Part shown: piece after piece, positions 1 through 64,000 of the stretch
How the letters are laid out: every line of letters begins with the position of its first letter
How positions within the stretch are numbered: position 1 is the stretch's first letter
Source: Hymenobacter metallicola
GTDB taxonomy: Bacteria > Bacteroidota > Bacteroidia > Cytophagales > Hymenobacteraceae
Reading direction: 5' to 3'
NCBI RefSeq assembly: GCF_004745645.1
Contig: NZ_SRMB01000001.1
Span: forward strand, 992,001 to 1,056,000
DNA: 64,000 nucleotides
The notes under the pieces: generated by a model
What the model was told of the DNA's origin: nothing
The model's database searches: none
Seen by the model: the letters and a program-made list of their open reading frames with translations, nothing else
Made by a program: the position numbers and the translations under genes

Positions 1-3000
1 TTGGGCAGCTGCCAGCCCACGGCCACAAAGTCGCGCCCCCCGGCTTCTTTGTGCAGCACTTCGACGTAGTAGCGGCGCCCGGCCTGCAGGCTCACCGGTG
101 TTGCCTGCTGGGTGGCGTATTTATCCCACTGCCCGTAATCGGTGTAGCCCGTGTAGCCGGCAATTCTCACCTTATGGGCCGGGTTATCATCCGGGCTCAG
201 CCACAGTTCACAGTCGTCGTCGCCGGACAGCCGGAAGGTGTAGTTACCACTCTGGGGCGGGCAGATAAAGCCGCGCATACGGGCCCCGAAATTGTCGCCT
301 ACGTCGCGGGGACTTTCCAGCCTACTGAGCGAAGTCGTCGTGTTGGGGCTGGTCTGGGTAGGAATTGCGGCCACACTGGTGCCCCCCACACCCGTCCACT
401 GCTCCCACTGGATAGCGCCCGTGCCGGAACACACGTTCGGGGGCGGCGGGCTGCCCCCGCCGCTGCCGGCCACGACAAACAGCGGCGTTTCCGTGACGGT
501 CAGCGTCAGGCGGCCGCCCTGGGTGCGCACCCGCGTCAGGCTCATCGTGGGCTGGCCGGCCCGGGGCTGGTAGATGCGGGCCGAGTCGGTGCCCAGTTCC
601 AGGGTATAGCTGGCCGTGCGTCCTTTCTCGTCGGGCACGACCAGCGCGTAGGCCGTGCTGCCGTCCTTCTGGTAGCGGTCCACCAGCGGGTCCTGGCTCT
701 GGGTGGCTTTGTAGGTGTACTCTCCCAGCAGCTGCCCGGCCTGGCGCAGGAAGTCGGCGGCGGGCTTGGGCGTCTTGTTCTGGTTGATCAGCCCCGAGGA
801 AGCAAACTGGGTGGTGCTCCCCGGGTTGTCGTCGTACATCTGGTAGAAAAACACCCGCTCTACTCCCCAGCGGGCATACAGCAGGGCCGTGCGCAGGGTC
901 CAGTCGGCCTGGGTTTCCAGCACCGAGCGGTTGCCGATGGCCACGGCTTTGAGCGGGCTGCCCTGATTCACGTCGTAGCCCGTTTCGGTAATCCAGACGG
1001 GCATGCCGCCGGCGTACTGGTGGGCCATGCGCACAAAGTCGCGGGCCACCTGCGCCGCCTCCGACACCTCGGGAGCGGCCCCGCGGGTGGAGTTGCCATT
1101 CTGCGACGAGCGGGCATCATTCGAATACAGGTGGTAGTTGATAACATCCCAGCACAGGTTCACCGAGCCATCGGCCCGCAGCCCCCGAAACTCCCGGCAC
1201 CAGTCGATCATACCGCGCACGTAGTCGGGCGAGGGCGAGGCCAGCCCGGCCATCACGACCTGCACCGTGGGGTCGGCATTTTTCACGCCCACGCCCGGAC
1301 CCATCGTGTTTTTGTGCCCATCGTAGAAAGCCGACAGGTTGGCGGCGTATTCCCGGCCCGTCTGGTAGGCTTTGCGGCCCTTCCACCACTTGTCCCGCTC
1401 GTTTTCGCACTCGATGTAGCGAATCAGCCCCAGGCCGATCCGGGCCTGATTTACCCCGTCGCCGGGCCAGCGGGTGCTGGTCGTCACGCGCACCAGAGCA
1501 GGGTCGACGGCCGTATTGTAGCCGTAGCGCGCTATAAACTGGAAGCCTACCTTGGCCTGCTCCACGTACGAGCGAGGGTCGGCAAAGTCGCGGCCGTAGC
1601 GGACGGGTACGTTTTCCAGATCCCGCTCCGCGCCCGGGTAGGTCTCCAGCAGCCAGGGCGGCAGGGTTTTCAGGCAGGCCAGAACTTCGATGCCCTCCGC
1701 CTTGAGGCGCTGGTAGAGCACGTCGTAGTTCCAGCCCCCGCGGTGCACCGGGTTAAAGGTGTAGTTGCCTTCAGTCAGCTCCAGCTTTTCCCAATCGAGG
1801 TAGTGCCGGATGCCGGTAAAGTTCTTGGCCGCCGCCAACCGGGTTTCATCTATTTCCCAGGGCCGGTTGGGGTCTTCCAGATCCCACTCGAAGGCGTTGA
1901 CTCCCAGCTGCTGCCGCAGCCTGATCTGCTTCTGCTGGGCCAGGGTTTGGGCGTCGGGCGCGGGTGGCGGGGTGCCCGGCACGTAGGAGCCGTAAAGCTC
2001 AATTTCGGTTGGATAGGCCCAGGAGGCAGTCAGCACCAGGTAGCGAATGTTGCTGATGGGCGCGGGCAGGCGCAACTCGTTGGGCCGACCAGGGTCGGGG
2101 CCCACCCACTGGTTATACTGCCCGCCGGTGAAGGAAGCTACCGGTATGCGCTGCCAGGTATCGGTGATAACCGACAAGGTCATCGGGTCCTGGGGGTTGC
2201 TGCCCTCCCCATCAAAAAAACGGAGGCTTTCCAGGCTGATGGTTTCGCCCGGGTGCAGGGGATAGTAGGCATCGAAGGTGGGCAGGATTTTGCCCCAGCC
2301 CGTGGTGGCACCCGTGCTGGTAGAACCGTCAAACAAGGCCGCAATGCCGTTGCCCACGTTGTTGAGCTGGTACCACCGGCTGGCCTCAAGCGGGATTTTC
2401 CCCGCGGTCGGGTTGCCGCCCCCACCTCCGCCCCCGGAGCCGCTGTGCACCACCAGGGTCTGGGCAGCCGTAGCCGGCTGGTAGGCCGAGGACCCGGCCT
2501 GGGTGGCCGTAATGGTCGTAGTGCCGGCCCCCGTCGGGGTGAGCTGCCACTGCCCGCCTACCTGAGCTACCGTAGCCACGCCGGCATTGGCCGAGCTGAA
2601 GAGAATGGGGGTCGCCGGGTTGGTGCTGGTGGCCGTCAGCGGCACCGCCGCTCCCCCCACTGTCAGCGCGGGCAGCGCGGCAAAGCTGATGGTTGCCGGC
2701 ACCGGGTTGGAGGGCCCGCCCGAGCTGCGGCCAAACACCCGGATTTTAGCCGGCACATTGTTGCAGTACTTATGAATCACGATGGCATCGGCCCGCAGGG
2801 AACCCGCCACCGGCAGGTCCACCCACTGGTTGTACTGGGCGCCATCGAAAGTGCCGAGCAATGTGCGCTGGTTTCCACTCAGGGCGTAGAGCGTGGCCGG
2901 CCGGTCCGGGAACGCGCCCTGGTAGTCCAGCAACGACAACCGGCTGAGCTCGGTGGGCTGGCTGAGCCGCAGCGTCACATCGATATACTGAAAGTTGGCC

Positions 3001-3197
3001 GGCATCCAGTAGTCCTGCAGCAGGCTGGCAGGGTCGTCGTTAAGCCAGGGCGAGTAGTCCTGGCCCGTGGCCACGCTCGGGGTGGCCGACACGATTGGCA
3101 CACGCTGCTCACTGGTGATTTGGCCGTAGGCCGCCCCAGTCAGCCAAGAGCATAGCAAGGCTACGGGCCAGGAGCGGCCGGATAAAAATTTCTTCAT
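1..3197 (-). CDS. Modular secreted glycoside-hydrolase-like protein, 3' end outside window
   Basis: Partial: the start (ATG, 3197) is present and at least 1065 codons lie in the window. A signal peptide (MKKFLSG...TGAAYGQ) is followed by an F5/8C-like beta-sandwich (about 27-150), an Ig-like linker (about 165-250), a second F5/8C-like module (about 265-405), a TIM-barrel hydrolase-like region (about 430-830) and a PA14 domain running to the window edge (ends near VAVGWQLP). RYIECENERDKWW supplies a candidate acid/base Glu and VWITETGYD a candidate nucleophile Glu, as in clan A hydrolases. It probably cleaves or binds polysaccharide outside the cell; the substrate cannot be told. A T9SS C-terminal signal may lie beyond the window. 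The complementary strand is also open for over 1000 codons, which is a codon-use shadow. Confidence 0.8.
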   Translation of the reverse strand, partial: MKKFLSGRSWPVALLCSWLTGAAYGQITSEQRVPIVSATPSVATGQDYSPWLNDDPASLLQDYWMPANFQYIDVTLRLSQPTELSRLSLLDYQGAFPDRPATLYALSGNQRTLLGTFDGAQYNQWVDLPVAGSLRADAIVIHKYCNNVPAKIRVFGRSSGGPSNPVPATISFAALPALTVGGAAVPLTATSTNPATPILFSSANAGVATVAQVGGQWQLTPTGAGTTTITATQAGSSAYQPATAAQTLVVHSGSGGGGGGGNPTAGKIPLEASRWYQLNNVGNGIAALFDGSTSTGATTGWGKILPTFDAYYPLHPGETISLESLRFFDGEGSNPQDPMTLSVITDTWQRIPVASFTGGQYNQWVGPDPGRPNELRLPAPISNIRYLVLTASWAYPTEIELYGSYVPGTPPPAPDAQTLAQQKQIRLRQQLGVNAFEWDLEDPNRPWEIDETRLAAAKNFTGIRHYLDWEKLELTEGNYTFNPVHRGGWNYDVLYQRLKAEGIEVLACLKTLPPWLLETYPGAERDLENVPVRYGRDFADPRSYVEQAKVGFQFIARYGYNTAVDPALVRVTTSTRWPGDGVNQARIGLGLIRYIECENERDKWWKGRKAYQTGREYAANLSAFYDGHKNTMGPGVGVKNADPTVQVVMAGLASPSPDYVRGMIDWCREFRGLRADGSVNLCWDVINYHLYSNDARSSQNGNSTRGAAPEVSEAAQVARDFVRMAHQYAGGMPVWITETGYDVNQGSPLKAVAIGNRSVLETQADWTLRTALLYARWGVERVFFYQMYDDNPGSTTQFASSGLINQNKTPKPAADFLRQAGQLLGEYTYKATQSQDPLVDRYQKDGSTAYALVVPDEKGRTASYTLELGTDSARIYQPRAGQPTMSLTRVRTQGGRLTLTVTETPLFVVAGSGGGSPPPPNVCSGTGAIQWEQWTGVGGTSVAAIPTQTSPNTTTSLSRLESPRDVGDNFGARMRGFICPPQSGNYTFRLSGDDDCELWLSPDDNPAHKVRIAGYTGYTDYGQWDKYATQQATPVSLQAGRRYYVEVLHKEAGGRDFVAVGWQLP

Positions 3198-3728
3198 GGC
3201 ATGCTGAATAGTAGGGTTTTGGTCCGCGGCTGTCCTACCTGCTCGGCAGGCAGGGAAAGGGTACGTCAGAGGCGGTGGGAGCCCAAGGAGGATCGGGGCC
3301 AAAGAGGCCAGAGCGGATACTGAAGAGCCACATGCCGAGCGGGCAGCTTAGCAACTGGCTTAAAAGGTACTATTTCCGAAACTGAGGTGTATCATCCATG
3401 CTTTCCTGCTTCTGTTCAACTTCACGCCTGATATTCGACTTTTCCCGCTCCTCGCCCAACGACAGCGAATTTACAACTCAATTCCCAACCGGCGGCAAAA
3501 AGCCGGAAATAAATTACACCCCGGATTCACCCAGGGTCATTAGCATGTTATTCCCCGTGGCGTAGTCCTTGTTTTAGTCTAAACGTGGTCCACGCATTTA
3601 CGTTTGCTCCGTCTGCCATAAATGCAATTATCAAACGTTTACTATCCATATAATATTGATAATATTTAATTAAATGTTACCCGCACGCTTGAGCTTAGTA
3701 CCCTTGCTGGCATTTGCGAGTGATGCAG
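3198..3728. other. Intergenic region, 531 bp
   Basis: No gene seen. The half nearest 3600-3690 is strikingly AT-rich for this genome. It contains an odd-length inverted repeat cgtggtccacg (3584-3594) flanked by aaacg and cgttt half-sites, and an AAACGTTT palindrome near 3634. It is the upstream region of the modular hydrolase gene and may hold an operator; that is inference. Confidence 0.4.
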
Positions 3729-5390
3729 TCATGGGGCGGGCACGAGCAAGCTTTTCGCCGTGGGGTCTTCGGCCTGTCCCAACCTCAGGACTAGCGCATC
3801 AGCAGGCGTAGCGGCTGTAAAAAAGGCAGGGGTACCACTCAGCACCAGGCGCTGGGCCGCCCGCACCACTGGCCTAGAGCCAGTCCCGGCCGAATAATTC
3901 CAGGCGTACTCCCGCACCTGTCGCAGGCCCGTAGTGGCTGGCAACGCGTAGGTCGCAGTAACCGCCTCGCTCTGGTCGGTGGTGGTACGGGCCCAGAGCA
4001 CGTAAACCACCCGGGGGCCCTGGCTGAAAACCGCCCCTTCGACGGCCGCGGGCAAATGCAGGGCGGCGGTCCGGGCGGCATCGTAGGCCAAGCCCCGCAG
4101 TAGGGTGGCCGTCGTGCGTACCCCCTGGCCCAGGGGCGTCAGGCGGGAACTGCCCGGCACTGCCCGCGGCAGGTTCTGGTAAAGGCCCATGAGGTCAAAC
4201 TCCGTTGGGCCGCCCACAGTCGTACCCGGGGACGGCGCATCGGCTTTTTCTCCCAACTGAAAAAAATGGAGCTGGCGGATACCGTTTTTCTGGGCCAGAA
4301 TCAGGGCTTTCATCCCAAAATTGCGCTGCATTTCGTCCGAGCTGTAGCGCCACTCCGCCGGCCGCCGACTGATATTGGTTTCCGACACGACGAAGTGCTT
4401 GCGCGGGTAGGTTTCCCCGTCGTAGCCGTACTTCTGCAATACGGCCTGCATGGCATTTTTATGCGCCACTACCTGCGCCGCTGCCGCATCGGAGTGCCGA
4501 CGGTAAGCAAAGCGCCCCGCCTGCCGCCAGTTTCGCTGCCGGAGGTAGTACGAAGGATACACATGGTAGTCGAGCACGTCGAAAAAAGCCCCGCCCGTGG
4601 CCGGGTACTCGGCCGTAGCGGCCCCGTCGCGGGGGTTGTCGGTATAGCGCAGCAGGGCGTCCAGGTATTCGGGGTAGCCTAGCCCGCCCGGCGTGACGTA
4701 GGCCTGGGGCTGGTACTTTTTCACCACCTCCCAGGTGATGCGCAGCATGCGGATATAGCGGTAAATCGGGGCCCGGGTATTGGGCGTTTCGGCCGGCTCC
4801 GGGGCCCGGTCCAGCCACTGCTCGTTGCTGCGGTCCGTCACAAAGTCGGGCTCGTTGACCACCTCCCAGATGCGGACCGTGGAGCCATAGCGCTGCACCA
4901 GGCGGTGCATATAGCCGGCGTAGTAGTTGGCCGGGTTAATACGGCCATCCGCCTGCCAAATTGGCTCGTAGAGATTGGCAAACAAGCGGGATGGCTCCTG
5001 GCAGCCCGGATACACCACCGGGTCGCGGTGCTCCGGCGCGGGCTCCCCCACAAAGCAAACCAGGTCGCGCATGCCCAGCGAATCGTGGTAGTAGGCAAAC
5101 GTGGCCTGCCGGGCCCCAAAGCCCCACTGGGTTAAAAACTGCTCCGGCAGCGTCACCCGGATGGTGTTGCTGCCGGCCGCGCGGGCGGCGGCGGCCAGCT
5201 GTTCATCCGTCCAGCCCGGCCCGTAGTACCCCAGGTTGCAGCCGTAGCCAAACCCAGCCCCGTAGGGCGCTACAAAGCTCTGGGCCGACTGCGGCAGGGC
5301 CCGGGCAGGCCGCGGACGGCGGGCCTCGGTGCAGGCCCCGAGCAGGGGCAGCAGCACCAGCAGCGGCGCCATAGTCGTATAGTTGCGCAT
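3729..5390 (-). CDS. Glycoside-hydrolase-like lipoprotein
   Basis: 553 aa. A lipoprotein signal ends at LLGAC (Cys20), so it is probably anchored in a membrane. The rest reads as one TIM-barrel hydrolase: IWEVVNEPDF gives a candidate acid/base Glu180 after an Asn, and HFVVSETNIS gives a candidate nucleophile Glu337, with DVLDYHVYPS between them. This is the clan A layout (GH5/GH39-like); I cannot name the family. It sits upstream of, and on the same strand as, the larger modular hydrolase, separated by 531 bp, so the two may act on the same glycan but need not be one operon. A TAATTTTG element lies about 150 bp upstream (5540-5547). Confidence 0.75.
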   Translation of the reverse strand: MRNYTTMAPLLVLLPLLGACTEARRPRPARALPQSAQSFVAPYGAGFGYGCNLGYYGPGWTDEQLAAAARAAGSNTIRVTLPEQFLTQWGFGARQATFAYYHDSLGMRDLVCFVGEPAPEHRDPVVYPGCQEPSRLFANLYEPIWQADGRINPANYYAGYMHRLVQRYGSTVRIWEVVNEPDFVTDRSNEQWLDRAPEPAETPNTRAPIYRYIRMLRITWEVVKKYQPQAYVTPGGLGYPEYLDALLRYTDNPRDGAATAEYPATGGAFFDVLDYHVYPSYYLRQRNWRQAGRFAYRRHSDAAAAQVVAHKNAMQAVLQKYGYDGETYPRKHFVVSETNISRRPAEWRYSSDEMQRNFGMKALILAQKNGIRQLHFFQLGEKADAPSPGTTVGGPTEFDLMGLYQNLPRAVPGSSRLTPLGQGVRTTATLLRGLAYDAARTAALHLPAAVEGAVFSQGPRVVYVLWARTTTDQSEAVTATYALPATTGLRQVREYAWNYSAGTGSRPVVRAAQRLVLSGTPAFFTAATPADALVLRLGQAEDPTAKSLLVPAP

Positions 5391-5608
5391 GGGCAGTCAG
5401 GAATGCGGCCGGTTATTCCAACCAGCGGTGTATACCAAACAGAAGGTACCAGCCCCTGCGCACAGCAGCGCCCGGGCAATTGGGTACGTAGGCAGAACCG
5501 CCTAAAGCTACCCAACTTACTCTTGCTTTGTGCTTTAAGCAAAATTATACACTTAAGTACCAGCAGTCGGGCCGGGCCCGGCAGCTGCCATTCCCGCTTG
5601 TAGGGCCC

Positions 5609-5645
5609 AAAAAAGCCCTTCCGGCTACCGCCGAAAGGGCTTTTT
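5609..5645 (-). terminator. Rho-independent terminator
   Basis: Stem aaaaagccctt...aagggcttttt lies 30 bp past the stop of the small lipoprotein gene at 5675. A run of T follows the stem on the minus strand. Confidence 0.8.
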
Positions 5646-5674
5646 GAGCGTGTTACCTCGTTTGCTACGTCTGC

Positions 5675-6139
5675 TTACCGAACGTTGGTAAACAGTCCGT
5701 TGCTGAGCGTGCTCACCGTAGCAGAGTTACTGCGCTTGCCCGCAAACGTACCGGAGTAGCCACTGCTGCTTTTGCTCAGCGTCATCGTCAGCTGGTCGGC
5801 ATAATAGCTCATTCCGCTCTCGTTCTCCACCCGCAGGTTCAAGGCCCGATACTCCGCATCGGCCGTGCCGGTGGGCTTGGTAAAGATGGCCTCCACGAAT
5901 TCATTGTCTTTGCCGTTGGGCTGGCTCACCATAATAATGGTCAGCCTGTCATCCCCGCCGCTGGTGCCAAACTGCACGTTGGTCGAGGCAGCCGCTTTGG
6001 TGGTCCTGCCGTCGAGGGTGTAGCTGGCCGTGCTGCCCCCAGCGGGAGCCGGCGAGGACTCGTTCTTATCCGCGCAGGAAGTGGCCAGCCCTGCTAGTCC
6101 AGCCGCCCACAACATGAGCAGCCCAATTTGCTTTTTCAT
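5675..6139 (-). CDS. Small hypothetical lipoprotein
   Basis: 154 aa. The signal sequence ends in LAGLATSC, a lipobox. The mature part is Ser/Thr/Gly-rich with alternating hydrophobic residues, reading as a beta-sandwich of about 120 residues (YTLDGRTTKAA..., GYSGTFAGKR). Small lipoproteins of this kind are common in Hymenobacter-like genomes and have no known function. It is followed by its own terminator and preceded by another small exported protein on the same strand. Confidence 0.7.
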   Translation of the reverse strand: MKKQIGLLMLWAAGLAGLATSCADKNESSPAPAGGSTASYTLDGRTTKAAASTNVQFGTSGGDDRLTIIMVSQPNGKDNEFVEAIFTKPTGTADAEYRALNLRVENESGMSYYADQLTMTLSKSSSGYSGTFAGKRSNSATVSTLSNGLFTNVR

Positions 6140-6192
6140 CCGGTAAAGATACCCTGCCCGACCGGGTTCACCGATTTATGCCCGGCAAATGC

Positions 6193-6423
6193 TTAGCTAA
6201 ACAGGGCAATAAACCCCCGATTAGGATTGCCCGGACCTTTGTAGCGCTTGTAGTTAGGTCGGTGAATGTAGCGGCCCGACCGAGTCTTGTCTTTGGGAAC
6301 CCGCTTGAAGAGCGGATAGCTCGCCGAAGAAGTCGCGCCAGAAGTCGTTGTCTCAGCCGCCGCCGAAACTTGGACAACAGTACCTAGAATAAGCCAGAAG
6401 GTGAAAAGTAGTTTTTTGTACAT
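6193..6423 (-). CDS. Small basic secreted protein, unknown
   Basis: 76 aa from ATG 6423. The N-terminus is a signal peptide (MYKKLLFTFWLILGTVVQVSAAAE). The mature protein is strongly basic and aromatic (KDKTRSGRYIHRPNYKRYKG). I do not recognise a family. The low-GC upstream region contains a TATCTTTG -7 element (6517-6524, minus strand). A second overlapping frame (6168-6377) has no signal peptide and was rejected. Confidence 0.55.
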   Translation of the reverse strand: MYKKLLFTFWLILGTVVQVSAAAETTTSGATSSASYPLFKRVPKDKTRSGRYIHRPNYKRYKGPGNPNRGFIALFS

Positions 6424-6516
6424 AATAAGTTTGTTAGAAGCTCAGAGTGTAGACAAAAATAACTTCTAAGCACCTATTCAGCAATACAATACATTATTTA
6501 ATTGTATTATTTACAG

Positions 6517-6524
6517 CAAAGATA
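6517..6524 (-). promoter_or_regulatory. Candidate -7 promoter element TATCTTTG
   Basis: An exact match to the Bacteroidota TAnnTTTG -7 element, 94 bp upstream of the small basic protein start, in a very AT-rich stretch. No TTTG lies at the usual 19-21 bp spacing, so only half of the promoter is supported. Confidence 0.35.
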
Positions 6525-6652
6525 AAATAAGTACAAACAGAATTTTATATAATAATTCCAATAAACAACTTTCCCCCACTATCAACCTATGTGCACTGTT
6601 CTTGACTAATAAAGCCGAATTCCGCTTATTCAGCCCGTCACTACCCTTTTCT

Positions 6653-7204
6653 ATGCTCAGCTTATACCCCCTGACGGCCCCGATTCCTGTTCTATCCACC
6701 GCCCGACTCGTGTTGCGGGAGCACCGTTTTGCGGATCTGGCCGCTTTTACCGCCATTTTTCAAAAACCCGAGTTCTATGCCTTCCTCGGTGGTCAGCCGC
6801 TACCCGAAGAAGAGGTCTGGACAAAGGTTCTGCGCAACAACGGCCATTGGTCCTTACTGGGCTTTGGCTACTGGGCCGTGGAGGAAACCGCTACCGGCCG
6901 CTACATCGGGGCGGTCGGCTTTGCCGACTGGCGGCGCGATATGGCGCCCAGTCTAAAAGGAGAACCAGAAATTGGCTGGGTACTCGACCCGGCTATTCAT
7001 GGGCTAGGCTACGCTACAGAGGCAGTACAGGCGGCCCTGGCCTGGGGACAGGAGCATTTCTCCTGCTCCCGTACCGTCTGTATCATCGACCCCGACAACA
7101 CGGCTTCCCTGCGAGTAGCTGCCAAGCACGGCTACCAGCCGGTAGCGGAAACTATCTACAAAGAGAAGCCCATCATTGTGTTGGCCCGGCCCCAACAGCG
7201 CTAA
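6653..7204 (+). CDS. GNAT family N-acetyltransferase (RimJ/RimL-like)
   Basis: 183 aa from ATG 6653; the frame is open from a TTG at 6602 but the acetyltransferase fold begins at LSTARLVLREHRFADL. The acetyl-CoA region is visible as EIGWVLDPAIHGLGYATEAV, the Q/RxxGxG/A-type loop, followed by FSCSRTVCIIDPDNTAS and LRVAAKHGYQPV near the end. Proteins of this type transfer an acetyl group from acetyl-CoA to an amine, often a ribosomal protein N-terminus or an antibiotic; the substrate is not predictable. It stands alone and converges on rplT, with a shared terminator. Confidence 0.88.
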   Translation: MLSLYPLTAPIPVLSTARLVLREHRFADLAAFTAIFQKPEFYAFLGGQPLPEEEVWTKVLRNNGHWSLLGFGYWAVEETATGRYIGAVGFADWRRDMAPSLKGEPEIGWVLDPAIHGLGYATEAVQAALAWGQEHFSCSRTVCIIDPDNTASLRVAAKHGYQPVAETIYKEKPIIVLARPQQR

Positions 7205-7220
7205 GGTGCCCGGGCAAACA

Positions 7221-7254
7221 AAAAGCCCTCAACCAGTATTGGTTGAGGGCTTTT
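7221..7254. terminator. Bidirectional terminator
   Basis: Stem aaaagccctcaacca / tggttgagggctttt with a 4-nt loop lies between the convergent GNAT and rplT genes. Confidence 0.85.
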
Positions 7255-7292
7255 GCAGTGAATAACCAACCTGGTAAACCAGGCGGGGTTAC

Positions 7293-7637
7293 TTACTTAA
7301 TCTTGTCCACAATGCCCTTGAAAGCGGCGGGGTGGTTGAGGGCGAGGTCGGCCAGAACCTTGCGGTTCAGCTCGATGCCAGCCTTCTTCAGGCCACCCAT
7401 CAACTGCGAATACGACAGACCATGCTCGCGGGCACCAGCGTTGATACGCTGAATCCAGAGGGCGCGGAACTCGCGCTTCTTGGTTTTCCGGTCGCGGTAC
7501 GCGTAGAGAAGACCTTTCTCAACGGCGTTCTTGGCGACGGTCCATACGTTCTTGCGACGGCCGAAATAGCCTTTCGCCAGACGCATTACTTTCTTACGGC
7601 GGTGGCGCGAGGCCACGTGGTTTACACTTCTTGGCAT
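7293..7637 (-). CDS. rplT: 50S ribosomal protein L20
   Basis: 114 aa, the usual length. The family signatures [38 protein letters not shown] and [19 protein letters not shown] are all present. L20 binds 23S rRNA early in large-subunit assembly. It is the last gene of infC-rpmI-rplT. In other bacteria L20 represses this operon by binding its leader; whether that happens here is not visible. The bases before its ATG are A-rich (CCAAAAACAAAG on the coding strand) with no Shine-Dalgarno sequence, as usual in Bacteroidota. Confidence 0.98.
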
Positions 7638-7714
7638 AACCTACTTTGTTTTTGGCGGCCGGTGACTATTCAAGTGAAGTCTTCGAAACCGGACGCCGGG
7701 TTGAAAATTGGTGA

Positions 7715-7741
7715 TTCGTTTTTGGTTGTTCGTTTTTGGTT
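7715..7741. repeat. 14-bp tandem repeat in rpmI-rplT spacer
   Basis: TTCGTTTTTGGTT occurs at 7715-7727 and again at 7729-7741 on the plus strand; a third, partial copy (TTTGTTTTTGG) lies just before the rplT start. On the coding strand the unit reads AACCAAAAACGAA. The spacer is 152 bp, unusually long for these two genes. Confidence 0.6.
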
Positions 7742-7789
7742 TTAGCTCAGGAAAGAGTTTAAAATCAAAAACCGGTAACTAAAAACAAA

Positions 7790-7984
7790 TCAGATAACCA
7801 GCATGTCCTTCACGCGGTTCATGTCCGCGGAGCTAACCAAGGTCACGTGCGTCAGATTACGCTTCTGCTTGGTCGACTTCTTGGTCAGGATGTGGCTTTT
7901 GAAGGCGTGCTTCCGCTTCACCTTGCCCGAGCCGGTGAGCGAGAAACGCTTCTTAGCACCGGATTTCGTCTTTACTTTCGGCAT
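7790..7984 (-). CDS. rpmI: 50S ribosomal protein L35
   Basis: 64 aa: [20 protein letters not shown], then [20 protein letters not shown], the standard L35 pattern and length. It lies between infC and rplT on the same strand, 46 bp after infC. It is a structural protein of the large subunit. Confidence 0.98.
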
Positions 7985-8030
7985 TGTGGTATGAATTGAG
8001 AAAAAAGAAAAAGCAGTTTAAGGCGCAAGC

Positions 8031-8669
8031 CTACTCCTGAGCTTCCTTGGGCTGCGCTTCTCGCGGTGCCGGAGCTCCGTCTTTTGCGGCCGGGGCAGCG
8101 GGCTTGGGCTTGGCAGCCGTGGGCGCTACTTTGGGAGCCAGATACAGGAACATGCGTTTGCCTTCGAGCTTGGGCAGCTGCTCAACCTTGGCAAGGTCTT
8201 CCAGCGCCTGGGCAAATTTGAGCAACAGAATCTCGCCGCGCTCCTTAAACACGATAGAACGCCCTACAAAGTGGACGTACGCCTTGATTTTGGCGCCTTC
8301 CTTGAGGAATTCCTGGGCGTGCTTAAGTTTGAAGGCGAAGTCGTGGTCGTCGGTGTTGGGGCCGAAACGAATTTCTTTCAACACTACTTTCGTAGCCTTG
8401 GCCTTCATTTCGCGGGTGCGCTTCTTCTGCTCGTACTTAAATTTCGAGTAGTCGATAACGCGGCACACCGGGGGAACAGCCGTGGGCGAAATCTCGACCA
8501 GGTCGAGGTTCTGCTCCTGGGCCATCCGACGGGCCTGCTCAATTGAATAAATGCCTTGCTCGACGTTTTCGCCGACCAGGCGTACTTCCCGAGCCGTAAT
8601 CTTCTGATTGATTTTGAACGGCTCCTCGACCTGAGCGCGGGGAATGTAGCGGCGGTTTGGGGTTGCTAT
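8031..8669 (-). CDS. infC: Translation initiation factor IF-3, probable AUA start
   Basis: 212 aa from an ATA codon at 8669. IF-3 binds the 30S subunit, checks the start codon and keeps 50S away. The N-domain is visible ([18 protein letters not shown]), then the helix linker and C-domain ([18 protein letters not shown]). The tail is extended, Ala/Pro/Lys-rich (about 30 residues). The frame is open back to an ATG at 8729, but those 20 extra residues ([12 protein letters not shown]...) do not look like IF-3. The coding strand has AAGGAGG eight bases before ATA, after which [12 protein letters not shown] matches the usual IF-3 beginning. E. coli infC uses AUU for autoregulation, so a rare start here fits the same logic. 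Confidence 0.9.
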
Positions 8670-8677
8670 GGGTTGGT

Positions 8678-8684
8678 CCTCCTT
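8678..8684 (-). promoter_or_regulatory. Strong Shine-Dalgarno of infC
   Basis: AAGGAGG on the coding strand, eight bases before the ATA codon at 8669. Bacteroidota genes rarely carry such a sequence, and I saw no other equally strong one at a start in this window. It decides the infC start. Confidence 0.75.
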
Positions 8685-8928
8685 CTGAAAGGTGAGCTGA
8701 TTAACTTTTTGGCTGTTGAACTCAACCATTGCCGGAGCATTGTGGGTTCAATCAGCGGGCGAATATCCGGCTTTTTTTCCAAACGCTCAAAAAAGGCTAT
8801 ATAAAATTGCCTCCCGAGTACTAAAACAGACCTTGGCATCAAGCGGCACGACCTCGAGTTGGCTTCCTTGCGAGGACGCCGGACGAAGCCATCCGTCCGC
8901 TGGAATATGCTAAGTTTCTTTCGGTGAA

Positions 8929-8963
8929 AAGCCCCTTACTACTGGCGTGTAGCAAGGGGCTTT
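8929..8963 (-). terminator. Terminator after thrS
   Basis: Stem aaagccccttact / agcaaggggcttt (one mismatch, 8-9 nt loop) lies 64 bp past the thrS stop and before infC. On the minus strand the stem is followed by four T. It implies that infC-rpmI-rplT has its own promoter between about 8700 and 8925; I see an AT-rich TATATAGCC block near 8795-8802 but no clean promoter. Confidence 0.65.
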
Positions 8964-9026
8964 CTGAGTAAAGGTTATTCGTACTGCGCGGAGGCCGCAC
9001 GGCTTCGCCCGCAGTAACCACGCGAA

Positions 9027-10967
9027 TTACACCGCCGTCATTTCGGCTACTTGCTCCTGAAAGCTGCGGATGAAGGACTCCAAGGGCACGCTGCCGATGT
9101 CGCCTTCGCCGTGCTTGCGCACCGAGACGATACCATTTTCCTGCTCCTTCTCCCCGACAATCAGCATGTACGGAACCTTGGAAATTTCCGCATCCCGGAT
9201 TTTGCGGCCGATTTTCTCGTCGCGGTTGTCCAGGGAGCCGCGCAGTTCGGCCTGCACCAGCTTGTCATACACCTGCTGGGCGTAGTCCTGGTACTTCTCC
9301 GAAATGGGCAACACCGCAAACTGTTCGGGCGAGAGCCAGAGCGGGAAGTTGCCGGCGCAGTGCTCGATGAGCACGGCCACGAAGCGCTCTAGGGAGCCAA
9401 ACGGGGCGCGGTGCAGCATCACGGGGCGCTGGCGCGAGTTGTCGGGGGCTACGTATTCCAGCTCGAACCGCTCGGGCAAGTTGTAGTCGACCTGAATGGT
9501 GCCGAGCTGCCACTTGCGGCCCAGGGCGTCGCGCACCATGAAGTCGAGCTTGGGACCGTAGAAGGCCGCTTCGCCCAGCTCGGTTACCGTGGGCAGCCCC
9601 TTCTCGGCGGCGGCTTCCTGTATGGCCGTTTCGGCCAAGTGCCAGTTCTCGTCGGAGCCGATGTACTTGGCTTTGTTTTCCGGGTCGCGCAGGGAAATCT
9701 GAGCGGTATAATCTTCAAAACCCAAAGACCGGAACACATAGAGTACCAAGTCAATAACTTTGATAAACTCTTCCTTTACTTGATCCGGACGGCAGAAGAT
9801 GTGGGCGTCGTCCTGGGTAAAGCCGCGCACCCGCGTCAGGCCGTGCAGCTCCCCGCTTTGCTCGTAGCGGTACACCGTGCCGAACTCGGCGAGGCGAATC
9901 GGCAGGTCGCGGTACGAGCGGGGCTTGGTCTTGTAAATCTCGCAGTGGTGGGGGCAGTTCATCGGCTTAAGGAAGAACTCCTCACCCGGGTTGGGCGTCT
10001 TGATGGGCTGAAACGAGTCGGCGCCGTACTTCTCGTAGTGGCCGCTGGTCACGTAGAGCTCCTTGGAGCCGATGTGGGGCGTCACCACGGGCAGGTAGCC
10101 CGACTTGATCTGGGCCTTGCGCATGAACTGCTCGAGCCGCTCGCGCAGGGCCGTGCCCTTGGGCAGCCACAGCGGCAGGCCCGCACCTACTTTCTCCGAA
10201 AAAGCAAACAGCTCCAGCTCCTTGCCCAGCTTGCGGTGGTCCCGGCGCTTAGCTTCCTCCAGCTTCTCGAGGTACTCGGTGAGCTCCTTGGCCTTGGGGA
10301 AGGTGATGCCGTAGATGCGGGTGAGCTGCTTGTTCTTCTCGTCGCCACGCCAGTAGGCCCCGGCCACGTTGAGCAGCTTCACGGCCTTAATGGGCGAGGT
10401 ATCGGGAATGTGGGGCCCACGGCAGAGGTCGGTGAAGTCGCCCTGCTGGTAGAAGGTGATGCTGCCATCGTCGAGGCGCTCCAGCAGGTCGAGCTTGTAG
10501 GGGTCGGCCTTTTCGGTGAAGTAGGCAATGGCATCGGCCTTGCTCACCTCGCGACGCTCGTAGCGGCTCTTGTTCTTGGCCAGCTCCAGCATTTTCTTTT
10601 CGATTTCGGGGAAGTTGTCCGTCGAAATCGTGCGGCCTTCGCCCAGGTCGATGTCGTAGTAGAAGCCGTTTTCGATGCTGGGGCCAATGCCGAGCTTCAC
10701 GCCGGGGTACAGGGCCTCGAGGGCTTCGGCCAGCAAGTGAGCCGAGGAGTGCCAGAACGTGGACTTGCCGTCGGTATCGTTCCAGGTCAGGATTTCGAGC
10801 TTGGCACTGTGGTCGATGGGACGGTTCAGGTCGCGAACCTCCCCGTTTACGCGGACGGCCAGGGCGTTGCGGGCCAGCCCTTCGCTGATGCTGGCGGCCA
10901 CGTCGTAGCCGGTGGCGCCGGCTTCAAACTGGCGGACCGAGCCGTCGGGAAGCGTGATGTCAATCAT
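9027..10967 (-). CDS. thrS: Threonyl-tRNA synthetase
   Basis: 646 aa, full length. Order: TGS domain (1-60), editing domain with [11 protein letters not shown] and the later CRGPHIPDT zinc-type motif, class II core (motif 2 around [18 protein letters not shown]), zinc ligands of the core ([12 protein letters not shown]) and the anticodon-binding domain at the end. It charges tRNA-Thr and clears mischarged serine. It precedes infC-rpmI-rplT, a gene order widely conserved in bacteria. A hairpin pair about 160-200 bp upstream could be an attenuator. Confidence 0.98.
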
Positions 10968-11275
10968 GAGTGGGAAATAAAGTAGCTATACAAACAGCGT
11001 TAGCCCGCAAGTTAGCAGCTTAAGGCGGTTTTTAGCGGCCAAGTATAGAATTGGTCCTATAGGAATCAGGATTTTGTATCTGACCACCACAGCAACCAAC
11101 AGTATCCGGGGCCGCACGAAGAGCCAAAAAGCAGCCTTACCGGAAGCAACACCATGCTGCTTTCCGGTTAAGAGCCAACGGGCAAGCGCCCGGCTTTTAT
11201 AGCCGCACCTCTCTTCCGGAACCTGGAGCCTGGTTTGGCTTAGCCAGTGCAAGCCGGCAGGCTATTTTGCCCGCC
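10968..11275. other. thrS leader / intergenic region
   Basis: 308 bp between the TPR lipoprotein stop and thrS. It holds the hairpins described at 11126-11172. An 88-codon minus-strand frame (10986-11252) has no family features and is not called a gene. Confidence 0.5.
11126..11172 (-). terminator. Terminator or attenuator with two alternative hairpins
   Basis: On the minus strand, CTTAACCGGAAAGCA can pair with TGCTTCCGGTAAG (13 bp, two bulges). Alternatively AAAGCAGC, which is part of the first arm, can pair with GCTGCTTT, followed directly by more T. The two structures exclude each other. It lies 104 bp after the TPR lipoprotein and about 160 bp before thrS, so it may simply terminate the former. 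Confidence 0.5.
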
Positions 11276-12400
11276 CTAATTAATTACCGACGGCTTGAAG
11301 CGCTGCACTAGGGGCGCAATGGGCTCGGCAGATCGACGGCGATACAGGGTATCTCCACGCAGCTGCCGAACCTTTTCACCCGCCTTCCACACCTTGTAGG
11401 TCCAGTGCCGGTTGCCGGGGTTTTCAGCTACCAGCAGGCGGTACTGCCCCAAAGCCTCGGCATTACGGCCCAGGCTTTCGTAGCTCTCGGCCAGCATTTG
11501 CCGGGCATTGGGCAGGCGCGGGGCCCGGCGCACGGCCCGCTGCAGGTGCGGAATGGCCGTGGCATACTGGCGCTGCTTGAAGGCAGCCAGGCCCAGGCGG
11601 TAATCGGCGCGGTACAGGGTTGTATCGAGGCTGATGGCGCGGGAGTAGCACCGCAGGGCACTGTCGGGCTGACTTTGCAGCTCAAACTGCCGGCCGTGGT
11701 CGTACCAGAGCAAGCCATAGCGGGGAGCCAGCTTCAGCCCCCGTTTGGTGTAGACCACCGCCTCGGCGGGCAGGCGGTAAGCATTCGACAGAAAGGCGAG
11801 TTGGTGCAGGGTTTCCGGCTGCCGGGGGTCGCGGGCAATACTGGCGCGCAAAAACTGCAGCGCCTGTACGGTATCGGCCAGGGAAATGTAGGCCACTCCC
11901 TTATAAAACAGGGCGCCGGCGTGGTCGGGCTCCTGCTGCAGGGTGCGGTCCAGCTGGTCGATGGCATCCTGGTAGTGACGGGCCGCCAGGTGGGTCTCTC
12001 CTACCAGCAAGTTGAGCTCGGGGGAAGAAAAACCCCGGCGGGAAGCTTCCCGGGCCGCCTCCAGCGTCGCCTGCAAGCGGCCCTGGGCGCGCAGGGCCCG
12101 GGCTTTGGTAAAGTAAAACTCCCCCGGCGCGTCGTCGAGGTCAATGGCCTTGTTGATATCGGCCAGGGCCGCTGCTACTTGGCCGGCATCGAGGCGAAAA
12201 GCCGCCCGACGGGCATACAGGGAAGCATTGCGGGGCTGGCGGACAATAGCGCCTTCCAGCTCCTGCGCCTGTAGCTGCGGACCGCTTTGTACCGTGGCCA
12301 AGTTCACCATCGTTTCCGTCCGGCTGGCCGGGGCGCTTTCGCAGGCCCCCAGCAGCCCGGCACCCACGCTGATACCCAGAAAAAAACGAAGAAGGCTCAC
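11276..12400 (-). CDS. TPR-repeat lipoprotein
   Basis: 374 aa from GTG 12400. The protein then begins MSLLRFFLGISVGAGLLGAC, a clean lipoprotein signal. The frame is open to 12451, but a TATCTTTG -7 element lies inside that extension, which makes the shorter start likelier. The mature part is about nine tandem TPR units (for example LYARRAAFRLDAGQVAAALADI and GALFYKGVAYISLADTVQAL). TPR proteins are scaffolds; this one would sit on the inner or outer membrane facing the periplasm. Its partner is unknown. It follows another TPR gene by 59 bp. Confidence 0.8.
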   Translation of the reverse strand: MSLLRFFLGISVGAGLLGACESAPASRTETMVNLATVQSGPQLQAQELEGAIVRQPRNASLYARRAAFRLDAGQVAAALADINKAIDLDDAPGEFYFTKARALRAQGRLQATLEAAREASRRGFSSPELNLLVGETHLAARHYQDAIDQLDRTLQQEPDHAGALFYKGVAYISLADTVQALQFLRASIARDPRQPETLHQLAFLSNAYRLPAEAVVYTKRGLKLAPRYGLLWYDHGRQFELQSQPDSALRCYSRAISLDTTLYRADYRLGLAAFKQRQYATAIPHLQRAVRRAPRLPNARQMLAESYESLGRNAEALGQYRLLVAENPGNRHWTYKVWKAGEKVRQLRGDTLYRRRSAEPIAPLVQRFKPSVIN

Positions 12401-12428
12401 GGCAGATAGCGGGTAGGAAAGCACTGGG

Positions 12429-12436
12429 CAAAGATA
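12429..12436 (-). promoter_or_regulatory. Candidate -7 promoter element TATCTTTG
   Basis: Exact TAnnTTTG match 28 bp upstream of the chosen GTG start of the TPR lipoprotein. No good TTTG at 19-21 bp spacing is visible. Confidence 0.45.
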
Positions 12437-12459
12437 CGCGGCGGCGGGCAACCCGCGCC

Positions 12460-13311
12460 CTACAGCGTCTTTTTAACCTTATGGTGGAGCTGTTTGAGCA
12501 TTTTCTTATTCAGCTGAATCAGCATGGCCCGGCAGCGCCGACTCATTTCCAGCTCCTCACTGGTTAGAGGCGTCAACTGCGCTGCTTCCTGCAGGACGTT
12601 GCTGGCGCGGGTGCGCTGGCCCTGGTTGAGGTGCACCCGCGCCAGGTCATAGCAGAACTGTATTTTCTTAGGCTCCAGCTCGTGGGCCTTCATCAGGGCC
12701 TCAATGGCCTTGGGCGTGCTGGCACTGCCGGGCATACCGCCCAGAAACACTTGGCTGTAAAACTTCTCCAGGGGGTTGTAGTGGTCCACGCGGTAGTGCC
12801 AGCGCCCCAGGAGCTGCCAGGCGTCGGCCCATTTTGGCGCCTTTTCCACGGCCTTGAAGACGTAAGGCTTCATTTCCTTGTAGGCCACTAGGCGGCCCCG
12901 GGCGCTGAGTAAGGTGGCCTGATTCACCAAGGCCAAGGCTTCGGCATAGTTCGACTCGGCTGCTTCTGGTTTTACGACCAGGGAGCGGGTTGAATACAGG
13001 CGAGCGGCGGCAAAATACGCGGCCTTCCGGGTTTCGTCGGTGTAGCGCGTGCCGATGCGGACACTCAGAACCGACGCCTGCCACAGGGCCTCGTAGTGGC
13101 CGGGGGCCTGCTTGAGCACCTGTTCGTACTTGGCCAGGGCCTCCGATTCTTTGTACTGCTGCTGCAACCCCCGGGCTTCGGCCAGCAGCTTGCTGACATC
13201 GGGGGCACTGGGTTGGCCATAGACGTCAACAGACAGCCCGGCTCCTGCTATAAGCAGGAAAAGCAACAGGCATTTTCTAGCCCAATAACCCAGATGAACA
13301 GGAAGTAGCAA
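12460..13311 (-). CDS. Secreted TPR-like protein
   Basis: 283 aa from TTG 13311 (start uncertain). The longest frame begins at another TTG (13380) that lies at the edge of the parC terminator, so it was not used. N-terminal WARKCLLLFLLIAGAGLSVDVYGQ looks like a signal peptide. The rest is helical repeats: ALAKYEQVLKQAPGHYEALWQ, then KAPKWADAWQLLGRWHYRVDH and KAIEALMKAHELEPKKIQ, a layout seen in RMD1-like TPR proteins. It is followed within 60 bp by the TPR lipoprotein gene, so the two may work together. Confidence 0.72.
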   Translation of the reverse strand: MLLPVHLGYWARKCLLLFLLIAGAGLSVDVYGQPSAPDVSKLLAEARGLQQQYKESEALAKYEQVLKQAPGHYEALWQASVLSVRIGTRYTDETRKAAYFAAARLYSTRSLVVKPEAAESNYAEALALVNQATLLSARGRLVAYKEMKPYVFKAVEKAPKWADAWQLLGRWHYRVDHYNPLEKFYSQVFLGGMPGSASTPKAIEALMKAHELEPKKIQFCYDLARVHLNQGQRTRASNVLQEAAQLTPLTSEELEMSRRCRAMLIQLNKKMLKQLHHKVKKTL

Positions 13312-13378
13312 TGGTGCAACGAACAACGGCAGCCCAGGCGAGCGGACTGCCGAATTTGGTTTTGTTTCGCAAGAACAC

Positions 13379-13416
13379 AAAAAAGCTACCCCAGCTTCGC
13401 AACTGGGGTAGCTTTT
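13379..13416 (-). terminator. Terminator of parC
   Basis: Stem aaaagctacccca / tggggtagctttt with a 10-12 nt loop lies immediately after the parC stop (13419). A T run follows on the minus strand. Confidence 0.85.
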
Positions 13417-13418
13417 GT

Positions 13419-16361
13419 TTAAAACAAGCCGAGTTGAGCTTTGGGCCGCCGCAGAATGGCCTGGGCCCGCTCGACGTCTTCACTGGTTACGTCTACTGGG
13501 CCCGACATTTCGGGCAGCGGGCCACTTTCTTCGCTTCCCCCGGAGGTTGGACGAGGAATTGTGGCCGGCCCTTTTTTCTTGGCTACCTGCCGCCGTTCCG
13601 GCTCGGGGCCTTCGTCGGTGGTGAGGGTCACGGCGTGAATCTTGAAGTAGTTGAGCTTGTTGCCCATAGCCTTCCAGCCTTTCACGTCGATAAACTCGTG
13701 CAGGTGGAGCTTCTCGGTTTCCTTGTCGGCCTTTTTGTCGCGCTGCAGCTTGATTTCCACCTGGGGTTCGCCAAAGCAGGTGGCGCAGAGCAGCTTGGAG
13801 CCTTTGGTTTCAGAAATAAAGACGAAGCGCTTCTCCAGGGTGCTGGTTTCAATCCGGAACCGCTTGATATAGTGCGTCTTGGTTTCGCCCTCGGCATACA
13901 CGGCACTGAGCACGGTGTCGGGCTCGAGCTTGCGCAGCAGCACGATGTTGGGCACATCAAAGTGGTGGGCCGGGTCGGGCGACTTGAGCTCGTAGCTACC
14001 ATCCTTGTAGACCACCAGCACCGTGTTATCGGTGTCGAAAGTACCCAGGTAGCGGCCGTGGCCAGCGGTGTTGAGGCGACCCACCACCGCGTCGAAGAAG
14101 ACCTCCCGGCCGCCCAGGGTGGAGTCGCCGAGGCTTTTCTGGGTGATTTTCTTGATGGGCTGCTTGGTGACGATGTTGCCCATGGAGCCCTTGCCCTTAA
14201 TGGCCAGCTCGGCAAAGTCGAAGTCGAACTGCTTCACGCGGGCCGGGGCTTTATCCGAGAGCTGCACGCTCACGATTTCCGACTCCGAGTTGGGGTTGGC
14301 CGTTAGGTAAAGCGTCTTGGTGCCCTTGGTGCCCTTGGTCAGGTCGTAGGTTTTGTCGCGGGTAATGCCCGTGACCAGGAAGCGCTTGGCGAAGCTGATG
14401 CCCGAGGCCCCGTCCAGATAAATCATGTTGTAGACCAGCCGGTCGTCGTTCTTGTTGTAGACGCCCACATGCAGGATGTCCTTGCCCACGAAGGTTTTCT
14501 CGGCAATCTTGGTGACGGTGAACGTGCCGTCGCGCTTGATGGCGATGATGTCGTCGAGGTCGGAGCAGTCGCAGACAAACTCGTCTTTCTTAAGGCCGTA
14601 GCCCACGAAGCCGTCCTGGCGGTTGACGTAGAGCTTCTGGTTGGCCACGGCCACTTTCTGAGCCGTTACCACGTCGAAGGTGCGCAGCTGAGTTTTCCGC
14701 TCCCGGCCGGCGCCGTACTTTTTCAGGAGGCCCTCGAAGTAGGCAATGGCGTAGCGGGTGAGGTTAGCCAGGTTGTCGGCCACCTCGGCCAGCTCGGCTT
14801 CCAGCTTCTGGATGTACTCATCGGCCTTGAAGCCGTCGTACTTGGAGATGCGCTTGATGCGGATTTCGGTCAGGCGGGTCAGGTCGTCCTCGGTGATGGG
14901 GCGGCGCAGCACGATGCGCTGGTCGTCGGCCTTGGCCTTGGAGCCTTCCACGCGCACAAACTTGCTCAGGCCCTTCTCAATGGTATCGAGAATATCCTGC
15001 CAGGTTTCGCACTCCTCGATTTTGCGGTAGATGCGGTTTTCAATGAAAATCTTCTCCAGCGAAGCCGAATGCCACTTTTCCTGGAGCTCATCCTGGCGGA
15101 TTTCCAGCTCCCGCTCCAGCAGGCGCACCGTTTTCTGGGTGCTCAGGCGCAGCATGTCCTCCACGCCCACAAACCGCGGCTTCTCCTCGATAATCACGCA
15201 GGTGTTGGGTGAAATCGAAATTTCGCAGTCGGTAAAAGCGTACAGGGCGTCCATCGTCAGGTCGGGACTCACGCCGGTGGGCAGGTGCACCTGGATTTCT
15301 ACCTCGGCAGCCGTGTTGTCGACTACCTTCTTGATCTTGATTTTGTTGGCTTCCGAGGCCTTCACGATGCTTTCCATCAGCGCCGTGGTGGTGGTGCCGT
15401 AGGGAATGTCGCGGATGACGAGCATGGTCTTGTCGACCTTCTCGATGGTGGCGCGCAGGCGGATTTTGGCCCCGCGCAAGCCGCCGTTGTAGTTGGTCAC
15501 GTCGCAGAGGCCGCCGGTGGGAAAGTCCGGGAACAGCTGAATGTCCCGGCCCCGGAGCACGTCGATGCTGGCCTTGCACAACTCGCGGAAGTTGTGGGGC
15601 ATGATCTTGGTGCTCAGGCCCACGGCAATGCCTTCCACGCCCTGGGCCAGTAGCAAGGGAAATTTCACCGGCAGCGTGGTGGGTTCGCGCTTGCGGCCGT
15701 CGTAGCTCATCTGCCACTCGGTGATGTCGGGGTTGAAGACCACATCGAGGGCAAACTTGCTCAGGCGGGCTTCGATATAACGCGGGGCAGCCGCCCCGTC
15801 GCCGGTGCGGATGTCGCCCCAGTTGCCCTGGGTTTCGATCAGCAGATCCTTCTGGCCCAGGTTCACCATGGCGTCGCCGATGCTGGCGTCGCCGTGGGGG
15901 TGGTACTGCATGGTCTGGCCAATGACGTTGGCCACTTTGTTGAAGCGGCCGTCGTCCATTTCCTTCATGGCGTGCAGAATGCGGCGCTGCACGGGCTTGA
16001 GGCCGTCTTCGATGGCGGGCACGGCCCGCTCCAGGATTACGTAGGAGGCGTAGTCCAGAAACCAGTTCTGGTACATGCCGGCCACGGTAGCCACGTCGTG
16101 AATAGTTTCGCCGGGGGCAAACTTGGGCTCCTCCTCAGTTTCCTCGGTCACCGGAACCGGCTGGGTGATGGCCTCCACGTCGGCCGACGACTCGGCCAGC
16201 AGCAGCTCGCCGGTTTCGCTAACGACAAATTCGGGAGCTTCCTCGCCAGCGGCATCGGCATCCTGGGGCGTGGCAGACCCAAACTCGAAGGAGTCGCCGG
16301 CGCCAAACAGGTTGGGCTGCTCTTCGGAATTAGGATCTTGGGGGTTCTTCTCTTCTGACAC
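13419..16361 (-). CDS. parC: DNA topoisomerase IV subunit A
   Basis: 980 aa from GTG 16361. The frame is open to a TTG at 16442, but MSEEKNPQDPNSEEQ... is the natural beginning. About 90 acidic, low-complexity residues precede the catalytic core (YQNWFLDYASYVILERAVP). The active-site Tyr is in AAPRYIEARLSKF (about residue 195 from this start), with the QGNWGD and HPHGDASIGD signatures before it. The C-terminal half (from about 620) is the beta-pinwheel DNA-wrapping domain. It unlinks daughter chromosomes together with ParE, encoded 2.3 kb away on the same strand. The ParC rather than GyrA call rests on that neighbour and on the Bacteroidota-type sequence. Confidence 0.92.
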   Translation of the reverse strand: MSEEKNPQDPNSEEQPNLFGAGDSFEFGSATPQDADAAGEEAPEFVVSETGELLLAESSADVEAITQPVPVTEETEEEPKFAPGETIHDVATVAGMYQNWFLDYASYVILERAVPAIEDGLKPVQRRILHAMKEMDDGRFNKVANVIGQTMQYHPHGDASIGDAMVNLGQKDLLIETQGNWGDIRTGDGAAAPRYIEARLSKFALDVVFNPDITEWQMSYDGRKREPTTLPVKFPLLLAQGVEGIAVGLSTKIMPHNFRELCKASIDVLRGRDIQLFPDFPTGGLCDVTNYNGGLRGAKIRLRATIEKVDKTMLVIRDIPYGTTTTALMESIVKASEANKIKIKKVVDNTAAEVEIQVHLPTGVSPDLTMDALYAFTDCEISISPNTCVIIEEKPRFVGVEDMLRLSTQKTVRLLERELEIRQDELQEKWHSASLEKIFIENRIYRKIEECETWQDILDTIEKGLSKFVRVEGSKAKADDQRIVLRRPITEDDLTRLTEIRIKRISKYDGFKADEYIQKLEAELAEVADNLANLTRYAIAYFEGLLKKYGAGRERKTQLRTFDVVTAQKVAVANQKLYVNRQDGFVGYGLKKDEFVCDCSDLDDIIAIKRDGTFTVTKIAEKTFVGKDILHVGVYNKNDDRLVYNMIYLDGASGISFAKRFLVTGITRDKTYDLTKGTKGTKTLYLTANPNSESEIVSVQLSDKAPARVKQFDFDFAELAIKGKGSMGNIVTKQPIKKITQKSLGDSTLGGREVFFDAVVGRLNTAGHGRYLGTFDTDNTVLVVYKDGSYELKSPDPAHHFDVPNIVLLRKLEPDTVLSAVYAEGETKTHYIKRFRIETSTLEKRFVFISETKGSKLLCATCFGEPQVEIKLQRDKKADKETEKLHLHEFIDVKGWKAMGNKLNYFKIHAVTLTTDEGPEPERRQVAKKKGPATIPRPTSGGSEESGPLPEMSGPVDVTSEDVERAQAILRRPKAQLGLF

Positions 16362-17151
16362 GGTAGGGTGTGGCGCTTGCCACGCTTTATGTTCTTGTAC
16401 CTCTCTCCCGGCCGCAAAACCGAAAGGCTTTTCACGTAACAAACCCGCCCGAAAAAGGGTGCGGGCACTTAAACTGCAGGACTTAACTCATGGCGACAGG
16501 GTAAAAGCTACGAAGAAAACAGCAGCGCCCGGGCCGCCACGACGGAACCTGGGAATATCAAAAGTACCGCTAGCTACGCAGAACGCAACATTTCTAATGC
16601 AAAGCAGAGCCATAAAGTTCCTAATTTTATTAGCCAGGCGCAAGCCATGCCGGAAGTTTTTCTCGTAACAAACAACCCCCTTTGGTCGATACACTGTCTT
16701 TTCCCCGGCCTACTACTCCCAAAAACATTAGCATTGCTAAAAACCTATGTCCTGCTGTAGTCTGCGCACGGTGCAGCAATTAGGTGCAAGGCAGCAGCTT
16801 TCCGCGCAAGGGCCTCAATACCATTTTATGCATCGGCTACCAGTTACTTATCGGGTAGCCGTATTTAAAGAGTACTAGACGGATGAACCAGTAGGAAGTG
16901 CCGTTTTGGGTGCCCGCCTAGGCCCCCATCAGAAACGCAGGAGTCGACAATGGGGCAGACGTGTAGAGTACCTGAACTGATTTGTGCGGACTCCGCAGGA
17001 ATAGCGCACGGGTGGTTTATCCACGCAATAGAGCCAGTACTCATAACCCAGCCGGTACTTCTCCATAGGAAATGCGCCGGAAACTCCGAACCTTGAAGCG
17101 CCCCGGGTTCTTTGCGTTCCGCGGCCTGCCACCTTTATAGCCCCAACATCT
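16362..17151. other. Long intergenic region, about 790 bp
   Basis: It separates divergent parC and pirin genes. GC content is lower than in the flanking genes. A minus-strand frame at 16929-17261 contains a peculiar Tyr/Arg-rich tail (MEKYRLGYEYWLYCVDKPPV) but overlaps the pirin start and has no clear start; it could be a gene remnant. A hairpin lies at 16834-16861. No RNA gene was recognised. Confidence 0.5.
16834..16861. other. Isolated hairpin
   Basis: CGGCTACC pairs with GGTAGCCG around a 12-nt loop, in the middle of the long parC-pirin spacer. Neither side has a proper T run, so it is not a typical terminator. It may mark the end of a degraded or unrecognised short transcript. Confidence 0.4.
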
Positions 17152-18072
17152 ATGCTCGACTTAGTCATCAATGCCCGCCAAGCGGCCATCAGCGCCGGTT
17201 TCGATGTAAAGCGGATTCTACCCTTCCGGGAGCGGCGCATGGTGGGTCCTTTCATCTTCATGGACCACGCCGGCCCGGTGAGCGTACCAGCCGCTCAGCT
17301 GCAAAGCCTCGACGTATTGCCCCACCCCCACATTGGCCTGAGCACGGTCAGCTACCTGTTCGGGGGGCAGGTAATGCACCGCGACAGTCTGGGTGTGGAG
17401 CAGATCATCCGGCCGGGTGAGGTCAACTGGATGACGGCGGGCAGCGGCATTGCCCACTCTGAGCGGTTTGAGGACCCGGCCACGCTGGCCGGGGGGCAGC
17501 TGGAAATGATTCAGACCTGGGTGGCCCTGCCCGAGGCCGACGAGGAAACCGCCCCGAGCTTTACCAACTACCAGCCCCACGAGCTGCCCATCTTCACCGA
17601 GCCCGGCGTGTGGATGCGCCTGATTGCCGGCGACGCTTACGGCCTGCGCAACGAGGTGCGGACCCACTCCCCCCTGTTTTATCTGCACGTGGTGCTACAG
17701 CCCGGCACTCGTTTCGGCCTGCCCCAGGGCCATCAGGAGCGCGGGGCGTACGTGGCCAAAGGCCAGATTGAAGTAGCGGGGCATTTCTATTCGGCTGGGC
17801 AGTTGCTGGTCTTCACTCCGGGCCAGGACCCGGTACTCATTGCCCGCGAAACCACCACGCTCATGCTGCTGGGCGGCGAGCAGCTGGGGCCGCGCTTTAT
17901 CTGGTGGAACTTCGTGTCCTCGCGCAAGGAGCGTATCGGGCAGGCCAAGGCCGACTGGGCCGCGGGCCGCATTGCCCTGCCCCCCACCGACAACCACGAG
18001 TTCATTCCTCTGCCCCAGGATAAGTCGCGCCCGGCCTCCTCGGCTTCGGCCGCGCCCGAGCCCCTGTCGTAA
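17152..18072 (+). CDS. Pirin family protein
   Basis: 306 aa. Two cupin barrels. The N-terminal metal site is complete: His58 and His60 in LPHPHIGL, His102 and Glu104 in GSGIAHSERF, matching the ligands of human pirin and E. coli YhhW. Some bacterial pirins oxidise quercetin or modulate pyruvate metabolism; others are transcription cofactors, so the role here is open. The C-terminus is a short Ser/Ala/Pro tail. A perfect 14-bp terminator follows. It is transcribed alone, between the two topoisomerase IV genes and opposite to them. Confidence 0.93.
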   Translation: MLDLVINARQAAISAGFDVKRILPFRERRMVGPFIFMDHAGPVSVPAAQLQSLDVLPHPHIGLSTVSYLFGGQVMHRDSLGVEQIIRPGEVNWMTAGSGIAHSERFEDPATLAGGQLEMIQTWVALPEADEETAPSFTNYQPHELPIFTEPGVWMRLIAGDAYGLRNEVRTHSPLFYLHVVLQPGTRFGLPQGHQERGAYVAKGQIEVAGHFYSAGQLLVFTPGQDPVLIARETTTLMLLGGEQLGPRFIWWNFVSSRKERIGQAKADWAAGRIALPPTDNHEFIPLPQDKSRPASSASAAPEPLS

Positions 18073-18116
18073 CCAGCTGGTTTCCGGGGTATCGGCGCGG
18101 GTGGGCTAACAAATAA

Positions 18117-18148
18117 CCGGCCGCTTTCAGCTTCCTGAAAGCGGCCGG
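18117..18148. terminator. Bidirectional terminator
   Basis: Perfect 14-bp stem ccggccgctttcag / ctgaaagcggccgg with a cttc loop, between pirin (plus) and the small membrane protein (minus). Confidence 0.8.
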
Positions 18149-18176
18149 CAAAAGGCGAGGTGTGGCGGCTGAGGAA

Positions 18177-18374
18177 TCAACCCAGTCCGAAGAAGAAGGA
18201 GGTTGGCCGGTGGCCCTGCGCATTCTGCGCTTTAAGGTGGCGGCTAGTTACCAGCAAACCCAGCAATACTAGCAGCAGGAGCCAGCCCATGCCCCGCTGC
18301 CGCCAGGGCGAAACATTCGAAGTGTCGGAGTGCCGGGAAGCTCCCGAGCCATAAGAAGGTAGTGATGATGCCAT
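18177..18374 (-). CDS. Small single-span membrane protein, unknown
   Basis: 65 aa from ATG 18374. A Ser-rich N-terminus (MASSLPSYGSGASRHSDTS) is followed by one membrane helix (GMGWLLLLVLLGLLVTS) and a short basic/aromatic tail. The frame is open further upstream, but those residues resemble nothing. No family recognised. It is isolated between convergent pirin and the parE terminator. Confidence 0.5.
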   Translation of the reverse strand: MASSLPSYGSGASRHSDTSNVSPWRQRGMGWLLLLVLLGLLVTSRHLKAQNAQGHRPTSFFFGLG

Positions 18375-18598
18375 AGGTGTGTTAGAAAAGAGCGAGACCC
18401 CGCACTGAGCAGGAGGTACTACAAAGATCGGCGTTGGCTTTATACGGCGGTATCGCATAAAGATGTACCTTATTCGGTCCAACCCCGGGAAATTGGCGTT
18501 GAACCCCTCCTTTTATAAGGATAAAACTTCCCAGCAAAAACTCCCACCCGATTCTTCGTGCGCGAGGTCAGGCATCCCGCTTGGTAGTGACCTTCAAG

Positions 18599-18636
18599 CA
18601 AACCGCCCCCGTACCAAGCGGCACGGGGGCGGTTTG
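18599..18636 (-). terminator. Terminator of parE
   Basis: Stem caaaccgcccccgt / acgggggcggtttg, 14 bp with a 10-nt loop, 22 bp after the parE stop. Confidence 0.8.
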
Positions 18637-18657
18637 AGGGTTAGAGCAGAGTGGCTC

Positions 18658-20583
18658 CTAGGCAAAGGCCAGATCTTCCTCGGCTACCTCGCTCACGGGC
18701 AGTACGTCGGACGTCACCAGGTCTTTCTCCAGGCGCAGGTTATCGATGATAAATTCCTGGCGGGCGGGCGTATTCTTGCCCATGTAGTAGGTCAACACCT
18801 GCTGAATCGAGCGGTCCGACTGCAGGATGACGGGCTCCAGCTTGATATTGTCGCCGATAAATTTGCCGAACTCGTCGGGGCTGATTTCGCCTAGGCCCTT
18901 GAAGCGGGTAATTTCGGGGTTGCGGCCCAGCTTGCGCATAGCCTCCTGCTTTTCCTGCTCGTTGTAGCAATAAATGGTGGTCTTCTTGTTGCGCACCCGG
19001 AACAGCGGAGTTTCCAGAATAAACACGTGGCCGTTGCGCACGAGGTCGGGAAAGAACTGCAAAAAGAAGGTTAGCAGCAGCAGGCGAATATGCATGCCGT
19101 CCACGTCGGCGTCGGTGGCAATGACGACGCGGTTGTAGCGCAGCCCCTCGATGCCCTCTTCAATGTTGAGGGCGTGCTGCAACAGGTTGAGCTCCTCGTT
19201 TTCGTAAACGATTTTCTTCTTGAGCCCGAAGCAGTTCAAGGGCTTGCCGCGCAAGGAGAATACGGCTTCCGTCTCCACATTGCGGCTCTTGGTGATGGAG
19301 CCCGAAGCAGAGTCGCCCTCGGTAATGAAGAGCGTGGTCAGGGCCTCACTTTCCTGCTTGCCTTCGCCGAGGTGGAAGCGGCAGTCGCGCAGCTTGCGGT
19401 TGTGGAGGTTGGCTTTTTTGGCACGCTGGTTGGCCAGCTTTTTCACGCCCGCCATGTCCTTACGCTCCCGCTCGCTCTGCTCAATACGCTTTTTAAGGGC
19501 TTCGGCCACCGCCGGGTTCTTGTGCAGGTAGTTATCGAGGTGCTCCTTAAGGAAATCCAGGATATAGCCGCGTACGGTGGGCCCGTCCTCGCCCATGTTG
19601 ATGGAGCCCAGCTTGGTTTTGGTCTGCGACTCAAATACGGGCTCCTGCACTCGCACCGAAATGGCGGCCACGATGCTGGCCCGGATATCGGCCGCGTCGT
19701 ACTCCTTCTTGTAGTGTTCCCGCACGGTCTTGACCACCGCCTCGCGGAAGGCCGCCAGGTGGGTACCGCCCTGGGTGGTGTACTGGCCGTTCACGAACGA
19801 GTAATATTCCTCGCCGTAATCGTTGCCGTGGGTCATGGCTACCTCAATATCGGGGCCTTTGAGGTGAATGATGGGGTAGCGAACCGTCTCCGCGTCGGCC
19901 TTGCGGGACAGCAGGTCGAGCAGGCCGTTTTCGGAGTAATACTTCTGGCCGTTGAAGTTGATAGTCAGCCCCGCGTTGAGGTAGACGTAGTTCCAGATCT
20001 GGTTTTCGAGGTACTCCGGGATGAAGCGGTAGTTCTTGAAAATCGTGTCGTCGGGCTGAAACACCATCAGCGTACCGTTGCGCTGGCTGGTTTTCACCGG
20101 CTTAGGGTCCTGCTTAAGGATGCCACGCTCAAATTCGGCCGATTTCATCTGTCCTTCCCGCACGCTCTGCACCAGGAAGTAATTGCTGAGCGCGTTAACC
20201 GCTTTGGTACCGACCCCGTTTAAGCCTACAGACTTCTGGAAGACTTTCGAGTCATATTTACCGCCCGTATTAATCTTACTGACCACATCCACCACCTTAC
20301 CCAGCGGAATGCCCCGGCCGTAGTCGCGCACCTGCACGCGGCTGTCCGAAATCTTGATGTCGATGGTGCGGCCGTGGCCCATCACGTGCTCGTCAATGGA
20401 GTTATCAATAACTTCCTTCACCAACACATAAATCCCGTCGTCGTAAGCAGAACCGTCGCCGAGCTTGCCGATATACATGCCGGGCCGCAACCGGATATGC
20501 TCGCGCCAATCCAGGGAGCGGATGCTGTCCTCGGTGTAGCCGTGGTCGGGAGTTGCAGCGATGGGTAGTTCTTCGTCAGCCAT
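18658..20583 (-). CDS. parE: DNA topoisomerase IV subunit B
   Basis: 641 aa from ATG 20583; a GTG four codons upstream is the alternative. The GHKL ATPase domain is visible: [22 protein letters not shown] (Asn of the Bergerat fold), DYGRGIP and [14 protein letters not shown]. The transducer follows, then TOPRIM with [12 protein letters not shown] and [12 protein letters not shown] (the DxD metal ligands). It powers strand passage by ParC. It has its own terminator and probably its own promoter in the 197-bp divergent spacer shared with the AI-2E transporter gene, so it is not in one operon with parC. Confidence 0.95.
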
Positions 20584-20779
20584 TGTACTTTTCACAAATC
20601 AAATTCGAGGTAAAATAACGCAGAAAATTGAGGTTTTCCGCGTCTTGTTTTCGCTACTCAAGTTAGTAAAAACGTTCTTCACAACCTAAATCACTTAGGT
20701 AAGGTTCACCCAAAAAGGGATTAAAACCCCCATAAACCGTCCTTTTTCGCTCTCCCGCCCTTCCAATTTAATTAGCAAT

Positions 20780-21973
20780 ATGCTCCCTCCCGTTACCCAA
20801 CATCATTTGCCGCCTTCCGGTCATAAACCCCAGCCCGAGGTGAAGCAGCGCCCGATTGTGCAGTTTACTTTCGTGCTGCTGGCCGGGGTGCTGCTGGTCT
20901 ACTCGCTCCGGATGCTCGACGACGTGCTGCTGCCCCTGGCCTTTGCCGGCGTATTTACCCTGCTGCTGCTGCCCATCTGCCGGTGGCTGGAAGCCAAGGG
21001 CTTGGGCCGAATCTGGGCCATTATTCTGTGCCTGCTGCTGCTGATCGTGATTTTTGCCGGCATTGTGCTGGCCTTTGGCTCCCAGCTTACTCAGTTCAAA
21101 GACGAGATACCCAAGCTGCAAACCAAGACCATGGAGTTCTTCAACCAAGCCCAGGAGTGGGCCCACCAGCGCTTCGGCTACAAGCCCATGAGCATTGAAG
21201 AAGTAAAGGAATCCACGGTCAAGGCGCTGAAAAAGTCGGGCGGTACTTACCTGGGTACGACCCTGAATGTGACAACCAACGCCTTGGGCAACCTGGCGCA
21301 GGTCCTGATTTACATCTTCTGCTTGCTGCTCTACCGGGACCACCTGCGCCAGTTCATGTTCCGCTTCGTGACTCCCGATAAGCGCACCAACGTGCTGCAC
21401 ACCGTCGACAACATTCAGACCGTGGTACAAGCCTATATTTCGGGTCTGCTCAAGGTTATCGTCATTGTGGCCGTGCTCAATGGCATTGGGCTGGTGGTGC
21501 TGGGCGTCAAGTTTGCCATCTTCTTTGCCATCTTCGCCTCGGTGCTGGCCGTCATTCCCTACATCGGAATTATGATTGGGGCCACGATTCCGGCCATTAT
21601 CACGCTGGTCGAAACCGGCTCCCCCCTGCACGCGGCCGGCGTGATTGGCGTGTTCGTGTTCGTGCAATTTCTGGAAGGCAACTTCATTACGCCCATGATT
21701 ACGGGCTCCCAGGTCAGCATCAACCCGCTGGCGGCCATCCTGGCCCTGATCCTGGGCAATGAGCTGTGGGGCACGCCGGGCATGATTCTGAGTATCCCGA
21801 TTATGGCCGTCATCAAAGTGGTGCTCGACGCCAGCAAGGTTACTGAACCTTGGGGCTTTCTGCTCGGCGACACGGCCGAGGGCGAGGACTCCACCAAGCC
21901 CGACAAGGACAAACCCAATCAGCTCAGTTGGTGGGACCGGCTGCTGGGGCGCAAAACCAAGCCAGCCAACTAG
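20780..21973 (+). CDS. AI-2E family transporter (PerM/TqsA-like)
   Basis: 397 aa. About eight membrane helices: a hairpin at residues 30-95 (TFVLLAGVLLVYSL..., IWAIILCLLLLIVIFAGIVL), a soluble helical stretch (about 100-180), then the conserved C-terminal block with VLAVIPYIGIMIGATIPAII and FLEGNFITPMITGSQVSINP, the signature of the family. Members export small molecules or act as Na+/H+-type carriers; the AI-2 link holds for E. coli TqsA only. The last 30 residues are a charged cytoplasmic tail. It is alone on its strand with a double terminator. Confidence 0.93.
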   Translation: MLPPVTQHHLPPSGHKPQPEVKQRPIVQFTFVLLAGVLLVYSLRMLDDVLLPLAFAGVFTLLLLPICRWLEAKGLGRIWAIILCLLLLIVIFAGIVLAFGSQLTQFKDEIPKLQTKTMEFFNQAQEWAHQRFGYKPMSIEEVKESTVKALKKSGGTYLGTTLNVTTNALGNLAQVLIYIFCLLLYRDHLRQFMFRFVTPDKRTNVLHTVDNIQTVVQAYISGLLKVIVIVAVLNGIGLVVLGVKFAIFFAIFASVLAVIPYIGIMIGATIPAIITLVETGSPLHAAGVIGVFVFVQFLEGNFITPMITGSQVSINPLAAILALILGNELWGTPGMILSIPIMAVIKVVLDASKVTEPWGFLLGDTAEGEDSTKPDKDKPNQLSWWDRLLGRKTKPAN

Positions 21974-21980
21974 CTAGCCG

Positions 21981-22036
21981 CGGCCGGTTGGCCGTTTTTT
22001 TACCCTCGTCGTGACAAAACGGCGAGGGTATTTTTT
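21981..22036 (+). terminator. Two tandem terminators
   Basis: A first hairpin CGGCC-ggtt-GGCCG with seven T (21981-22001) is followed at once by a second, taccctcg / cgagggta (22001-22030) with six T. Confidence 0.85.
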
Positions 22037-22184
22037 ATCCAACCTTCTGTTGCATACTCTCATAACCCAAATTTTATATCCTGGACAAAGCAACCCTACT
22101 GTTCGGTTGCAGGTATAAAAGCCCAGTCAACCACAGTGCGTTGATGTTCTGAACTCTTACTTCCACCTAAAATTTTCTTGTCTT

Positions 22185-22655
22185 ATGGCAACTATCACCT
22201 CGGAAACCGCCCGTGCTTATAACGACCTCGTAGAAATTAACAAGACGGCCGCTAAGGGATACCAAGAAGCCGCTGAAGGCGTGAGCAGCCCCGATCTGAA
22301 GTCGAAGCTGAGCGAGCTAAGCCAGCAGCGGGCCCAGTTTGTGTCGCAGCTGACGCAGCAGGCCCAACAAATTGGCATCAACCCCCAGGACGGCAATACG
22401 CTGGAAGGCGTGGTGGCCGATGCCGCCGCCGCCGTGCACCGCGGCTGGATCAATATTAAATCGGCTATTACCGGCCAGGACGACTCGGCCATCCTGGGCG
22501 AGTGCGAAACCGGCGACGCCACGGCCCTGACGGCCTACGAAACGGCGCTGAAGTCGCAGGAAATTCCGGCCCAAGCCCGTACCGTCATTGAGCAGCAGCA
22601 CAGCGAAATTCTGTCGGCCAAAAACTGGGTAACCCAGCAGAAAGGCCGCCGTTAG
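22185..22655 (+). CDS. PA2169-type four-helix-bundle protein (DUF2383)
   Basis: 156 aa, soluble, no signal peptide. The ferritin-like arrangement is visible: RAYNDLVEINKTAAKGYQEA, LSQQRAQFVSQLTQQAQQ, AAVHRGWINIKSAITGQD and LGECETGDATALTAYETAL. Family members are found in stress and biofilm contexts in many Gram-negatives, with no known reaction. The gene stands alone, 210 bp after the transporter, closed by a strong terminator. Confidence 0.9.
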   Translation: MATITSETARAYNDLVEINKTAAKGYQEAAEGVSSPDLKSKLSELSQQRAQFVSQLTQQAQQIGINPQDGNTLEGVVADAAAAVHRGWINIKSAITGQDDSAILGECETGDATALTAYETALKSQEIPAQARTVIEQQHSEILSAKNWVTQQKGRR

Positions 22656-22677
22656 GCTTGCTTAGCGTATCCTAAGT

Positions 22678-22709
22678 AAAAAAGCCCGACCTTCTGGTCG
22701 GGCTTTTTT
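22678..22709 (+). terminator. Terminator
   Basis: Stem aaaaaagcccgacc / ggtcgggctttttt with a 4-nt loop and a T run, 23 bp past the PA2169-type gene. Confidence 0.92.
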
Positions 22710-22870
22710 CGTGCCTTTCTGCCTGTGGGCTATCCGGCCCTGTTGGGCTCGTCCCTTTCTTTATTGAGCAATAGAACGGCAGCAGAGCTAGAAGAATGTG
22801 TAGCTGAACCGTAGTTTTCTCCTGCTTCCCACCTCAGGCAAACTTCCCGGTGTGCAACCTTCGTAGGTGT

Positions 22871-22878
22871 TATCTTTG
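22871..22878 (+). promoter_or_regulatory. Candidate -7 promoter element TATCTTTG
   Basis: Exact TAnnTTTG, 46 bp before the TTG start of the exonuclease/GIY-YIG gene. The -33 element is not clear. Confidence 0.45.
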
Positions 22879-22924
22879 TTACCAATCCTATTAGCACTTT
22901 CTTTTACCTGAATCCGCGCCGCTT

Positions 22925-24433
22925 TTGTACGCCATCATTGACCTTGAAACTACCGGGGGGCAGCCTACCCAGGACCGCATCACGGAAATAGCTATTTTTA
23001 TACACGACGGCGACAAGGTCGTGGATCAATACAGCACGCTCATCAATCCGGGGCGGCCTATCCCCTTTTTCATCACCCAGCTTACCGGTATCACCGATGA
23101 TATGGTGCGCGACGCGCCCAAGTTTCACGAGGTGGCCCGCAAAGTGGTGGAGCTAACGGAGGGTTGCGTTTTTGTAGCGCACAATGTGCGTTTCGACTAT
23201 TCCTTCCTGAAAAAGGAGTTTGCGGACCTAGGCTATAACTACTCGCGCAAGACCCTGTGCACCGTGCGCCTGAGCCGCTCCCTGATTCCGGGCCAGCCCA
23301 GCTACAGCCTGGGGAAGCTCTGCCAGAACATCGGGATTCCGCTGGAGGGCCGCCACCGCGCCGCCGGCGACGCGGCCGCCACGGCTATTCTCTTCGACCG
23401 CCTGCTCAAAATAAGCCAGCAGGAGGAGGCCCTGCGCAACCCAACTATCTCGGCGGCCGATACCCTGGCTACCGTCGATGCCCTGGCCCCAACGGGCCGT
23501 CCGAAGAAGGCTCCGGCCGGCGCCGGCGCAGCCCCGCCCAAGCAGCCCAGCCCCCGGCGCGTGGCGGCCGTGCAGGAAGCTATTCGCACGGCGTTGCTGC
23601 CGCCCAATATCACGCCCGAAAAAGTGGCTTCCCTGCCGCAGGAAGCGGGCGTGTACTATTTTCACAACGAGCAGGGCGAGGTCATTTACGTTGGGAAGAG
23701 CATCAACATCTACAAGCGGATTCAGCAGCACTTTGCCGTCGATTACAAGTCGCGCAAGTCGCTGGAATTCAAGAACAGTATCTCCGACATTACCTGGGAG
23801 CTGACTGGCTCGGAGCTGGTGGCTCTGCTGTACGAGTCGGCGGAAATTAAGCGGATGAAGCCCCTCTACAACCGGGCCCAGCGCCGCTCGGTGTTTCCGG
23901 CCGGTATCTTTCTGCGCACCGACGAAAACGGCTACAAGCGCCTCTACTACGGCAAGGCCGACGACCACGCCGAGTCCCATCCCCTTATTGCCTTGGGCAA
24001 CCAGTACAAGGCCAAGGGGTTTCTGTTTCATAAGGTAGCCAAGTTCAACCTGTGCCAGAAGCTGTGTGACTTGTATAAAACCAACGGCTCTTGTTTTGAC
24101 TACCAGGTACACCGCTGCAAGGGTGCGTGCCTGGGCCTGGAACCCGCCGAAGAGTACAACAAGCGCGTGGAGGAAGCCATAGAAAGCTTTACCTACGAGC
24201 ACGGCTCCTTCGTCATTATCGGCCAGGGGCGCCGGGCCGACGAAAAAACCATTGTCGTGGTTGAGAATGGCCGCTACCTGGGATTTGGCTACGTTGATAC
24301 TGATTTCTCGGCCCGCAAGCTCAACGATTTCAAAGAAGTCATTACCCGCTATAACGACAACAAGGATGTGCAACAGATCATCCGCCAGTACCTGCGCACC
24401 AAGCACAAAGACAAAGTGAAGATATTCAAATAG
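22925..24433 (+). CDS. DnaQ-like exonuclease fused to UvrC/Cho-like GIY-YIG nuclease
   Basis: 502 aa from TTG 22925, directly before the exonuclease fold. Residues 1-170 are a DEDDh 3'-5' exonuclease: Asp6 and Glu8 (IIDLETTG), Asp91 (AHNVRFDYSF), His144 and Asp149 (GRHRAAGDAA). An Ala/Pro linker (about 190-225) leads to a GIY-YIG domain (AGVYYFHNEQ ... VIYVGKSINIYKRIQQHF) with a later Glu (YESAEIKRMKPLYN). Next come four Cys (LCQKLC, SCFDY, RCKGAC), as in the UvrC iron-sulfur region. It probably nicks DNA at damage and trims the end. Known in Bacteroidota and Actinobacteria as a polymerase-epsilon-like/UvrC fusion; its exact role is unsettled. No UvrA or UvrB gene is nearby. Confidence 0.9.
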   Translation: MYAIIDLETTGGQPTQDRITEIAIFIHDGDKVVDQYSTLINPGRPIPFFITQLTGITDDMVRDAPKFHEVARKVVELTEGCVFVAHNVRFDYSFLKKEFADLGYNYSRKTLCTVRLSRSLIPGQPSYSLGKLCQNIGIPLEGRHRAAGDAAATAILFDRLLKISQQEEALRNPTISAADTLATVDALAPTGRPKKAPAGAGAAPPKQPSPRRVAAVQEAIRTALLPPNITPEKVASLPQEAGVYYFHNEQGEVIYVGKSINIYKRIQQHFAVDYKSRKSLEFKNSISDITWELTGSELVALLYESAEIKRMKPLYNRAQRRSVFPAGIFLRTDENGYKRLYYGKADDHAESHPLIALGNQYKAKGFLFHKVAKFNLCQKLCDLYKTNGSCFDYQVHRCKGACLGLEPAEEYNKRVEEAIESFTYEHGSFVIIGQGRRADEKTIVVVENGRYLGFGYVDTDFSARKLNDFKEVITRYNDNKDVQQIIRQYLRTKHKDKVKIFK

Positions 24434-24453
24434 CTACAGCGACTTTTTTCTTC

Positions 24454-24482
24454 ATCCCGACCCTCACCGGCCGGGATTTTTA
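24454..24482 (+). terminator. Terminator
   Basis: Short stem atcccg / cgggat with a T-rich tail, 20 bp past the nuclease gene. Confidence 0.65.
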
Positions 24483-24589
24483 TTGGAGGCTACTTGGACC
24501 TTTTGCTGTCGGGCTTACTTAATTATACCCCTTTTACTATATTCATTGCGCCATCCTCTGCCTTTCTCTCCCAGTAAAGTATTGACGCT

Positions 24590-25009
24590 ATGCAAACCCT
24601 GCTAAACGTTTCCTACCTGCGAATCTACCACGATGGTTTTGCGCACTCCCTCGAGCTGGAATGGCTGAATTTTGCCACCAGCGCCGAGTTGCGCACCGGC
24701 CTGGACATGGGCTTGCAACTCGCCGAGCAGTACCACGTCCGGGCTTGGATCGGGAATCTCAGGCACATGCACCTCATCCGGCCGCTGGACCAGAAATGGA
24801 TCAATACCGACTGGTTTCCCCGCTTTGCCCTGCTGGATATTCTGCACATGGCCGTTGTAGAATCCGAAGATGTGCTGAACCGACAGGGCGTGACCCACAT
24901 CATGCACAACGCCCACGGCCTGGCCCCGCTGAGCACGGCTTATTTCAGCAATATTCAGGATGCCCGGCACTGGGTCCGGACCGCCGCCTACGCCTTTCAA
25001 CCCCACTAA
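24590..25009 (+). CDS. STAS/SpoIIAA-like small protein, copy 1
   Basis: 139 aa, soluble. It reads as an alternating strand-helix fold: SLELEWLNFATSAELRTGL, then VRAWIGNLRHMHLIRPLDQ, the invariant-looking WINTDWFPRFALLDI and a strand AVVESEDVLNRQ. The pattern (a strand with Trp, a long helix, DxxxM, PxDQxW, PR, VxxxDVL, YFxxxxxAxxW) recurs in the next gene on the same strand. Such proteins are abundant in Hymenobacter-like genomes and have no known function; the STAS resemblance is by predicted fold order only. Confidence 0.6.
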   Translation: MQTLLNVSYLRIYHDGFAHSLELEWLNFATSAELRTGLDMGLQLAEQYHVRAWIGNLRHMHLIRPLDQKWINTDWFPRFALLDILHMAVVESEDVLNRQGVTHIMHNAHGLAPLSTAYFSNIQDARHWVRTAAYAFQPH

Positions 25010-25239
25010 CCGATAAGCAGTTACCTCTACTCAAATCCTACCTATCACTCCCGGGGCCCGGAGTGCAGCCCTTGTGTGCCCAGCTTACTTGCTACGGAGG
25101 CTAAATTAAGTACGCAAAATTAAAATTCAGAGAGTACCAACAAGCTCGGCAATTCCTTGTATACTGGCACTCTGCCCCACTCCGCCACACCATTGCTATT
25201 GGCTTCTTCCTGTTAGTATTGCTTTAGCTCTGTTGTATA

Positions 25240-25665
25240 ATGGCTGATTTAGTTTATCCGTCCAACGCGTCGTTGTACTACCACAATGAGCTGGCTACCG
25301 TGGTCGAACACGGTGACGGCTACGCCCGCATCGACTGGAACCCGGTGCCCATTCGCAGCAGCTCGTTGCGGGCCGTGTACGAGCAGGTACTGCAGCTACT
25401 GCGCACCCGCGGGCTGTCCAAGGTATTGACCGATCATCAGATGATGCCCCCGATTCAGCCCAGCGACCAAGAGTGGCTTAGCCACAACTGGGCCCCGCGG
25501 GCCGTGCAGCAGGCCGGTTACCGCTTTTGTGCCATTGTGCAGGCCTACGACGTCCTCAGTCAGCTCTCCACGCAGAATATAGTACGGCAGCTCGAATCGG
25601 TGCCGCTGATGATACGCTACTTTGAAGACAATGAGTCGGCGGAGAAATGGCTACTCAATTTTTAA
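25240..25665 (+). CDS. STAS/SpoIIAA-like small protein, copy 2
   Basis: 141 aa, soluble. It shares with the previous gene the order YARIDWNP, long helix, LTDHQMMPPIQPSDQEWL, WAPRAV, CAIVQAYDVLSQL and YFEDNESAEKWLLNF. Identity is low, so the duplication is old. The stop lies 7 bp from the stop of the convergent kinase-like lipoprotein gene, with no terminator between. The 230-bp gap between the two copies shows no clear feature and suggests separate promoters. Confidence 0.6.
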   Translation: MADLVYPSNASLYYHNELATVVEHGDGYARIDWNPVPIRSSSLRAVYEQVLQLLRTRGLSKVLTDHQMMPPIQPSDQEWLSHNWAPRAVQQAGYRFCAIVQAYDVLSQLSTQNIVRQLESVPLMIRYFEDNESAEKWLLNF

Positions 25666-25672
25666 GTTTCTG

Positions 25673-27286
25673 CTAGAACAGCCGGTGCCGCAGCAGCCAA
25701 CCCGCCGCATCAAACTCGGTGGCCGCGGGCACGTAGCTTTCTACCTTCACGGGCTTCGCTACTTTGATGGTATTCCCGTCGCCACTGTCGTACACCATTA
25801 CGTTGGCCGCTTTGCCCGCTACCGATGTCGGGCTCATTAGCTCCACTACATCCTGCCCCGCCCCGTCGTAGATACCGACTTCGAAGCGGTGGTCGGGCAG
25901 GCCGCGCAACTCAAACGAGTCGTTGCCACCCAGACCAAATACTTTGATAGACCGGGTTTGTCGGTAATCGAAGGTGCGCCGCCCGGTCAGGCTGTCGGGG
26001 CGCCCGGCGGCTAGACTGTACACGCTCACGCGCAGCTGGCCCGGCCCCGTGGGCTCCAGCACGAAGCGCTCGGACTGGTCGGTACCCGGAATTTCAACTT
26101 CGCGGGCCAACAACTCATAGAAGCGGGCGGCCACGGCCGGGAGCTGGGCGCGCCGCCCCCGCAGATTTTCGTCGAACTCGGCCCCGGCTTCGGCATACAC
26201 TTCCTTGGGCCAGAGAGCCAAGGCTCCGCGAATAACGTCGTCGGACAAGCTGCGCTGCATCGAATCGGCGACTTGCTGGAAGTCCTGGGCCGTGAGATAC
26301 ACCAGCAACGACTTGTCCATGGGGCGGGCGGCCCGGTTGAGCCCTTCCACGTCGCCAAGACGGATTTTCTGGTGAAAGCTCTGGTAGTTTGACTTCACCC
26401 AGCCGATGATGTGCGTGAATACGCCGTCGTCGAATTTGAAGAAGGCGTGGTCCCGGTCGCGGGGAATGGCGCGGTAGACTGTGGCCCCGCCGCTGGCCGG
26501 AAAGCTGGCCCAGCGCCACTGGTCTTCCCGCCGGCTCCAGTCGCCGAGCCACATGTCGAACAGGCGGGCCCGTAGGTACCAGCGGGCATCAATGCGGTGC
26601 TTGGGGTTATACACCAGGTTGGTGAAAACCTTACGGGAGCTTTCGACCTTGGCCGAGCGGCCGAAGCTGCTCACAGCGCGCTGGTCGCCTTCCGGGCGCT
26701 CTTCAAACAGGTACAGCGCATTGGCAAAACTTTCGCGAAACGGGCCCAGGGCCGGGTCATCGGCCACGTACACCAGGCGCGGGTTGGTGTGGTATACCCC
26801 CGCGGCGGCGGCCAAAGGCGGCACGATGTAGGCACCGTAGGGGTTGATAACGCTGGTTTGGTCTTTCATGAGCCGCCCAATTGGTCCATCCCGCAAGGAT
26901 TCGGGCAGGGCCTTGGTGGCGTCCTTGTCTACGGACCGGAGCACGTACTGGGCGCCGTTACGGTCCAGCAAGCGCAGGTTGCGGGTTTGAAAGCTGCCTC
27001 CTTCCTGAATAGGGGTTAGGCCGCCGGGGACGGCCGTGCGCAGGTTAAACACGGGCGCCGTTACGGGCGTCGCCCACACCTGCCGGTAATGCTTACCCCA
27101 GAAAAACCGGTGAATAGGTCCTCGTAAATACTGGGTGCCGGCCGCTACGTGCACCGTGGAGTCGGGACCGATGATTGGAGGCGTGACCACCGGCGCAGCC
27201 GGCGCCGAACAGGCACTGAGCAGCAAGCAACTGGCCAGGGTGCCGCCCAGGACAGTCGGGCTCCTCACGAATAGTAGAAAGGACAC
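25673..27286 (-). CDS. Large lipoprotein with degenerate kinase-like motif
   Basis: 537 aa from GTG 27286 (another GTG at 27268 gives an even cleaner signal). Lipobox LLLSAC. It is a full-length paralog of the divergent neighbour: HRFFWGKHYRQVWATPV, YVLRSVDKDATKALP, AAGVYHTNPR, RLFDMWLGDWSRREDQWRW, IPRDRDHAFFKFDDG. In the neighbour the central motif is GDWDRHEGQW; here it is GDWSRREDQW, so the Asp and His expected to act in catalysis are Ser251 and Arg253, while the later Asp pair (Asp277, Asp279) is kept. It may be a pseudoenzyme partner. The kinase analogy is an inference from motif order; the family is otherwise unrecognised. Confidence 0.72.
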   Translation of the reverse strand: MSFLLFVRSPTVLGGTLASCLLLSACSAPAAPVVTPPIIGPDSTVHVAAGTQYLRGPIHRFFWGKHYRQVWATPVTAPVFNLRTAVPGGLTPIQEGGSFQTRNLRLLDRNGAQYVLRSVDKDATKALPESLRDGPIGRLMKDQTSVINPYGAYIVPPLAAAAGVYHTNPRLVYVADDPALGPFRESFANALYLFEERPEGDQRAVSSFGRSAKVESSRKVFTNLVYNPKHRIDARWYLRARLFDMWLGDWSRREDQWRWASFPASGGATVYRAIPRDRDHAFFKFDDGVFTHIIGWVKSNYQSFHQKIRLGDVEGLNRAARPMDKSLLVYLTAQDFQQVADSMQRSLSDDVIRGALALWPKEVYAEAGAEFDENLRGRRAQLPAVAARFYELLAREVEIPGTDQSERFVLEPTGPGQLRVSVYSLAAGRPDSLTGRRTFDYRQTRSIKVFGLGGNDSFELRGLPDHRFEVGIYDGAGQDVVELMSPTSVAGKAANVMVYDSGDGNTIKVAKPVKVESYVPAATEFDAAGWLLRHRLF

Positions 27287-27437
27287 GTAATAGGATCGAA
27301 AGGGCGGAAAAATGACCAGCCGGAGCAGGTCCTGCCCTTATAGCGCAAACCACGGCCCAGCGGTTGTGCTTACTTGGCTGGCCACTTTTATGGCGCAGCT
27401 TCGTTGAAGGACTCAAGTCGCGCCTTTTCTCGTCCCA

Positions 27438-29030
27438 ATGACCGCTCGTTTACTCGCCCTAGCTGCTTTGTTTTCCTGTGCTTCCTGCGTCCGGCAGCAC
27501 TACTTTCAACCCGATGCCCGCGTAACCGGGCCCGCCGTGGCTCCCCTGGCTTCTGACAGCGTGCAGGTAACGGTGGGCCGGCATTACCGCCGCGGGGCTA
27601 TCCACAATTTCTTTATGGGCACTCATTACCGGCAGGTCTGGGCGACGCCGGTTATGCTTCCCGTGCTGGACCTCAACCGGACTGTACCCGGGGGCTTGCA
27701 GGCCGGCAAGATGGGCGGCGGCTTTCAAAGCACGAGTATGACCCTCAATGGGGCTAAAGGCCGGCAGTACGCCCTGCGCACGCTCGACAAGGATCCTTAC
27801 AAGACCTTGCCCAAGGTGATGCGCAAAACATTCCTACTCAATGTTGTGCGGGATGCTACTTCGGCAGCCAACCCCTTCGCCGCCTTTGTGGTGCCGCCCC
27901 TGGCGGAAGCTGCCGGGGTGCTCCATACCAACCCGCGCGCTTTCTACGTGCCGCCCACCGAAACCGGCCTGGGTGCCGCTTCCGAGCTGTTTCAGGGCAA
28001 AGTGGTGATGCTAGAAGAAAAGTACGAAGGCCCGGAGAACCTAACGCCTGCTTTCGGCAATGCCCGCGACTTGGAAGACAGCGACGAAATGCTGGCCCAG
28101 CGCTATGCCGACCCCACCCACCAGATTGACCAACTTGCCTTTGCCCGGGCCCGGCTGCTGGATATCTGGCTGGGCGACTGGGACCGGCACGAAGGTCAGT
28201 GGCAGTGGGCGGTGTACGAAACCGCCGGCCGCACCCTGTACCGGGCCGTACCCAAAGACCGGGACCAGGTATTTTACCGCTTCAGCGACGGCCTGATTCC
28301 CTGGCTGCTCAGCCGGCGCTGGGCGGTGCGCAAGCTCCGCACGTTCAAGCCTCACTACGAGGACATTGGCGGCCTGGTCAAAAACGCGACGTTTATCGAC
28401 GAACGGGCCTTGTCGGAAGTAACCCGGCAGCAGTTTCAGCGCCTAGCCCAGGACTTGCAGCAGCGCCTCACCGACGAGGTTATTGCCCAGGCCACCCACC
28501 GGTTCCCGGCGCCGGTGTACGCCCGGGAAGGCACCCGCACGGCCGCCGCCTTGCGGGCCCGCCGGGCGGCGCTACCCAAAGCAGCTGACACGTTTTACCG
28601 CCTATTGGCCCACCGGGTAACCGTGGCCGGTACCGACCAGGACGAGCGTTTTGTCGTGGAGCGCTTGGCCGATACCAGCACTGTGGTAAGCGTATACCGG
28701 ATTCTGGACAAGGATAAGAAAGCCAAAGCCGATACGCTGCTGTACCGCCGCAGCTTTCGAGTCGATGAAACCCAGCGCATTGTGCTGCACGGCTTGAAAG
28801 GCAAGGACGTCTTCGAGGTGCGCGGCGACGTGAAGCGCGGCATCCGGGTCGATATCTACGGGGGGCCCAACGAGGACGACGTGATGAATACCTCGCGGGT
28901 GCAGCGGGGCGGCAAGAAAACCTTTTACTACGATACCAAGCGCGGCAACACCGTTCTGCGCGGCCACGACTTCAAGGACAACACCACCAAAGGCGTCAAG
29001 ATGCACGCTTACGACCGGGAAGGGTACTAA
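27438..29030 (+). CDS. Large lipoprotein with kinase-like GDWDRH motif
   Basis: 530 aa. The signal LAALFSCASC is followed by a Cys, so it is membrane-anchored and faces the periplasm or outside. Visible blocks: an N-lobe-like part (YALRTLDKDPYKTLP, with Lys118/Lys122), a middle AAGVLHTNPR, then LLDIWLGDWDRHEGQWQW (Asp247, Asp249, His251) and, 23 residues later, VPKDRDQVFYRF (Asp274, Asp276). The spacing of DRH and a second Asp resembles the catalytic loop and metal Asp of Fam20C- and CotH-type secretory kinases. The substrate is unknown. The C-terminal 130 residues form beta strands (KGKDVFEVRGDVKRGIRVDI). It is divergent from its paralog over a 151-bp spacer. Confidence 0.72.
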   Translation: MTARLLALAALFSCASCVRQHYFQPDARVTGPAVAPLASDSVQVTVGRHYRRGAIHNFFMGTHYRQVWATPVMLPVLDLNRTVPGGLQAGKMGGGFQSTSMTLNGAKGRQYALRTLDKDPYKTLPKVMRKTFLLNVVRDATSAANPFAAFVVPPLAEAAGVLHTNPRAFYVPPTETGLGAASELFQGKVVMLEEKYEGPENLTPAFGNARDLEDSDEMLAQRYADPTHQIDQLAFARARLLDIWLGDWDRHEGQWQWAVYETAGRTLYRAVPKDRDQVFYRFSDGLIPWLLSRRWAVRKLRTFKPHYEDIGGLVKNATFIDERALSEVTRQQFQRLAQDLQQRLTDEVIAQATHRFPAPVYAREGTRTAAALRARRAALPKAADTFYRLLAHRVTVAGTDQDERFVVERLADTSTVVSVYRILDKDKKAKADTLLYRRSFRVDETQRIVLHGLKGKDVFEVRGDVKRGIRVDIYGGPNEDDVMNTSRVQRGGKKTFYYDTKRGNTVLRGHDFKDNTTKGVKMHAYDREGY

Positions 29031-29053
29031 CCGAAACGGCTCTGCACTAACGT

Positions 29054-29090
29054 CACCGGGCCCCGCCAGTACTGCTAGCGGGGCCCGGTG
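29054..29090. terminator. Bidirectional hairpin terminator
   Basis: 13-bp stem caccgggccccgc / gcggggcccggtg, loop 11 nt, between the convergent lipoprotein and topoisomerase IB genes. The T run is weak. Confidence 0.65.
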
Positions 29091-29108
29091 GCATTTTAGT
29101 TCTTGCGG

Positions 29109-30230
<1,122 letters not shown>

Positions 30231-30585
30231 ACGAAATAGCAAGGCCAGCCCTTGTTGGCTGGTTCCTTCTTTTGTACGCAGAATGACGGCCAAGGTAAGC
30301 CCGACGCTCTGACAGGACCGGCCGCGGGCGGGGGCAAGCTGGGAAATAGCCCTGCTGAATATTTTTTCGCCCTTCTACCGCCAGCCTCGCACCCCAAAGT
30401 CTGTTCTGCTAACCCTCCCACACTCAGGGGCCAATCGGGCGGGAGCCAGACCGCCTACCCGGCCTACAACGCACGTGGCGCAACGGAAGGCGGGTATTAG
30501 GCGTATCGGGCGAAAGACTTTTGGCACCGTTTTTTCTTTTGGCTGCCTACCCTCTCCTTTCGTTTTTCCTTTAATTTCTTTTCTC

Positions 30586-31401
30586 ATGCATCGTTTACTC
30601 CTCAAGCCCTGGCTTCTTTTCGGGCTGGTTGCGGCTTCCCTGGGCTCAGTTTCCTGCTCCAAAGACGGTGACGGCGTCCTGCTGTTCTCCATTGAAGACG
30701 ACCGGACCCTGGGCGACCAGGTAGCCCGCCAGACGGACTCGCTCATGCGCGTCGACCCCAATAAATATGGCCGGCTGCTGGAACGCAGCAGCAACAGCGC
30801 CGCCTACGCGGCCCTCGACAACGTGGTGAATAAGGTGCTCAACTCGGGCCAGCTGACCTACCGGAACGAGTTTCCCTGGGACGTGAAAATTGTGCAAAAG
30901 GACGAGAAAAACGCCTTTGCCACGCCCGGCGGCCACATTTACGTATACACGGGCCTGATTAAGTACCTCGACCACGAAGCCGAGCTAGCCGGTGTTATTG
31001 GTCACGAAATTGCCCACGCCGACCGCCGCCACACCTCCAAGCAGCTGCAAACCCAGTACGGCCTGCAAGTACTGCTGGGCCTGCTAGTCGGCGACAACCC
31101 CAACCAGCTGGTGCAGATTGCCGCCGGCCTGGGCCAGTTGCAGTTTAGCCGCAACGACGAGAGTGAAGCGGATGACTACTCGGTACGTTACCTCAGCGGC
31201 ACTGAATATTCCTGCGACGGCACGGCCGGCTTCTTTATCAAGTCGTCGAAAGAGAGCCCCAACAACACCCCAACTTTCCTGAGCACCCACCCCAACCCGG
31301 AAAACCGCGTAGCGGCTATTCAGGCCAAAGCGCAGGAGCTGAACTGCCGCAATAAGCCCCAGAACGACACCAACCTGAACCGCCTCAAGAGCTTGCTCTA
31401 A
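30586..31401 (+). CDS. M48 family metalloprotease lipoprotein (BepA/LoiP-like)
   Basis: 271 aa from ATG 30586; the longer frame from 30475 would put residues before a normal lipoprotein signal (LGSVSC). Zinc site HEIAHADRRH, third ligand in DESEADDYSV, upstream strand FATPGGHIYVYTGLI. Near the end LSTHPNPENRVAAI, typical of the family. Such proteases clear misfolded outer-membrane proteins in the periplasm. A second M48 gene lies about 6 kb away. Confidence 0.93.
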   Translation: MHRLLLKPWLLFGLVAASLGSVSCSKDGDGVLLFSIEDDRTLGDQVARQTDSLMRVDPNKYGRLLERSSNSAAYAALDNVVNKVLNSGQLTYRNEFPWDVKIVQKDEKNAFATPGGHIYVYTGLIKYLDHEAELAGVIGHEIAHADRRHTSKQLQTQYGLQVLLGLLVGDNPNQLVQIAAGLGQLQFSRNDESEADDYSVRYLSGTEYSCDGTAGFFIKSSKESPNNTPTFLSTHPNPENRVAAIQAKAQELNCRNKPQNDTNLNRLKSLL

Positions 31402-31424
31402 GCTCCTAAGGTTCAGCGCTACTC

Positions 31425-31450
31425 AGGCCTGCTACTCCGGTAGCAGGCCT
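31425..31450 (+). terminator. Terminator
   Basis: Stem aggcctgcta / tagcaggcct, loop ctccgg, then five T, 23 bp after the M48 gene. Confidence 0.9.
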
Positions 31451-31542
31451 TTTTGTTGGGCCTTGGCCGGCCGGCCCGCGCAACACCGGCGGGGCCTGTA
31501 CGCGTAAGGCGTATAAAATTGCTTGCTTTCTTTACGCCCACT

Positions 31543-32712
31543 ATGGCTCCTCTACTCAACCGACTCGGCGACTGGGCCGAAAAAGCGGACGACCTGATTT
31601 TGCGGACCCGCACCCGCCTGGGACTGCTCGACCCGCTGCAGATTGTTCCCTACCGCAGCTACGGCACGCCTACCCGGCTCTACGTGAAAGGTCGCCTGCT
31701 GACCGACAAGGGCATAGGGGAACCCGACCCGAGCGACTCGCGCTGGCACAACCTGCTGAATATGTACCGGCGGTTTGAGAGCAACGAAATTGCCGGCGCC
31801 CAGCTGCTGGTGCGCCCGGCCGATAATTCCGAGCATTTGACCGTTACCGACGACGAAGGCTACTTCTCCCTGAACCTGGAACCGGGGGCCCTGCCCGAGC
31901 CCATCAATTACATGTGGTACCCGGTGGAAGTGCTGCTCCAGGCCGTACCCGGCTCTATTCCGCTGCCGGCGGGCCTGGCCACCCAGGCCCCGGTTATGAT
32001 TCCGCCGGCCGATGCGGAGTACGGCATCATCAGTGACCTGGATGACACCGTCATTCAGACCTCGGCCACGGATATGCTGCGCATGGCCCGCACGGTACTG
32101 CTGCGCAATGCCCGCTCCCGCCTGCCCTTCAAAGGTGTGGCAGAGTTTTACCGGGCCTTGCAGCTGGGCCGTAATGGCAAGCGCAACAACCCGTTTTTTT
32201 ACGTAAGCAGCAGCCCCTGGAACCTCTACGACTTGCTGGAGGACTTTCTGAACCTAAACCAGATTCCGCCGGGCCCCTTGCTGCTGCGCGACTTTGCCGT
32301 GGTGCGCAAGGCGGCCAAAGACACCTCGGAACACCACGGGCACAAGCTCAAGGAAATCGACAACATTCTGCTCACCTACCCTACGCTGCCCTTTGTGCTC
32401 ATCGGCGACAGTGGGCAGGAGGACGCCAACATCTACCGCGAAGTAGTGCGCCGGCACCCGGGCCGCATCCTGGCCATCTACATCCGCGACGTGCTACGTC
32501 CCGACCGTGCCACGATGGTAGAACGCGTATCGGAGGAATTGCGGGGCGACAAAGTGGAAATGCTACTGGTGCAGGACACGGTGCAGGCTGCCGAACACGC
32601 GGCCCGAACGGGCCTGATTTTCACGGAGGCCATTCCGGCGGTAGTCGAAGAAAAGCAGAAAGACGAAACCACCCCGGCCGACCCTGGTGAGGCCCAGGAA
32701 GAAGGCGCCTAG
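31543..32712 (+). CDS. App1-family phosphatase (DUF2183)
   Basis: 389 aa from ATG 31543. The N-terminal half is a beta-sandwich (VTDDEGYFSLNLEPG). The C-terminal half is a HAD-type phosphatase: ISDLDDTVIQT carries the DxDxT nucleophile motif, SSSPWNLYDLLEDF follows and IGDSGQEDANIY gives the acidic end motif. Yeast App1 with this domain dephosphorylates phosphatidate; bacterial substrates are unproven. No signal peptide. The last 30 residues are acidic and disordered. Lipid-related genes (DagK-like) occur about 3.5 kb on, but not in one operon. Confidence 0.92.
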   Translation: MAPLLNRLGDWAEKADDLILRTRTRLGLLDPLQIVPYRSYGTPTRLYVKGRLLTDKGIGEPDPSDSRWHNLLNMYRRFESNEIAGAQLLVRPADNSEHLTVTDDEGYFSLNLEPGALPEPINYMWYPVEVLLQAVPGSIPLPAGLATQAPVMIPPADAEYGIISDLDDTVIQTSATDMLRMARTVLLRNARSRLPFKGVAEFYRALQLGRNGKRNNPFFYVSSSPWNLYDLLEDFLNLNQIPPGPLLLRDFAVVRKAAKDTSEHHGHKLKEIDNILLTYPTLPFVLIGDSGQEDANIYREVVRRHPGRILAIYIRDVLRPDRATMVERVSEELRGDKVEMLLVQDTVQAAEHAARTGLIFTEAIPAVVEEKQKDETTPADPGEAQEEGA

Positions 32713-32790
32713 CCCTTCTTACCTGATCCGTAGCTGCGGGGCAGGAATCACAGCAGGCCGCCTTTGGGGCAGTACAGCCCACTTTTTGTT

Positions 32791-32828
32791 GAAAAGCCCT
32801 TTTCCGTTGCAACGGGAAAGGGCTTTTC
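32791..32828. terminator. Bidirectional terminator
   Basis: Stem gaaaagccctttccc-type arms around a gttgcaac core, between convergent App1 and SnoaL-like genes. Confidence 0.85.
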
Positions 32829-32895
32829 TGGTTTAGCAGCTGGACACCTCCGAAGTAGACCTTCAGACTCGTCGAAGCACCCTTATATCTTAATC

Positions 32896-33327
32896 TTAGC
32901 TCGAATGGTCGGCGACGATGACCCACTGGCCGTTGATGCGGCGAAAAACCAGCAGAAAGTGGCCGGCCAGGTCACCGGCCGTACGGGCCAGGTGCCAGCG
33001 CCCGACTACGTGCGCTGAAAGAGGGCTATCCTGGGTGATGCCCAGGTTGGAAAACGTGAGCTGGCCCATGGCCGCCGGCGTGGGGTAGCCGCGACGGTAG
33101 TTATCCAGCGTGGGCTGCCAGCCGTAGGTCAGGCCGCTTTTGCCAATAAACACGAGCGAATCGGATTGCCAGTAGCCCTGCATGTAGCTGGCCACGTCGC
33201 CGCGGTTCCAGGCGGCCGTCTGCGTGGTGAGCACCTGCAGAATGGCAGAGCGCGTCTGGGCGGGACGCGCCACAGTACAAGCTCCCAGAGTGGCACTAAG
33301 CAGGGCGGCAACGAAAAGCTTTTTCAT
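32896..33327 (-). CDS. SnoaL-like/DUF4440 lipoprotein
   Basis: 143 aa. Lipobox TLGAC. The mature part is an NTF2-like cone: ILQVLTTQTAAWNRGDVASY, SDSLVFIGKSGLTYG, then VVGRWHLARTAGDLAGHFLL and INGQWVIVADHSS at the very end, as in many secreted DUF4440 proteins. Function unknown; some relatives bind small ligands. It starts 29 bp after the mtgA stop on the same strand and is probably co-transcribed with it. Confidence 0.85.
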   Translation of the reverse strand: MKKLFVAALLSATLGACTVARPAQTRSAILQVLTTQTAAWNRGDVASYMQGYWQSDSLVFIGKSGLTYGWQPTLDNYRRGYPTPAAMGQLTFSNLGITQDSPLSAHVVGRWHLARTAGDLAGHFLLVFRRINGQWVIVADHSS

Positions 33328-33356
33328 GGATCGGGGGTTGACTTAGGCAAAACCGG

Positions 33357-34100
33357 CTACTCGGCAATCAGCTCCCGCACGTAGGTAGTGCCGCCCAGGC
33401 GACGCATGTTGCGCATGACGCGGCGCTGCTTGGCGCGGGCGGCGGGCCCGGGGTTGCTGGCCCGAAACCGCAAGGGGTTGGGCAGTACCCCGGCCAGCAG
33501 GGCTGCCTCGGCCTGCGTTACCCGACTGGCCGACTTATGAAAATAGCGCTGCGAGGCCGCTTCCACGCCGAAGGTACAGTCGCCCATTTCGGCCACGCTC
33601 AAATACATTTCCATGATGCGGCGCTTGTCCCAGAGCAGCTCGATAAGCATGGTAAAATAAGCTTCGGCCGCTTTGCGCAGGTAGCTGCGCCCGTGCCACA
33701 GAAACACGTTTTTGGCGACCTGCTGCGAAATGGTGCTGCCGCCTACCAGTTTCTTGCCTTCCTGCATATTGGTTTTTACCGCGTTTTGCAGGGCGTTAAA
33801 ATCGAAGCCGTGGTGCTTGAGAAACAGCTGATCCTCGGCCGCAATCAAAGCCAGGGGCACGTGGGGCGATACTTCATCCAGGCCCTTGAAGTCGTAGCTG
33901 ATTTGGCGGTTTTCCTCCCGAATGCCGTAATACCCCTTGCCCACGGGCGCATGCGCCCGGCGCTCCAGCATGAGCCACGTGGCCGGCGGCGACACCCAGC
34001 GGTACACCAGCACCCAGGCTACGGAGGTCAGAAATAAGGCTACCACTACCTGCAGGCCCACCCGCCAGGTCTGCTGCCAATACCGCTTATAGTTTGCCAC
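33357..34100 (-). CDS. mtgA: Monofunctional peptidoglycan transglycosylase
   Basis: 247 aa from GTG 34100. The longest frame (to 34304) runs into the divergent LON-domain gene, and a TACTTTTG promoter element at 34153-34160 lies inside it, so it was rejected. One N-terminal membrane helix (VGLQVVVALFLTSVAWVLVY), then the GT51 motifs: LIAAEDQLFLKHHGFDFNAL (catalytic Glu), GGSTISQQVAKNVFLW, KRRIMEMYLSVAEMG and AALLAGVLPNPLR. It polymerises lipid II into glycan strands, outside the inner membrane. Confidence 0.95.
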   Translation of the reverse strand: MANYKRYWQQTWRVGLQVVVALFLTSVAWVLVYRWVSPPATWLMLERRAHAPVGKGYYGIREENRQISYDFKGLDEVSPHVPLALIAAEDQLFLKHHGFDFNALQNAVKTNMQEGKKLVGGSTISQQVAKNVFLWHGRSYLRKAAEAYFTMLIELLWDKRRIMEMYLSVAEMGDCTFGVEAASQRYFHKSASRVTQAEAALLAGVLPNPLRFRASNPGPAARAKQRRVMRNMRRLGGTTYVRELIAE

Positions 34101-34152
34101 GTTGTACTCGTCTAAACTGAGTTGCTGCCGGGCCCTAGGCCGGCTATGCGTG

Positions 34153-34160
34153 CAAAAGTA
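34153..34160 (-). promoter_or_regulatory. Candidate -7 element TACTTTTG of mtgA
   Basis: Exact TAnnTTTG on the minus strand, 53 bp before the GTG chosen for mtgA; no clear -33. It helps to exclude the longer frame. Confidence 0.5.
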
Positions 34161-34235
34161 GCGGAATTGTCCCCGCGCGGCCGTACCGGCGGCGCGTTTC
34201 CCCGTACTTTTTACTGATTTCTCTGTTTTGCCAAT

Positions 34236-34871
34236 ATGTCTCGTCTGCTTGCTCTGTTTCCGCTGAATCTTGTGGTTTTTCCCGGCGAAAAACTCAACCT
34301 CCATATTTTCGAGCCGCGCTACCGCCAGCTCGTGCGCGACTGTATAGAGGCCGATATCACCTTCGGTATTCCTCCGTATCTGAATGAGGGCGTCAGTGAG
34401 TTGGGCACCGAAGTACGCCTGCTAAGCGTCGATAAGCACTACGAAAACGGCGAAATGGACATTCGAACCAAAGCCGTGGGCGTGTTCCGGATCCGGGAGT
34501 TTTTCCGGCAGGCCCCGGGCAAGCTCTACGCCGCCGGCACCGTGGAAGATATCCGCGACGACCCTGACCAGGATGCGGCGCTTAAGGTCCGCATTACGGA
34601 GTATGTGCAGCAGCTCTATGGCGCCTTGGGGCTGCGCAAGCTCTTTGTCGAGCTGCCTCCTACTTACTGTATCTTCGACATTGCCCACAACTTGGGCCTG
34701 AGTACCGACCAGGAGTATCAGCTGCTGGCGGCTACTAGTGAGCAGGAACGACAGGAAATCGTGTTGGAGCACTTAGAGCGGGTTCTGCCCGTCATTATGG
34801 AGGCCGAGCGGCTGAAAGACCGGGCCCGGCTCAACGGACACTTCAAAAACCTAACGCCGCCTAATTTCTAG
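34236..34871 (+). CDS. LON substrate-binding-domain protein
   Basis: 211 aa. LALFPLNLVVFPGEKLNLHIFEPRYRQL is the typical beginning of a free-standing LON N-domain. The Lon ATPase and protease parts are absent. The helical second half (LGLSTDQEYQLLAATSEQER, LEHLERVLPVI) is complete, so this is not a fragment of lon. Free-standing versions are common in bacteria; the role is unknown, perhaps peptide or client binding. It is divergent from mtgA. Confidence 0.92.
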   Translation: MSRLLALFPLNLVVFPGEKLNLHIFEPRYRQLVRDCIEADITFGIPPYLNEGVSELGTEVRLLSVDKHYENGEMDIRTKAVGVFRIREFFRQAPGKLYAAGTVEDIRDDPDQDAALKVRITEYVQQLYGALGLRKLFVELPPTYCIFDIAHNLGLSTDQEYQLLAATSEQERQEIVLEHLERVLPVIMEAERLKDRARLNGHFKNLTPPNF

Positions 34872-34966
34872 CCGGCCCGCCTTCCTGCAGTAGTTACCCG
34901 CGGCCATACTACAGCTGAACCGGGGCGCTTGCCGTACATACCTCAACACGCTAATGTTGCTGCCGT

Positions 34967-36235
34967 TTGCTGACGCTCTCCCATCTTCTGCTGCTTGTGG
35001 CCCTCGGCCTTACCCTGCTGGCCCTGTGGCTGCTCTACCGCTATCAGCAGGAACGCCAGTACCGGCGGCAGGTCTACATTGCCCCTTCCCACGCCAATTG
35101 GGCCGCCAGCCAACCCGACCCCGACCAGCCCTTGCGCTACCGCTTGGCGCTGGTCGGCGACCTGGGCGCCGTGGCTACCGACGGGCAGGACCCGGTGCTT
35201 ACCCTGCTGCAACACTGGCTGCACGAAGCTGGCCCGACTAGCGGCGTTGTGCTGCTCGGCGACAACGTGTACCCCACCGGTATACCGGCGCCCACAGCCC
35301 CCGGTCGGGAGGCAGCCGAGCGCCGCCTGGATATTCAACTCGACGCCTTCCGCAGCTACGCCGGACGCGTTATTTTCCTGAGCGGCAACCACGACTGGAA
35401 CAAGGGCCGCCCCGATGGCTACCAGTACCTCTTGCGCCAGGAAGCGTACGTGCTGGAGCATCTGCCGGGGGCCTTTTACCTGCCGCCCAAAGGCTGCCCC
35501 GGGCCGATAACCATGCAGCTGACCGACGGATTGCTGCTGGTGGTGCTGAATACCCAGTGGTGGGTGCAGCACGGCCCCCGCCCGCTGGGCGCGGCGTATG
35601 GGTGCTCGGCCACTACGAGCAAAGAGCCCTTTGAGCAGTTGCAGGAAATTCTGGAACACAACCGCCACCAGCAAGTTGTGGTGGCCGGCCACCACCCGCT
35701 CTATTCCAATGCCATGCACGGGGGCAAGTTCACGACCAAGCAGCACCTGTTCCCCCTGACGGCCGCCCACAAGAAAGCCTATGTTCCGCTACCGGGGCTG
35801 GGCTCCCTGTTTCCGGTGTACCGCAAGCTGATTGGGGCCGAGGAAGACATGGCCCACCCGCGCTACCGCAAGATGCGCCGCCGCCTGCTGCGGGTGCTCC
35901 ACCAGTTTCCCAACATCATCTACGCCGCCGGCCACGACCATAACCTCCAGTATTTCCACTATCAGCAGGGGCATTACTTAGTTAGTGGTTCGGGCAGCAA
36001 AACCGCCTTTGTGCAGCACGGGGGCAAAGCGACCTTCGCCCACGAGCACAAGGGGTTTTTCAGCCTGGAGTTTTATCAGAACGGCGACGTGTGGCTGCGT
36101 ACCTACGAGCCAAGCCCGCAAACCGACGTGCCGGCGGGCACCGAAGTATTCCGCCAGAAGCTCTTTACAAGCCCGGTTACGCCCGCTCCGCAGCCGATTG
36201 GGGCAACAGCACCCGCAAGCTCTGCGGCTGAATAG
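34967..36235 (+). CDS. Membrane-anchored calcineurin-like metallophosphoesterase
   Basis: 422 aa from TTG 34967 (start uncertain; an ATG 13 bp earlier is out of frame). One N-terminal membrane helix (HLLLLVALGLTLLALWLLY), then the metal-site motifs in order: VGDLG, LLGDNVYPTG, SGNHDW, AGHHPLYS and AGHDHNLQYF. The domain probably faces the periplasm. Its GDNxYPxG form resembles the phosphoesterase module that I recall as fused, in other Bacteroidota, to GDWDRH-type domains like those at 25.7-29 kb. Its 3' end overlaps the convergent lipid kinase gene by 59 bp. Confidence 0.88.
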   Translation: MLTLSHLLLLVALGLTLLALWLLYRYQQERQYRRQVYIAPSHANWAASQPDPDQPLRYRLALVGDLGAVATDGQDPVLTLLQHWLHEAGPTSGVVLLGDNVYPTGIPAPTAPGREAAERRLDIQLDAFRSYAGRVIFLSGNHDWNKGRPDGYQYLLRQEAYVLEHLPGAFYLPPKGCPGPITMQLTDGLLLVVLNTQWWVQHGPRPLGAAYGCSATTSKEPFEQLQEILEHNRHQQVVVAGHHPLYSNAMHGGKFTTKQHLFPLTAAHKKAYVPLPGLGSLFPVYRKLIGAEEDMAHPRYRKMRRRLLRVLHQFPNIIYAAGHDHNLQYFHYQQGHYLVSGSGSKTAFVQHGGKATFAHEHKGFFSLEFYQNGDVWLRTYEPSPQTDVPAGTEVFRQKLFTSPVTPAPQPIGATAPASSAAE

Positions 36236-37094
36236 TTACCTGAATCGGGGTGTCCATTTCCAGGGGCTCTCCATCCACTTGCACCAGGGCCCGCTGCTGC
36301 CCACTTACCTCGATGGATGCCCGCCGGCACCGCAGGCGTCGGGTGTAAATGGAATCATCGAAATTGTCGGTGTAGAGCTGGTAGAGTATGCCGATGGCCG
36401 CCGTGCCGGGGAAGGGCTCAATCAGGCAAATTTCGAATTCACCGTCGTCGAGCTGCCCATCCGGATTAATTACCACGTTGCTGCCGAAGGTGTTGGCATT
36501 GGCCACCGTAACCATAAAGGCGGTGCCCTCATAGGTTTCCTGGTCGGTGATGATGCGGTAGGTGGCCGGCTCGTAGTCCAGGTATTCCTGCATGGCAATG
36601 CGCACGTACGCGCCCGGCCCGCGGGTATCGCCGTTGCAAAAACGCTCCACGACCAGCGCATTGAACCCCAGATCGGCCAGATGGGCGCAGAACGTGCCGC
36701 CAACCTTCAGCGTGTCGATGGCCCGCACTCTATGATCCCAAATCAGGTGCAGGGCCTGCTCTTGTTCCTGGGGAATATCCAAATCTTTCGAAAGCCCATT
36801 GCCGGAGCCCAGGGGCAAAATGCCCAACGGTATATCCCTGCCGGCCAGGGCCGAGGCCACCAAGCTCACGGTACCGTCGCCCCCGGCGGCAAAAACGGCA
36901 TCGTACGAGTGCTGATCAATATGCTGCCGCAGCTTCTCCAGGTCCTGCTCGCCGGTGGTGTGAAAGAAGGAAGCATGGCGGCCTCGCTCCGTACAAAAAG
37001 CCTGCACCGTAGCTTCCAGACTGGATTTATCGATGTCCCCGGATATGGGATTGAGCACAAACAGGATCTGACGTAATACGAGCGGGGAAGACAT
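36177..37094 (-). CDS. Diacylglycerol/lipid kinase (DagK/YegS family)
   Basis: 305 aa from ATG 37094; an ATG six codons upstream (37112) is possible. LFVLNPISGDIDKSS is the phosphate-loop-like start; FAAGGDGTVSLVASAL and LGILPLGSGNGLSKDL are the catalytic GGDGT and GxGN blocks; the C-terminal sandwich ends at the gene end. It phosphorylates diacylglycerol or a related lipid on the cytoplasmic side. The stop lies inside the 3' end of the metallophosphoesterase gene. Confidence 0.92.
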   Translation of the reverse strand: MSSPLVLRQILFVLNPISGDIDKSSLEATVQAFCTERGRHASFFHTTGEQDLEKLRQHIDQHSYDAVFAAGGDGTVSLVASALAGRDIPLGILPLGSGNGLSKDLDIPQEQEQALHLIWDHRVRAIDTLKVGGTFCAHLADLGFNALVVERFCNGDTRGPGAYVRIAMQEYLDYEPATYRIITDQETYEGTAFMVTVANANTFGSNVVINPDGQLDDGEFEICLIEPFPGTAAIGILYQLYTDNFDDSIYTRRLRCRRASIEVSGQQRALVQVDGEPLEMDTPIQVTIQPQSLRVLLPQSAAERA

Positions 37095-37148
37095 ATCGAA
37101 GACAAAATTCAAGGTAAGAGAACCGGTTTTACTACGGTAATAAACGCA

Positions 37149-37176
37149 CTGTGGCCGAGCTTATGCCCGGCCACAG
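37149..37176 (-). terminator. Hairpin after M48 gene
   Basis: Stem ctgtggcc / ggccacag (extendable by one base pair), 26 bp past the M48 stop at 37202. The T run is weak, so read-through into the lipid kinase gene is possible. Confidence 0.6.
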
Positions 37177-37201
37177 GTGGATGTTCAGGAAAGTGAAGTA
37201 C

Positions 37202-38011
37202 TTAGGGCTTTAAACCGGCGGGCAGACCCTGAGGAAATTGCGCCGCAATTTCCTGTTGTATCTCCCCAATCCGGTTGCCGGGGTTGGGGTGGGTGCTCAT
37301 GAACTCCGGCGTGCGGCTTCCGCCCCCGGCCTGCTCCAGAATCTGCATTACCTGCACCATAGCTTCGGGGTTGTAACCGGCCTGAGCCGTAAAGTCCACC
37401 GCCAGCCGGTCGGACTCCAGCTCATCTTCCCGACCAAAGCGCATGGTCACCAGCTTAGCTACCATGGCGGTAGCCGCCGCGGCAGCGGCCGTACTGGGGC
37501 GGTCCGGGTCGTACACGGCAATGGCCGCGGCGCCGGTCAGGCCCTGGGTCAGGCTGGATTTGGCCACCTGCTCCGCCGAGTGCCGACCTACGACGTGGCC
37601 GATTTCGTGGGCCAGTACGCCCGCTACCTGTCCTTCGGTGCGCAGGTTTTTCAGCAGGCCGGCCGTAATGAAGATCTGGCCGCCGGGCAGGGCAAAGGCA
37701 TTAATCGTGTTTTCGTCGGCCAGCAAATGAAACTGGAACTTGTAGGGCGTCTGGCCGGCTTTGGTGCTGCGCACAAGCTGCTGGCCAATTTCCTCGACCC
37801 GGGCCGCGGCTTGCCGGTCGGGGTGCAGGCCGCCGTACTGCTGGGCCATTTCGGGCGCAGCCTGCAGGCCCAAAGCAATTTCCTGCTCGGTGGTCATATC
37901 CACGTGCTGCACTTCGCCCGTCACTTCGTTGGTCGAGCGTTTGCAGTAGTAGCTTATCAGCGAAAACCCTGCAATAATCAGGGCTATGATATATCGGAGT
38001 CCTCCTCTCAT
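37202..38011 (-). CDS. M48 family metalloprotease, membrane-anchored
   Basis: 269 aa. One N-terminal helix (YIIALIIAGFSLISYYC). Zinc site HEIGHVVGRHS, third ligand in EDELESDRLAVD, strand INAFALPGGQIFITAGLL, end FMSTHPNPGNRIGEIQ. It resembles the protease at 30.6 kb in every motif but is anchored by a helix. Probably periplasmic protein quality control. An Ala-rich insert (STAAAAAATAMVAKL) lies between the zinc motifs. Confidence 0.93.
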   Translation of the reverse strand: MRGGLRYIIALIIAGFSLISYYCKRSTNEVTGEVQHVDMTTEQEIALGLQAAPEMAQQYGGLHPDRQAAARVEEIGQQLVRSTKAGQTPYKFQFHLLADENTINAFALPGGQIFITAGLLKNLRTEGQVAGVLAHEIGHVVGRHSAEQVAKSSLTQGLTGAAAIAVYDPDRPSTAAAAAATAMVAKLVTMRFGREDELESDRLAVDFTAQAGYNPEAMVQVMQILEQAGGGSRTPEFMSTHPNPGNRIGEIQQEIAAQFPQGLPAGLKP

Positions 38012-38200
38012 GGCGGTGTGGGTTGTAGAAAATGGGCGGATGAAAAATCAGCAGCAAAGCGCTGTTCCGCTTGTAACGCGAAGCCGCAAACAGGGTTGTG
38101 CCGGACCGGCACACCCAAATTCGTAGGTTCTGCGTATCAGGCCTAAACTGCTCCGCTCCGGGGCTAACTTTTCTCTTCGAACCTTAATTCTGCTTTCAAT

Positions 38201-38395
38201 ATGAACCAGAAACGCACCTTCGGCTCTATCCTGACCATTCTGGGTATTATTGGCATTATTGTCGGCGCGCTGGGCTTTCTGCAGATGGGCGGCCTGGGCC
38301 TGAGCAAGATGAACTCCCTGGTACCCTTTGCCGTGGGCCTGATTTTCTTTTTCGCTGGTATCAATCTGGTGAAGACGACCGGCGACCGGGCCTAG
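38201..38395 (+). CDS. Small two-span membrane protein, unknown
   Basis: 64 aa. Two membrane helices (ILTILGIIGIIVGALGFLQM and LVPFAVGLIFFFAGINLV) with a short loop. Homologs are frequent in Bacteroidota as uncharacterised proteins; no function known. It is monocistronic and divergent from the M48 gene. Confidence 0.75.
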   Translation: MNQKRTFGSILTILGIIGIIVGALGFLQMGGLGLSKMNSLVPFAVGLIFFFAGINLVKTTGDRA

Positions 38396-38420
38396 CGGGC
38401 ACGGCCACAGCTTTAAAAGC

Positions 38421-38450
38421 GAAAAACCCAGCCTGAGGGCTGGGTTTTTC
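38421..38450. terminator. Bidirectional terminator
   Basis: Stem gaaaaacccagcc / ggctgggtttttc with a 4-nt loop between convergent genes. Confidence 0.92.
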
Positions 38451-38478
38451 TATGAACAACAAACAACAGTAAAAGTAC

Positions 38479-39294
38479 TTAGAGGCTAGCCAGCCCCTGC
38501 GTCCGGGCAAAAGCTGTCAGCGCCGGGTCCAGCTGCAGAAAAGAGGACGTGTAGTTAACCGCTGCCGGGGCGTGGGCGTAGATGACCGACCCGCCTTTGA
38601 TGGTGCGAATAATGGCACTGGCTTGGTCGGTAGGCAGGGCTGGGCAGCCCTGACTGCGGCCTAAGCGGCCATGCTGGCGCACAAACTCCTCACACACGTA
38701 CTCGGCCCCGTGCACTACCACGGCCCGGCTGGCGGCGTTGCTGTTGTAGCGCGGCTCCAAGCCTTGCAGCTTCAACGACAGGCCGTGCTTGCCGGTGTAG
38801 GTATTGCCCGTCAGGTAAAAGCCCAGGCTGCTTTGCTCCGAGCCGTTTTTGTTGGAAAACGCCTTGGCAAACTCCTCTCCCGTGTTTTTACCATGCGCCA
38901 CGAGCGTGTGATAGAGCACCCGCTGCTTGCGCAGATCAACTACCCACAGACGTTTCAAGCGGCTGGAGCGGCTGAAATCAATGACTGTCAGCAGCGGCTT
39001 GGCTGCCGAAGCCAGCCCGCGCTGCTGCAGGTTGTAATACCCCACCAGCGCCTGGCGAAATACGGGGTAAGAAAGCCCGGTAGCCGTCAGACCACTTTGG
39101 GTAAACGTGCGCAGGGCGTGCTGCTCAAAAGCAGCCGTGTACAATGCCTTGCGGGCAGCGGCATTCGCCGCGTTAAGGGGGGCAGCGGTTTTGGGCTTGC
39201 CAGGGTTGTCGGCGGCGGGGGCAGTTTTAAACGAAACCAGAAAAGAAGAAGCGGTCAGCAGTAAGCCCGCGAAGGCAGTCCGTGTAGAGAGCAT
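38479..39294 (-). CDS. Murein L,D-transpeptidase catalytic-domain protein (YkuD-like)
   Basis: 271 aa. Signal peptide at the start (LLLTASSFLVSFKTAPA). The catalytic part holds VVHGAEYV (His) and GRLGRSQGCPALPT (Cys in the SxGC motif), the layout of the YkuD-related family (PF13645). FLQLDPALTAFAR lies at the C-terminus. Such enzymes cross-link peptidoglycan stem peptides or attach proteins to them in the periplasm. No LysM or SH3 domain. MtgA is encoded about 4 kb away. Confidence 0.9.
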   Translation of the reverse strand: MLSTRTAFAGLLLTASSFLVSFKTAPAADNPGKPKTAAPLNAANAAARKALYTAAFEQHALRTFTQSGLTATGLSYPVFRQALVGYYNLQQRGLASAAKPLLTVIDFSRSSRLKRLWVVDLRKQRVLYHTLVAHGKNTGEEFAKAFSNKNGSEQSSLGFYLTGNTYTGKHGLSLKLQGLEPRYNSNAASRAVVVHGAEYVCEEFVRQHGRLGRSQGCPALPTDQASAIIRTIKGGSVIYAHAPAAVNYTSSFLQLDPALTAFARTQGLASL

Positions 39295-39350
39295 GGGCTG
39301 TAAAAAGGCCTAAAATGACTGGAATAGTAAGGGCGGAAAGCGTGGCTATA

Positions 39351-39358
39351 CAAATCTA
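39351..39358 (-). promoter_or_regulatory. Candidate -7 element TAGATTTG
   Basis: Exact TAnnTTTG, 57 bp upstream of the L,D-transpeptidase gene. The -33 element is unclear. It lies in the spacer divergent from the small lipoprotein gene. Confidence 0.45.
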
Positions 39359-39435
39359 GTACTTTAGCGCTTCCGTATCACCTTTCTGGCGCCTCTAACG
39401 CGTCTTTTCAGCCGGTGGTTCCCGGTCTGCTGCTT

Positions 39436-39843
39436 ATGAAAGCTACTTCGTTTTTGTCTTTTTGGGTAAGCGTCCTGCTACTCCCTTCCTGCGGGCATTC
39501 CCTACCCGAACTCCCGGGCTTCGATGCTACCGCCTGGCGCCGCGACCCGTACGCCTGTAACAACCAGCGGGCCAAGCAGCTGCCGGTACTGCAGCAACAC
39601 AAGGAGCTGCTCTACGGCACCCGCGCCGACGATATTGACGCCCTCTTTGGCCGCCCCGACGAGGAAGAGCTCAGCGAGCAAACCGAGAAACTGTACTTCT
39701 ATTACCTCGAGCCCGGAACCCAGTGCGAGCCCAGCCACCAACGCTCGACGGCCAACAAGCTGGTACTACGCTTCGGTCCGCTGGGTACGGTTACGGAGGT
39801 ACTCTACGAACGGCCTTTACCGCAAGAAGCACCAGCTGGGTAA
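39436..39843 (+). CDS. Small lipoprotein, BamE/SmpA-like in outline
   Basis: 135 aa from ATG 39436. Lipobox LLLPSC. KELLYGTRADDIDALFGRPDEEE followed by strands (LYFYYLEPGTQC, NKLVLRFGPLGTVTEVLY) matches the helix-helix-strand order of BamE-type lipoproteins, but the likeness is only in outline. Function unknown. Confidence 0.65.
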   Translation: MKATSFLSFWVSVLLLPSCGHSLPELPGFDATAWRRDPYACNNQRAKQLPVLQQHKELLYGTRADDIDALFGRPDEEELSEQTEKLYFYYLEPGTQCEPSHQRSTANKLVLRFGPLGTVTEVLYERPLPQEAPAG

Positions 39844-39852
39844 CTCCACTAA

Positions 39853-39884
39853 AAAGGCGGCCTCCTGTTTAGTAAGCCGCCTTT
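39853..39884. terminator. Bidirectional terminator
   Basis: Stem aaaggcggc / gccgccttt, loop 14 nt, between convergent genes. Confidence 0.75.
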
Positions 39885-39908
39885 CTAGTATGGAAAAAAT
39901 AACATCGT

Positions 39909-40310
39909 TTAGCCGATGCCACCCTCGTTGGCCGGTGGCGTAGGTACCGAGTCACGCTGTTGCTGGTCGCGCAGCACGCTGAGTTGCGAAGGCGTCAGGA
40001 TACGGCTGCACTCGGCTTCGTACTGGGCTTCAAGCTCCGCAATTTTGGCGTGCTGCTGAGCCGGTTCCCCTTTGTACTGCCACTGGATTTCATCCAAGCG
40101 CGCGAGCTTGATGCGGTTAGCGGCCCGCAACCGAATATACTGGGCTTCGTTCAGGTGCAACTGGTTGCACATCTGCCGGGTTAGGTCGGCTACCCGAGCT
40201 TCCGAAACCTCTTCGGAACCTGGCAGCTCGGCATGTTTATCTTGTTTTTGCGCAGTGGCAAGAGTGGCCATGCTAAGTAGGAAGGTCAGGGTAAGCAATA
40301 GGGATTTCAT
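39909..40310 (-). CDS. Small periplasmic helical protein, family member A
   Basis: 133 aa from ATG 40310. Signal peptide (LLLTLTFLLSMATLATAQ). The mature part is helical: VADLTRQMCNQLHLNEAQYI, RIKLARLDEIQWQYK, YEAECSRILTPSQLSVLRDQ. The pattern LTxxM...L.L.E.QY...N...L...Q resembles Spy/CpxP-type periplasmic chaperones in outline and recurs in the two genes at 59.4 and 60.0 kb. TATCTTTT 16-20 bp upstream is a one-mismatch -7 element with TTTC 21 bp before it. Confidence 0.7.
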   Translation of the reverse strand: MKSLLLTLTFLLSMATLATAQKQDKHAELPGSEEVSEARVADLTRQMCNQLHLNEAQYIRLRAANRIKLARLDEIQWQYKGEPAQQHAKIAELEAQYEAECSRILTPSQLSVLRDQQQRDSVPTPPANEGGIG

Positions 40311-40500
40311 ACAGAGCGGTGGTAAAAGATACAAGCTGTGATGATGACACTAGAAAGTTGCCGGAGCGCATACTGAGGTAGCTGCTTGCCGGATTTTATA
40401 TATTTTATCCAAATATATATTCCTTTCGTCAAAATCACAACCGCATTATTAACAAGCTTTATAACGCGCTAAGTTCCGCTGTACGTATCTTCAGTCCATA

Positions 40501-40534
40501 AAAAAGCCGGATTCTTCTATGAATCCGGCTTTTT
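40501..40534 (-). terminator. Terminator of DUF4199 gene
   Basis: Stem aaaaagccggattc / gaatccggcttttt, loop 6 nt, 21 bp past the stop. The neighbouring stretch 40390-40470 is AT-rich without features. Confidence 0.9.
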
Positions 40535-40554
40535 TATTCACAAGCAAGCTTGCC

Positions 40555-41025
40555 TTACTCAATGCCTTCAATCGGCTTGTGGTCGGGGCTCTTGTAGTAT
40601 TGCATGGCGACCAGCGAAATAATCACTCCCGACATTATGCTTTGCAGCAAAATGGCCAGGAAGGCAATGGTCACCGACAGGTCGAAACCGAACAGGTCGC
40701 GGGCCCGCAACTGGTCCATGATCGTGGGGTTGATAACCGTGTACACGACGAAGAACAGGCCAAATATTGTTGAGGCGACAATGGAGGTGATAATACCCGT
40801 ACCAAAGCCGTGCAGATAGGGCATCCGGTCGTGGCGCACCCGCTTGTAGTGGGAAATGGCCATGCAGATACCAATGGCCAGCACTACCCCATTGAGGAAG
40901 CTAAACTCTACCCGGTCGGTGAGGTGCAGCAAGGAGGCCAGCAGGAAATACAGAATCATTCCGCCGGCCGTGAGTAGGCCGTAGCGGAAACCGTTTCGTT
41001 CGGGGGTCAGATGTGGGTTATTCAT
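40555..41025 (-). CDS. DUF4199 membrane protein
   Basis: 156 aa from ATG 41025; the frame is open 29 codons further without family likeness. Four membrane helices: GLLTAGGMILYFLLASLL, FSFLNGVVLAIGICMAISHY, GIITSIVASTIFGLFFVV, SVTIAFLAILLQSIMSGV. The loop HYKRVRHDRMPYLHGFGTG before helix 3 is the conserved block of DUF4199. A Bacteroidota family of unknown function. Confidence 0.9.
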   Translation of the reverse strand: MNNPHLTPERNGFRYGLLTAGGMILYFLLASLLHLTDRVEFSFLNGVVLAIGICMAISHYKRVRHDRMPYLHGFGTGIITSIVASTIFGLFFVVYTVINPTIMDQLRARDLFGFDLSVTIAFLAILLQSIMSGVIISLVAMQYYKSPDHKPIEGIE

Positions 41026-41383
41026 GATACATGAAGGGTAAAAGTGTATTATGAAGACAACAAGTGCTTCGGAACTGCAACCCGGTGCCGACTGTTGAAG
41101 AAGCCCGCGCACCGCACCAGTCGAAGCAGTTGTGTTTTGTATACTTGATTCTGCGCGAGGATGTTGTGCCAGGGCTTAGTTTTCTGAGTAGCGCCCCTGC
41201 GCTTGGCGGCCAGTTGGTGGCTTGGGCAGCTACGGCTGACCGGCTAATTCTCCCCTCGCGAAAGCACTGGTTGCCAAGGGAAATATAATGCCCCACGCAT
41301 TTTGTCTATTTTCGCACGCCGATTGACTTTTTCTCTCTTGTCCGAACCGGCTCTTCCCGTAGTTATTTCGCTTTTTCCTGCAT
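41026..41383. other. Divergent intergenic region, 358 bp
   Basis: Between DUF4199 and ABC-F genes. A TATTTTCG (one mismatch to TAnnTTTG) lies at 41307-41314, 70 bp before the ABC-F start. A 74-codon plus-strand frame inside shows no protein features. Nothing else seen. Confidence 0.4.
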
Positions 41384-43006
41384 ATGATCAGCACCTCCAA
41401 CGTTAGCCTGCGCTATGGTAAGCGCATCCTGTTCGAAGACGTCACCATCAAATTTCTGCCCGGCAACGTGTACGGCCTCATCGGGGCCAACGGGGCCGGT
41501 AAATCAACCTTCCTGAAAATCCTGTCGGGCGAAATCGAGCCCAACACCGGCTCGGTAGATATGCCCGCCGGGGCCCGCCTCTCGGTGCTGCGCCAGGATC
41601 AGTTTGCCTACGACCAGTATCCGGTGCTGCAAACCGTGATTATGGGCCACACCAAGCTGTGGAAGGTGATGGAGGAAAAAGACGCCCTCTATGCCAAGCC
41701 CGACTTCTCGGACGCCGACGGGGAGCGGGCCGCCCAGCTCGAAGGCGAGTTTGCCGACCTCGAAGGCTGGAACGCCGACTACGAAGCCGCCGAGCTGCTT
41801 TCGGGTCTGGGCATCGGTGAAGACAAGCACTTTACGCTGATGGGCGACCTGGGCGGCTCCGACAAGGTGCGGGTGCTGCTGGCCCAGGCCCTGTTTGGCA
41901 ACCCCGACGTGCTGCTGCTCGACGAACCCACCAACGGCCTCGACGCCGAGACCGTGCTGTGGCTGGAAAACTTCCTGGACAGCTTCCAGAACACGGTAAT
42001 TGTGGTCAGCCACGACCGGCACTTCCTCGATGCGGTATGTAACTACATGGCCGACCTGGACTTCTCGAAAATCACGATGTACCCCGGCAACTACTCGTTC
42101 TGGTACGAATCGAGCCAGCTGGCGCTGAAGCAGCGCCAGGAGGTAAACAAGAAGACCGAGGACAAGCGCAAGGAGCTAGAAGAATTCGTACGCCGCTTCT
42201 CGGCCAACGCCTCGAAGTCCAAGCAGGCTACCTCGCGCCAGAAGCTGCTGCAGAAGCTGACGCTGGAGGAAATCAAGCCTTCCTCGCGCAAGTACCCCTA
42301 CATTGCCTTCAAGCCCGAGCGCGAAGCCGGCAACCAGCTGCTTACCGTCGAGAATCTTTCCAAGTCGGTCGATGGGCAAGTGGTGTTCCGCAACGTATCC
42401 TTCTCGCTCGATAAGAAGGACAAGGTAGCCATCATCAGCCGCGACGACCGGGCCGCTTCCCTCCTGTTTGACATCTTGTTTGAGCAGATCAAAGCCGACT
42501 CGGGCGACTTCAAGTGGGGCACCACCATCACCCCGTCGTACTTCCCCCGCGAAAACGCCGAGTTCTTCGATACCGACCTGAACCTGGTGGATTGGCTGCG
42601 ACAGTATTCCACGGAAAAGGACGAGAGCTTTATCCGGGGCTTTTTGGGCCGCATGCTGTTCTCGGGCGAAGAGTCGCAGAAGAAGTCGAACGTGCTGAGC
42701 GGGGGCGAAAAAGTACGCTGCATGCTCTCCAAGATGATGATGGAATCGGGCAATGTGCTGGTGCTCGACGACCCGACCAACCACCTCGACCTGGAAAGCA
42801 TTACGGCCCTGAACAACTCCCTGCGCGACTTCCAAGGCACCCTGCTTTTTTCCTCCCACGACTTGCAATTCGTGGAAACGGTGGCCAACCGCATCATCGA
42901 GCTGACCCCCGACGGCATTATTGACCGCCGCATGACCTACGAGGAATACCTGTCCGACGAGCAAATCAAAACGCTGCGGCAGCGCAAATACCAATTGGTT
43001 TCCTAA
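41384..43006 (+). CDS. ABC-F family ATPase, YbiT-like
   Basis: 540 aa; two ABC domains on one chain, no membrane part, and the YbiT-type order through the linker (RFSANASKSKQATSRQKLLQ). ABC-F proteins bind the ribosomal E site and affect elongation. NBD1: Walker A GANGAGKST (34-42), signature-like GDLGGSDK (154-161), Walker B LLLDEPTN (Glu181). NBD2: the Walker A position reads IISRDDRAASLLF, without Gly/Lys; signature LSGGEK is intact; Walker B reads LDDPTN, with Asp463 in place of the catalytic Glu. So one of the two composite ATP sites looks inactive. The outer-membrane barrel gene follows after 17 bp. Confidence 0.93.
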   Translation: MISTSNVSLRYGKRILFEDVTIKFLPGNVYGLIGANGAGKSTFLKILSGEIEPNTGSVDMPAGARLSVLRQDQFAYDQYPVLQTVIMGHTKLWKVMEEKDALYAKPDFSDADGERAAQLEGEFADLEGWNADYEAAELLSGLGIGEDKHFTLMGDLGGSDKVRVLLAQALFGNPDVLLLDEPTNGLDAETVLWLENFLDSFQNTVIVVSHDRHFLDAVCNYMADLDFSKITMYPGNYSFWYESSQLALKQRQEVNKKTEDKRKELEEFVRRFSANASKSKQATSRQKLLQKLTLEEIKPSSRKYPYIAFKPEREAGNQLLTVENLSKSVDGQVVFRNVSFSLDKKDKVAIISRDDRAASLLFDILFEQIKADSGDFKWGTTITPSYFPRENAEFFDTDLNLVDWLRQYSTEKDESFIRGFLGRMLFSGEESQKKSNVLSGGEKVRCMLSKMMMESGNVLVLDDPTNHLDLESITALNNSLRDFQGTLLFSSHDLQFVETVANRIIELTPDGIIDRRMTYEEYLSDEQIKTLRQRKYQLVS

Positions 43007-43023
43007 TTCCGTTATAGCTCTCT

Positions 43024-43848
43024 ATGAAACGCATTTTCTTTTTGCTGGCTCTTGGGAGCTCAAGCCTGTGGCTGGCTCCGGCCGCCCGGGCCCAAACGGA
43101 CACTACCCGGACGCGCCCCGCGCAAAAACCCCAGCTCAATACGGCGCCGCCCGGCGCGGCTCCGGCCCGGCCCACCCAGCCGGCCGAGCGCCCCGCCGTG
43201 CCGGTGCCGGCCCCGCCGCCCCTGGATGCGCCCCTGCCCAAGCAGACCGACCCCAACTCGCCTTCGGGCCTGGAGTTTCCGGCCGGTAGTCGGGCTTCCG
43301 AGCAGCCTAAGCCGCTGCGCCGCTATTTTCTGTATTCCAACTTCGGGCTGGGGTATAGCAGCAACCCCTACAGCGGCGGGCAGTTCAGCGCCAGTATCAG
43401 TCCGGCGGTGGGCTACCGCGTAACGGATAAGCTGGCGGTGGGTCCCGGTATTAGCTACGCCTACAACAATATTTCCTTCCCGAGCGACTACCAGCAGTTT
43501 GGCTTACCCCGGAGCCTGAATCTGAACAGCGTGGGGGTGAAGGCCTTCCTGCAGTACATCGTTTATAAGGAGTTCTTCATTCACGCCGAGTATGAGGTAA
43601 CCAAAGCGCAGAGCTACTACATTGAGGAGCTGAGCGCCAACCCTTTGCAGCTGCGGGCCGTTACCGTCAACCGCTCGATGCGCACGCCGCTGGCCGGCGT
43701 GGGCTACCGCAACCAGCTCGGCGACCGGTTTGCTGCTGACATTGTGGTACTCTACAATTTCAACGACGGCTACGACATCCAGGGCTACCCGTTGTCGCCC
43801 TACGGCCAGCCGGTAATTCGCTTCAGCTTCCTGTTCGATCTGAAGTAA
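43024..43848 (+). CDS. Outer-membrane beta-barrel protein with proline-rich N-terminus
   Basis: 274 aa. Signal peptide to ARAQ, then about 60 Pro/Ala-rich residues (PVPVPAPPPLDAPLPK) and a barrel of eight or more strands (YFLYSNFGLGYSSNPYSG, LAVGPGISYAYNNISF, VIRFSFLFDLK at the end, closing with a strand and Lys). The family is not recognised by name; the shape resembles small OmpW/OprF-type barrels. It follows the ABC-F gene by 17 bp and is likely co-transcribed. Confidence 0.75.
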   Translation: MKRIFFLLALGSSSLWLAPAARAQTDTTRTRPAQKPQLNTAPPGAAPARPTQPAERPAVPVPAPPPLDAPLPKQTDPNSPSGLEFPAGSRASEQPKPLRRYFLYSNFGLGYSSNPYSGGQFSASISPAVGYRVTDKLAVGPGISYAYNNISFPSDYQQFGLPRSLNLNSVGVKAFLQYIVYKEFFIHAEYEVTKAQSYYIEELSANPLQLRAVTVNRSMRTPLAGVGYRNQLGDRFAADIVVLYNFNDGYDIQGYPLSPYGQPVIRFSFLFDLK

Positions 43849-43870
43849 AGCGTTCTGATAGCATAGCACA

Positions 43871-43908
43871 CAAAAAGGCCCTTCCGAAATTTCGGAAGGG
43901 CCTTTTTG
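43871..43908. terminator. Bidirectional palindromic terminator
   Basis: A perfect inverted repeat with almost no loop, centred on cgaaatttcg, arms ending in runs of A and T, between convergent genes. Confidence 0.92.
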
Positions 43909-43943
43909 TGTTTTTTCAGACTAAAAGAAAGGGCGGGGTACCG

Positions 43944-44114
43944 TTAGACTACCCGGCCGCCGCGAATAACACGCAGCAAAATGGCAATGATGGCAATTAC
44001 CAACAGAACGTGAATCAGGTTGTTGCCCGCCATGCCTGCGCCAAGAATGCCGAAGAAGCCTAGGGCCCAAATGATGATCAGAATTACGGCGATGATATAC
44101 AGCAGATTTCCCAT
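43944..44114 (-). CDS. lmo0937-family small membrane protein
   Basis: 56 aa from ATG 44114. MGNLLYIIAVILIIIWALGF starts the first helix, then GNNLIHVLLVIAIIAILLRV and a short basic end, the family pattern. The frame is open further upstream in an A/T-rich leader (poly-Phe) that is not part of the family. Unknown function; often stress-induced. Confidence 0.85.
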   Translation of the reverse strand: MGNLLYIIAVILIIIWALGFFGILGAGMAGNNLIHVLLVIAIIAILLRVIRGGRVV

Positions 44115-44478
44115 GGTGGTTGGTGGTTGGAATGGAAGGTGTGAAAAGAAGAAAAAAAACAAATCGACTTATCAGCAGTTGTACAGGGTTGGAAGTTGCT
44201 GGTAAAGGGATTTGCGGATTTGTACGCGGGCCTTTCTAAAAGGATATATCGTCATTCAAAAATTTAATTAATCAGAGGTCAACTTAACCCTGAAATACGC
44301 GCTGCCGGGGGCGTAAAAGGCTTTTTCATAGTCGCGTATTTTTTTCTGTTGAGCTTGGCGGCATTGCTTTATCACCTTGGGCTGGCAGTAAATTCGGGTT
44401 AGCTTTGCGCCGAATCTGCGGCGGTTTCGGGCCGACGCAGGCTGGTTTTCCCTCCCACCCTCCTTTCTTCCGCTTTCC
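44115..44478. other. Divergent intergenic region, 364 bp
   Basis: AT-rich. It contains the hbd promoter (44376-44407) and a poly-A/T leader before the lmo0937-type gene. Open frames on the minus strand here are shadows of the hbd start region. Confidence 0.5.
44376..44407 (+). promoter_or_regulatory. Promoter of hbd: CTTG-N20-TAGCTTTG
   Basis: The -7 element TAGCTTTG (44400-44407) is exact. The -33 element CTTG (44376-44379) differs in one base from TTTG and stands at the consensus 20-bp spacing. The leader to ATG 44479 is about 65 nt. Confidence 0.6.
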
Positions 44479-45369
44479 ATGATGAATGTTGCCGTTATTG
44501 GCTCGGGCACTATGGGCAATGGTATTGCCCACGTATTTGCCCAGCATGGTTTTTCTGTTGCCCTGATTGATATCAACCAGAGTGCCCTCGACAAGGCCCT
44601 GGGTACGATTGGCAAAAACCTCGACCGCCAGGTAGCGAAAGGCAGTCTTTCCGAAGCCGACAAAACGGCCACCCTGGGCCGTATTACGTCCTATACCAGC
44701 CTGGCCGAAGGCGTGCACAACGTGGAGCTGGTGGTAGAAGCCGCCACTGAAAACGTGGATCTGAAGCTGCAGATCTTCCGCGACCTAGACCAGCACGCCC
44801 CCCAGAACGCCATTCTGGCCTCCAACACCTCCTCGATTTCCATCACGAAGATTGCCGCCGTTACCAAGCGGGCCGACAAGATTATCGGCATGCACTTTAT
44901 GAACCCAGTGCCGGTGATGAAGCTGGTGGAGGTTATTCGGGGCTATGCCACGTCGGATGAGGTGACCAGCCGCATCATGGAGATTTCGCGGCAGCTGGGC
45001 AAAACCCCAACCGAGGTAAATGACTACCCCGGCTTCGTAGCCAACCGCATCCTGATGCCCATGATCAACGAGGCCATCATCACCTTATTCGAGGGCGTGG
45101 CCGGCGTGGAGGAAATTGATACCGTAATGAAGCTGGGCATGGCGCACCCCATGGGTCCGCTGCAGCTGGCCGACTTTATCGGCCTCGACGTGTGCCTGGC
45201 TATTCTGCGGGTGCTGCACGAGGGCCTGGGCAACCCCAAGTACGCCCCCTGCCCCCTGCTGGTGAACATGGTGATGGCCGGGCGCCTGGGCGTGAAGTCG
45301 GGCGAAGGGTTCTACACCTGGGGCCACGGCACCAAGGACCTTATCGTAGCCGAACGGTTCAAGAAATAA
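44479..45369 (+). CDS. hbd: 3-hydroxyacyl-CoA (3-hydroxybutyryl-CoA) dehydrogenase
   Basis: 296 aa; MMNVAVIGSGTMGNGIAH is the NAD-binding start (GxGxxG). Catalytic Ser in SNTSSISITK, His in MHFMNPVPVMKLVEV, and Asn in DYPGFVANRILMPM. The second, helical domain ends the protein at normal single-domain length, without an enoyl-CoA hydratase part. It oxidises or reduces 3-hydroxybutyryl-CoA in fatty-acid or butyrate metabolism, in the cytoplasm. Confidence 0.95.
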   Translation: MMNVAVIGSGTMGNGIAHVFAQHGFSVALIDINQSALDKALGTIGKNLDRQVAKGSLSEADKTATLGRITSYTSLAEGVHNVELVVEAATENVDLKLQIFRDLDQHAPQNAILASNTSSISITKIAAVTKRADKIIGMHFMNPVPVMKLVEVIRGYATSDEVTSRIMEISRQLGKTPTEVNDYPGFVANRILMPMINEAIITLFEGVAGVEEIDTVMKLGMAHPMGPLQLADFIGLDVCLAILRVLHEGLGNPKYAPCPLLVNMVMAGRLGVKSGEGFYTWGHGTKDLIVAERFKK

Positions 45370-45386
45370 GTTCGCGCTACAACACG

Positions 45387-45420
45387 AAAAGGCCTTCCCG
45401 ACAACTCGGGAAGGCCTTTT
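45387..45420 (+). terminator. Terminator
   Basis: Stem aaaaggccttcccga / tcgggaaggcctttt, 17 bp past the hbd stop. Confidence 0.92.
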
Positions 45421-45579
45421 GCTTTCCGCCAAGGTTCCCACTTCGAGAAGCGGACTATTCCTATTCCGGCTTTCATTTCCCGCTTTTCGCAGCGCTTCTA
45501 GCGTCGAGCTTGAAACCTTCGGGGCATGATTTCGCTTATAGAGTATTCGGTATTTGATTTGGACTTTAGAAATAGAATA

Positions 45580-46119
45580 ATGGAACAGGCCACATTTGGC
45601 GGGGGGTGCTTCTGGTGCACCGAAGCCGTTTTTCAGAACTTGAATGGGGTGCACAAAGTGGTATCGGGCTACACGGGGGGGCGCATTGCCAACCCGACCT
45701 ATAAGGAAGTATGCAGCGGCCTGACCGGGCACAACGAAGTTATTCAGGTCACCTTCGACCCGCAGGTGATTAGCTACGAGGAGCTACTGGAAGTGTTCTG
45801 GAAAACCCACGACCCGACTACCCTCAACCGCCAGGGCAACGACGTGGGTACGCAGTACCGCTCCGGAATTTATTTCCACAACGAGGAGCAGCAGCGCCTG
45901 GCCGAGCAGTACAAGCAAAAGCTGACCGCCGCCCAGGCCTTCGACCAGCCGATTACCACGGAAATTGTACCGCTCAAAGTTTTCTATCCGGCTGAGGATT
46001 ACCACCAAAACTACTACAACCTGAACGGCACTCAGCCCTACTGCCAGTTTGTGGTAAAGAGCAAGGTGGACAAGGTGAAAGCCGTGTTTGGCGACAAACT
46101 CAAAAAGTCGGTAGCGTAG
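45580..46119 (+). CDS. msrA: Peptide-methionine (S)-S-oxide reductase
   Basis: 179 aa from ATG 45580; the 18 codons before it lack family likeness and the first residues MEQATFGGGCFWCTEAVF match MsrA directly. Cys10 in GCFW is catalytic. GYTGGRIANPTYKEVCSG, HDPTTLNRQGNDVGTQYRS and FYPAEDYHQNYYN complete the family. It repairs oxidised methionine in the cytoplasm. A palindromic terminator follows. Confidence 0.97.
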   Translation: MEQATFGGGCFWCTEAVFQNLNGVHKVVSGYTGGRIANPTYKEVCSGLTGHNEVIQVTFDPQVISYEELLEVFWKTHDPTTLNRQGNDVGTQYRSGIYFHNEEQQRLAEQYKQKLTAAQAFDQPITTEIVPLKVFYPAEDYHQNYYNLNGTQPYCQFVVKSKVDKVKAVFGDKLKKSVA

Positions 46120-46141
46120 CGCTTGCCTACAAGCTCAACAT

Positions 46142-46173
46142 AACAAAAGCACGGCCCGGGCCGTGCTTTTGTT
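46142..46173 (+). terminator. Palindromic terminator
   Basis: A perfect 32-bp palindrome (arms aacaaaagcacggccc and its complement), 22 bp past msrA. It has no unpaired loop. Confidence 0.85.
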
Positions 46174-46203
46174 GTTTCTACCCATTTCCACGTTCCCAAC
46201 CCC

Positions 46204-47151
46204 ATGGCCAAGTCTAAGCCTGAATCAAAACCTAAATACGTGATGCTCATCCACGGCGGGGCTGTCACCACCGACCCCGCCAGCATTCCACCCGAGAAGG
46301 AAGAAGCCCTAAAAGCCGGGCTAGCAGCGGCGTTGAGCGCAGGATGGGAAATCCTGAACCGCGGCGGCACGGCCCTCGATGCGGTGGAGGCCGCCGTGAT
46401 GAGCATGGAAGACAATGAGCTGTTCAACGCCGGCCGCGGGGGCATGTTCAATATCAACGGCGAAGTGGAAACCGAGTCGTCGATTATGGACGGGGTCACG
46501 CTACGGGGCGGGGCTGTCAGCGGGCTAAAGCTGGTAAAAAACCCGGTGCGCCTGGCCCGCCTGGTGATGGAGAAGTGCAAGCACACTTTCCTGACGGCCG
46601 AGGGCGCCCAAGAGTTTGCCCTCGCCCAGGGCCTGACGTTGCAGGACCCGAGCTACTTCAAAACCGATGAGCAGCGCCAGGAGTGGCTCGACATCATTCA
46701 GGAGGCCCGCAAAACCGAAAATGCCAACAAGCACGACACCGTGGGCGCCGTTGCCCTCGACCAGCACGGCAACGTGGCCGTGGCTACCTCCACCGGGGGT
46801 ATTGAGGGCAAGCTGCGGGGCCGCGTGGGCGACAGCTGCATCTACGGGGGTGGCTCTTACGCTAACAACGACGTGTGCGCGGCCTCCTGCACCGGCGACG
46901 GAGAAATCATCATGTTGGCGGCCGTGGCCCACGAGGTCTACGCCCTGCGCAAGTACAAGCGTCTGCCCCTCGACGAGGCCGCCCGCCAAGCCGTGGACAT
47001 GTACGCCGACAAGCTCCAGGGCGACCGGGGCATCATTGCCGTGGACCCCGACGGCAATATTGCCCTGGAGTCGAACACCAACGTGTTTCGCAGGGCCTAC
47101 CGCATCGAGGAGCAAGAGCCGTTCGTGGATATTTGGATGAATACGAAATAG
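46204..47151 (+). CDS. Isoaspartyl peptidase / L-asparaginase (Ntn hydrolase)
   Basis: 315 aa, no signal peptide, so cytoplasmic. IHGGAVTTD, NELFNAGRGGMFN and the autocleavage site KHDTVGAVALD (Thr179 becomes the nucleophile of the beta subunit) place it in the type III plant-like family. GKLRGRVGDSCIYGGGSYAN follows with the binding residues. It hydrolyses isoaspartyl dipeptides, and asparagine weakly. It would be cut into about 178-residue alpha and 137-residue beta chains. Confidence 0.95.
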   Translation: MAKSKPESKPKYVMLIHGGAVTTDPASIPPEKEEALKAGLAAALSAGWEILNRGGTALDAVEAAVMSMEDNELFNAGRGGMFNINGEVETESSIMDGVTLRGGAVSGLKLVKNPVRLARLVMEKCKHTFLTAEGAQEFALAQGLTLQDPSYFKTDEQRQEWLDIIQEARKTENANKHDTVGAVALDQHGNVAVATSTGGIEGKLRGRVGDSCIYGGGSYANNDVCAASCTGDGEIIMLAAVAHEVYALRKYKRLPLDEAARQAVDMYADKLQGDRGIIAVDPDGNIALESNTNVFRRAYRIEEQEPFVDIWMNTK

Positions 47152-47176
47152 GGAGTTGTCCTTTTGCCGCTTACAA

Positions 47177-47217
47177 AACGAAACAGCCTGCTTTGAGGCA
47201 AAGCAGGCTGTTTCGTT
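47177..47217. terminator. Bidirectional terminator
   Basis: 19-bp stem aacgaaacagcctgctttg / caaagcaggctgtttcgtt with a 3-4 nt loop between convergent genes. Confidence 0.92.
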
Positions 47218-47238
47218 CTACTATACTCGGTTTCCTAC

Positions 47239-48057
47239 CTACACGCTCACGCCGAAGTCGCGCAGGGCGTCGTTGAGGCTCGTTTTCAGGTCGGTGCTGG
47301 GCTTGCGCTGGCCAATAATCAGGGCGCAGGGCACCTGGTACTCGCCGGCGGGGAATTTCTTGATGATGGAGCCGGGAATAACCACCGACCGGGCCGGCAC
47401 GAAGCCTTTGTACTCCACGGGCTCCGGGCCCGTTACGTCGATAATCTTGGTGCTGCCAGTGATGGTCACGCCGGCCCCGATGACGGCTTCCTTGCCCACG
47501 TGGCAGCCTTCCACCAGGATGCTGCGCGAGCCAATAAAGGCGCCGTCCTCGATGATAACCGGGGCGGCCTGTACGGGCTCCAGCACCCCACCGATGCCCA
47601 CGCCGCCACTTAGGTGTACGCCGGCCCCAATCTGGGCACAGGAGCCCACCGTGGCCCACGTATCGACCATGGTACCCTCACCCACCCAGGCGCCGATGTT
47701 GACGTAGCTGGGCATCAGAATCACGCCCGGGGCCAAAAAGGCACCGTAGCGGGCCGTAGCCGGCGGCACCACGCGCACCCCCTGGCTGGCGTAGTCAGTT
47801 TTGAGGCGCATTTTGTCGCGGTACTCGAAGGGCTTCAGCTCGATGGTTTCCATCTGCTGGATGGGGAAATACAGGATTACGGCCTTTTTTACCCAGTCAT
47901 TCACCTGCCACTGCCCGTCGGCGGTGGGTTCGGCCACGCGCAGGCGGCCCTTGTCGAGCTCCTCGATTACGGCGTGAATGGCGTCGGTGGTGGCAGCTTG
48001 CTGGAGAAGGCTCCGGTCGGCCCAGGCAGCTTCTATGGTTGCTTGCAGGTTGGTCAT
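47239..48057 (-). CDS. dapD: Tetrahydrodipicolinate N-succinyltransferase
   Basis: 272 aa from ATG 48057; the frame is open to 48135, but a TAGTTTTG promoter element (48085-48092) lies in that part. N-terminal helical domain, then the hexapeptide left-handed helix (VGEGTMVDTWATVGSCAQIG, GGVGIGGVLEPVQAAPVIIE). It makes N-succinyl-2-amino-6-ketopimelate for diaminopimelate and lysine, so it feeds peptidoglycan. Isolated from other dap genes. Confidence 0.96.
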   Translation of the reverse strand: MTNLQATIEAAWADRSLLQQAATTDAIHAVIEELDKGRLRVAEPTADGQWQVNDWVKKAVILYFPIQQMETIELKPFEYRDKMRLKTDYASQGVRVVPPATARYGAFLAPGVILMPSYVNIGAWVGEGTMVDTWATVGSCAQIGAGVHLSGGVGIGGVLEPVQAAPVIIEDGAFIGSRSILVEGCHVGKEAVIGAGVTITGSTKIIDVTGPEPVEYKGFVPARSVVIPGSIIKKFPAGEYQVPCALIIGQRKPSTDLKTSLNDALRDFGVSV

Positions 48058-48084
48058 GCGAAAGAGTGCAAAAAATGTAGGCTG

Positions 48085-48092
48085 CAAAACTA
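48085..48092 (-). promoter_or_regulatory. Candidate -7 element TAGTTTTG of dapD
   Basis: Exact TAnnTTTG on the minus strand, 28 bp before the ATG. The -33 element is not recognisable. Confidence 0.55.
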
Positions 48093-48231
48093 GCAGCAAA
48101 TTATTGGGCCCGGGCACTGAATTCGGGTAAAACATTGGGGCGCGCCCAAGGGTGAGGGCCGGTAAACACGCGGGTCCCTCTACCTTTAGGGCTGCTTACC
48201 CGGTTAGATTTTCCGCTTTAGTACCCTGCGC

Positions 48232-49401
48232 ATGGATGTAAGAAGCCTGCTACCCCTTGTCAGCCTGCTGGCCGTCTTTATTTCCTGCATCCTGGCTGTA
48301 TTCCTGCTCACCGTCCGGACCCGCAGCCGACTGAGCAATGCGCTGCTGGCCGGCTTCATTCTGCTCAACGCCCTGGATATCAGCTCGTGGTTTGTCAACC
48401 GGTTTTTGGTGGACTACCCCACGCTGCTGCTGCTCAAAATCAGCCTCAACACGCTGATTAATCCGCTCTACTACCTCTACGCCCTGGCCCTGTGCTACTC
48501 CGACTTTCGGCTGCGGCCCCGGCACCTCTGGCACCTGCTGCCCTTTGCGGCCTTGACCCTGGCGCTCATGCCCCGGTTTTACCTGGTGGAGACGACGGCC
48601 AAGCAGGCCTTTCTGGCCCACTACGGGGGCACGCCGGAGGCCACTTTCGGCTTTGTGCTGGGCCATGCGCAGTTCGTGTTCTACATCACGGCCACCTTTC
48701 TGACCCTGCGTAAGTACCACCGGACCTACGTCGAAAACTTTGCCGACACTTCGAGTATCACTTACCGCTGGCTGTTTCAGCTCACCGTCGTCGATACCGT
48801 CTTGCACAGCATCATCGTGGTTAAGGACCTGCTGGGGTTCACGCCCTACAGTCAGCTTTTCAACGGCCTGGAGCTGCTGGTGGGACTCAATGCAACCTGC
48901 ATTCTGTCGTGGTTTGTGCTCAAGGCCCTCTACAACCCTACCCTGTTTCGGAGCATCGACTCGACGCTGCCGCCGGTGGAGGAATTGGTAGCCCAAACGC
49001 AGGGTCAGGCCCCGGCCGAAGCAGTGCCGGCCCCTACGGCGCCCGCGCCGCCGGCAGCTGACCAGGTCCGGGAGGCCCAGATTCAGCAACTGCGAAACTA
49101 CATGGAGCAGGCCGAGCCCTTCCTCGACCCCGATCTGACAGTGCAGGACTTGGCCCGGCAGCTGCAGCTACCCGCGCGGGAATTGTCGGTACTCATCAAC
49201 CACCACCTGGATCAGCACTTCTTTGACTTTGTGAACGAGTACCGCATCAACAAGGCCAAGCGCCTGCTCAAGGACCCCAGCCAGGGCAAGCCAACGGTGC
49301 TGGAAATTCTCTACGCGGTGGGGTTTAATTCGAAGTCGTCGTTCAACACGTCGTTTAAAAAGCAGACGGGCCTAACGCCCACTCAGTACCGCAACGCCTG
49401 A
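48232..49401 (+). CDS. AraC-family regulator with N-terminal membrane domain
   Basis: 389 aa. Seven hydrophobic segments fill residues 1-240 (VSLLAVFISCILAVFLLTV, LLAGFILLNALDISSW, WHLLPFAALTLALMP and so on). A Pro/Ala linker (about 260-280) leads to an AraC domain: DLTVQDLARQLQLPARELS and GKPTVLEILYAVGFNSKSSF, ending TPTQYRNA. The architecture is common in Bacteroidota, where a membrane signal is coupled to DNA binding without a kinase. The outer-membrane receptor gene downstream is a plausible target. Confidence 0.92.
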   Translation: MDVRSLLPLVSLLAVFISCILAVFLLTVRTRSRLSNALLAGFILLNALDISSWFVNRFLVDYPTLLLLKISLNTLINPLYYLYALALCYSDFRLRPRHLWHLLPFAALTLALMPRFYLVETTAKQAFLAHYGGTPEATFGFVLGHAQFVFYITATFLTLRKYHRTYVENFADTSSITYRWLFQLTVVDTVLHSIIVVKDLLGFTPYSQLFNGLELLVGLNATCILSWFVLKALYNPTLFRSIDSTLPPVEELVAQTQGQAPAEAVPAPTAPAPPAADQVREAQIQQLRNYMEQAEPFLDPDLTVQDLARQLQLPARELSVLINHHLDQHFFDFVNEYRINKAKRLLKDPSQGKPTVLEILYAVGFNSKSSFNTSFKKQTGLTPTQYRNA

Positions 49402-49507
49402 TGCAGGCCGGGCAGCCTTACTTTTCAGTAGCAAGCTGCTTCCACTTAACCGAATCCTGACCAGCCCATCAACCAGCACCAATTGACTATCCACCAGCAC
49501 CTTACAT

Positions 49508-49575
49508 AAAAGTCGAACGCCTGCTAAGCGAAGTCGAACTCATTTCCCGGGAGGAAAAGGGTTCGACTTTTTTAG
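49508..49575 (+). terminator. Terminator with duplicated 5' arm
   Basis: AAGTCGAAC occurs at 49510-49518 (within an 11-bp arm from 49508) and at 49531-49539. Either can pair with GTTCGACTTTTT at 49561-49572. Inside the shorter loop a second small stem (tttcc / ggaaa) is possible. A T run follows. It ends the AraC-type gene 107-170 bp after its stop. Confidence 0.65.
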
Positions 49576-49654
49576 TCAGTCGCGGCGGCCGGGACGGCTT
49601 CTCACCTTTGGCAGACTTGGCGCTGATGCCAAGTAACATCAGCCCTTTGCCACC

Positions 49655-52126
49655 ATGGCCGCTTCCCTTCATCCTTTCCTGACCACCGGCTTTTCCCGCT
49701 GCTTTCGCCCCTTCCTATTCTCACTTCTTGGCCTGCGCCGGGTTGGGCTTTGTTTGTTGCTACTAGCCTTGTTGCTGCCCGAGTTGGCCGCGGCCCAAAG
49801 CACGGTGAGCGGCACGGTTACGGATGGCACGGCCCCCATCGGCTGGGCCAACGTGGTGTTGTTCGACCCCGCCGGCAAGCTGGCAGCGGCCACTGTCAGC
49901 ACCGAAGACGGGGGCTTTACGCTGACGGCTGCCAGCGGCACCTACCGGCTCCGGGTCAGCTTCCTGGGCTGCACCGATTGGGAGCAGGACGTGGTGCTGA
50001 CGACCAGCCTAGCAGTGGGCCCCATCGTGTTACAGCCCAGGAAGCTGACCCGCCTGCAGGAAGTCGTGGTGGTGGGCCGTAAAAAGCTGGTCGACTACCA
50101 GGCCGACCGGGTCGTGTTCAACGTGGAAAACAGCGTGGCCGCCACGGGGGGCGACGCCGTGGGAGCCCTCGGAGCCGCCCCCGGCGTATTGGTGCGCAAC
50201 GGCAGCATCAGCATACTGGGCAAAGGCTCGGCCCGGGTGATGGTGAACGGACGGCTGCTGGAGCTGTCGGGCGATGAGCTGGTGGCCTACCTCAAGTCGA
50301 TTCCGGCCAGCAGCATCCGCAACGTGGAGGTAATTAGCAGTCCGCCGGCCCGGTACGAGGCCAGCGGCGACGGGGGCCTGCTTAACATCAACCTTAAGCA
50401 GGGCCTGGCCAACGCCTGGAAAAACACCACGACCCTGGCCTACGAGCAGAACGCCTACGGAGCTGCCACCCTGCAAAACAACCTGGTCTACAGCAAAGAC
50501 AAGCTGCGGCTTACGCTCAGTGCCAGCGTCAAGCAGGGCCATAGCCAGGGCAAGCAAACCCTGGACACCTACTACCCTTCCGGCCCCTGGGAGCTGCGCT
50601 ACGAGGCCAAGCAACGGGTGGGCAACGCCGCTGGCCGCCTGGCCCTCGACTATGACCTGAGCAAGCGGACTACCATCGGGTTGCAGTACGCGGGCAGCTC
50701 CACGGCGGCTCCCAGCAGCCAGGACCACACCCAAATCAACGTACTCACGGCGGCTCACACCCTGGAATCGGTGCTGCTCGTTGTCGGAGCCCGGCAGGTG
50801 CGCACCAGCAGCCACGCCGCCAACGCCCATGTGGTAACCGTGCTGGACACGCTGCAACGCAAGATTTCTCTGGATGCCGACTACTTCACCTACCGCACCG
50901 ACGTGGACAACCGCTTTACCTCGACGAGCTTGTCCCCCGCCCAGGAGTATTTGCACACGAGCCTGGCGGTCCGCAACATTTCCGGACAGCAGATCCAGAA
51001 CTTCAGCGCGAAGGTTGACGTGGAGCACCCGCTGCAATGGGCCACGCTCAGCTATGGCGCAAAAGTCAGCCTGCTTCAGAGCCGTAGCGCCCTGCAGTAC
51101 TACAACACGCTGCCGGCCGCCCCAGTCCTGGACCCCAACCAGTCGAACAGCTTCGAGTACCGGGAGCAGACCCAGGCCCTGTACCTGAGCGGTACCCGCC
51201 GATTGAGCACCCGCTGGAGCCTGCAACTGGGGCTGCGCCTGGAGAAAACCCACACCCGGGGCTACTCCGCCACCCTGGCCCAAAGCACCACCACCAACTA
51301 CCTTAAAGCCTTTCCCAGCGCCTACCTGACCTATCAGCCCACCGCTAACCAGCGCCTGCAGGCCACCTACGGGCGGCGGGTAAACCGGCCCGGCTTTGCG
51401 TTGCTCAACCCCTTCCGCTCCTACATCAACAGCACCAGCTACTCGGAAGGCAACCCGTTTTTGCAGCCCAGCTTCGTCGACAACCTGGAGCTGACCCATA
51501 CCTTGCGGGAAACGCTGCGCACCACGGCCTTCCTGACCCGCACCACCGACGGCTTCGGACCCGTGTTTACGGCTAGTTCTGCCACCAACACCCTGGTTAT
51601 CAGCCGCCAGAATTACTTCCAGGAAGTTACTCTCGGGCTGGGCACTACTTATTCGGCCACGCCAACCGCGTGGTGGCAAACCCAGAATACGGTTTACCTG
51701 CTCGGCTCCCGCAGCCGCTTTAGCGGGGAACTGGCCGCCACCGCCCGCAATACGCCCCAGCTCTACGCCGCTACCAGCCACACCCTCACGCTGAGCCCGA
51801 CCACCAAGCTCGAGATCGACTACACCTACAGCTCTGCGGTGGCCCGGGGCCTCTACACTATAGGCTACCAAGCGGGCCTGAACCTGGCCTGCCAGCAGCG
51901 TCTGTTTCATAACCGGGTGCAAGCCACTCTGCTGTTAAATGACGTTTTCAACACGGCGTATCTGAAGGACTACACCTCCACCGTCAACGGCATCAAGCAA
52001 GTCTACAGTGAGAACAACAGCAGCCGCTTCGTGCGCCTGTCTCTGTCCTACGACTTTGGCAACCGTCAGCTCAAAGCCGCCTCCCGGGAGTTTGGCAACG
52101 ACGAGGAGCGGAAACGCACCAACTAG
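49655..52126 (+). CDS. TonB-receptor-like outer-membrane protein with carboxypeptidase-like N-domain
   Basis: 823 aa. A long signal peptide (cleaved near AAAQ), then a CarboxypepD_reg-like domain (STVSGTVTDGTAPIGWANVV ... GTYRLRVSFLG), a plug-like domain (QEVVVVGRKKLVDYQADRVV, NGRLLELSGDELVAYLKSIP) and a C-terminal barrel of about 22 strands (outer_membrane beta-barrel family 14-like). No TonB box is evident, as is usual in this subfamily. The substrate is not predictable; no SusD gene is adjacent. The last residues are charged (EFGNDEERKRTN), unlike a classic Phe-ended barrel. Confidence 0.88.
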   Translation: MAASLHPFLTTGFSRCFRPFLFSLLGLRRVGLCLLLLALLLPELAAAQSTVSGTVTDGTAPIGWANVVLFDPAGKLAAATVSTEDGGFTLTAASGTYRLRVSFLGCTDWEQDVVLTTSLAVGPIVLQPRKLTRLQEVVVVGRKKLVDYQADRVVFNVENSVAATGGDAVGALGAAPGVLVRNGSISILGKGSARVMVNGRLLELSGDELVAYLKSIPASSIRNVEVISSPPARYEASGDGGLLNINLKQGLANAWKNTTTLAYEQNAYGAATLQNNLVYSKDKLRLTLSASVKQGHSQGKQTLDTYYPSGPWELRYEAKQRVGNAAGRLALDYDLSKRTTIGLQYAGSSTAAPSSQDHTQINVLTAAHTLESVLLVVGARQVRTSSHAANAHVVTVLDTLQRKISLDADYFTYRTDVDNRFTSTSLSPAQEYLHTSLAVRNISGQQIQNFSAKVDVEHPLQWATLSYGAKVSLLQSRSALQYYNTLPAAPVLDPNQSNSFEYREQTQALYLSGTRRLSTRWSLQLGLRLEKTHTRGYSATLAQSTTTNYLKAFPSAYLTYQPTANQRLQATYGRRVNRPGFALLNPFRSYINSTSYSEGNPFLQPSFVDNLELTHTLRETLRTTAFLTRTTDGFGPVFTASSATNTLVISRQNYFQEVTLGLGTTYSATPTAWWQTQNTVYLLGSRSRFSGELAATARNTPQLYAATSHTLTLSPTTKLEIDYTYSSAVARGLYTIGYQAGLNLACQQRLFHNRVQATLLLNDVFNTAYLKDYTSTVNGIKQVYSENNSSRFVRLSLSYDFGNRQLKAASREFGNDEERKRTN

Positions 52127-52244
52127 ATGCCCCTTGCTGGTACAGCCGGTGGCTTATTCCTCTTCAGCGTACCAAGCGCCGGCTTACGGCCGTTTAGCCA
52201 GCAGGCCAAACTATTTCGCAGAAGTAGCATCTTTGGCGGCAACA

Positions 52245-53393
52245 ATGCAGCCGACCACCTTTCTTCTGGCCTCCGTCCTCAAACCCCTGGACGATACCCG
52301 CATGTACGGCAAGTTTGGCCGGACGCTGGTGGCGCGGGCCGCGGAGGCGCACGTGGTGCACATTGCCGGCCGGCAGGCACCGCTACCCGCCGCCGCTCCA
52401 CCTGGTATTCACTTTCATGCTTTGCTGCACGGCAGCCGCCTGAGCTGGGCCCGGCTGGCGGCACAGTGGAAATACTGGCGCCTGCTGCGCCGCCTCCGGC
52501 CCGATGTCGTGCTGGTGCACGCCCCGGAGCTACTGCCCCTAACGCTGCTCTGGCAGCTACTGCGGCCCCAAGGGCAGTTTCTCTACGATGTGCGGGAAAA
52601 TTACGCCCTCAACATCCGGACCCAGCGGGTGTACCCGGCCTGGCTGCGGGGCGTCCTGGCCAGCGTCGTGCGCCGGCTCGAAACGGCCGCCGCCCGCCGC
52701 GCCGCGGGAATTGTGCTGGCCGAGCGCACCTACGCCCAGGAGCTACCCTTCGCCGGGCCGGGCCGCACCGTTATTCTGGAAAACAAGTTTGAGCCAACGC
52801 CAGGCACGGCTCCCCCCGTTGCTTCCCGCCCCCTGCCCGCGCCTGCCCAAGCACTTCGCCTCCTGTATACGGGCACTATCTCCGAGCTCAACGGGGTGTT
52901 TGAGGCAATTGATTTCACGCTGCGCCTGCGCCAGTGCTGGCCCGCGGCTCACCTGACGATTATCGGGTTCTGCCAGCGCCCCGAGCAGCTTTCCAGGCTG
53001 CGGGGCCGCCTTGCCGCCAACCCCGGGGCCATAACGCTAATCGGCGGCGACGCGCTGGTGCCGCATGCCCGCATCGTGGCTGAAATCGGGCGCAGCCATG
53101 TGGGCCTGCTGCCCTACCAGCGCCACGAGAGTACCTGGCGGTGCGTACCCACCAAGCTCTTCGAATACCTCGCCAACGGACTGCCAGTACTGGTTCCGCC
53201 TAATAAGTACTGGGCCGAAATAGTTGAGCAGCACCAGGCCGGCATCGTTGTACGCTTTGATGAAACTTTTGAGCCGGCCTCGCTTGTAGAACAGCTCACG
53301 ACCACCTCGTTTTACCCCCAAGGTCCGCCCGCCGAGGCTTTTTGGCAGTCGGAAGCCACAAAATTGTGGAGGCTACTGGATACTATCCGGTAA
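52245..53393 (+). CDS. Glycosyltransferase, GT4-like
   Basis: 382 aa from ATG 52245. The frame is open back into the receptor gene (52008), which was rejected because the residues there are out-of-frame receptor sequence. N-lobe RLRPDVVLVHAPELLPLT; C-lobe with LLYTGTISELNGVFEAIDF and the donor-binding KLFEYLANGLPVLVPP (the E at the usual EX7E position). It adds a sugar from an activated donor to an unknown acceptor, probably surface polysaccharide. It starts 118 bp after the receptor gene. Confidence 0.88.
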   Translation: MQPTTFLLASVLKPLDDTRMYGKFGRTLVARAAEAHVVHIAGRQAPLPAAAPPGIHFHALLHGSRLSWARLAAQWKYWRLLRRLRPDVVLVHAPELLPLTLLWQLLRPQGQFLYDVRENYALNIRTQRVYPAWLRGVLASVVRRLETAAARRAAGIVLAERTYAQELPFAGPGRTVILENKFEPTPGTAPPVASRPLPAPAQALRLLYTGTISELNGVFEAIDFTLRLRQCWPAAHLTIIGFCQRPEQLSRLRGRLAANPGAITLIGGDALVPHARIVAEIGRSHVGLLPYQRHESTWRCVPTKLFEYLANGLPVLVPPNKYWAEIVEQHQAGIVVRFDETFEPASLVEQLTTTSFYPQGPPAEAFWQSEATKLWRLLDTIR

Positions 53394-53496
53394 CTGTCGA
53401 CCTTTGCCGGCCGTTAGCGGAAATGCGGGACCAATTTTGCTATCTTCGCCTCCTTTTTTCCTGCTCCCTTCCCCCGAGTATTCCCACATTGTACAT

Positions 53497-54507
53497 ATGA
53501 GCACACTGCGTCATTCTGAAATTGCCGGCGTCGGCCATTACGTCCCCTCCCGTGTTGTCACCAATGCCGACATCACCGAACTCATGGAAACCACCGACGA
53601 GTGGATTCAGGAGCGCACCGGCATCAAGGAACGCCGCTGGTTTGAGGAAGGCAAGGACACTACGGCTAACATGGGCGCCAACGCGGCCCGCAAGGCGCTG
53701 GAAATGGCCGGCCTGCAGCCCGACGACGTGCAGATGATAGTGTTTGCCACCCTGTCGCCCGACTACTTCTTCCCCGGCTCGGGCGTGCTATTGCAGCGGG
53801 AGTTGGGCATCAAGGACCCAATCCCGGCTTTCGACGTGCGCAACCAGTGCTCGGGTTTCGTGTATGCCTTGAGCATGGCCGACCAGTTCGTGAAAACCGG
53901 CATGTACGACACCGTGCTGGTGGTAGGCTCCGAAATTCACTCCTCGGGCCTCGATATCAGCACCCGCGGCCGGGCCGTGTCGGTTATTTTCGGGGATGGT
54001 GCCGGCGCCGTGGTGCTGCGCCCCAGCACCCGTGAGGGCCACGGCATTCTGAGCACCCACCTGCACTCCCAGGGAGAGCACGCCGAGGAGCTGATTGTGA
54101 AAGAGCCCGGCTCGAACCGCAACAAGCGCGTGGAGTACGTAGTCGACAACCACCTCGACATGTACCCTTACATGAACGGTCAGAACGTGTTCAAGCACGC
54201 TGTGGTGCGCTTTCCCCAGGTTATCAAGGAGGCCCTCGACCAGAACGGCATGCAGGCCCAGGACATCGACATGCTGATTCCGCACCAGGCCAACCTGCGC
54301 ATCACCCAGTTTGTGCAGCAGAAAATGGGCCTCTCGGATGACAAAATCTACAGCAACATTCAGCGCTACGGCAACACCACGGCCGCTTCCGTACCGATTG
54401 CGCTGAGCGAGGCCGTAGCCGAAGGCAAGATCAAGCGGGGCGACTTAGTCTGCCTGGCCGCCTTCGGCTCGGGCTTCACCTGGGCTTCGGCCCTTATCAA
54501 ATGGTAA
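53497..54507 (+). CDS. fabH: Beta-ketoacyl-ACP synthase III
   Basis: 336 aa from ATG 53497. Catalytic triad visible: Cys118 (RNQCSGFVYAL), His263 (PHQANLRITQF) and Asn293 (YGNTTAASVP). It condenses acetyl- or branched acyl-CoA with malonyl-ACP to start fatty acid chains. Bacteroidota often carry several FabH copies, so another may be the housekeeping one. The upstream TATCTTCG (53441-53448) is a one-mismatch -7 element. Followed by its own terminator and a DtxR-type regulator. Confidence 0.94.
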   Translation: MSTLRHSEIAGVGHYVPSRVVTNADITELMETTDEWIQERTGIKERRWFEEGKDTTANMGANAARKALEMAGLQPDDVQMIVFATLSPDYFFPGSGVLLQRELGIKDPIPAFDVRNQCSGFVYALSMADQFVKTGMYDTVLVVGSEIHSSGLDISTRGRAVSVIFGDGAGAVVLRPSTREGHGILSTHLHSQGEHAEELIVKEPGSNRNKRVEYVVDNHLDMYPYMNGQNVFKHAVVRFPQVIKEALDQNGMQAQDIDMLIPHQANLRITQFVQQKMGLSDDKIYSNIQRYGNTTAASVPIALSEAVAEGKIKRGDLVCLAAFGSGFTWASALIKW

Positions 54508-54562
54508 ATTAAACGCTACGTCCTGCCCCTGGCAGGAATCGTAGTGTAGCTTTTAAGTCAAG

Positions 54563-54600
54563 GAGGTGGCTGGCCAACGTAGGCGGCCACCTCTTTTTTG
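54563..54600 (+). terminator. Terminator of fabH
   Basis: Stem gaggtggc / gccacctc with a 15-nt loop and six T. Confidence 0.85.
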
Positions 54601-54648
54601 TTCGCCCCGCCGACCACGCCGCTTGCCTGAACTTGCGTTTAGAATTTC

Positions 54649-54656
54649 TAATTTTG
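54649..54656 (+). promoter_or_regulatory. Candidate -7 element TAATTTTG
   Basis: Exact TAnnTTTG, 21 bp before the TTG start of the DtxR-type gene. CTTG stands 23 bp upstream, slightly beyond normal spacing. Confidence 0.45.
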
Positions 54657-54676
54657 AAGCCTAACCCGCTATTCTC

Positions 54677-55336
54677 TTGCCCAGCTACACCGAGGAAAAC
54701 TACTTAAAGGCCATTTTTAAGCTGGCCGAAGCCGAGCCGGGCTTGGAAGTCAGCACCAACCGTATTGCCGAGGTGCTACAGACCCGGGCCGCGTCGGTCA
54801 CGGATATGCTGCGGCGCCTGGGCGAAAAAGGCTTGCTCAACTACACCCGCTACCGGGGCGTGTCGCTCACGGCCGAGGGCCGGCGCCTGGCCTTGCTCAC
54901 CATTCGCAAGCACCGCCTCTGGGAAGTATTCCTGGTGCAAAAACTAGGCTTCAACTGGGATGAGGTGCACGAGGTAGCCGAGGAAATGGAACACATCCAG
55001 TCTCCGTTGCTGGTGCGTCGCCTCGATGAGTTTCTGGGCTTCCCCCAAACCGACCCCCACGGTGACCCCATCCCGACGGAGGAAGGCGCCATTTTGCGCC
55101 CCCAAAACCGCCTCGTGGCCGACCTGCTGCCCGGCGACTTTGGCACCTTGGTAGCCGTTAAGAATACCTCGGTGCCCTTCCTGCAGTACCTGGACAAAGT
55201 AGGGCTATGTCTGGGGGCCTCAGTTGAAGTACTAGACAAGGTCAGCTTTGACAACTCCCTGGAAATCAAAATTGATAAACAGAAAACAACGTTGATTTCA
55301 GCGGAAGTGAGCCGCAATTTGTTTGTCACCGGGTAG
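54677..55336 (+). CDS. DtxR/MntR-family metal-dependent regulator
   Basis: 219 aa from TTG 54677 (MPSYTEENYLKAIFKLAE is the typical start). Winged helix (STNRIAEVLQTRAASVTDML, recognition helix), then the metal-binding dimer domain: RKHRLWEVFLVQKLGFNWDE and VHEVAEEMEHI carry the His/Glu/Asp ligands. A C-terminal FeoA/SH3-like domain (LLPGDFGTLVAVKNTSVPFL) is present. It senses iron or manganese and represses uptake genes. No metal transporter is adjacent, so targets must lie elsewhere. Confidence 0.93.
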   Translation: MPSYTEENYLKAIFKLAEAEPGLEVSTNRIAEVLQTRAASVTDMLRRLGEKGLLNYTRYRGVSLTAEGRRLALLTIRKHRLWEVFLVQKLGFNWDEVHEVAEEMEHIQSPLLVRRLDEFLGFPQTDPHGDPIPTEEGAILRPQNRLVADLLPGDFGTLVAVKNTSVPFLQYLDKVGLCLGASVEVLDKVSFDNSLEIKIDKQKTTLISAEVSRNLFVTG

Positions 55337-55378
55337 CGGGTTAGCCTGGCTACCGTAGGCGCTACCTGCCGGGTTGCG

Positions 55379-55386
55379 TACCTTTG
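55379..55386 (+). promoter_or_regulatory. Candidate -7 element TACCTTTG of mnmE
   Basis: Exact TAnnTTTG, 27 bp before GTG 55413 and overlapping the start of the longest frame, which it argues against. Confidence 0.5.
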
Positions 55387-55412
55387 CGGCTCACTTTCCG
55401 GTTTCCTGTTCC

Positions 55413-56804
55413 GTGGCCCTTCCGCTTCCCCCCGCGCTTTCCGATACCATTGTCGCCCTTTCTACCCCACCCGGCGCCGGGGCAATTGCCATGCTGCGCC
55501 TGTCCGGCCCCGAGGCCATTGCGTTGGCTGACGAGGTCTTTGCCGGTAAAAAGCTGCGGGACCAGCCGAGCCACACCTTGCACTTCGGCACTATCCGCGA
55601 CGGCGGCCGCATCCTGGACGAAGTCGTGGTGTCGCTCTTTAAAGGGCCCAACTCCTATACCCGCGAGGACGTGGTGGAAATCAGCTGCCACGGTTCCGAC
55701 TACATCGTCGAGCAGATTCTGGGGCTGCTGACCCGCCGCGGGGCCCGCCTGGCCGAAGCCGGCGAGTTTACCAAGCGCGCCTTTTTGCACGGCGCCTTCG
55801 ACCTGGCCCAGGCCGAGGCCGTGGCCGACCTGATTGCCGCCGACTCGGCCCTTTCGCACCAGGTAGCCTTGCAGCAGATGCGCGGCGGCTTTTCGCAGGA
55901 GCTGCGCGACCTGCGGGGCCGGCTGGTGCAGTTTGCGGCCTTGCTGGAGCTTGAGCTCGACTTCGGCGAAGAAGATGTGGAGTTTGCCGACCGTACGGGC
56001 CTGGTCAAACTCCTCAACGAGGTCCAGACCCTGGTACGGCGCCTGCTGCGCTCCTTTGAGTTAGGCAACGTTATCAAGAACGGGGTTACCACCGTTATTG
56101 CCGGCCGCCCCAACGCGGGCAAATCGACCCTGCTCAACGCCTTGCTCAACGAGGAGCGCGCCATCGTCTCGGCCGTGGCCGGCACCACCCGCGACTTGAT
56201 TGAAGACGAGGTCAGCATCGAGGGCATCCGCTTCCGCTTCGTGGATACGGCCGGCCTGCGCGACACGGCCGATGTAGTCGAATCCATCGGCGTAGAACGT
56301 ACCAAAAAGCGCGTAACCCAGGCTGCTTTGCTCATTTATCTGTTTGATATTACGAGCACAACACCTCAGGAGCTTGAAGCGGAGATTGAAGCGTTGAATC
56401 CGGGCCGTACCATTCCGGTCCTGGCCGTGGGCAACAAGCGCGACGTGGCCTCGGCCGCTGCAATCACAGCCTTTCAGCACCAGCCCGACGTACTGCTCAT
56501 TGCCGCTGCCCGCGGCGACGGCCTCGACGAGTTGCGCGAAGCTTTGCTGGTGAAGGTGCGAGGCGAAGGACTCGACCGTACCGGCCAAAGCACCATCGTC
56601 ACCAACCTGCGCCATGCCCGCAGTCTGGAGCAAACCAACCAGGCCCTGGATGCCGTGCTGCTTGGCATTGAGCATGGTACCGGCACCGAGCTGCTGGCCG
56701 CCGACTTGCGGCAAGCCCTGGCCGCCCTGGGCGAAATAACCGGCGAAATTTCCTCCGACGATTTGCTGACGAGCATCTTCACCCAGTTTTGTATCGGCAA
56801 ATAG
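55413..56804 (+). CDS. mnmE: tRNA uridine-5-carboxymethylaminomethyl modification GTPase
   Basis: 463 aa from GTG 55413, the usual length; the TTG at 55374 would add 13 residues across a promoter element. Tetrahydrofolate-binding domain (DTIVALSTPPGAGAIAMLRL), helical domain, and the G domain: GRPNAGKSTLLNALL, TTRDLIEDEV, DTAGLRDTADVV, GNKRD. The C-terminal CIGK carries the Cys typical of MnmE. With MnmG it modifies U34 in several tRNAs. MnmG is not in the window. Confidence 0.96.
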   Translation: MALPLPPALSDTIVALSTPPGAGAIAMLRLSGPEAIALADEVFAGKKLRDQPSHTLHFGTIRDGGRILDEVVVSLFKGPNSYTREDVVEISCHGSDYIVEQILGLLTRRGARLAEAGEFTKRAFLHGAFDLAQAEAVADLIAADSALSHQVALQQMRGGFSQELRDLRGRLVQFAALLELELDFGEEDVEFADRTGLVKLLNEVQTLVRRLLRSFELGNVIKNGVTTVIAGRPNAGKSTLLNALLNEERAIVSAVAGTTRDLIEDEVSIEGIRFRFVDTAGLRDTADVVESIGVERTKKRVTQAALLIYLFDITSTTPQELEAEIEALNPGRTIPVLAVGNKRDVASAAAITAFQHQPDVLLIAAARGDGLDELREALLVKVRGEGLDRTGQSTIVTNLRHARSLEQTNQALDAVLLGIEHGTGTELLAADLRQALAALGEITGEISSDDLLTSIFTQFCIGK

Positions 56805-56809
56805 TACTG

Positions 56810-57706
56810 CTAGCGGTGCAGCTCGTAGCGGCTGGGCGGCACCGCACGCCGGAGAGCTGCTACCTCAGCGGGAGACAATGGCAGGCGGGCGGCCGCCTGA
56901 ATAGCGGCGGCCAGTTGTTCATCGGTCCTGATTCCCAGCACTGCGGAGGCCACAACGGGTTGCTGCAGCACGAAATCCACGACTGTATCGACTATTTTTT
57001 GCCCGTTGCCGGCCACGTGCTTCACCGCAGTGGCGGCCTGTTGAACTTCCTCCACCGAATAATTCAGGTAAGGCTGGGCCGGTTTATCCACTAATACCCC
57101 CTGGGCGTAGCTGCCCCGCGCCAGCACACTGATCTGATGTTCTTGTAGCAGCGGCAGGCAGCTTTCCTCCGGGCGGCGGTCCAGCAGGCTGTACTGCATC
57201 ATCACGCTGGCAATACGCGAACGGCTGACGTACTCGCGTATCACGTTGGGACGGATAGACGAAATGCCATACGCTCGAATCTTGCCTTGCTCCTGCAGCC
57301 GTTCGAAAGCTTCAATGGTTTCATCTATCGGGTCTTCGAGCGTGCCCCCGTGTAGCTGATACAAGTCGATATAGTCGGTTTGCAGGCGGCGCAGGCTGTG
57401 CTCCACGGCCTGCAGGATGTAGGGCTTGCTGGGGTTCCAGTCCCAGCCGCGGCCATCGGTCCGCCACTGGTTCCCGACTTTGGTAGCCAGTAGTACCTGC
57501 TGCCGCCGGCCTTGGAAAGCCTTGCCCACCGTCGTTTCATTCTCGCCTTTCTCATACAGGTCAGCCGTGTCGAAAAGGGTGATACCCGCGTCCAGGGCAC
57601 GGTGCAGGAGTCTGGCGTTGGCCGCGTGGTCGTTGCCCAGCGACATACATCCAAAACTGATTTCACTGACTTGCAGCGCCGACTTTCCCAACTGATTGTA
57701 TTTCAT
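56810..57706 (-). CDS. Aldo/keto reductase
   Basis: 298 aa. The catalytic tetrad is readable: Asp and Tyr in LFDTADLYEKGENE, Lys in LLATKVGNQW, His in DLYQLHGGTLED. SVLARGSYAQGVLV and the C-terminal NADPH-binding segment are normal. It reduces aldehydes or ketones with NADPH; the substrate is open. Its stop lies 5 bp from the mnmE stop, on the opposite strand, with no hairpin between. Confidence 0.94.
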   Translation of the reverse strand: MKYNQLGKSALQVSEISFGCMSLGNDHAANARLLHRALDAGITLFDTADLYEKGENETTVGKAFQGRRQQVLLATKVGNQWRTDGRGWDWNPSKPYILQAVEHSLRRLQTDYIDLYQLHGGTLEDPIDETIEAFERLQEQGKIRAYGISSIRPNVIREYVSRSRIASVMMQYSLLDRRPEESCLPLLQEHQISVLARGSYAQGVLVDKPAQPYLNYSVEEVQQAATAVKHVAGNGQKIVDTVVDFVLQQPVVASAVLGIRTDEQLAAAIQAAARLPLSPAEVAALRRAVPPSRYELHR

Positions 57707-58018
57707 GCCGTATAGTTTGCTGCCCGGCTACCGGGTTGGTGCTTTGCTATGCTCTTACCACTTTTGAGGCCGGTGGGTTGAATGCGGTTAGCTTTCTGGC
57801 TCACAATAGGCTTCTTACGCGGCTTAACAAGTAACTTTTCCGGAATAGTAGAATCTAACCCATCTTGAGCGTAATTTGCGCGGCGGCCCGCACTGAGCCG
57901 TCTTGTATCCAAACAACACCCTGGGGCAAGCTGTAGTATAGTGTTCCTCTCCCGCACTTTCCGGCTCGCCGGTTTATTCTTTAGTTTCGCCCCGCAACCA
58001 CCTCTCTAACCCAGTCCT
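57707..58018. other. Divergent intergenic region, 312 bp
   Basis: It holds the gltA promoter candidate. An 84-codon minus frame (57703-57957) is rich in Lys/Arg/Pro with no family likeness and is not called. Confidence 0.5.
57958..57989 (+). promoter_or_regulatory. Candidate promoter of gltA: TTTC-N20-TAGTTTCG
   Basis: Each element has one mismatch to TTTG and TAnnTTTG, at the consensus 20-bp spacing. The -7 element ends 29 bp before the ATG. Confidence 0.5.
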
Positions 58019-59311
<1,293 letters not shown>

Positions 59312-59328
59312 TTCTCCCTGTGCTATAA

Positions 59329-59375
59329 GCCCACAAAAAAAGGACCCGCCTGCAGCGGGTCCTTTTTTTGTGGGC
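59329..59375. terminator. Bidirectional terminator
   Basis: 21-bp perfect stem from gcccacaaaaaaagg to its complement, loop 5 nt, between gltA and the convergent small gene. The strongest hairpin in the window. Confidence 0.95.
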
Positions 59376-59404
59376 TTTCGGCCCACCTATGCTAAACGCT
59401 CAGT

Positions 59405-59764
59405 TTAACGCCCGTTAAAGGCCGTCACATTTAGTTTCGACTGCGTATAGGCAGCCATCTGCCGAGGCCAGAGAATGGCCGCTAAATCCCACTCGTAATG
59501 CATCTGAACTTCGGCCATATGCTCATCAAAGGCGGGGGTTCCGGCAAAGCGCGCCTTGATATCGGCTACTTCGCTCAGCATGCGCAGGTTGAGCTGCTTT
59601 ACTTTCAGATACTGCCCCTCGTCCAGCTTGGTCGTTTCCGACATCCGACGGGTCAGTACGGCGGCCCGCCCTTTCAACGAAGGTTCGTCGCTGCCGCTAG
59701 CCTGCGACATTAGAGGAGTTGCCAGGCCCGCTAGCAGCAGGGTAATCATGTACACTTTTTTCAT
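59405..59764 (-). CDS. Small periplasmic helical protein, family member B
   Basis: 119 aa. Signal peptide (MITLLLAGLATPLMSQASG). VLTRRMSETTKLDEGQYLKV, LNLRMLSEVADIKARFAG and YEWDLAAILWPRQMAAY follow the same pattern as the neighbour at 59997 and, more distantly, the protein at 39909. The block LDEGQYLKVKQLNLRML is identical in the two neighbours. The role is unknown; the outline fits Spy-like periplasmic chaperones. Confidence 0.75.
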   Translation of the reverse strand: MKKVYMITLLLAGLATPLMSQASGSDEPSLKGRAAVLTRRMSETTKLDEGQYLKVKQLNLRMLSEVADIKARFAGTPAFDEHMAEVQMHYEWDLAAILWPRQMAAYTQSKLNVTAFNGR

Positions 59765-59773
59765 AACGGTGAA
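59754..59773 (-). repeat. Duplicated start region, copy 1
   Basis: TTCACCGTTATGAAAAAAGT on the minus strand spans nine leader bases and the first codons of the small protein. It is identical to 60352-60371. Confidence 0.8.
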
Positions 59774-59948
59774 GAAGGGTGGAAAGGTTGAGTGTAGTGG
59801 ATTGGGCCCCTATTACCTTGACAACCAAAGCACTGAGGCTACGCGTACCGTTATTTAAATATAGCACTTATCGTAAACAAAGGCAATAAAATCCTAATAT
59901 TTCTCTGTTAAGTAAAGGATACAGCACCTGTCCGGAAACCCCGCTTGT

Positions 59949-59983
59949 ATGCCGAAGCCTGTTGTGTTGGCAGGCTTCGGCAT
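59949..59983 (-). terminator. Hairpin after the small protein gene
   Basis: 13-bp stem atgccgaagcctg / caggcttcggcat, loop 9 nt, 14 bp past the stop at 59997. No T run. Confidence 0.6.
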
Positions 59984-59996
59984 TAGCTAAGGTTGC

Positions 59997-60362
59997 CTAA
60001 CGGGTGCCGCCCAGGGCCGTCATGCTTGACCGGGCCTGCTGGTACACGGCAAACTGCGCCGGGCGCAGCAGCGAGGCCAGCTCCATTTCGTAGCGCGACT
60101 GAGCGCTAGCCAATTGCTGGTCCATGATAGCGGGGTCGGCAGCGAATCGGGTTTTCAGGTCATCCATTTCAGTCAGCATGCGCAGGTTGAGCTGCTTGAC
60201 CTTTAGGTACTGGCCTTCGTCCAGACGCGCCTTTTCGGCCATGGTGCGGGTCAGGGCCGTGGCCCGAGACTGAATGCCCGAAGGACCGTCGGTGTCATTA
60301 GAGGCCAAGGCAACACGTTGCGAAGCCAAGGCCAGCAAAGCGAGAAAATAGACTTTTTTCAT
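59997..60362 (-). CDS. Small periplasmic helical protein, family member C
   Basis: 121 aa. Signal peptide (MKKVYFLALLALASQRVALA). RATALTRTMAEKARLDEGQY, LNLRMLTEMDDLKTRFA and YEMELASLLRPAQFAVYQ mirror the adjacent member B; the two are a tandem duplication sharing the first codons and leader. Each has its own hairpin and spacer, so they are probably separate transcripts. Confidence 0.75.
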   Translation of the reverse strand: MKKVYFLALLALASQRVALASNDTDGPSGIQSRATALTRTMAEKARLDEGQYLKVKQLNLRMLTEMDDLKTRFAADPAIMDQQLASAQSRYEMELASLLRPAQFAVYQQARSSMTALGGTR

Positions 60363-60371
60363 AACGGTGAA
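60352..60371 (-). repeat. Duplicated start region, copy 2
   Basis: Same 20 bases as 59754-59773, placed identically at the start of member C. Confidence 0.8.
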
Positions 60372-60667
60372 AGATGTGGATGGATAGATGATGATTTCTT
60401 CCAGGTAGTGCTTCTGCTAGAGGGGTAACAATGGGCTTGGTACCTGTTTAACCCACTTCCACCAATCTGGCTGAAGAACGACCAAACATATGGCTAAATA
60501 TTTAATAAAACAATGATTTTTTATAACTATTTTATTCAATCACTTTCATGCCGATTAGCTATCCTATTGATTACCAGTCTAGTAATAATCCTACCACAAA
60601 GGCATACTACAATAAAAAAACCCGGCAGAGATCTGCCGGGTTTACTTGTACATCTTCCTGTCGGGTC
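60363..60667. other. Intergenic region, 305 bp
   Basis: AT-rich from 60480 to 60620. It holds the terminator of the PorE-like gene and the upstream region of member C. Nothing else seen. Confidence 0.5.
60618..60643 (-). terminator. Palindromic terminator
   Basis: Perfect palindrome aaacccggcagag... and complement, 25 bp past the PorE-like gene stop, with A and T runs outside. Confidence 0.9.
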
Positions 60668-62617
60668 TTACAGAATCTTGAGCTCAATCCGCCGGTTCTG
60701 CTGCCGATGCGCGTCCGAATCGTTGGGTGCCAAGGGTTTGGTTTCCCCGTACCCCTTGTAGCGCAGCCGGGTTGCTTTCACTCCATGCTCAATGAGGTAA
60801 TTATACACGGCCCGCGCCCGGTTTTGCGACAGGGTGATGTTGTCCGCGTCGGCGCCCACATCGTCGGTGTGGCCCGAAACCTCTACCTGCACCTCCTGGT
60901 ACTGCCGCATAAACTGAATCAGGCGGTTTAACTCCGTGCGCGAAGTTGGCTTAAGATCAAACTGATTCGTGTCGAAGAACAGGTTGTTGAGCACGATGCT
61001 GCGTCCTGCCCGCAGCGGCTCCAGGTAGATATCGAGCGTGAGGGGGTCGAAGGTGCGCTTGTCGGAGTAGTCGAAGCTCAGGCTCTTCATTAAATACTTG
61101 TCGGCTACGGCGTACATGGCATACTGCCGGCCTTCGTTGAGCACCACTGTATAGTCCCCATCTTCCGAGTCGGAAGTCACGTACTGCGTAAGCTCATCCG
61201 TGAGCAGGTCGAACAGCTGCACATCGGCTTTGATGGGCTTTTTGGTAATGGCATCGAATACCCGCCCCTGCGTGTACGTACTGGTTTCGCGGGCTTTCAC
61301 GGGCTGGGGCACTTCAAAGGCAAATAACTCCACGGGCCGGTCGCGCTCGGCTTTTACGCCAGCTTCGGGGGCGCGGGAGCGGGAGCAAAAGCCGCGGCGG
61401 TTATCCGAAGAAATAAACAGGGAGGCTTCGTTTTCAAAAGTATTGAGCGGGTAGCCCAGGTTCTGGGGCTCACTCCACTTGTTGCCCGTTTGCAACTCAC
61501 AGCGAAACACGTCGAGCCCGCCCATGCCCACTAGCCCATCGGTTACGTAGTACAGCGTGGTGCCACTGGCGTGAATAAATGGAGCCATATCCTTGCCCGG
61601 GGTATTGACCGGCTCCCCCAGGTTTTTGGCTACGCTCCAGCTACCGTCGTTCTGCAGAGTCGACACGTACAGGTCTTCCTGGCCTTTGCCGCCGCGCCGG
61701 GTAGAGGTAAAATAGAGCGTGCGGCCATCCGCCGACAACGTGGGCTGGGAGTCCCATTCCACCGAATTGACATTGCGGCCCAGGTTCTGGGGCTTGCTCC
61801 AGGTGTTGCCAGTACGCCGGGAGATGTACAAGTCGCAGTTTCCTACGGCATTGGGACGGTCGCAGGAAGCGAAAACCAGGGTCTTGCCATCCCCGGATAT
61901 ACTGCCGGCTCCTTCGTTATAGCTCGTATTGATGGCCGGCGAAATTGAAACGGGGTTGCCCAAGGATCCATCCTTGTTTTGCTTGGCAATAAACAGGTCC
62001 TCGTTGCTTTCCACCTTGGGCCGGGCCGTGTACACCAAGAAACGGTTGTCGGCCGTCAGGGCGGGAAAGTACTGGTACCGGAAGGTATTCATCGGCTCGG
62101 TCAGCCGCGTGGGCTCCAGGCCAACGGGATTGGCCATGGCCTTGACGGCGTACTCGCAGTTGAGCACCTGCCGCTGGGCCCGAAACACGAGCCGCTGCCC
62201 TTTAGGGGCCGTTTTGATAAACCGCTTGTAGTTTTCGCCCGCCGTGGTGTAATCCCCAAAGCTCATCGCCAGATCGGCTAGGGTATGGTAGTCCAGGGAA
62301 CGAGCCGGATTGAGCGGGAGCTTGCTTAGCCCGTCGCGGTAGGCTTCGAAGGCACCCCGATTTTCGCCCATGGCCTTGAGCAAGGAGCCTTTCATCACAT
62401 ACGGCTCCCCCAGCGACGGGAATTTCTGGTTTAGCGTGGTCAGCGTTTCAATAGCTTTGTCGAACTGCCGGTCCCGGGCCTGGGCCTGGGCTTTATCGTA
62501 CAGATTCTTGGCTTTGGTATTGGTGCTCGACAGCTTGTTCTGAGCTCCGGCCTGCGTGGGCAGGAAGAAACCCATACCAAATAGTAGCAAAAGGGGAATT
62601 GGTAGCAAACGGCGCAT
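60668..62617 (-). CDS. PorE-like envelope protein: TPR, PD40 propeller, CRD, OmpA
   Basis: 649 aa. Signal peptide (FFLPTQAGAQ). Then TPR helices (about 33-160: NLYDKAQAQARDRQFDKAIE), five PD40 propeller blades (about 185-430: GAGSISGDGKTLVFAS, QPTLSADGRTLYFTSTRRGG), a carboxypeptidase-like domain (TYTQGRVFDAITKKPIKADV) and an OmpA C-domain (VSGHTDDVGADADNITLSQN, with the peptidoglycan-binding Asp and Arg). This order is that of PorE, which ties the type IX secretion core complex to peptidoglycan. PorE itself is a lipoprotein; here no lipobox Cys is seen, and paralogs exist, so the T9SS role is likely but not proven. It starts 11 bp after queE. Confidence 0.85.
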   Translation of the reverse strand: MRRLLPIPLLLLFGMGFFLPTQAGAQNKLSSTNTKAKNLYDKAQAQARDRQFDKAIETLTTLNQKFPSLGEPYVMKGSLLKAMGENRGAFEAYRDGLSKLPLNPARSLDYHTLADLAMSFGDYTTAGENYKRFIKTAPKGQRLVFRAQRQVLNCEYAVKAMANPVGLEPTRLTEPMNTFRYQYFPALTADNRFLVYTARPKVESNEDLFIAKQNKDGSLGNPVSISPAINTSYNEGAGSISGDGKTLVFASCDRPNAVGNCDLYISRRTGNTWSKPQNLGRNVNSVEWDSQPTLSADGRTLYFTSTRRGGKGQEDLYVSTLQNDGSWSVAKNLGEPVNTPGKDMAPFIHASGTTLYYVTDGLVGMGGLDVFRCELQTGNKWSEPQNLGYPLNTFENEASLFISSDNRRGFCSRSRAPEAGVKAERDRPVELFAFEVPQPVKARETSTYTQGRVFDAITKKPIKADVQLFDLLTDELTQYVTSDSEDGDYTVVLNEGRQYAMYAVADKYLMKSLSFDYSDKRTFDPLTLDIYLEPLRAGRSIVLNNLFFDTNQFDLKPTSRTELNRLIQFMRQYQEVQVEVSGHTDDVGADADNITLSQNRARAVYNYLIEHGVKATRLRYKGYGETKPLAPNDSDAHRQQNRRIELKIL

Positions 62618-62628
62618 AGGGCAGGAAG

Positions 62629-63279
62629 CTACGGAATATCGAGGTATTTATGCGTCTGCAAGGACACCTGCCAACGCGGATTCTCTTTCACGTAATCTAC
62701 TATCAACGGCATCATTTGCGGGGCTTTGCTCCACTCGGGCTGTAAGTAGAGCCGCGTGTGCTCACCAACCAGGGCCGCGTGCTGCTCGGCCCACTGAAAG
62801 TCGCTTTTGTTGAATACAATGATCTTCAGCTCGTGAGCTTGGGCTAGTACTGACGGCAGCGGGGCTTTGAACTTCTTGGGCGAAACGCAAATCCAGTCCC
62901 ACTCGCCCGTGAGCGGGTAGGCGCCGGAAGTCTCAATCCAGTTCTGACAGCCCGCCGCGTGTAGCGCCGCCGTAAGCTGGGTCAAATCGTGCATAAGGGG
63001 CTCACCGCCGGTAATAACCACATTGCGGCCCGCATGGGCCGTTGCGGCAGCCACCATATCGGTAATGGTGACGCGCGGATGGGCATCCGCATCCCACGAT
63101 TCTTTCACGTCGCACCAGACGCAGCCAACGTCGCAGCCACCCAGGCGCAGAAAGTACGCGGCACGGCCGGTGTTGTAGCCTTCGCCCTGAATCGTGTAAA
63201 ACTGCTCCATCAGGGGCAGCGCGGCCACCGCCGGCTCTGCGGCCAGGGGCGCCGACGTAAGTGGAAGTACGTGCAGCAA
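62629..63279 (-). CDS. queE: 7-carboxy-7-deazaguanine synthase
   Basis: 216 aa from TTG 63279; other possible starts are TTG 63324, GTG 63228 and ATG 63210. LMEQFYTIQGEGYNTGRAAY starts the family; the radical-SAM cluster CDVGCVWC (CxxxCxxC) follows; ITGGEPLMHD binds SAM. It makes the 7-deazaguanine core for queuosine tRNA and some DNA modifications. The other queuosine genes are not in the window. The stop is 11 bp before the PorE-like gene, so the two are probably on one transcript. Confidence 0.93.
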   Translation of the reverse strand: MLHVLPLTSAPLAAEPAVAALPLMEQFYTIQGEGYNTGRAAYFLRLGGCDVGCVWCDVKESWDADAHPRVTITDMVAAATAHAGRNVVITGGEPLMHDLTQLTAALHAAGCQNWIETSGAYPLTGEWDWICVSPKKFKAPLPSVLAQAHELKIIVFNKSDFQWAEQHAALVGEHTRLYLQPEWSKAPQMMPLIVDYVKENPRWQVSLQTHKYLDIP

Positions 63280-63363
63280 AACGAGAGAAAAACGGGTAAG
63301 TCCGGCGGCAGCCCAAGCAGGCAAAGCGCGTCAGCACTCAGCTCCTGAACCGCAACCGGACCT

Positions 63364-63394
63364 CAAAAGTACGATAACCGCCTGTATTTCGAAA
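63364..63394 (-). promoter_or_regulatory. Promoter of queE: TTTC-N19-TACTTTTG
   Basis: The -7 element is exact (63364-63371); the -33 element TTTC (63391-63394) has one mismatch, at the proper 19-bp spacing. It lies in the folD-queE spacer. Confidence 0.55.
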
Positions 63395-63418
63395 GGTTGG
63401 CAGCCTATTTCCTGCCGC

Positions 63419-64000
63419 TTAGCGTGGGTACACCTCCCCTTTGGCCGCCCGCAGCGTGTTGAGCAGCAGCATGGCAATGGTCATGGGCCCCACGCCGCCC
63501 GGTACGGGCGTAATGTAGCTGGCCTTGGGAGCTACTTCCTCGAAGTTGACGTCGCCCTTTAAAGCCCAGCCAGCCTTCTTCGTAGCATCTTCCACCCGGG
63601 TCGTACCCACGTCAATCACCACGGCCCCGGGCTGCACCATGTCGGCCGTGACGAAGCCGGGGCGGCCCAGGGCGGCTACCACGATGTCGGCGGTGCGGGT
63701 GATTTCAGCTAGGTTCTGGGTGCGGGAGTGGCATAAAGTAACCGTGCAGTTGCCTGGCTCCAAGTTCTTGGCCAGCAGAATACTAACCGGCGTACCTACA
63801 ATATTACTACGTCCGATAACTACGCAGTGCTTGCCGTCGGTTACCAGCTCGTAGCGGCGCAGCAGCTCCACAATGCCCGAGGGCGTAGCGGGCAGCAGGG
63901 CCGGTAAGCCCGCCACCATCCGGCCAATGTTCATCGGGTGGAAACCGTCGACGTCTTTCTCCGGCCGCACAGCCTCGATAACCTTATTGGTGTCGATGTG
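63419..64000 (-). CDS. folD: Methylenetetrahydrofolate dehydrogenase/cyclohydrolase, 5' end outside window
   Basis: Partial: 193 C-terminal residues. [70 protein letters not shown] and [19 protein letters not shown] are the FolD signatures. It interconverts methylene- and formyl-tetrahydrofolate with NADP. The start and catalytic Lys lie beyond the right edge. Confidence 0.97.

Follow-up and report, generated by a model that had tools for sequence, protein, structure and literature searches.

A divergent pair of exported kinase-like lipoproteins in Hymenobacter metallicola and their Bacteroidota relatives

A divergent gene pair and its motifs

The window analysed here, a stretch of 64,000 nucleotides from Hymenobacter metallicola, contains two genes for exported lipoproteins that point away from each other across a 151-bp intergenic region (27287-27437, no strand assigned). 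P0001, of 537 amino acids, is encoded at 25673-27286 on the reverse strand, and P0002, of 530 amino acids, at 27438-29030 on the forward strand. This arrangement had been noticed in a first-pass annotation made from the letters alone, which also described the two proteins as alike along their whole length. Both observations hold, and the 39% identity over 520 aligned positions (E = 4e-114) puts the homology of P0001 and P0002 far beyond chance. A consensus search for the Bacteroidetes-type promoter TTTG-N-TAnnTTTG found none in the 151-bp gap or elsewhere in the window.

The sequence motifs reported for the pair are likewise in place. P0002 carries the complete catalytic-loop motif GDWDRHEGQW at residues 246-255 (28173-28202, forward strand) and, with 23 residues from D249 to P272, the segment PKDRDQ at residues 272-277, which includes a metal-binding-type DRD motif (274-276; 28257-28265, forward strand). 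In P0001 the corresponding loop reads GDWSRREDQW (248-257; 26516-26545, reverse strand), so that the catalytic Asp is replaced by Ser and the His by Arg, and PRDRDH follows at residues 275-280 with its DRD retained (277-279; 26450-26458, reverse strand). The claim that both proteins are lipoproteins stands with one restriction. The lipobox of P0001 is clean (LSAC) and that of P0002 is less typical (CASC), with a Cys before xR(Q)..FQ.DA that recurs among its orthologues. Some P0001 orthologues, however, lack the lipobox Cys, and lipidation of P0001-type proteins is therefore not universal.

Two small proteins adjoin P0001 (24590-25009 and 25240-25665, both on the forward strand); the two are paralogous (26% identity, E 2e-10) and match no Pfam family. 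On the other side, many Hymenobacteraceae have the neighbors at 29109-32712 in the same order relative to the pair. They comprise a gene at 29109-30293 (reverse strand) that we take to be topoisomerase IB-like, an M48-like gene at 30475-31401 and an APP1 phosphatidate phosphatase gene (PF09949) at 31453-32712, the latter two on the forward strand.

Predicted fold and conserved residues

Neither protein gave a usable match to Pfam or NCBIfam models, nor did a sequence search of the PDB with P0002 alone or with a family profile. The CotH model (PF08757) matched neither P0001, P0002 nor 56 family members, nor any protein of the same genome, and a Fam20C family model matched none of these two proteins and 56 members. 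The cut-offs of HipA_C (PF07804) and PI3_PI4_kinase (PF00454) were not reached by the pair or by the 56 members; the single HipA_C match in the genome is a different gene, and PF00454 was found in none of 99 sampled Bacteroidota genomes. As judged by these models, P0001 and P0002 are not members of the CotH, HipA_C, PI3_PI4_kinase or Fam20C families.

Structure prediction gave confident AlphaFold models for P0002 (pLDDT 92.7, pTM 0.92; alignment of 56 relatives) and P0001 (pLDDT 91.1, pTM 0.91; alignment of 43 relatives), and both models have a two-lobed kinase-like fold, as the first-pass annotation had supposed. For the P0002 model the best PDB matches by Foldseek were CtkA (5e-5), PI4KIIalpha (5e-5) and CotH (2.7e-4). 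VIA-align gave Z 14.8 to PI4KIIbeta over 245 residues, Z 14.5 to CotH over 248 residues, Z 13.1 to CtkA and Z of about 11 to PI3K and HipA. The P0001 model returned the same set of kinases, aligning to CotH with Z 14.7 (257 residues) and to PI4KIIbeta with Z 14.6 (262 residues), and for both models kinases alone occupy the top of the PDB match lists. The kinase-like domain corresponds to residues 73-390 of P0002 (27654-28607, forward strand), the range aligned to PI4KII and CotH, and to residues 76-391 of P0001 (26114-27061, reverse strand), the range aligned to CotH. Residues 393-530 of P0002 form a beta-rich C-terminal region with a GG.G.D-like sequence. This region found no match when the models were compared with the PDB. 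In one relative there is a weak match to RTX calcium-binding repeats (E 0.028).

The order of secondary-structure elements in the P0002 model fits that of a kinase. Two strands (88-93 and 100-104) flank GGGxQT, within which G93-Q97 (GGGFQ; 27714-27728, forward strand) is a candidate Gly-rich loop by conservation and by DSSP of the model. A third N-lobe strand (110-115) is followed directly by K118 (27789-27791, forward strand), and then come a helix (132-143) with the invariant D139, a strand (189-195) with E193, a helix (232-245), the catalytic loop, two strands and the DRD motif. In the order of elements, the conserved GG, R114 and K118 come where a Gly-rich loop and candidate nucleotide-binding basic residues would be expected. 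P0002 has both the Asp of the catalytic position (D249) and the later Asp of metal-binding type (D274), and in P0001 the former is gone and the latter present.

Profile comparison points the same way. In hhalign the profile of the kinase part scored 30.8 against CotH relatives, compared with 18.8 for the reversed profile and a mean of 15.5 over 60 column-shuffled decoys (sd 3.0, maximum 23.5). Against HipA_C it scored 28.8, with a shuffled mean of 14.3 (sd 2.2, maximum 21.7) and 18.6 for the reversed profile. The raw hhalign probabilities to CotH and HipA_C are low, about 5%, so these alignments are support rather than proof. Moreover, a second CotH subset scored 22.5, which is not significant (decoy maximum 24.0), and the CotH link therefore consists of one subset together with the structural match. 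In the alignments, RARLLDIWLGDWDRHEGQW falls on HipA RRMVFNVVARNQDDHTKNI, with D249 on the Asp of the HipA DDHxxN motif and Q254 on its Asn, and PKDRDQVF falls on CotH PYDYDNTL, with DRD on the CotH DxD. In most of the family the two Asp residues lie 25-26 positions apart, close to the spacing of D228 and D251 of CotH, whose D228Q and D251A variants have been described as catalytically inactive (PMC7821199).

Residue conservation was read from 181 aligned relatives. G94, R114, K118, D139, R239, D242, D247, D274, R275 and D276 are invariant (181/181), and E193 is kept in 180. At the position of D249, 135 proteins have Asp, 44 have Ser and 2 have Gly; at that of H251, 142 have His and 39 Arg; and at that of Q254, 174 have Gln and 7 Asn. 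The Asp and His of the loop and the later Asp are thus conserved, with the first Asp replaced only in defined clades. Since the loci of the collection scan were picked up by patterns that contain these motifs, the unbiased check comes from 27 fusion proteins that were retrieved on the similarity of the whole protein, 26 of which have D249 and all 27 D274. The suggestion that Lys118 and Lys122 could serve in ATP binding is compatible with the invariance of K118, but K122 is present in only 64 of the 181 relatives; R114 is a further candidate for a nucleotide-binding basic residue.

A Bacteroidota family with recurring Asp-less copies

Relatives of the pair occur in 112 of 296 sampled Bacteroidota genomes, and none of the 100 genomes sampled from the window's taxonomic family lacks them. 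They come in three architectures, in which X denotes the domain shared with P0001 and P0002: phosphoesterase-X-barrel proteins of about 1250 amino acids, X-barrel proteins of about 900 and X alone at about 530. The genome of the window has two further copies of the domain, in the middle parts of L003 (1334 amino acids) and L004 (1245 amino acids), which gave matches with E 1e-97 and 7e-90. The N terminus of L003 is a calcineurin-like phosphoesterase (PF00149, 2.5e-7), and the C termini of L003 and L004 resemble Omp85-family barrels (2e-18 and 6e-16, both below the NCBIfam cut-off).

L004 (L004:313-4050, forward strand; at about 1.37 Mb on contig G000:C6) has key residues changed in both of its active sites. 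Its catalytic-loop motif is DFGKHEDNW, and in 30 of 30 orthologues from the genus and family the catalytic Asp is Gly. The same 30 have altered phosphoesterase ligands, with the first Asp changed to Asn, Asn-His to Asp-Lys or Asp-Arg, and the last His to Tyr or Phe. A Zobellia protein (L118) belongs to the L004 clade, and L222 is a further Gly copy. From these results, the genome of the window contains two copies with a complete motif (P0002 and L003), alongside two conserved ones in which the catalytic Asp is missing (P0001 and L004). Losses of the catalytic Asp were tallied by clade and not as independent statistical events. Among the fusion proteins with a DRH motif, 10 of the 62 that were read combine degenerate phosphoesterase ligands with an intact kinase-like motif (L080, L081, L098, L103, L104, L105, L108, L115, L126 and L132). 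The kinase-like part is therefore kept independently of the phosphoesterase, and the idea that the two sites are always lost together is rejected in this one direction.

The Ser copies form a coherent group. The 39 proteins with Ser-Arg-Arg constitute one clade (support 100), and together with five Ser-Arg-His proteins from Pontibacter they form a clade of 44 (support 99), all of which retain R114, K118, D139, R239, D242, D247, D274, R275 and D276. The pair also recurs. A divergent DRH neighbor lies beside all 20 Ser-type loci from same-family genomes that were fetched without motif bias, and the DRH/Ser pair is present in named Hymenobacter and Rufibacter genomes. The two copies are about 3.5 kb apart in Adhaeribacter soli and in tandem in Pontibacter. 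In 10 of 14 further genomes, where no Ser copy had at first been seen next to the fetched gene, the two genes are adjacent, and every Ser copy read has a DRH copy beside it or within a few kilobases.

The Ser copy is also the better conserved of the two. Among 38 gene sets holding both genes (703 genome pairs, with the locus counted once from the window and once from its source genome), it was more conserved than its DRH partner in 634 pairs, with a mean amino-acid identity of 0.69 versus 0.61. In close pairs dN is well below dS (for P0001 and L036, dN 0.04 and dS 0.72), the mark of purifying selection. One copy of the pair had been called inactivated at first pass, and this is correct insofar as the catalytic Asp is lost, but the Ser copy is a maintained protein under stronger constraint than the Asp copy. 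With 44 such proteins in one clade, "inactivated" is best read as a maintained pseudokinase, and decay of P0001 as a pseudogene is rejected. Disrupted reading frames occur in individual genomes: in Hymenobacter qilianensis (L101:6001-7583) the DRH copy is split over two overlapping frames with the Ser copy intact, and a relative of P0001 (G375:C21:57047-58297) has three in-frame stops, reflecting either a pseudogene or an assembly error.

Proposed function, alternatives and comparison with known systems

P0001 and P0002 represent a new family inside the known protein-kinase-like superfamily. The idea that the locus encodes an extracytoplasmic kinase-like protein together with a pseudoenzyme is supported by the predicted fold and by residue conservation. 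P0001 and P0002 are extracytoplasmic proteins of an unannotated Bacteroidota-wide family, and we consider it probable that P0002 is an active envelope phosphotransferase with P0001 as its pseudokinase partner. P0002 would hold a Mg-nucleotide between the Gly-rich loop, R114/K118 and the DRD Asp, with the metal held by the DRD Asp and Q254, and D249 would act as the catalytic base on an envelope protein, glycan or lipid. P0001, with its nucleotide- and metal-site residues kept and its base gone, would most probably bind and regulate P0002 as a pseudokinase, by analogy with Fam20A and Fam20C, although adjacency and co-conservation of the two genes do not in themselves prove such binding. Counting against an active phosphotransferase, the metal-site residue is mostly Gln rather than Asn, and the resemblance to known kinases is too faint at the sequence level to be picked up by Pfam, NCBIfam or a PDB profile search. 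Little free ATP is to be expected in the periplasm or at the cell surface, which leaves the donor for P0002 uncertain.

This same want of an obvious ATP supply, along with the persistence of several clades without the catalytic Asp, would suit a kinase-derived module that binds or scaffolds envelope proteins or barrels without catalysis and keeps its residues for stability. We regard this as rather unlikely, given that the full catalytic set is kept in most members across the phylum, even where the phosphoesterase domain has degenerated. It is somewhat less likely still that the kinase fold serves another reaction such as AMP transfer, with the Ser and Gly copies also being enzymes of the SelO type. 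In SelO, a pseudokinase whose fold is protein-kinase-like, the group transferred is AMP (PMC10298544). K118, E193, D274 and D276 are present in all 44 members of the Ser clade, whose evolution is slower than that of the Asp copy, and at least two separate clades have lost the base while keeping the other residues, apart from the further Gly copy. However, nothing points to an inverted nucleotide geometry as in SelO, and the Asp is retained in most of the family, so that ordinary phosphotransfer is the likelier ancestral reaction. Finally, the Foldseek TM-scores are low across the full 530-residue chain, which carries extra regions, and one might ask whether the kinase-like match is a modelling coincidence concealing an unrelated fold. 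This is highly improbable, since two separate predictions place kinases alone at the top with Z 14-15 over about 250 residues, and the sequence profiles align in the correct catalytic register.

The preferred reading, an active phosphotransferase with a pseudokinase partner, has wider implications. Pairing of a complete site with an Asp-less neighbor suggests that the cell envelope hosts a form of phosphate chemistry not yet explored. A bolder and doubtful extension is that the outer membrane of Bacteroidota has a phospho-modification system that joins kinase-like domains, phosphoesterase domains and Omp85 barrels in single polypeptides or works through lipoprotein pairs, each active form having a conserved pseudo-form that regulates it or performs nucleotide chemistry of its own. 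In Gram-negative bacteria, phosphorylation outside the cytoplasm has received little study and lacks an evident source of nucleotide, and a family that is this common, absent from Pfam and NCBIfam and often fused to a phosphoesterase and a barrel would make the question directly testable. We found no description of the family in the largely open-access literature that was searched. A 2014 survey of Omp85 proteins makes no mention of a phosphoesterase fusion, and OMP76 of Riemerella, considered as a possible relative, was rejected because it is a TonB-type barrel. What is new is that the kinase-like domain occurs together with a phosphoesterase and a barrel of the outer membrane, and that pseudo forms recur.

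Several known systems resemble parts of this arrangement. The type II phosphatidylinositol 4-kinases give the highest structural match to P0002 (PI4KIIbeta, about 245 residues) and, like it, have a DR motif with a metal-binding Asp further on, but they are eukaryotic lipid kinases with about 11% identity to it. HipA and CtkA align their R-R..FN....NxDDHxxN with R-A-R-L-x-D....GDWDRHxxQW (Z about 11-13); they are, however, cytoplasmic toxin-antitoxin kinases, whereas P0001 and P0002 carry an export signal and lack the HipA partner domains. The spore-coat protein kinase CotH shares the fold (Z 14.5-14.7), the register over the catalytic Asp and DxD, and the Asp-Asp spacing. In contrast, the family described here is Bacteroidota-wide, has no Pfam CotH match and occurs as lipoproteins and as phosphoesterase and Omp85 fusions. 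The metallophosphoesterase-X-Omp85 proteins of Bacteroidota, here L003 and L004, have a middle domain that is 35-38% identical to P0002; they are longer, at about 1250-1330 amino acids, and place this domain between a phosphoesterase region at the N terminus and an outer-membrane barrel at the C terminus. The pairing itself recalls Fam20C and Fam20A, in which a pseudokinase paralogue activates an extracytoplasmic secretory kinase (PMC4421793). That system is eukaryotic, its structural resemblance to the pair is weak (5yh2, E 0.024 with P0001), and Fam20A lost a Glu rather than the catalytic Asp. The conserved active/pseudo pairs would be a bacterial counterpart of Fam20C and Fam20A, with many natural replicates.
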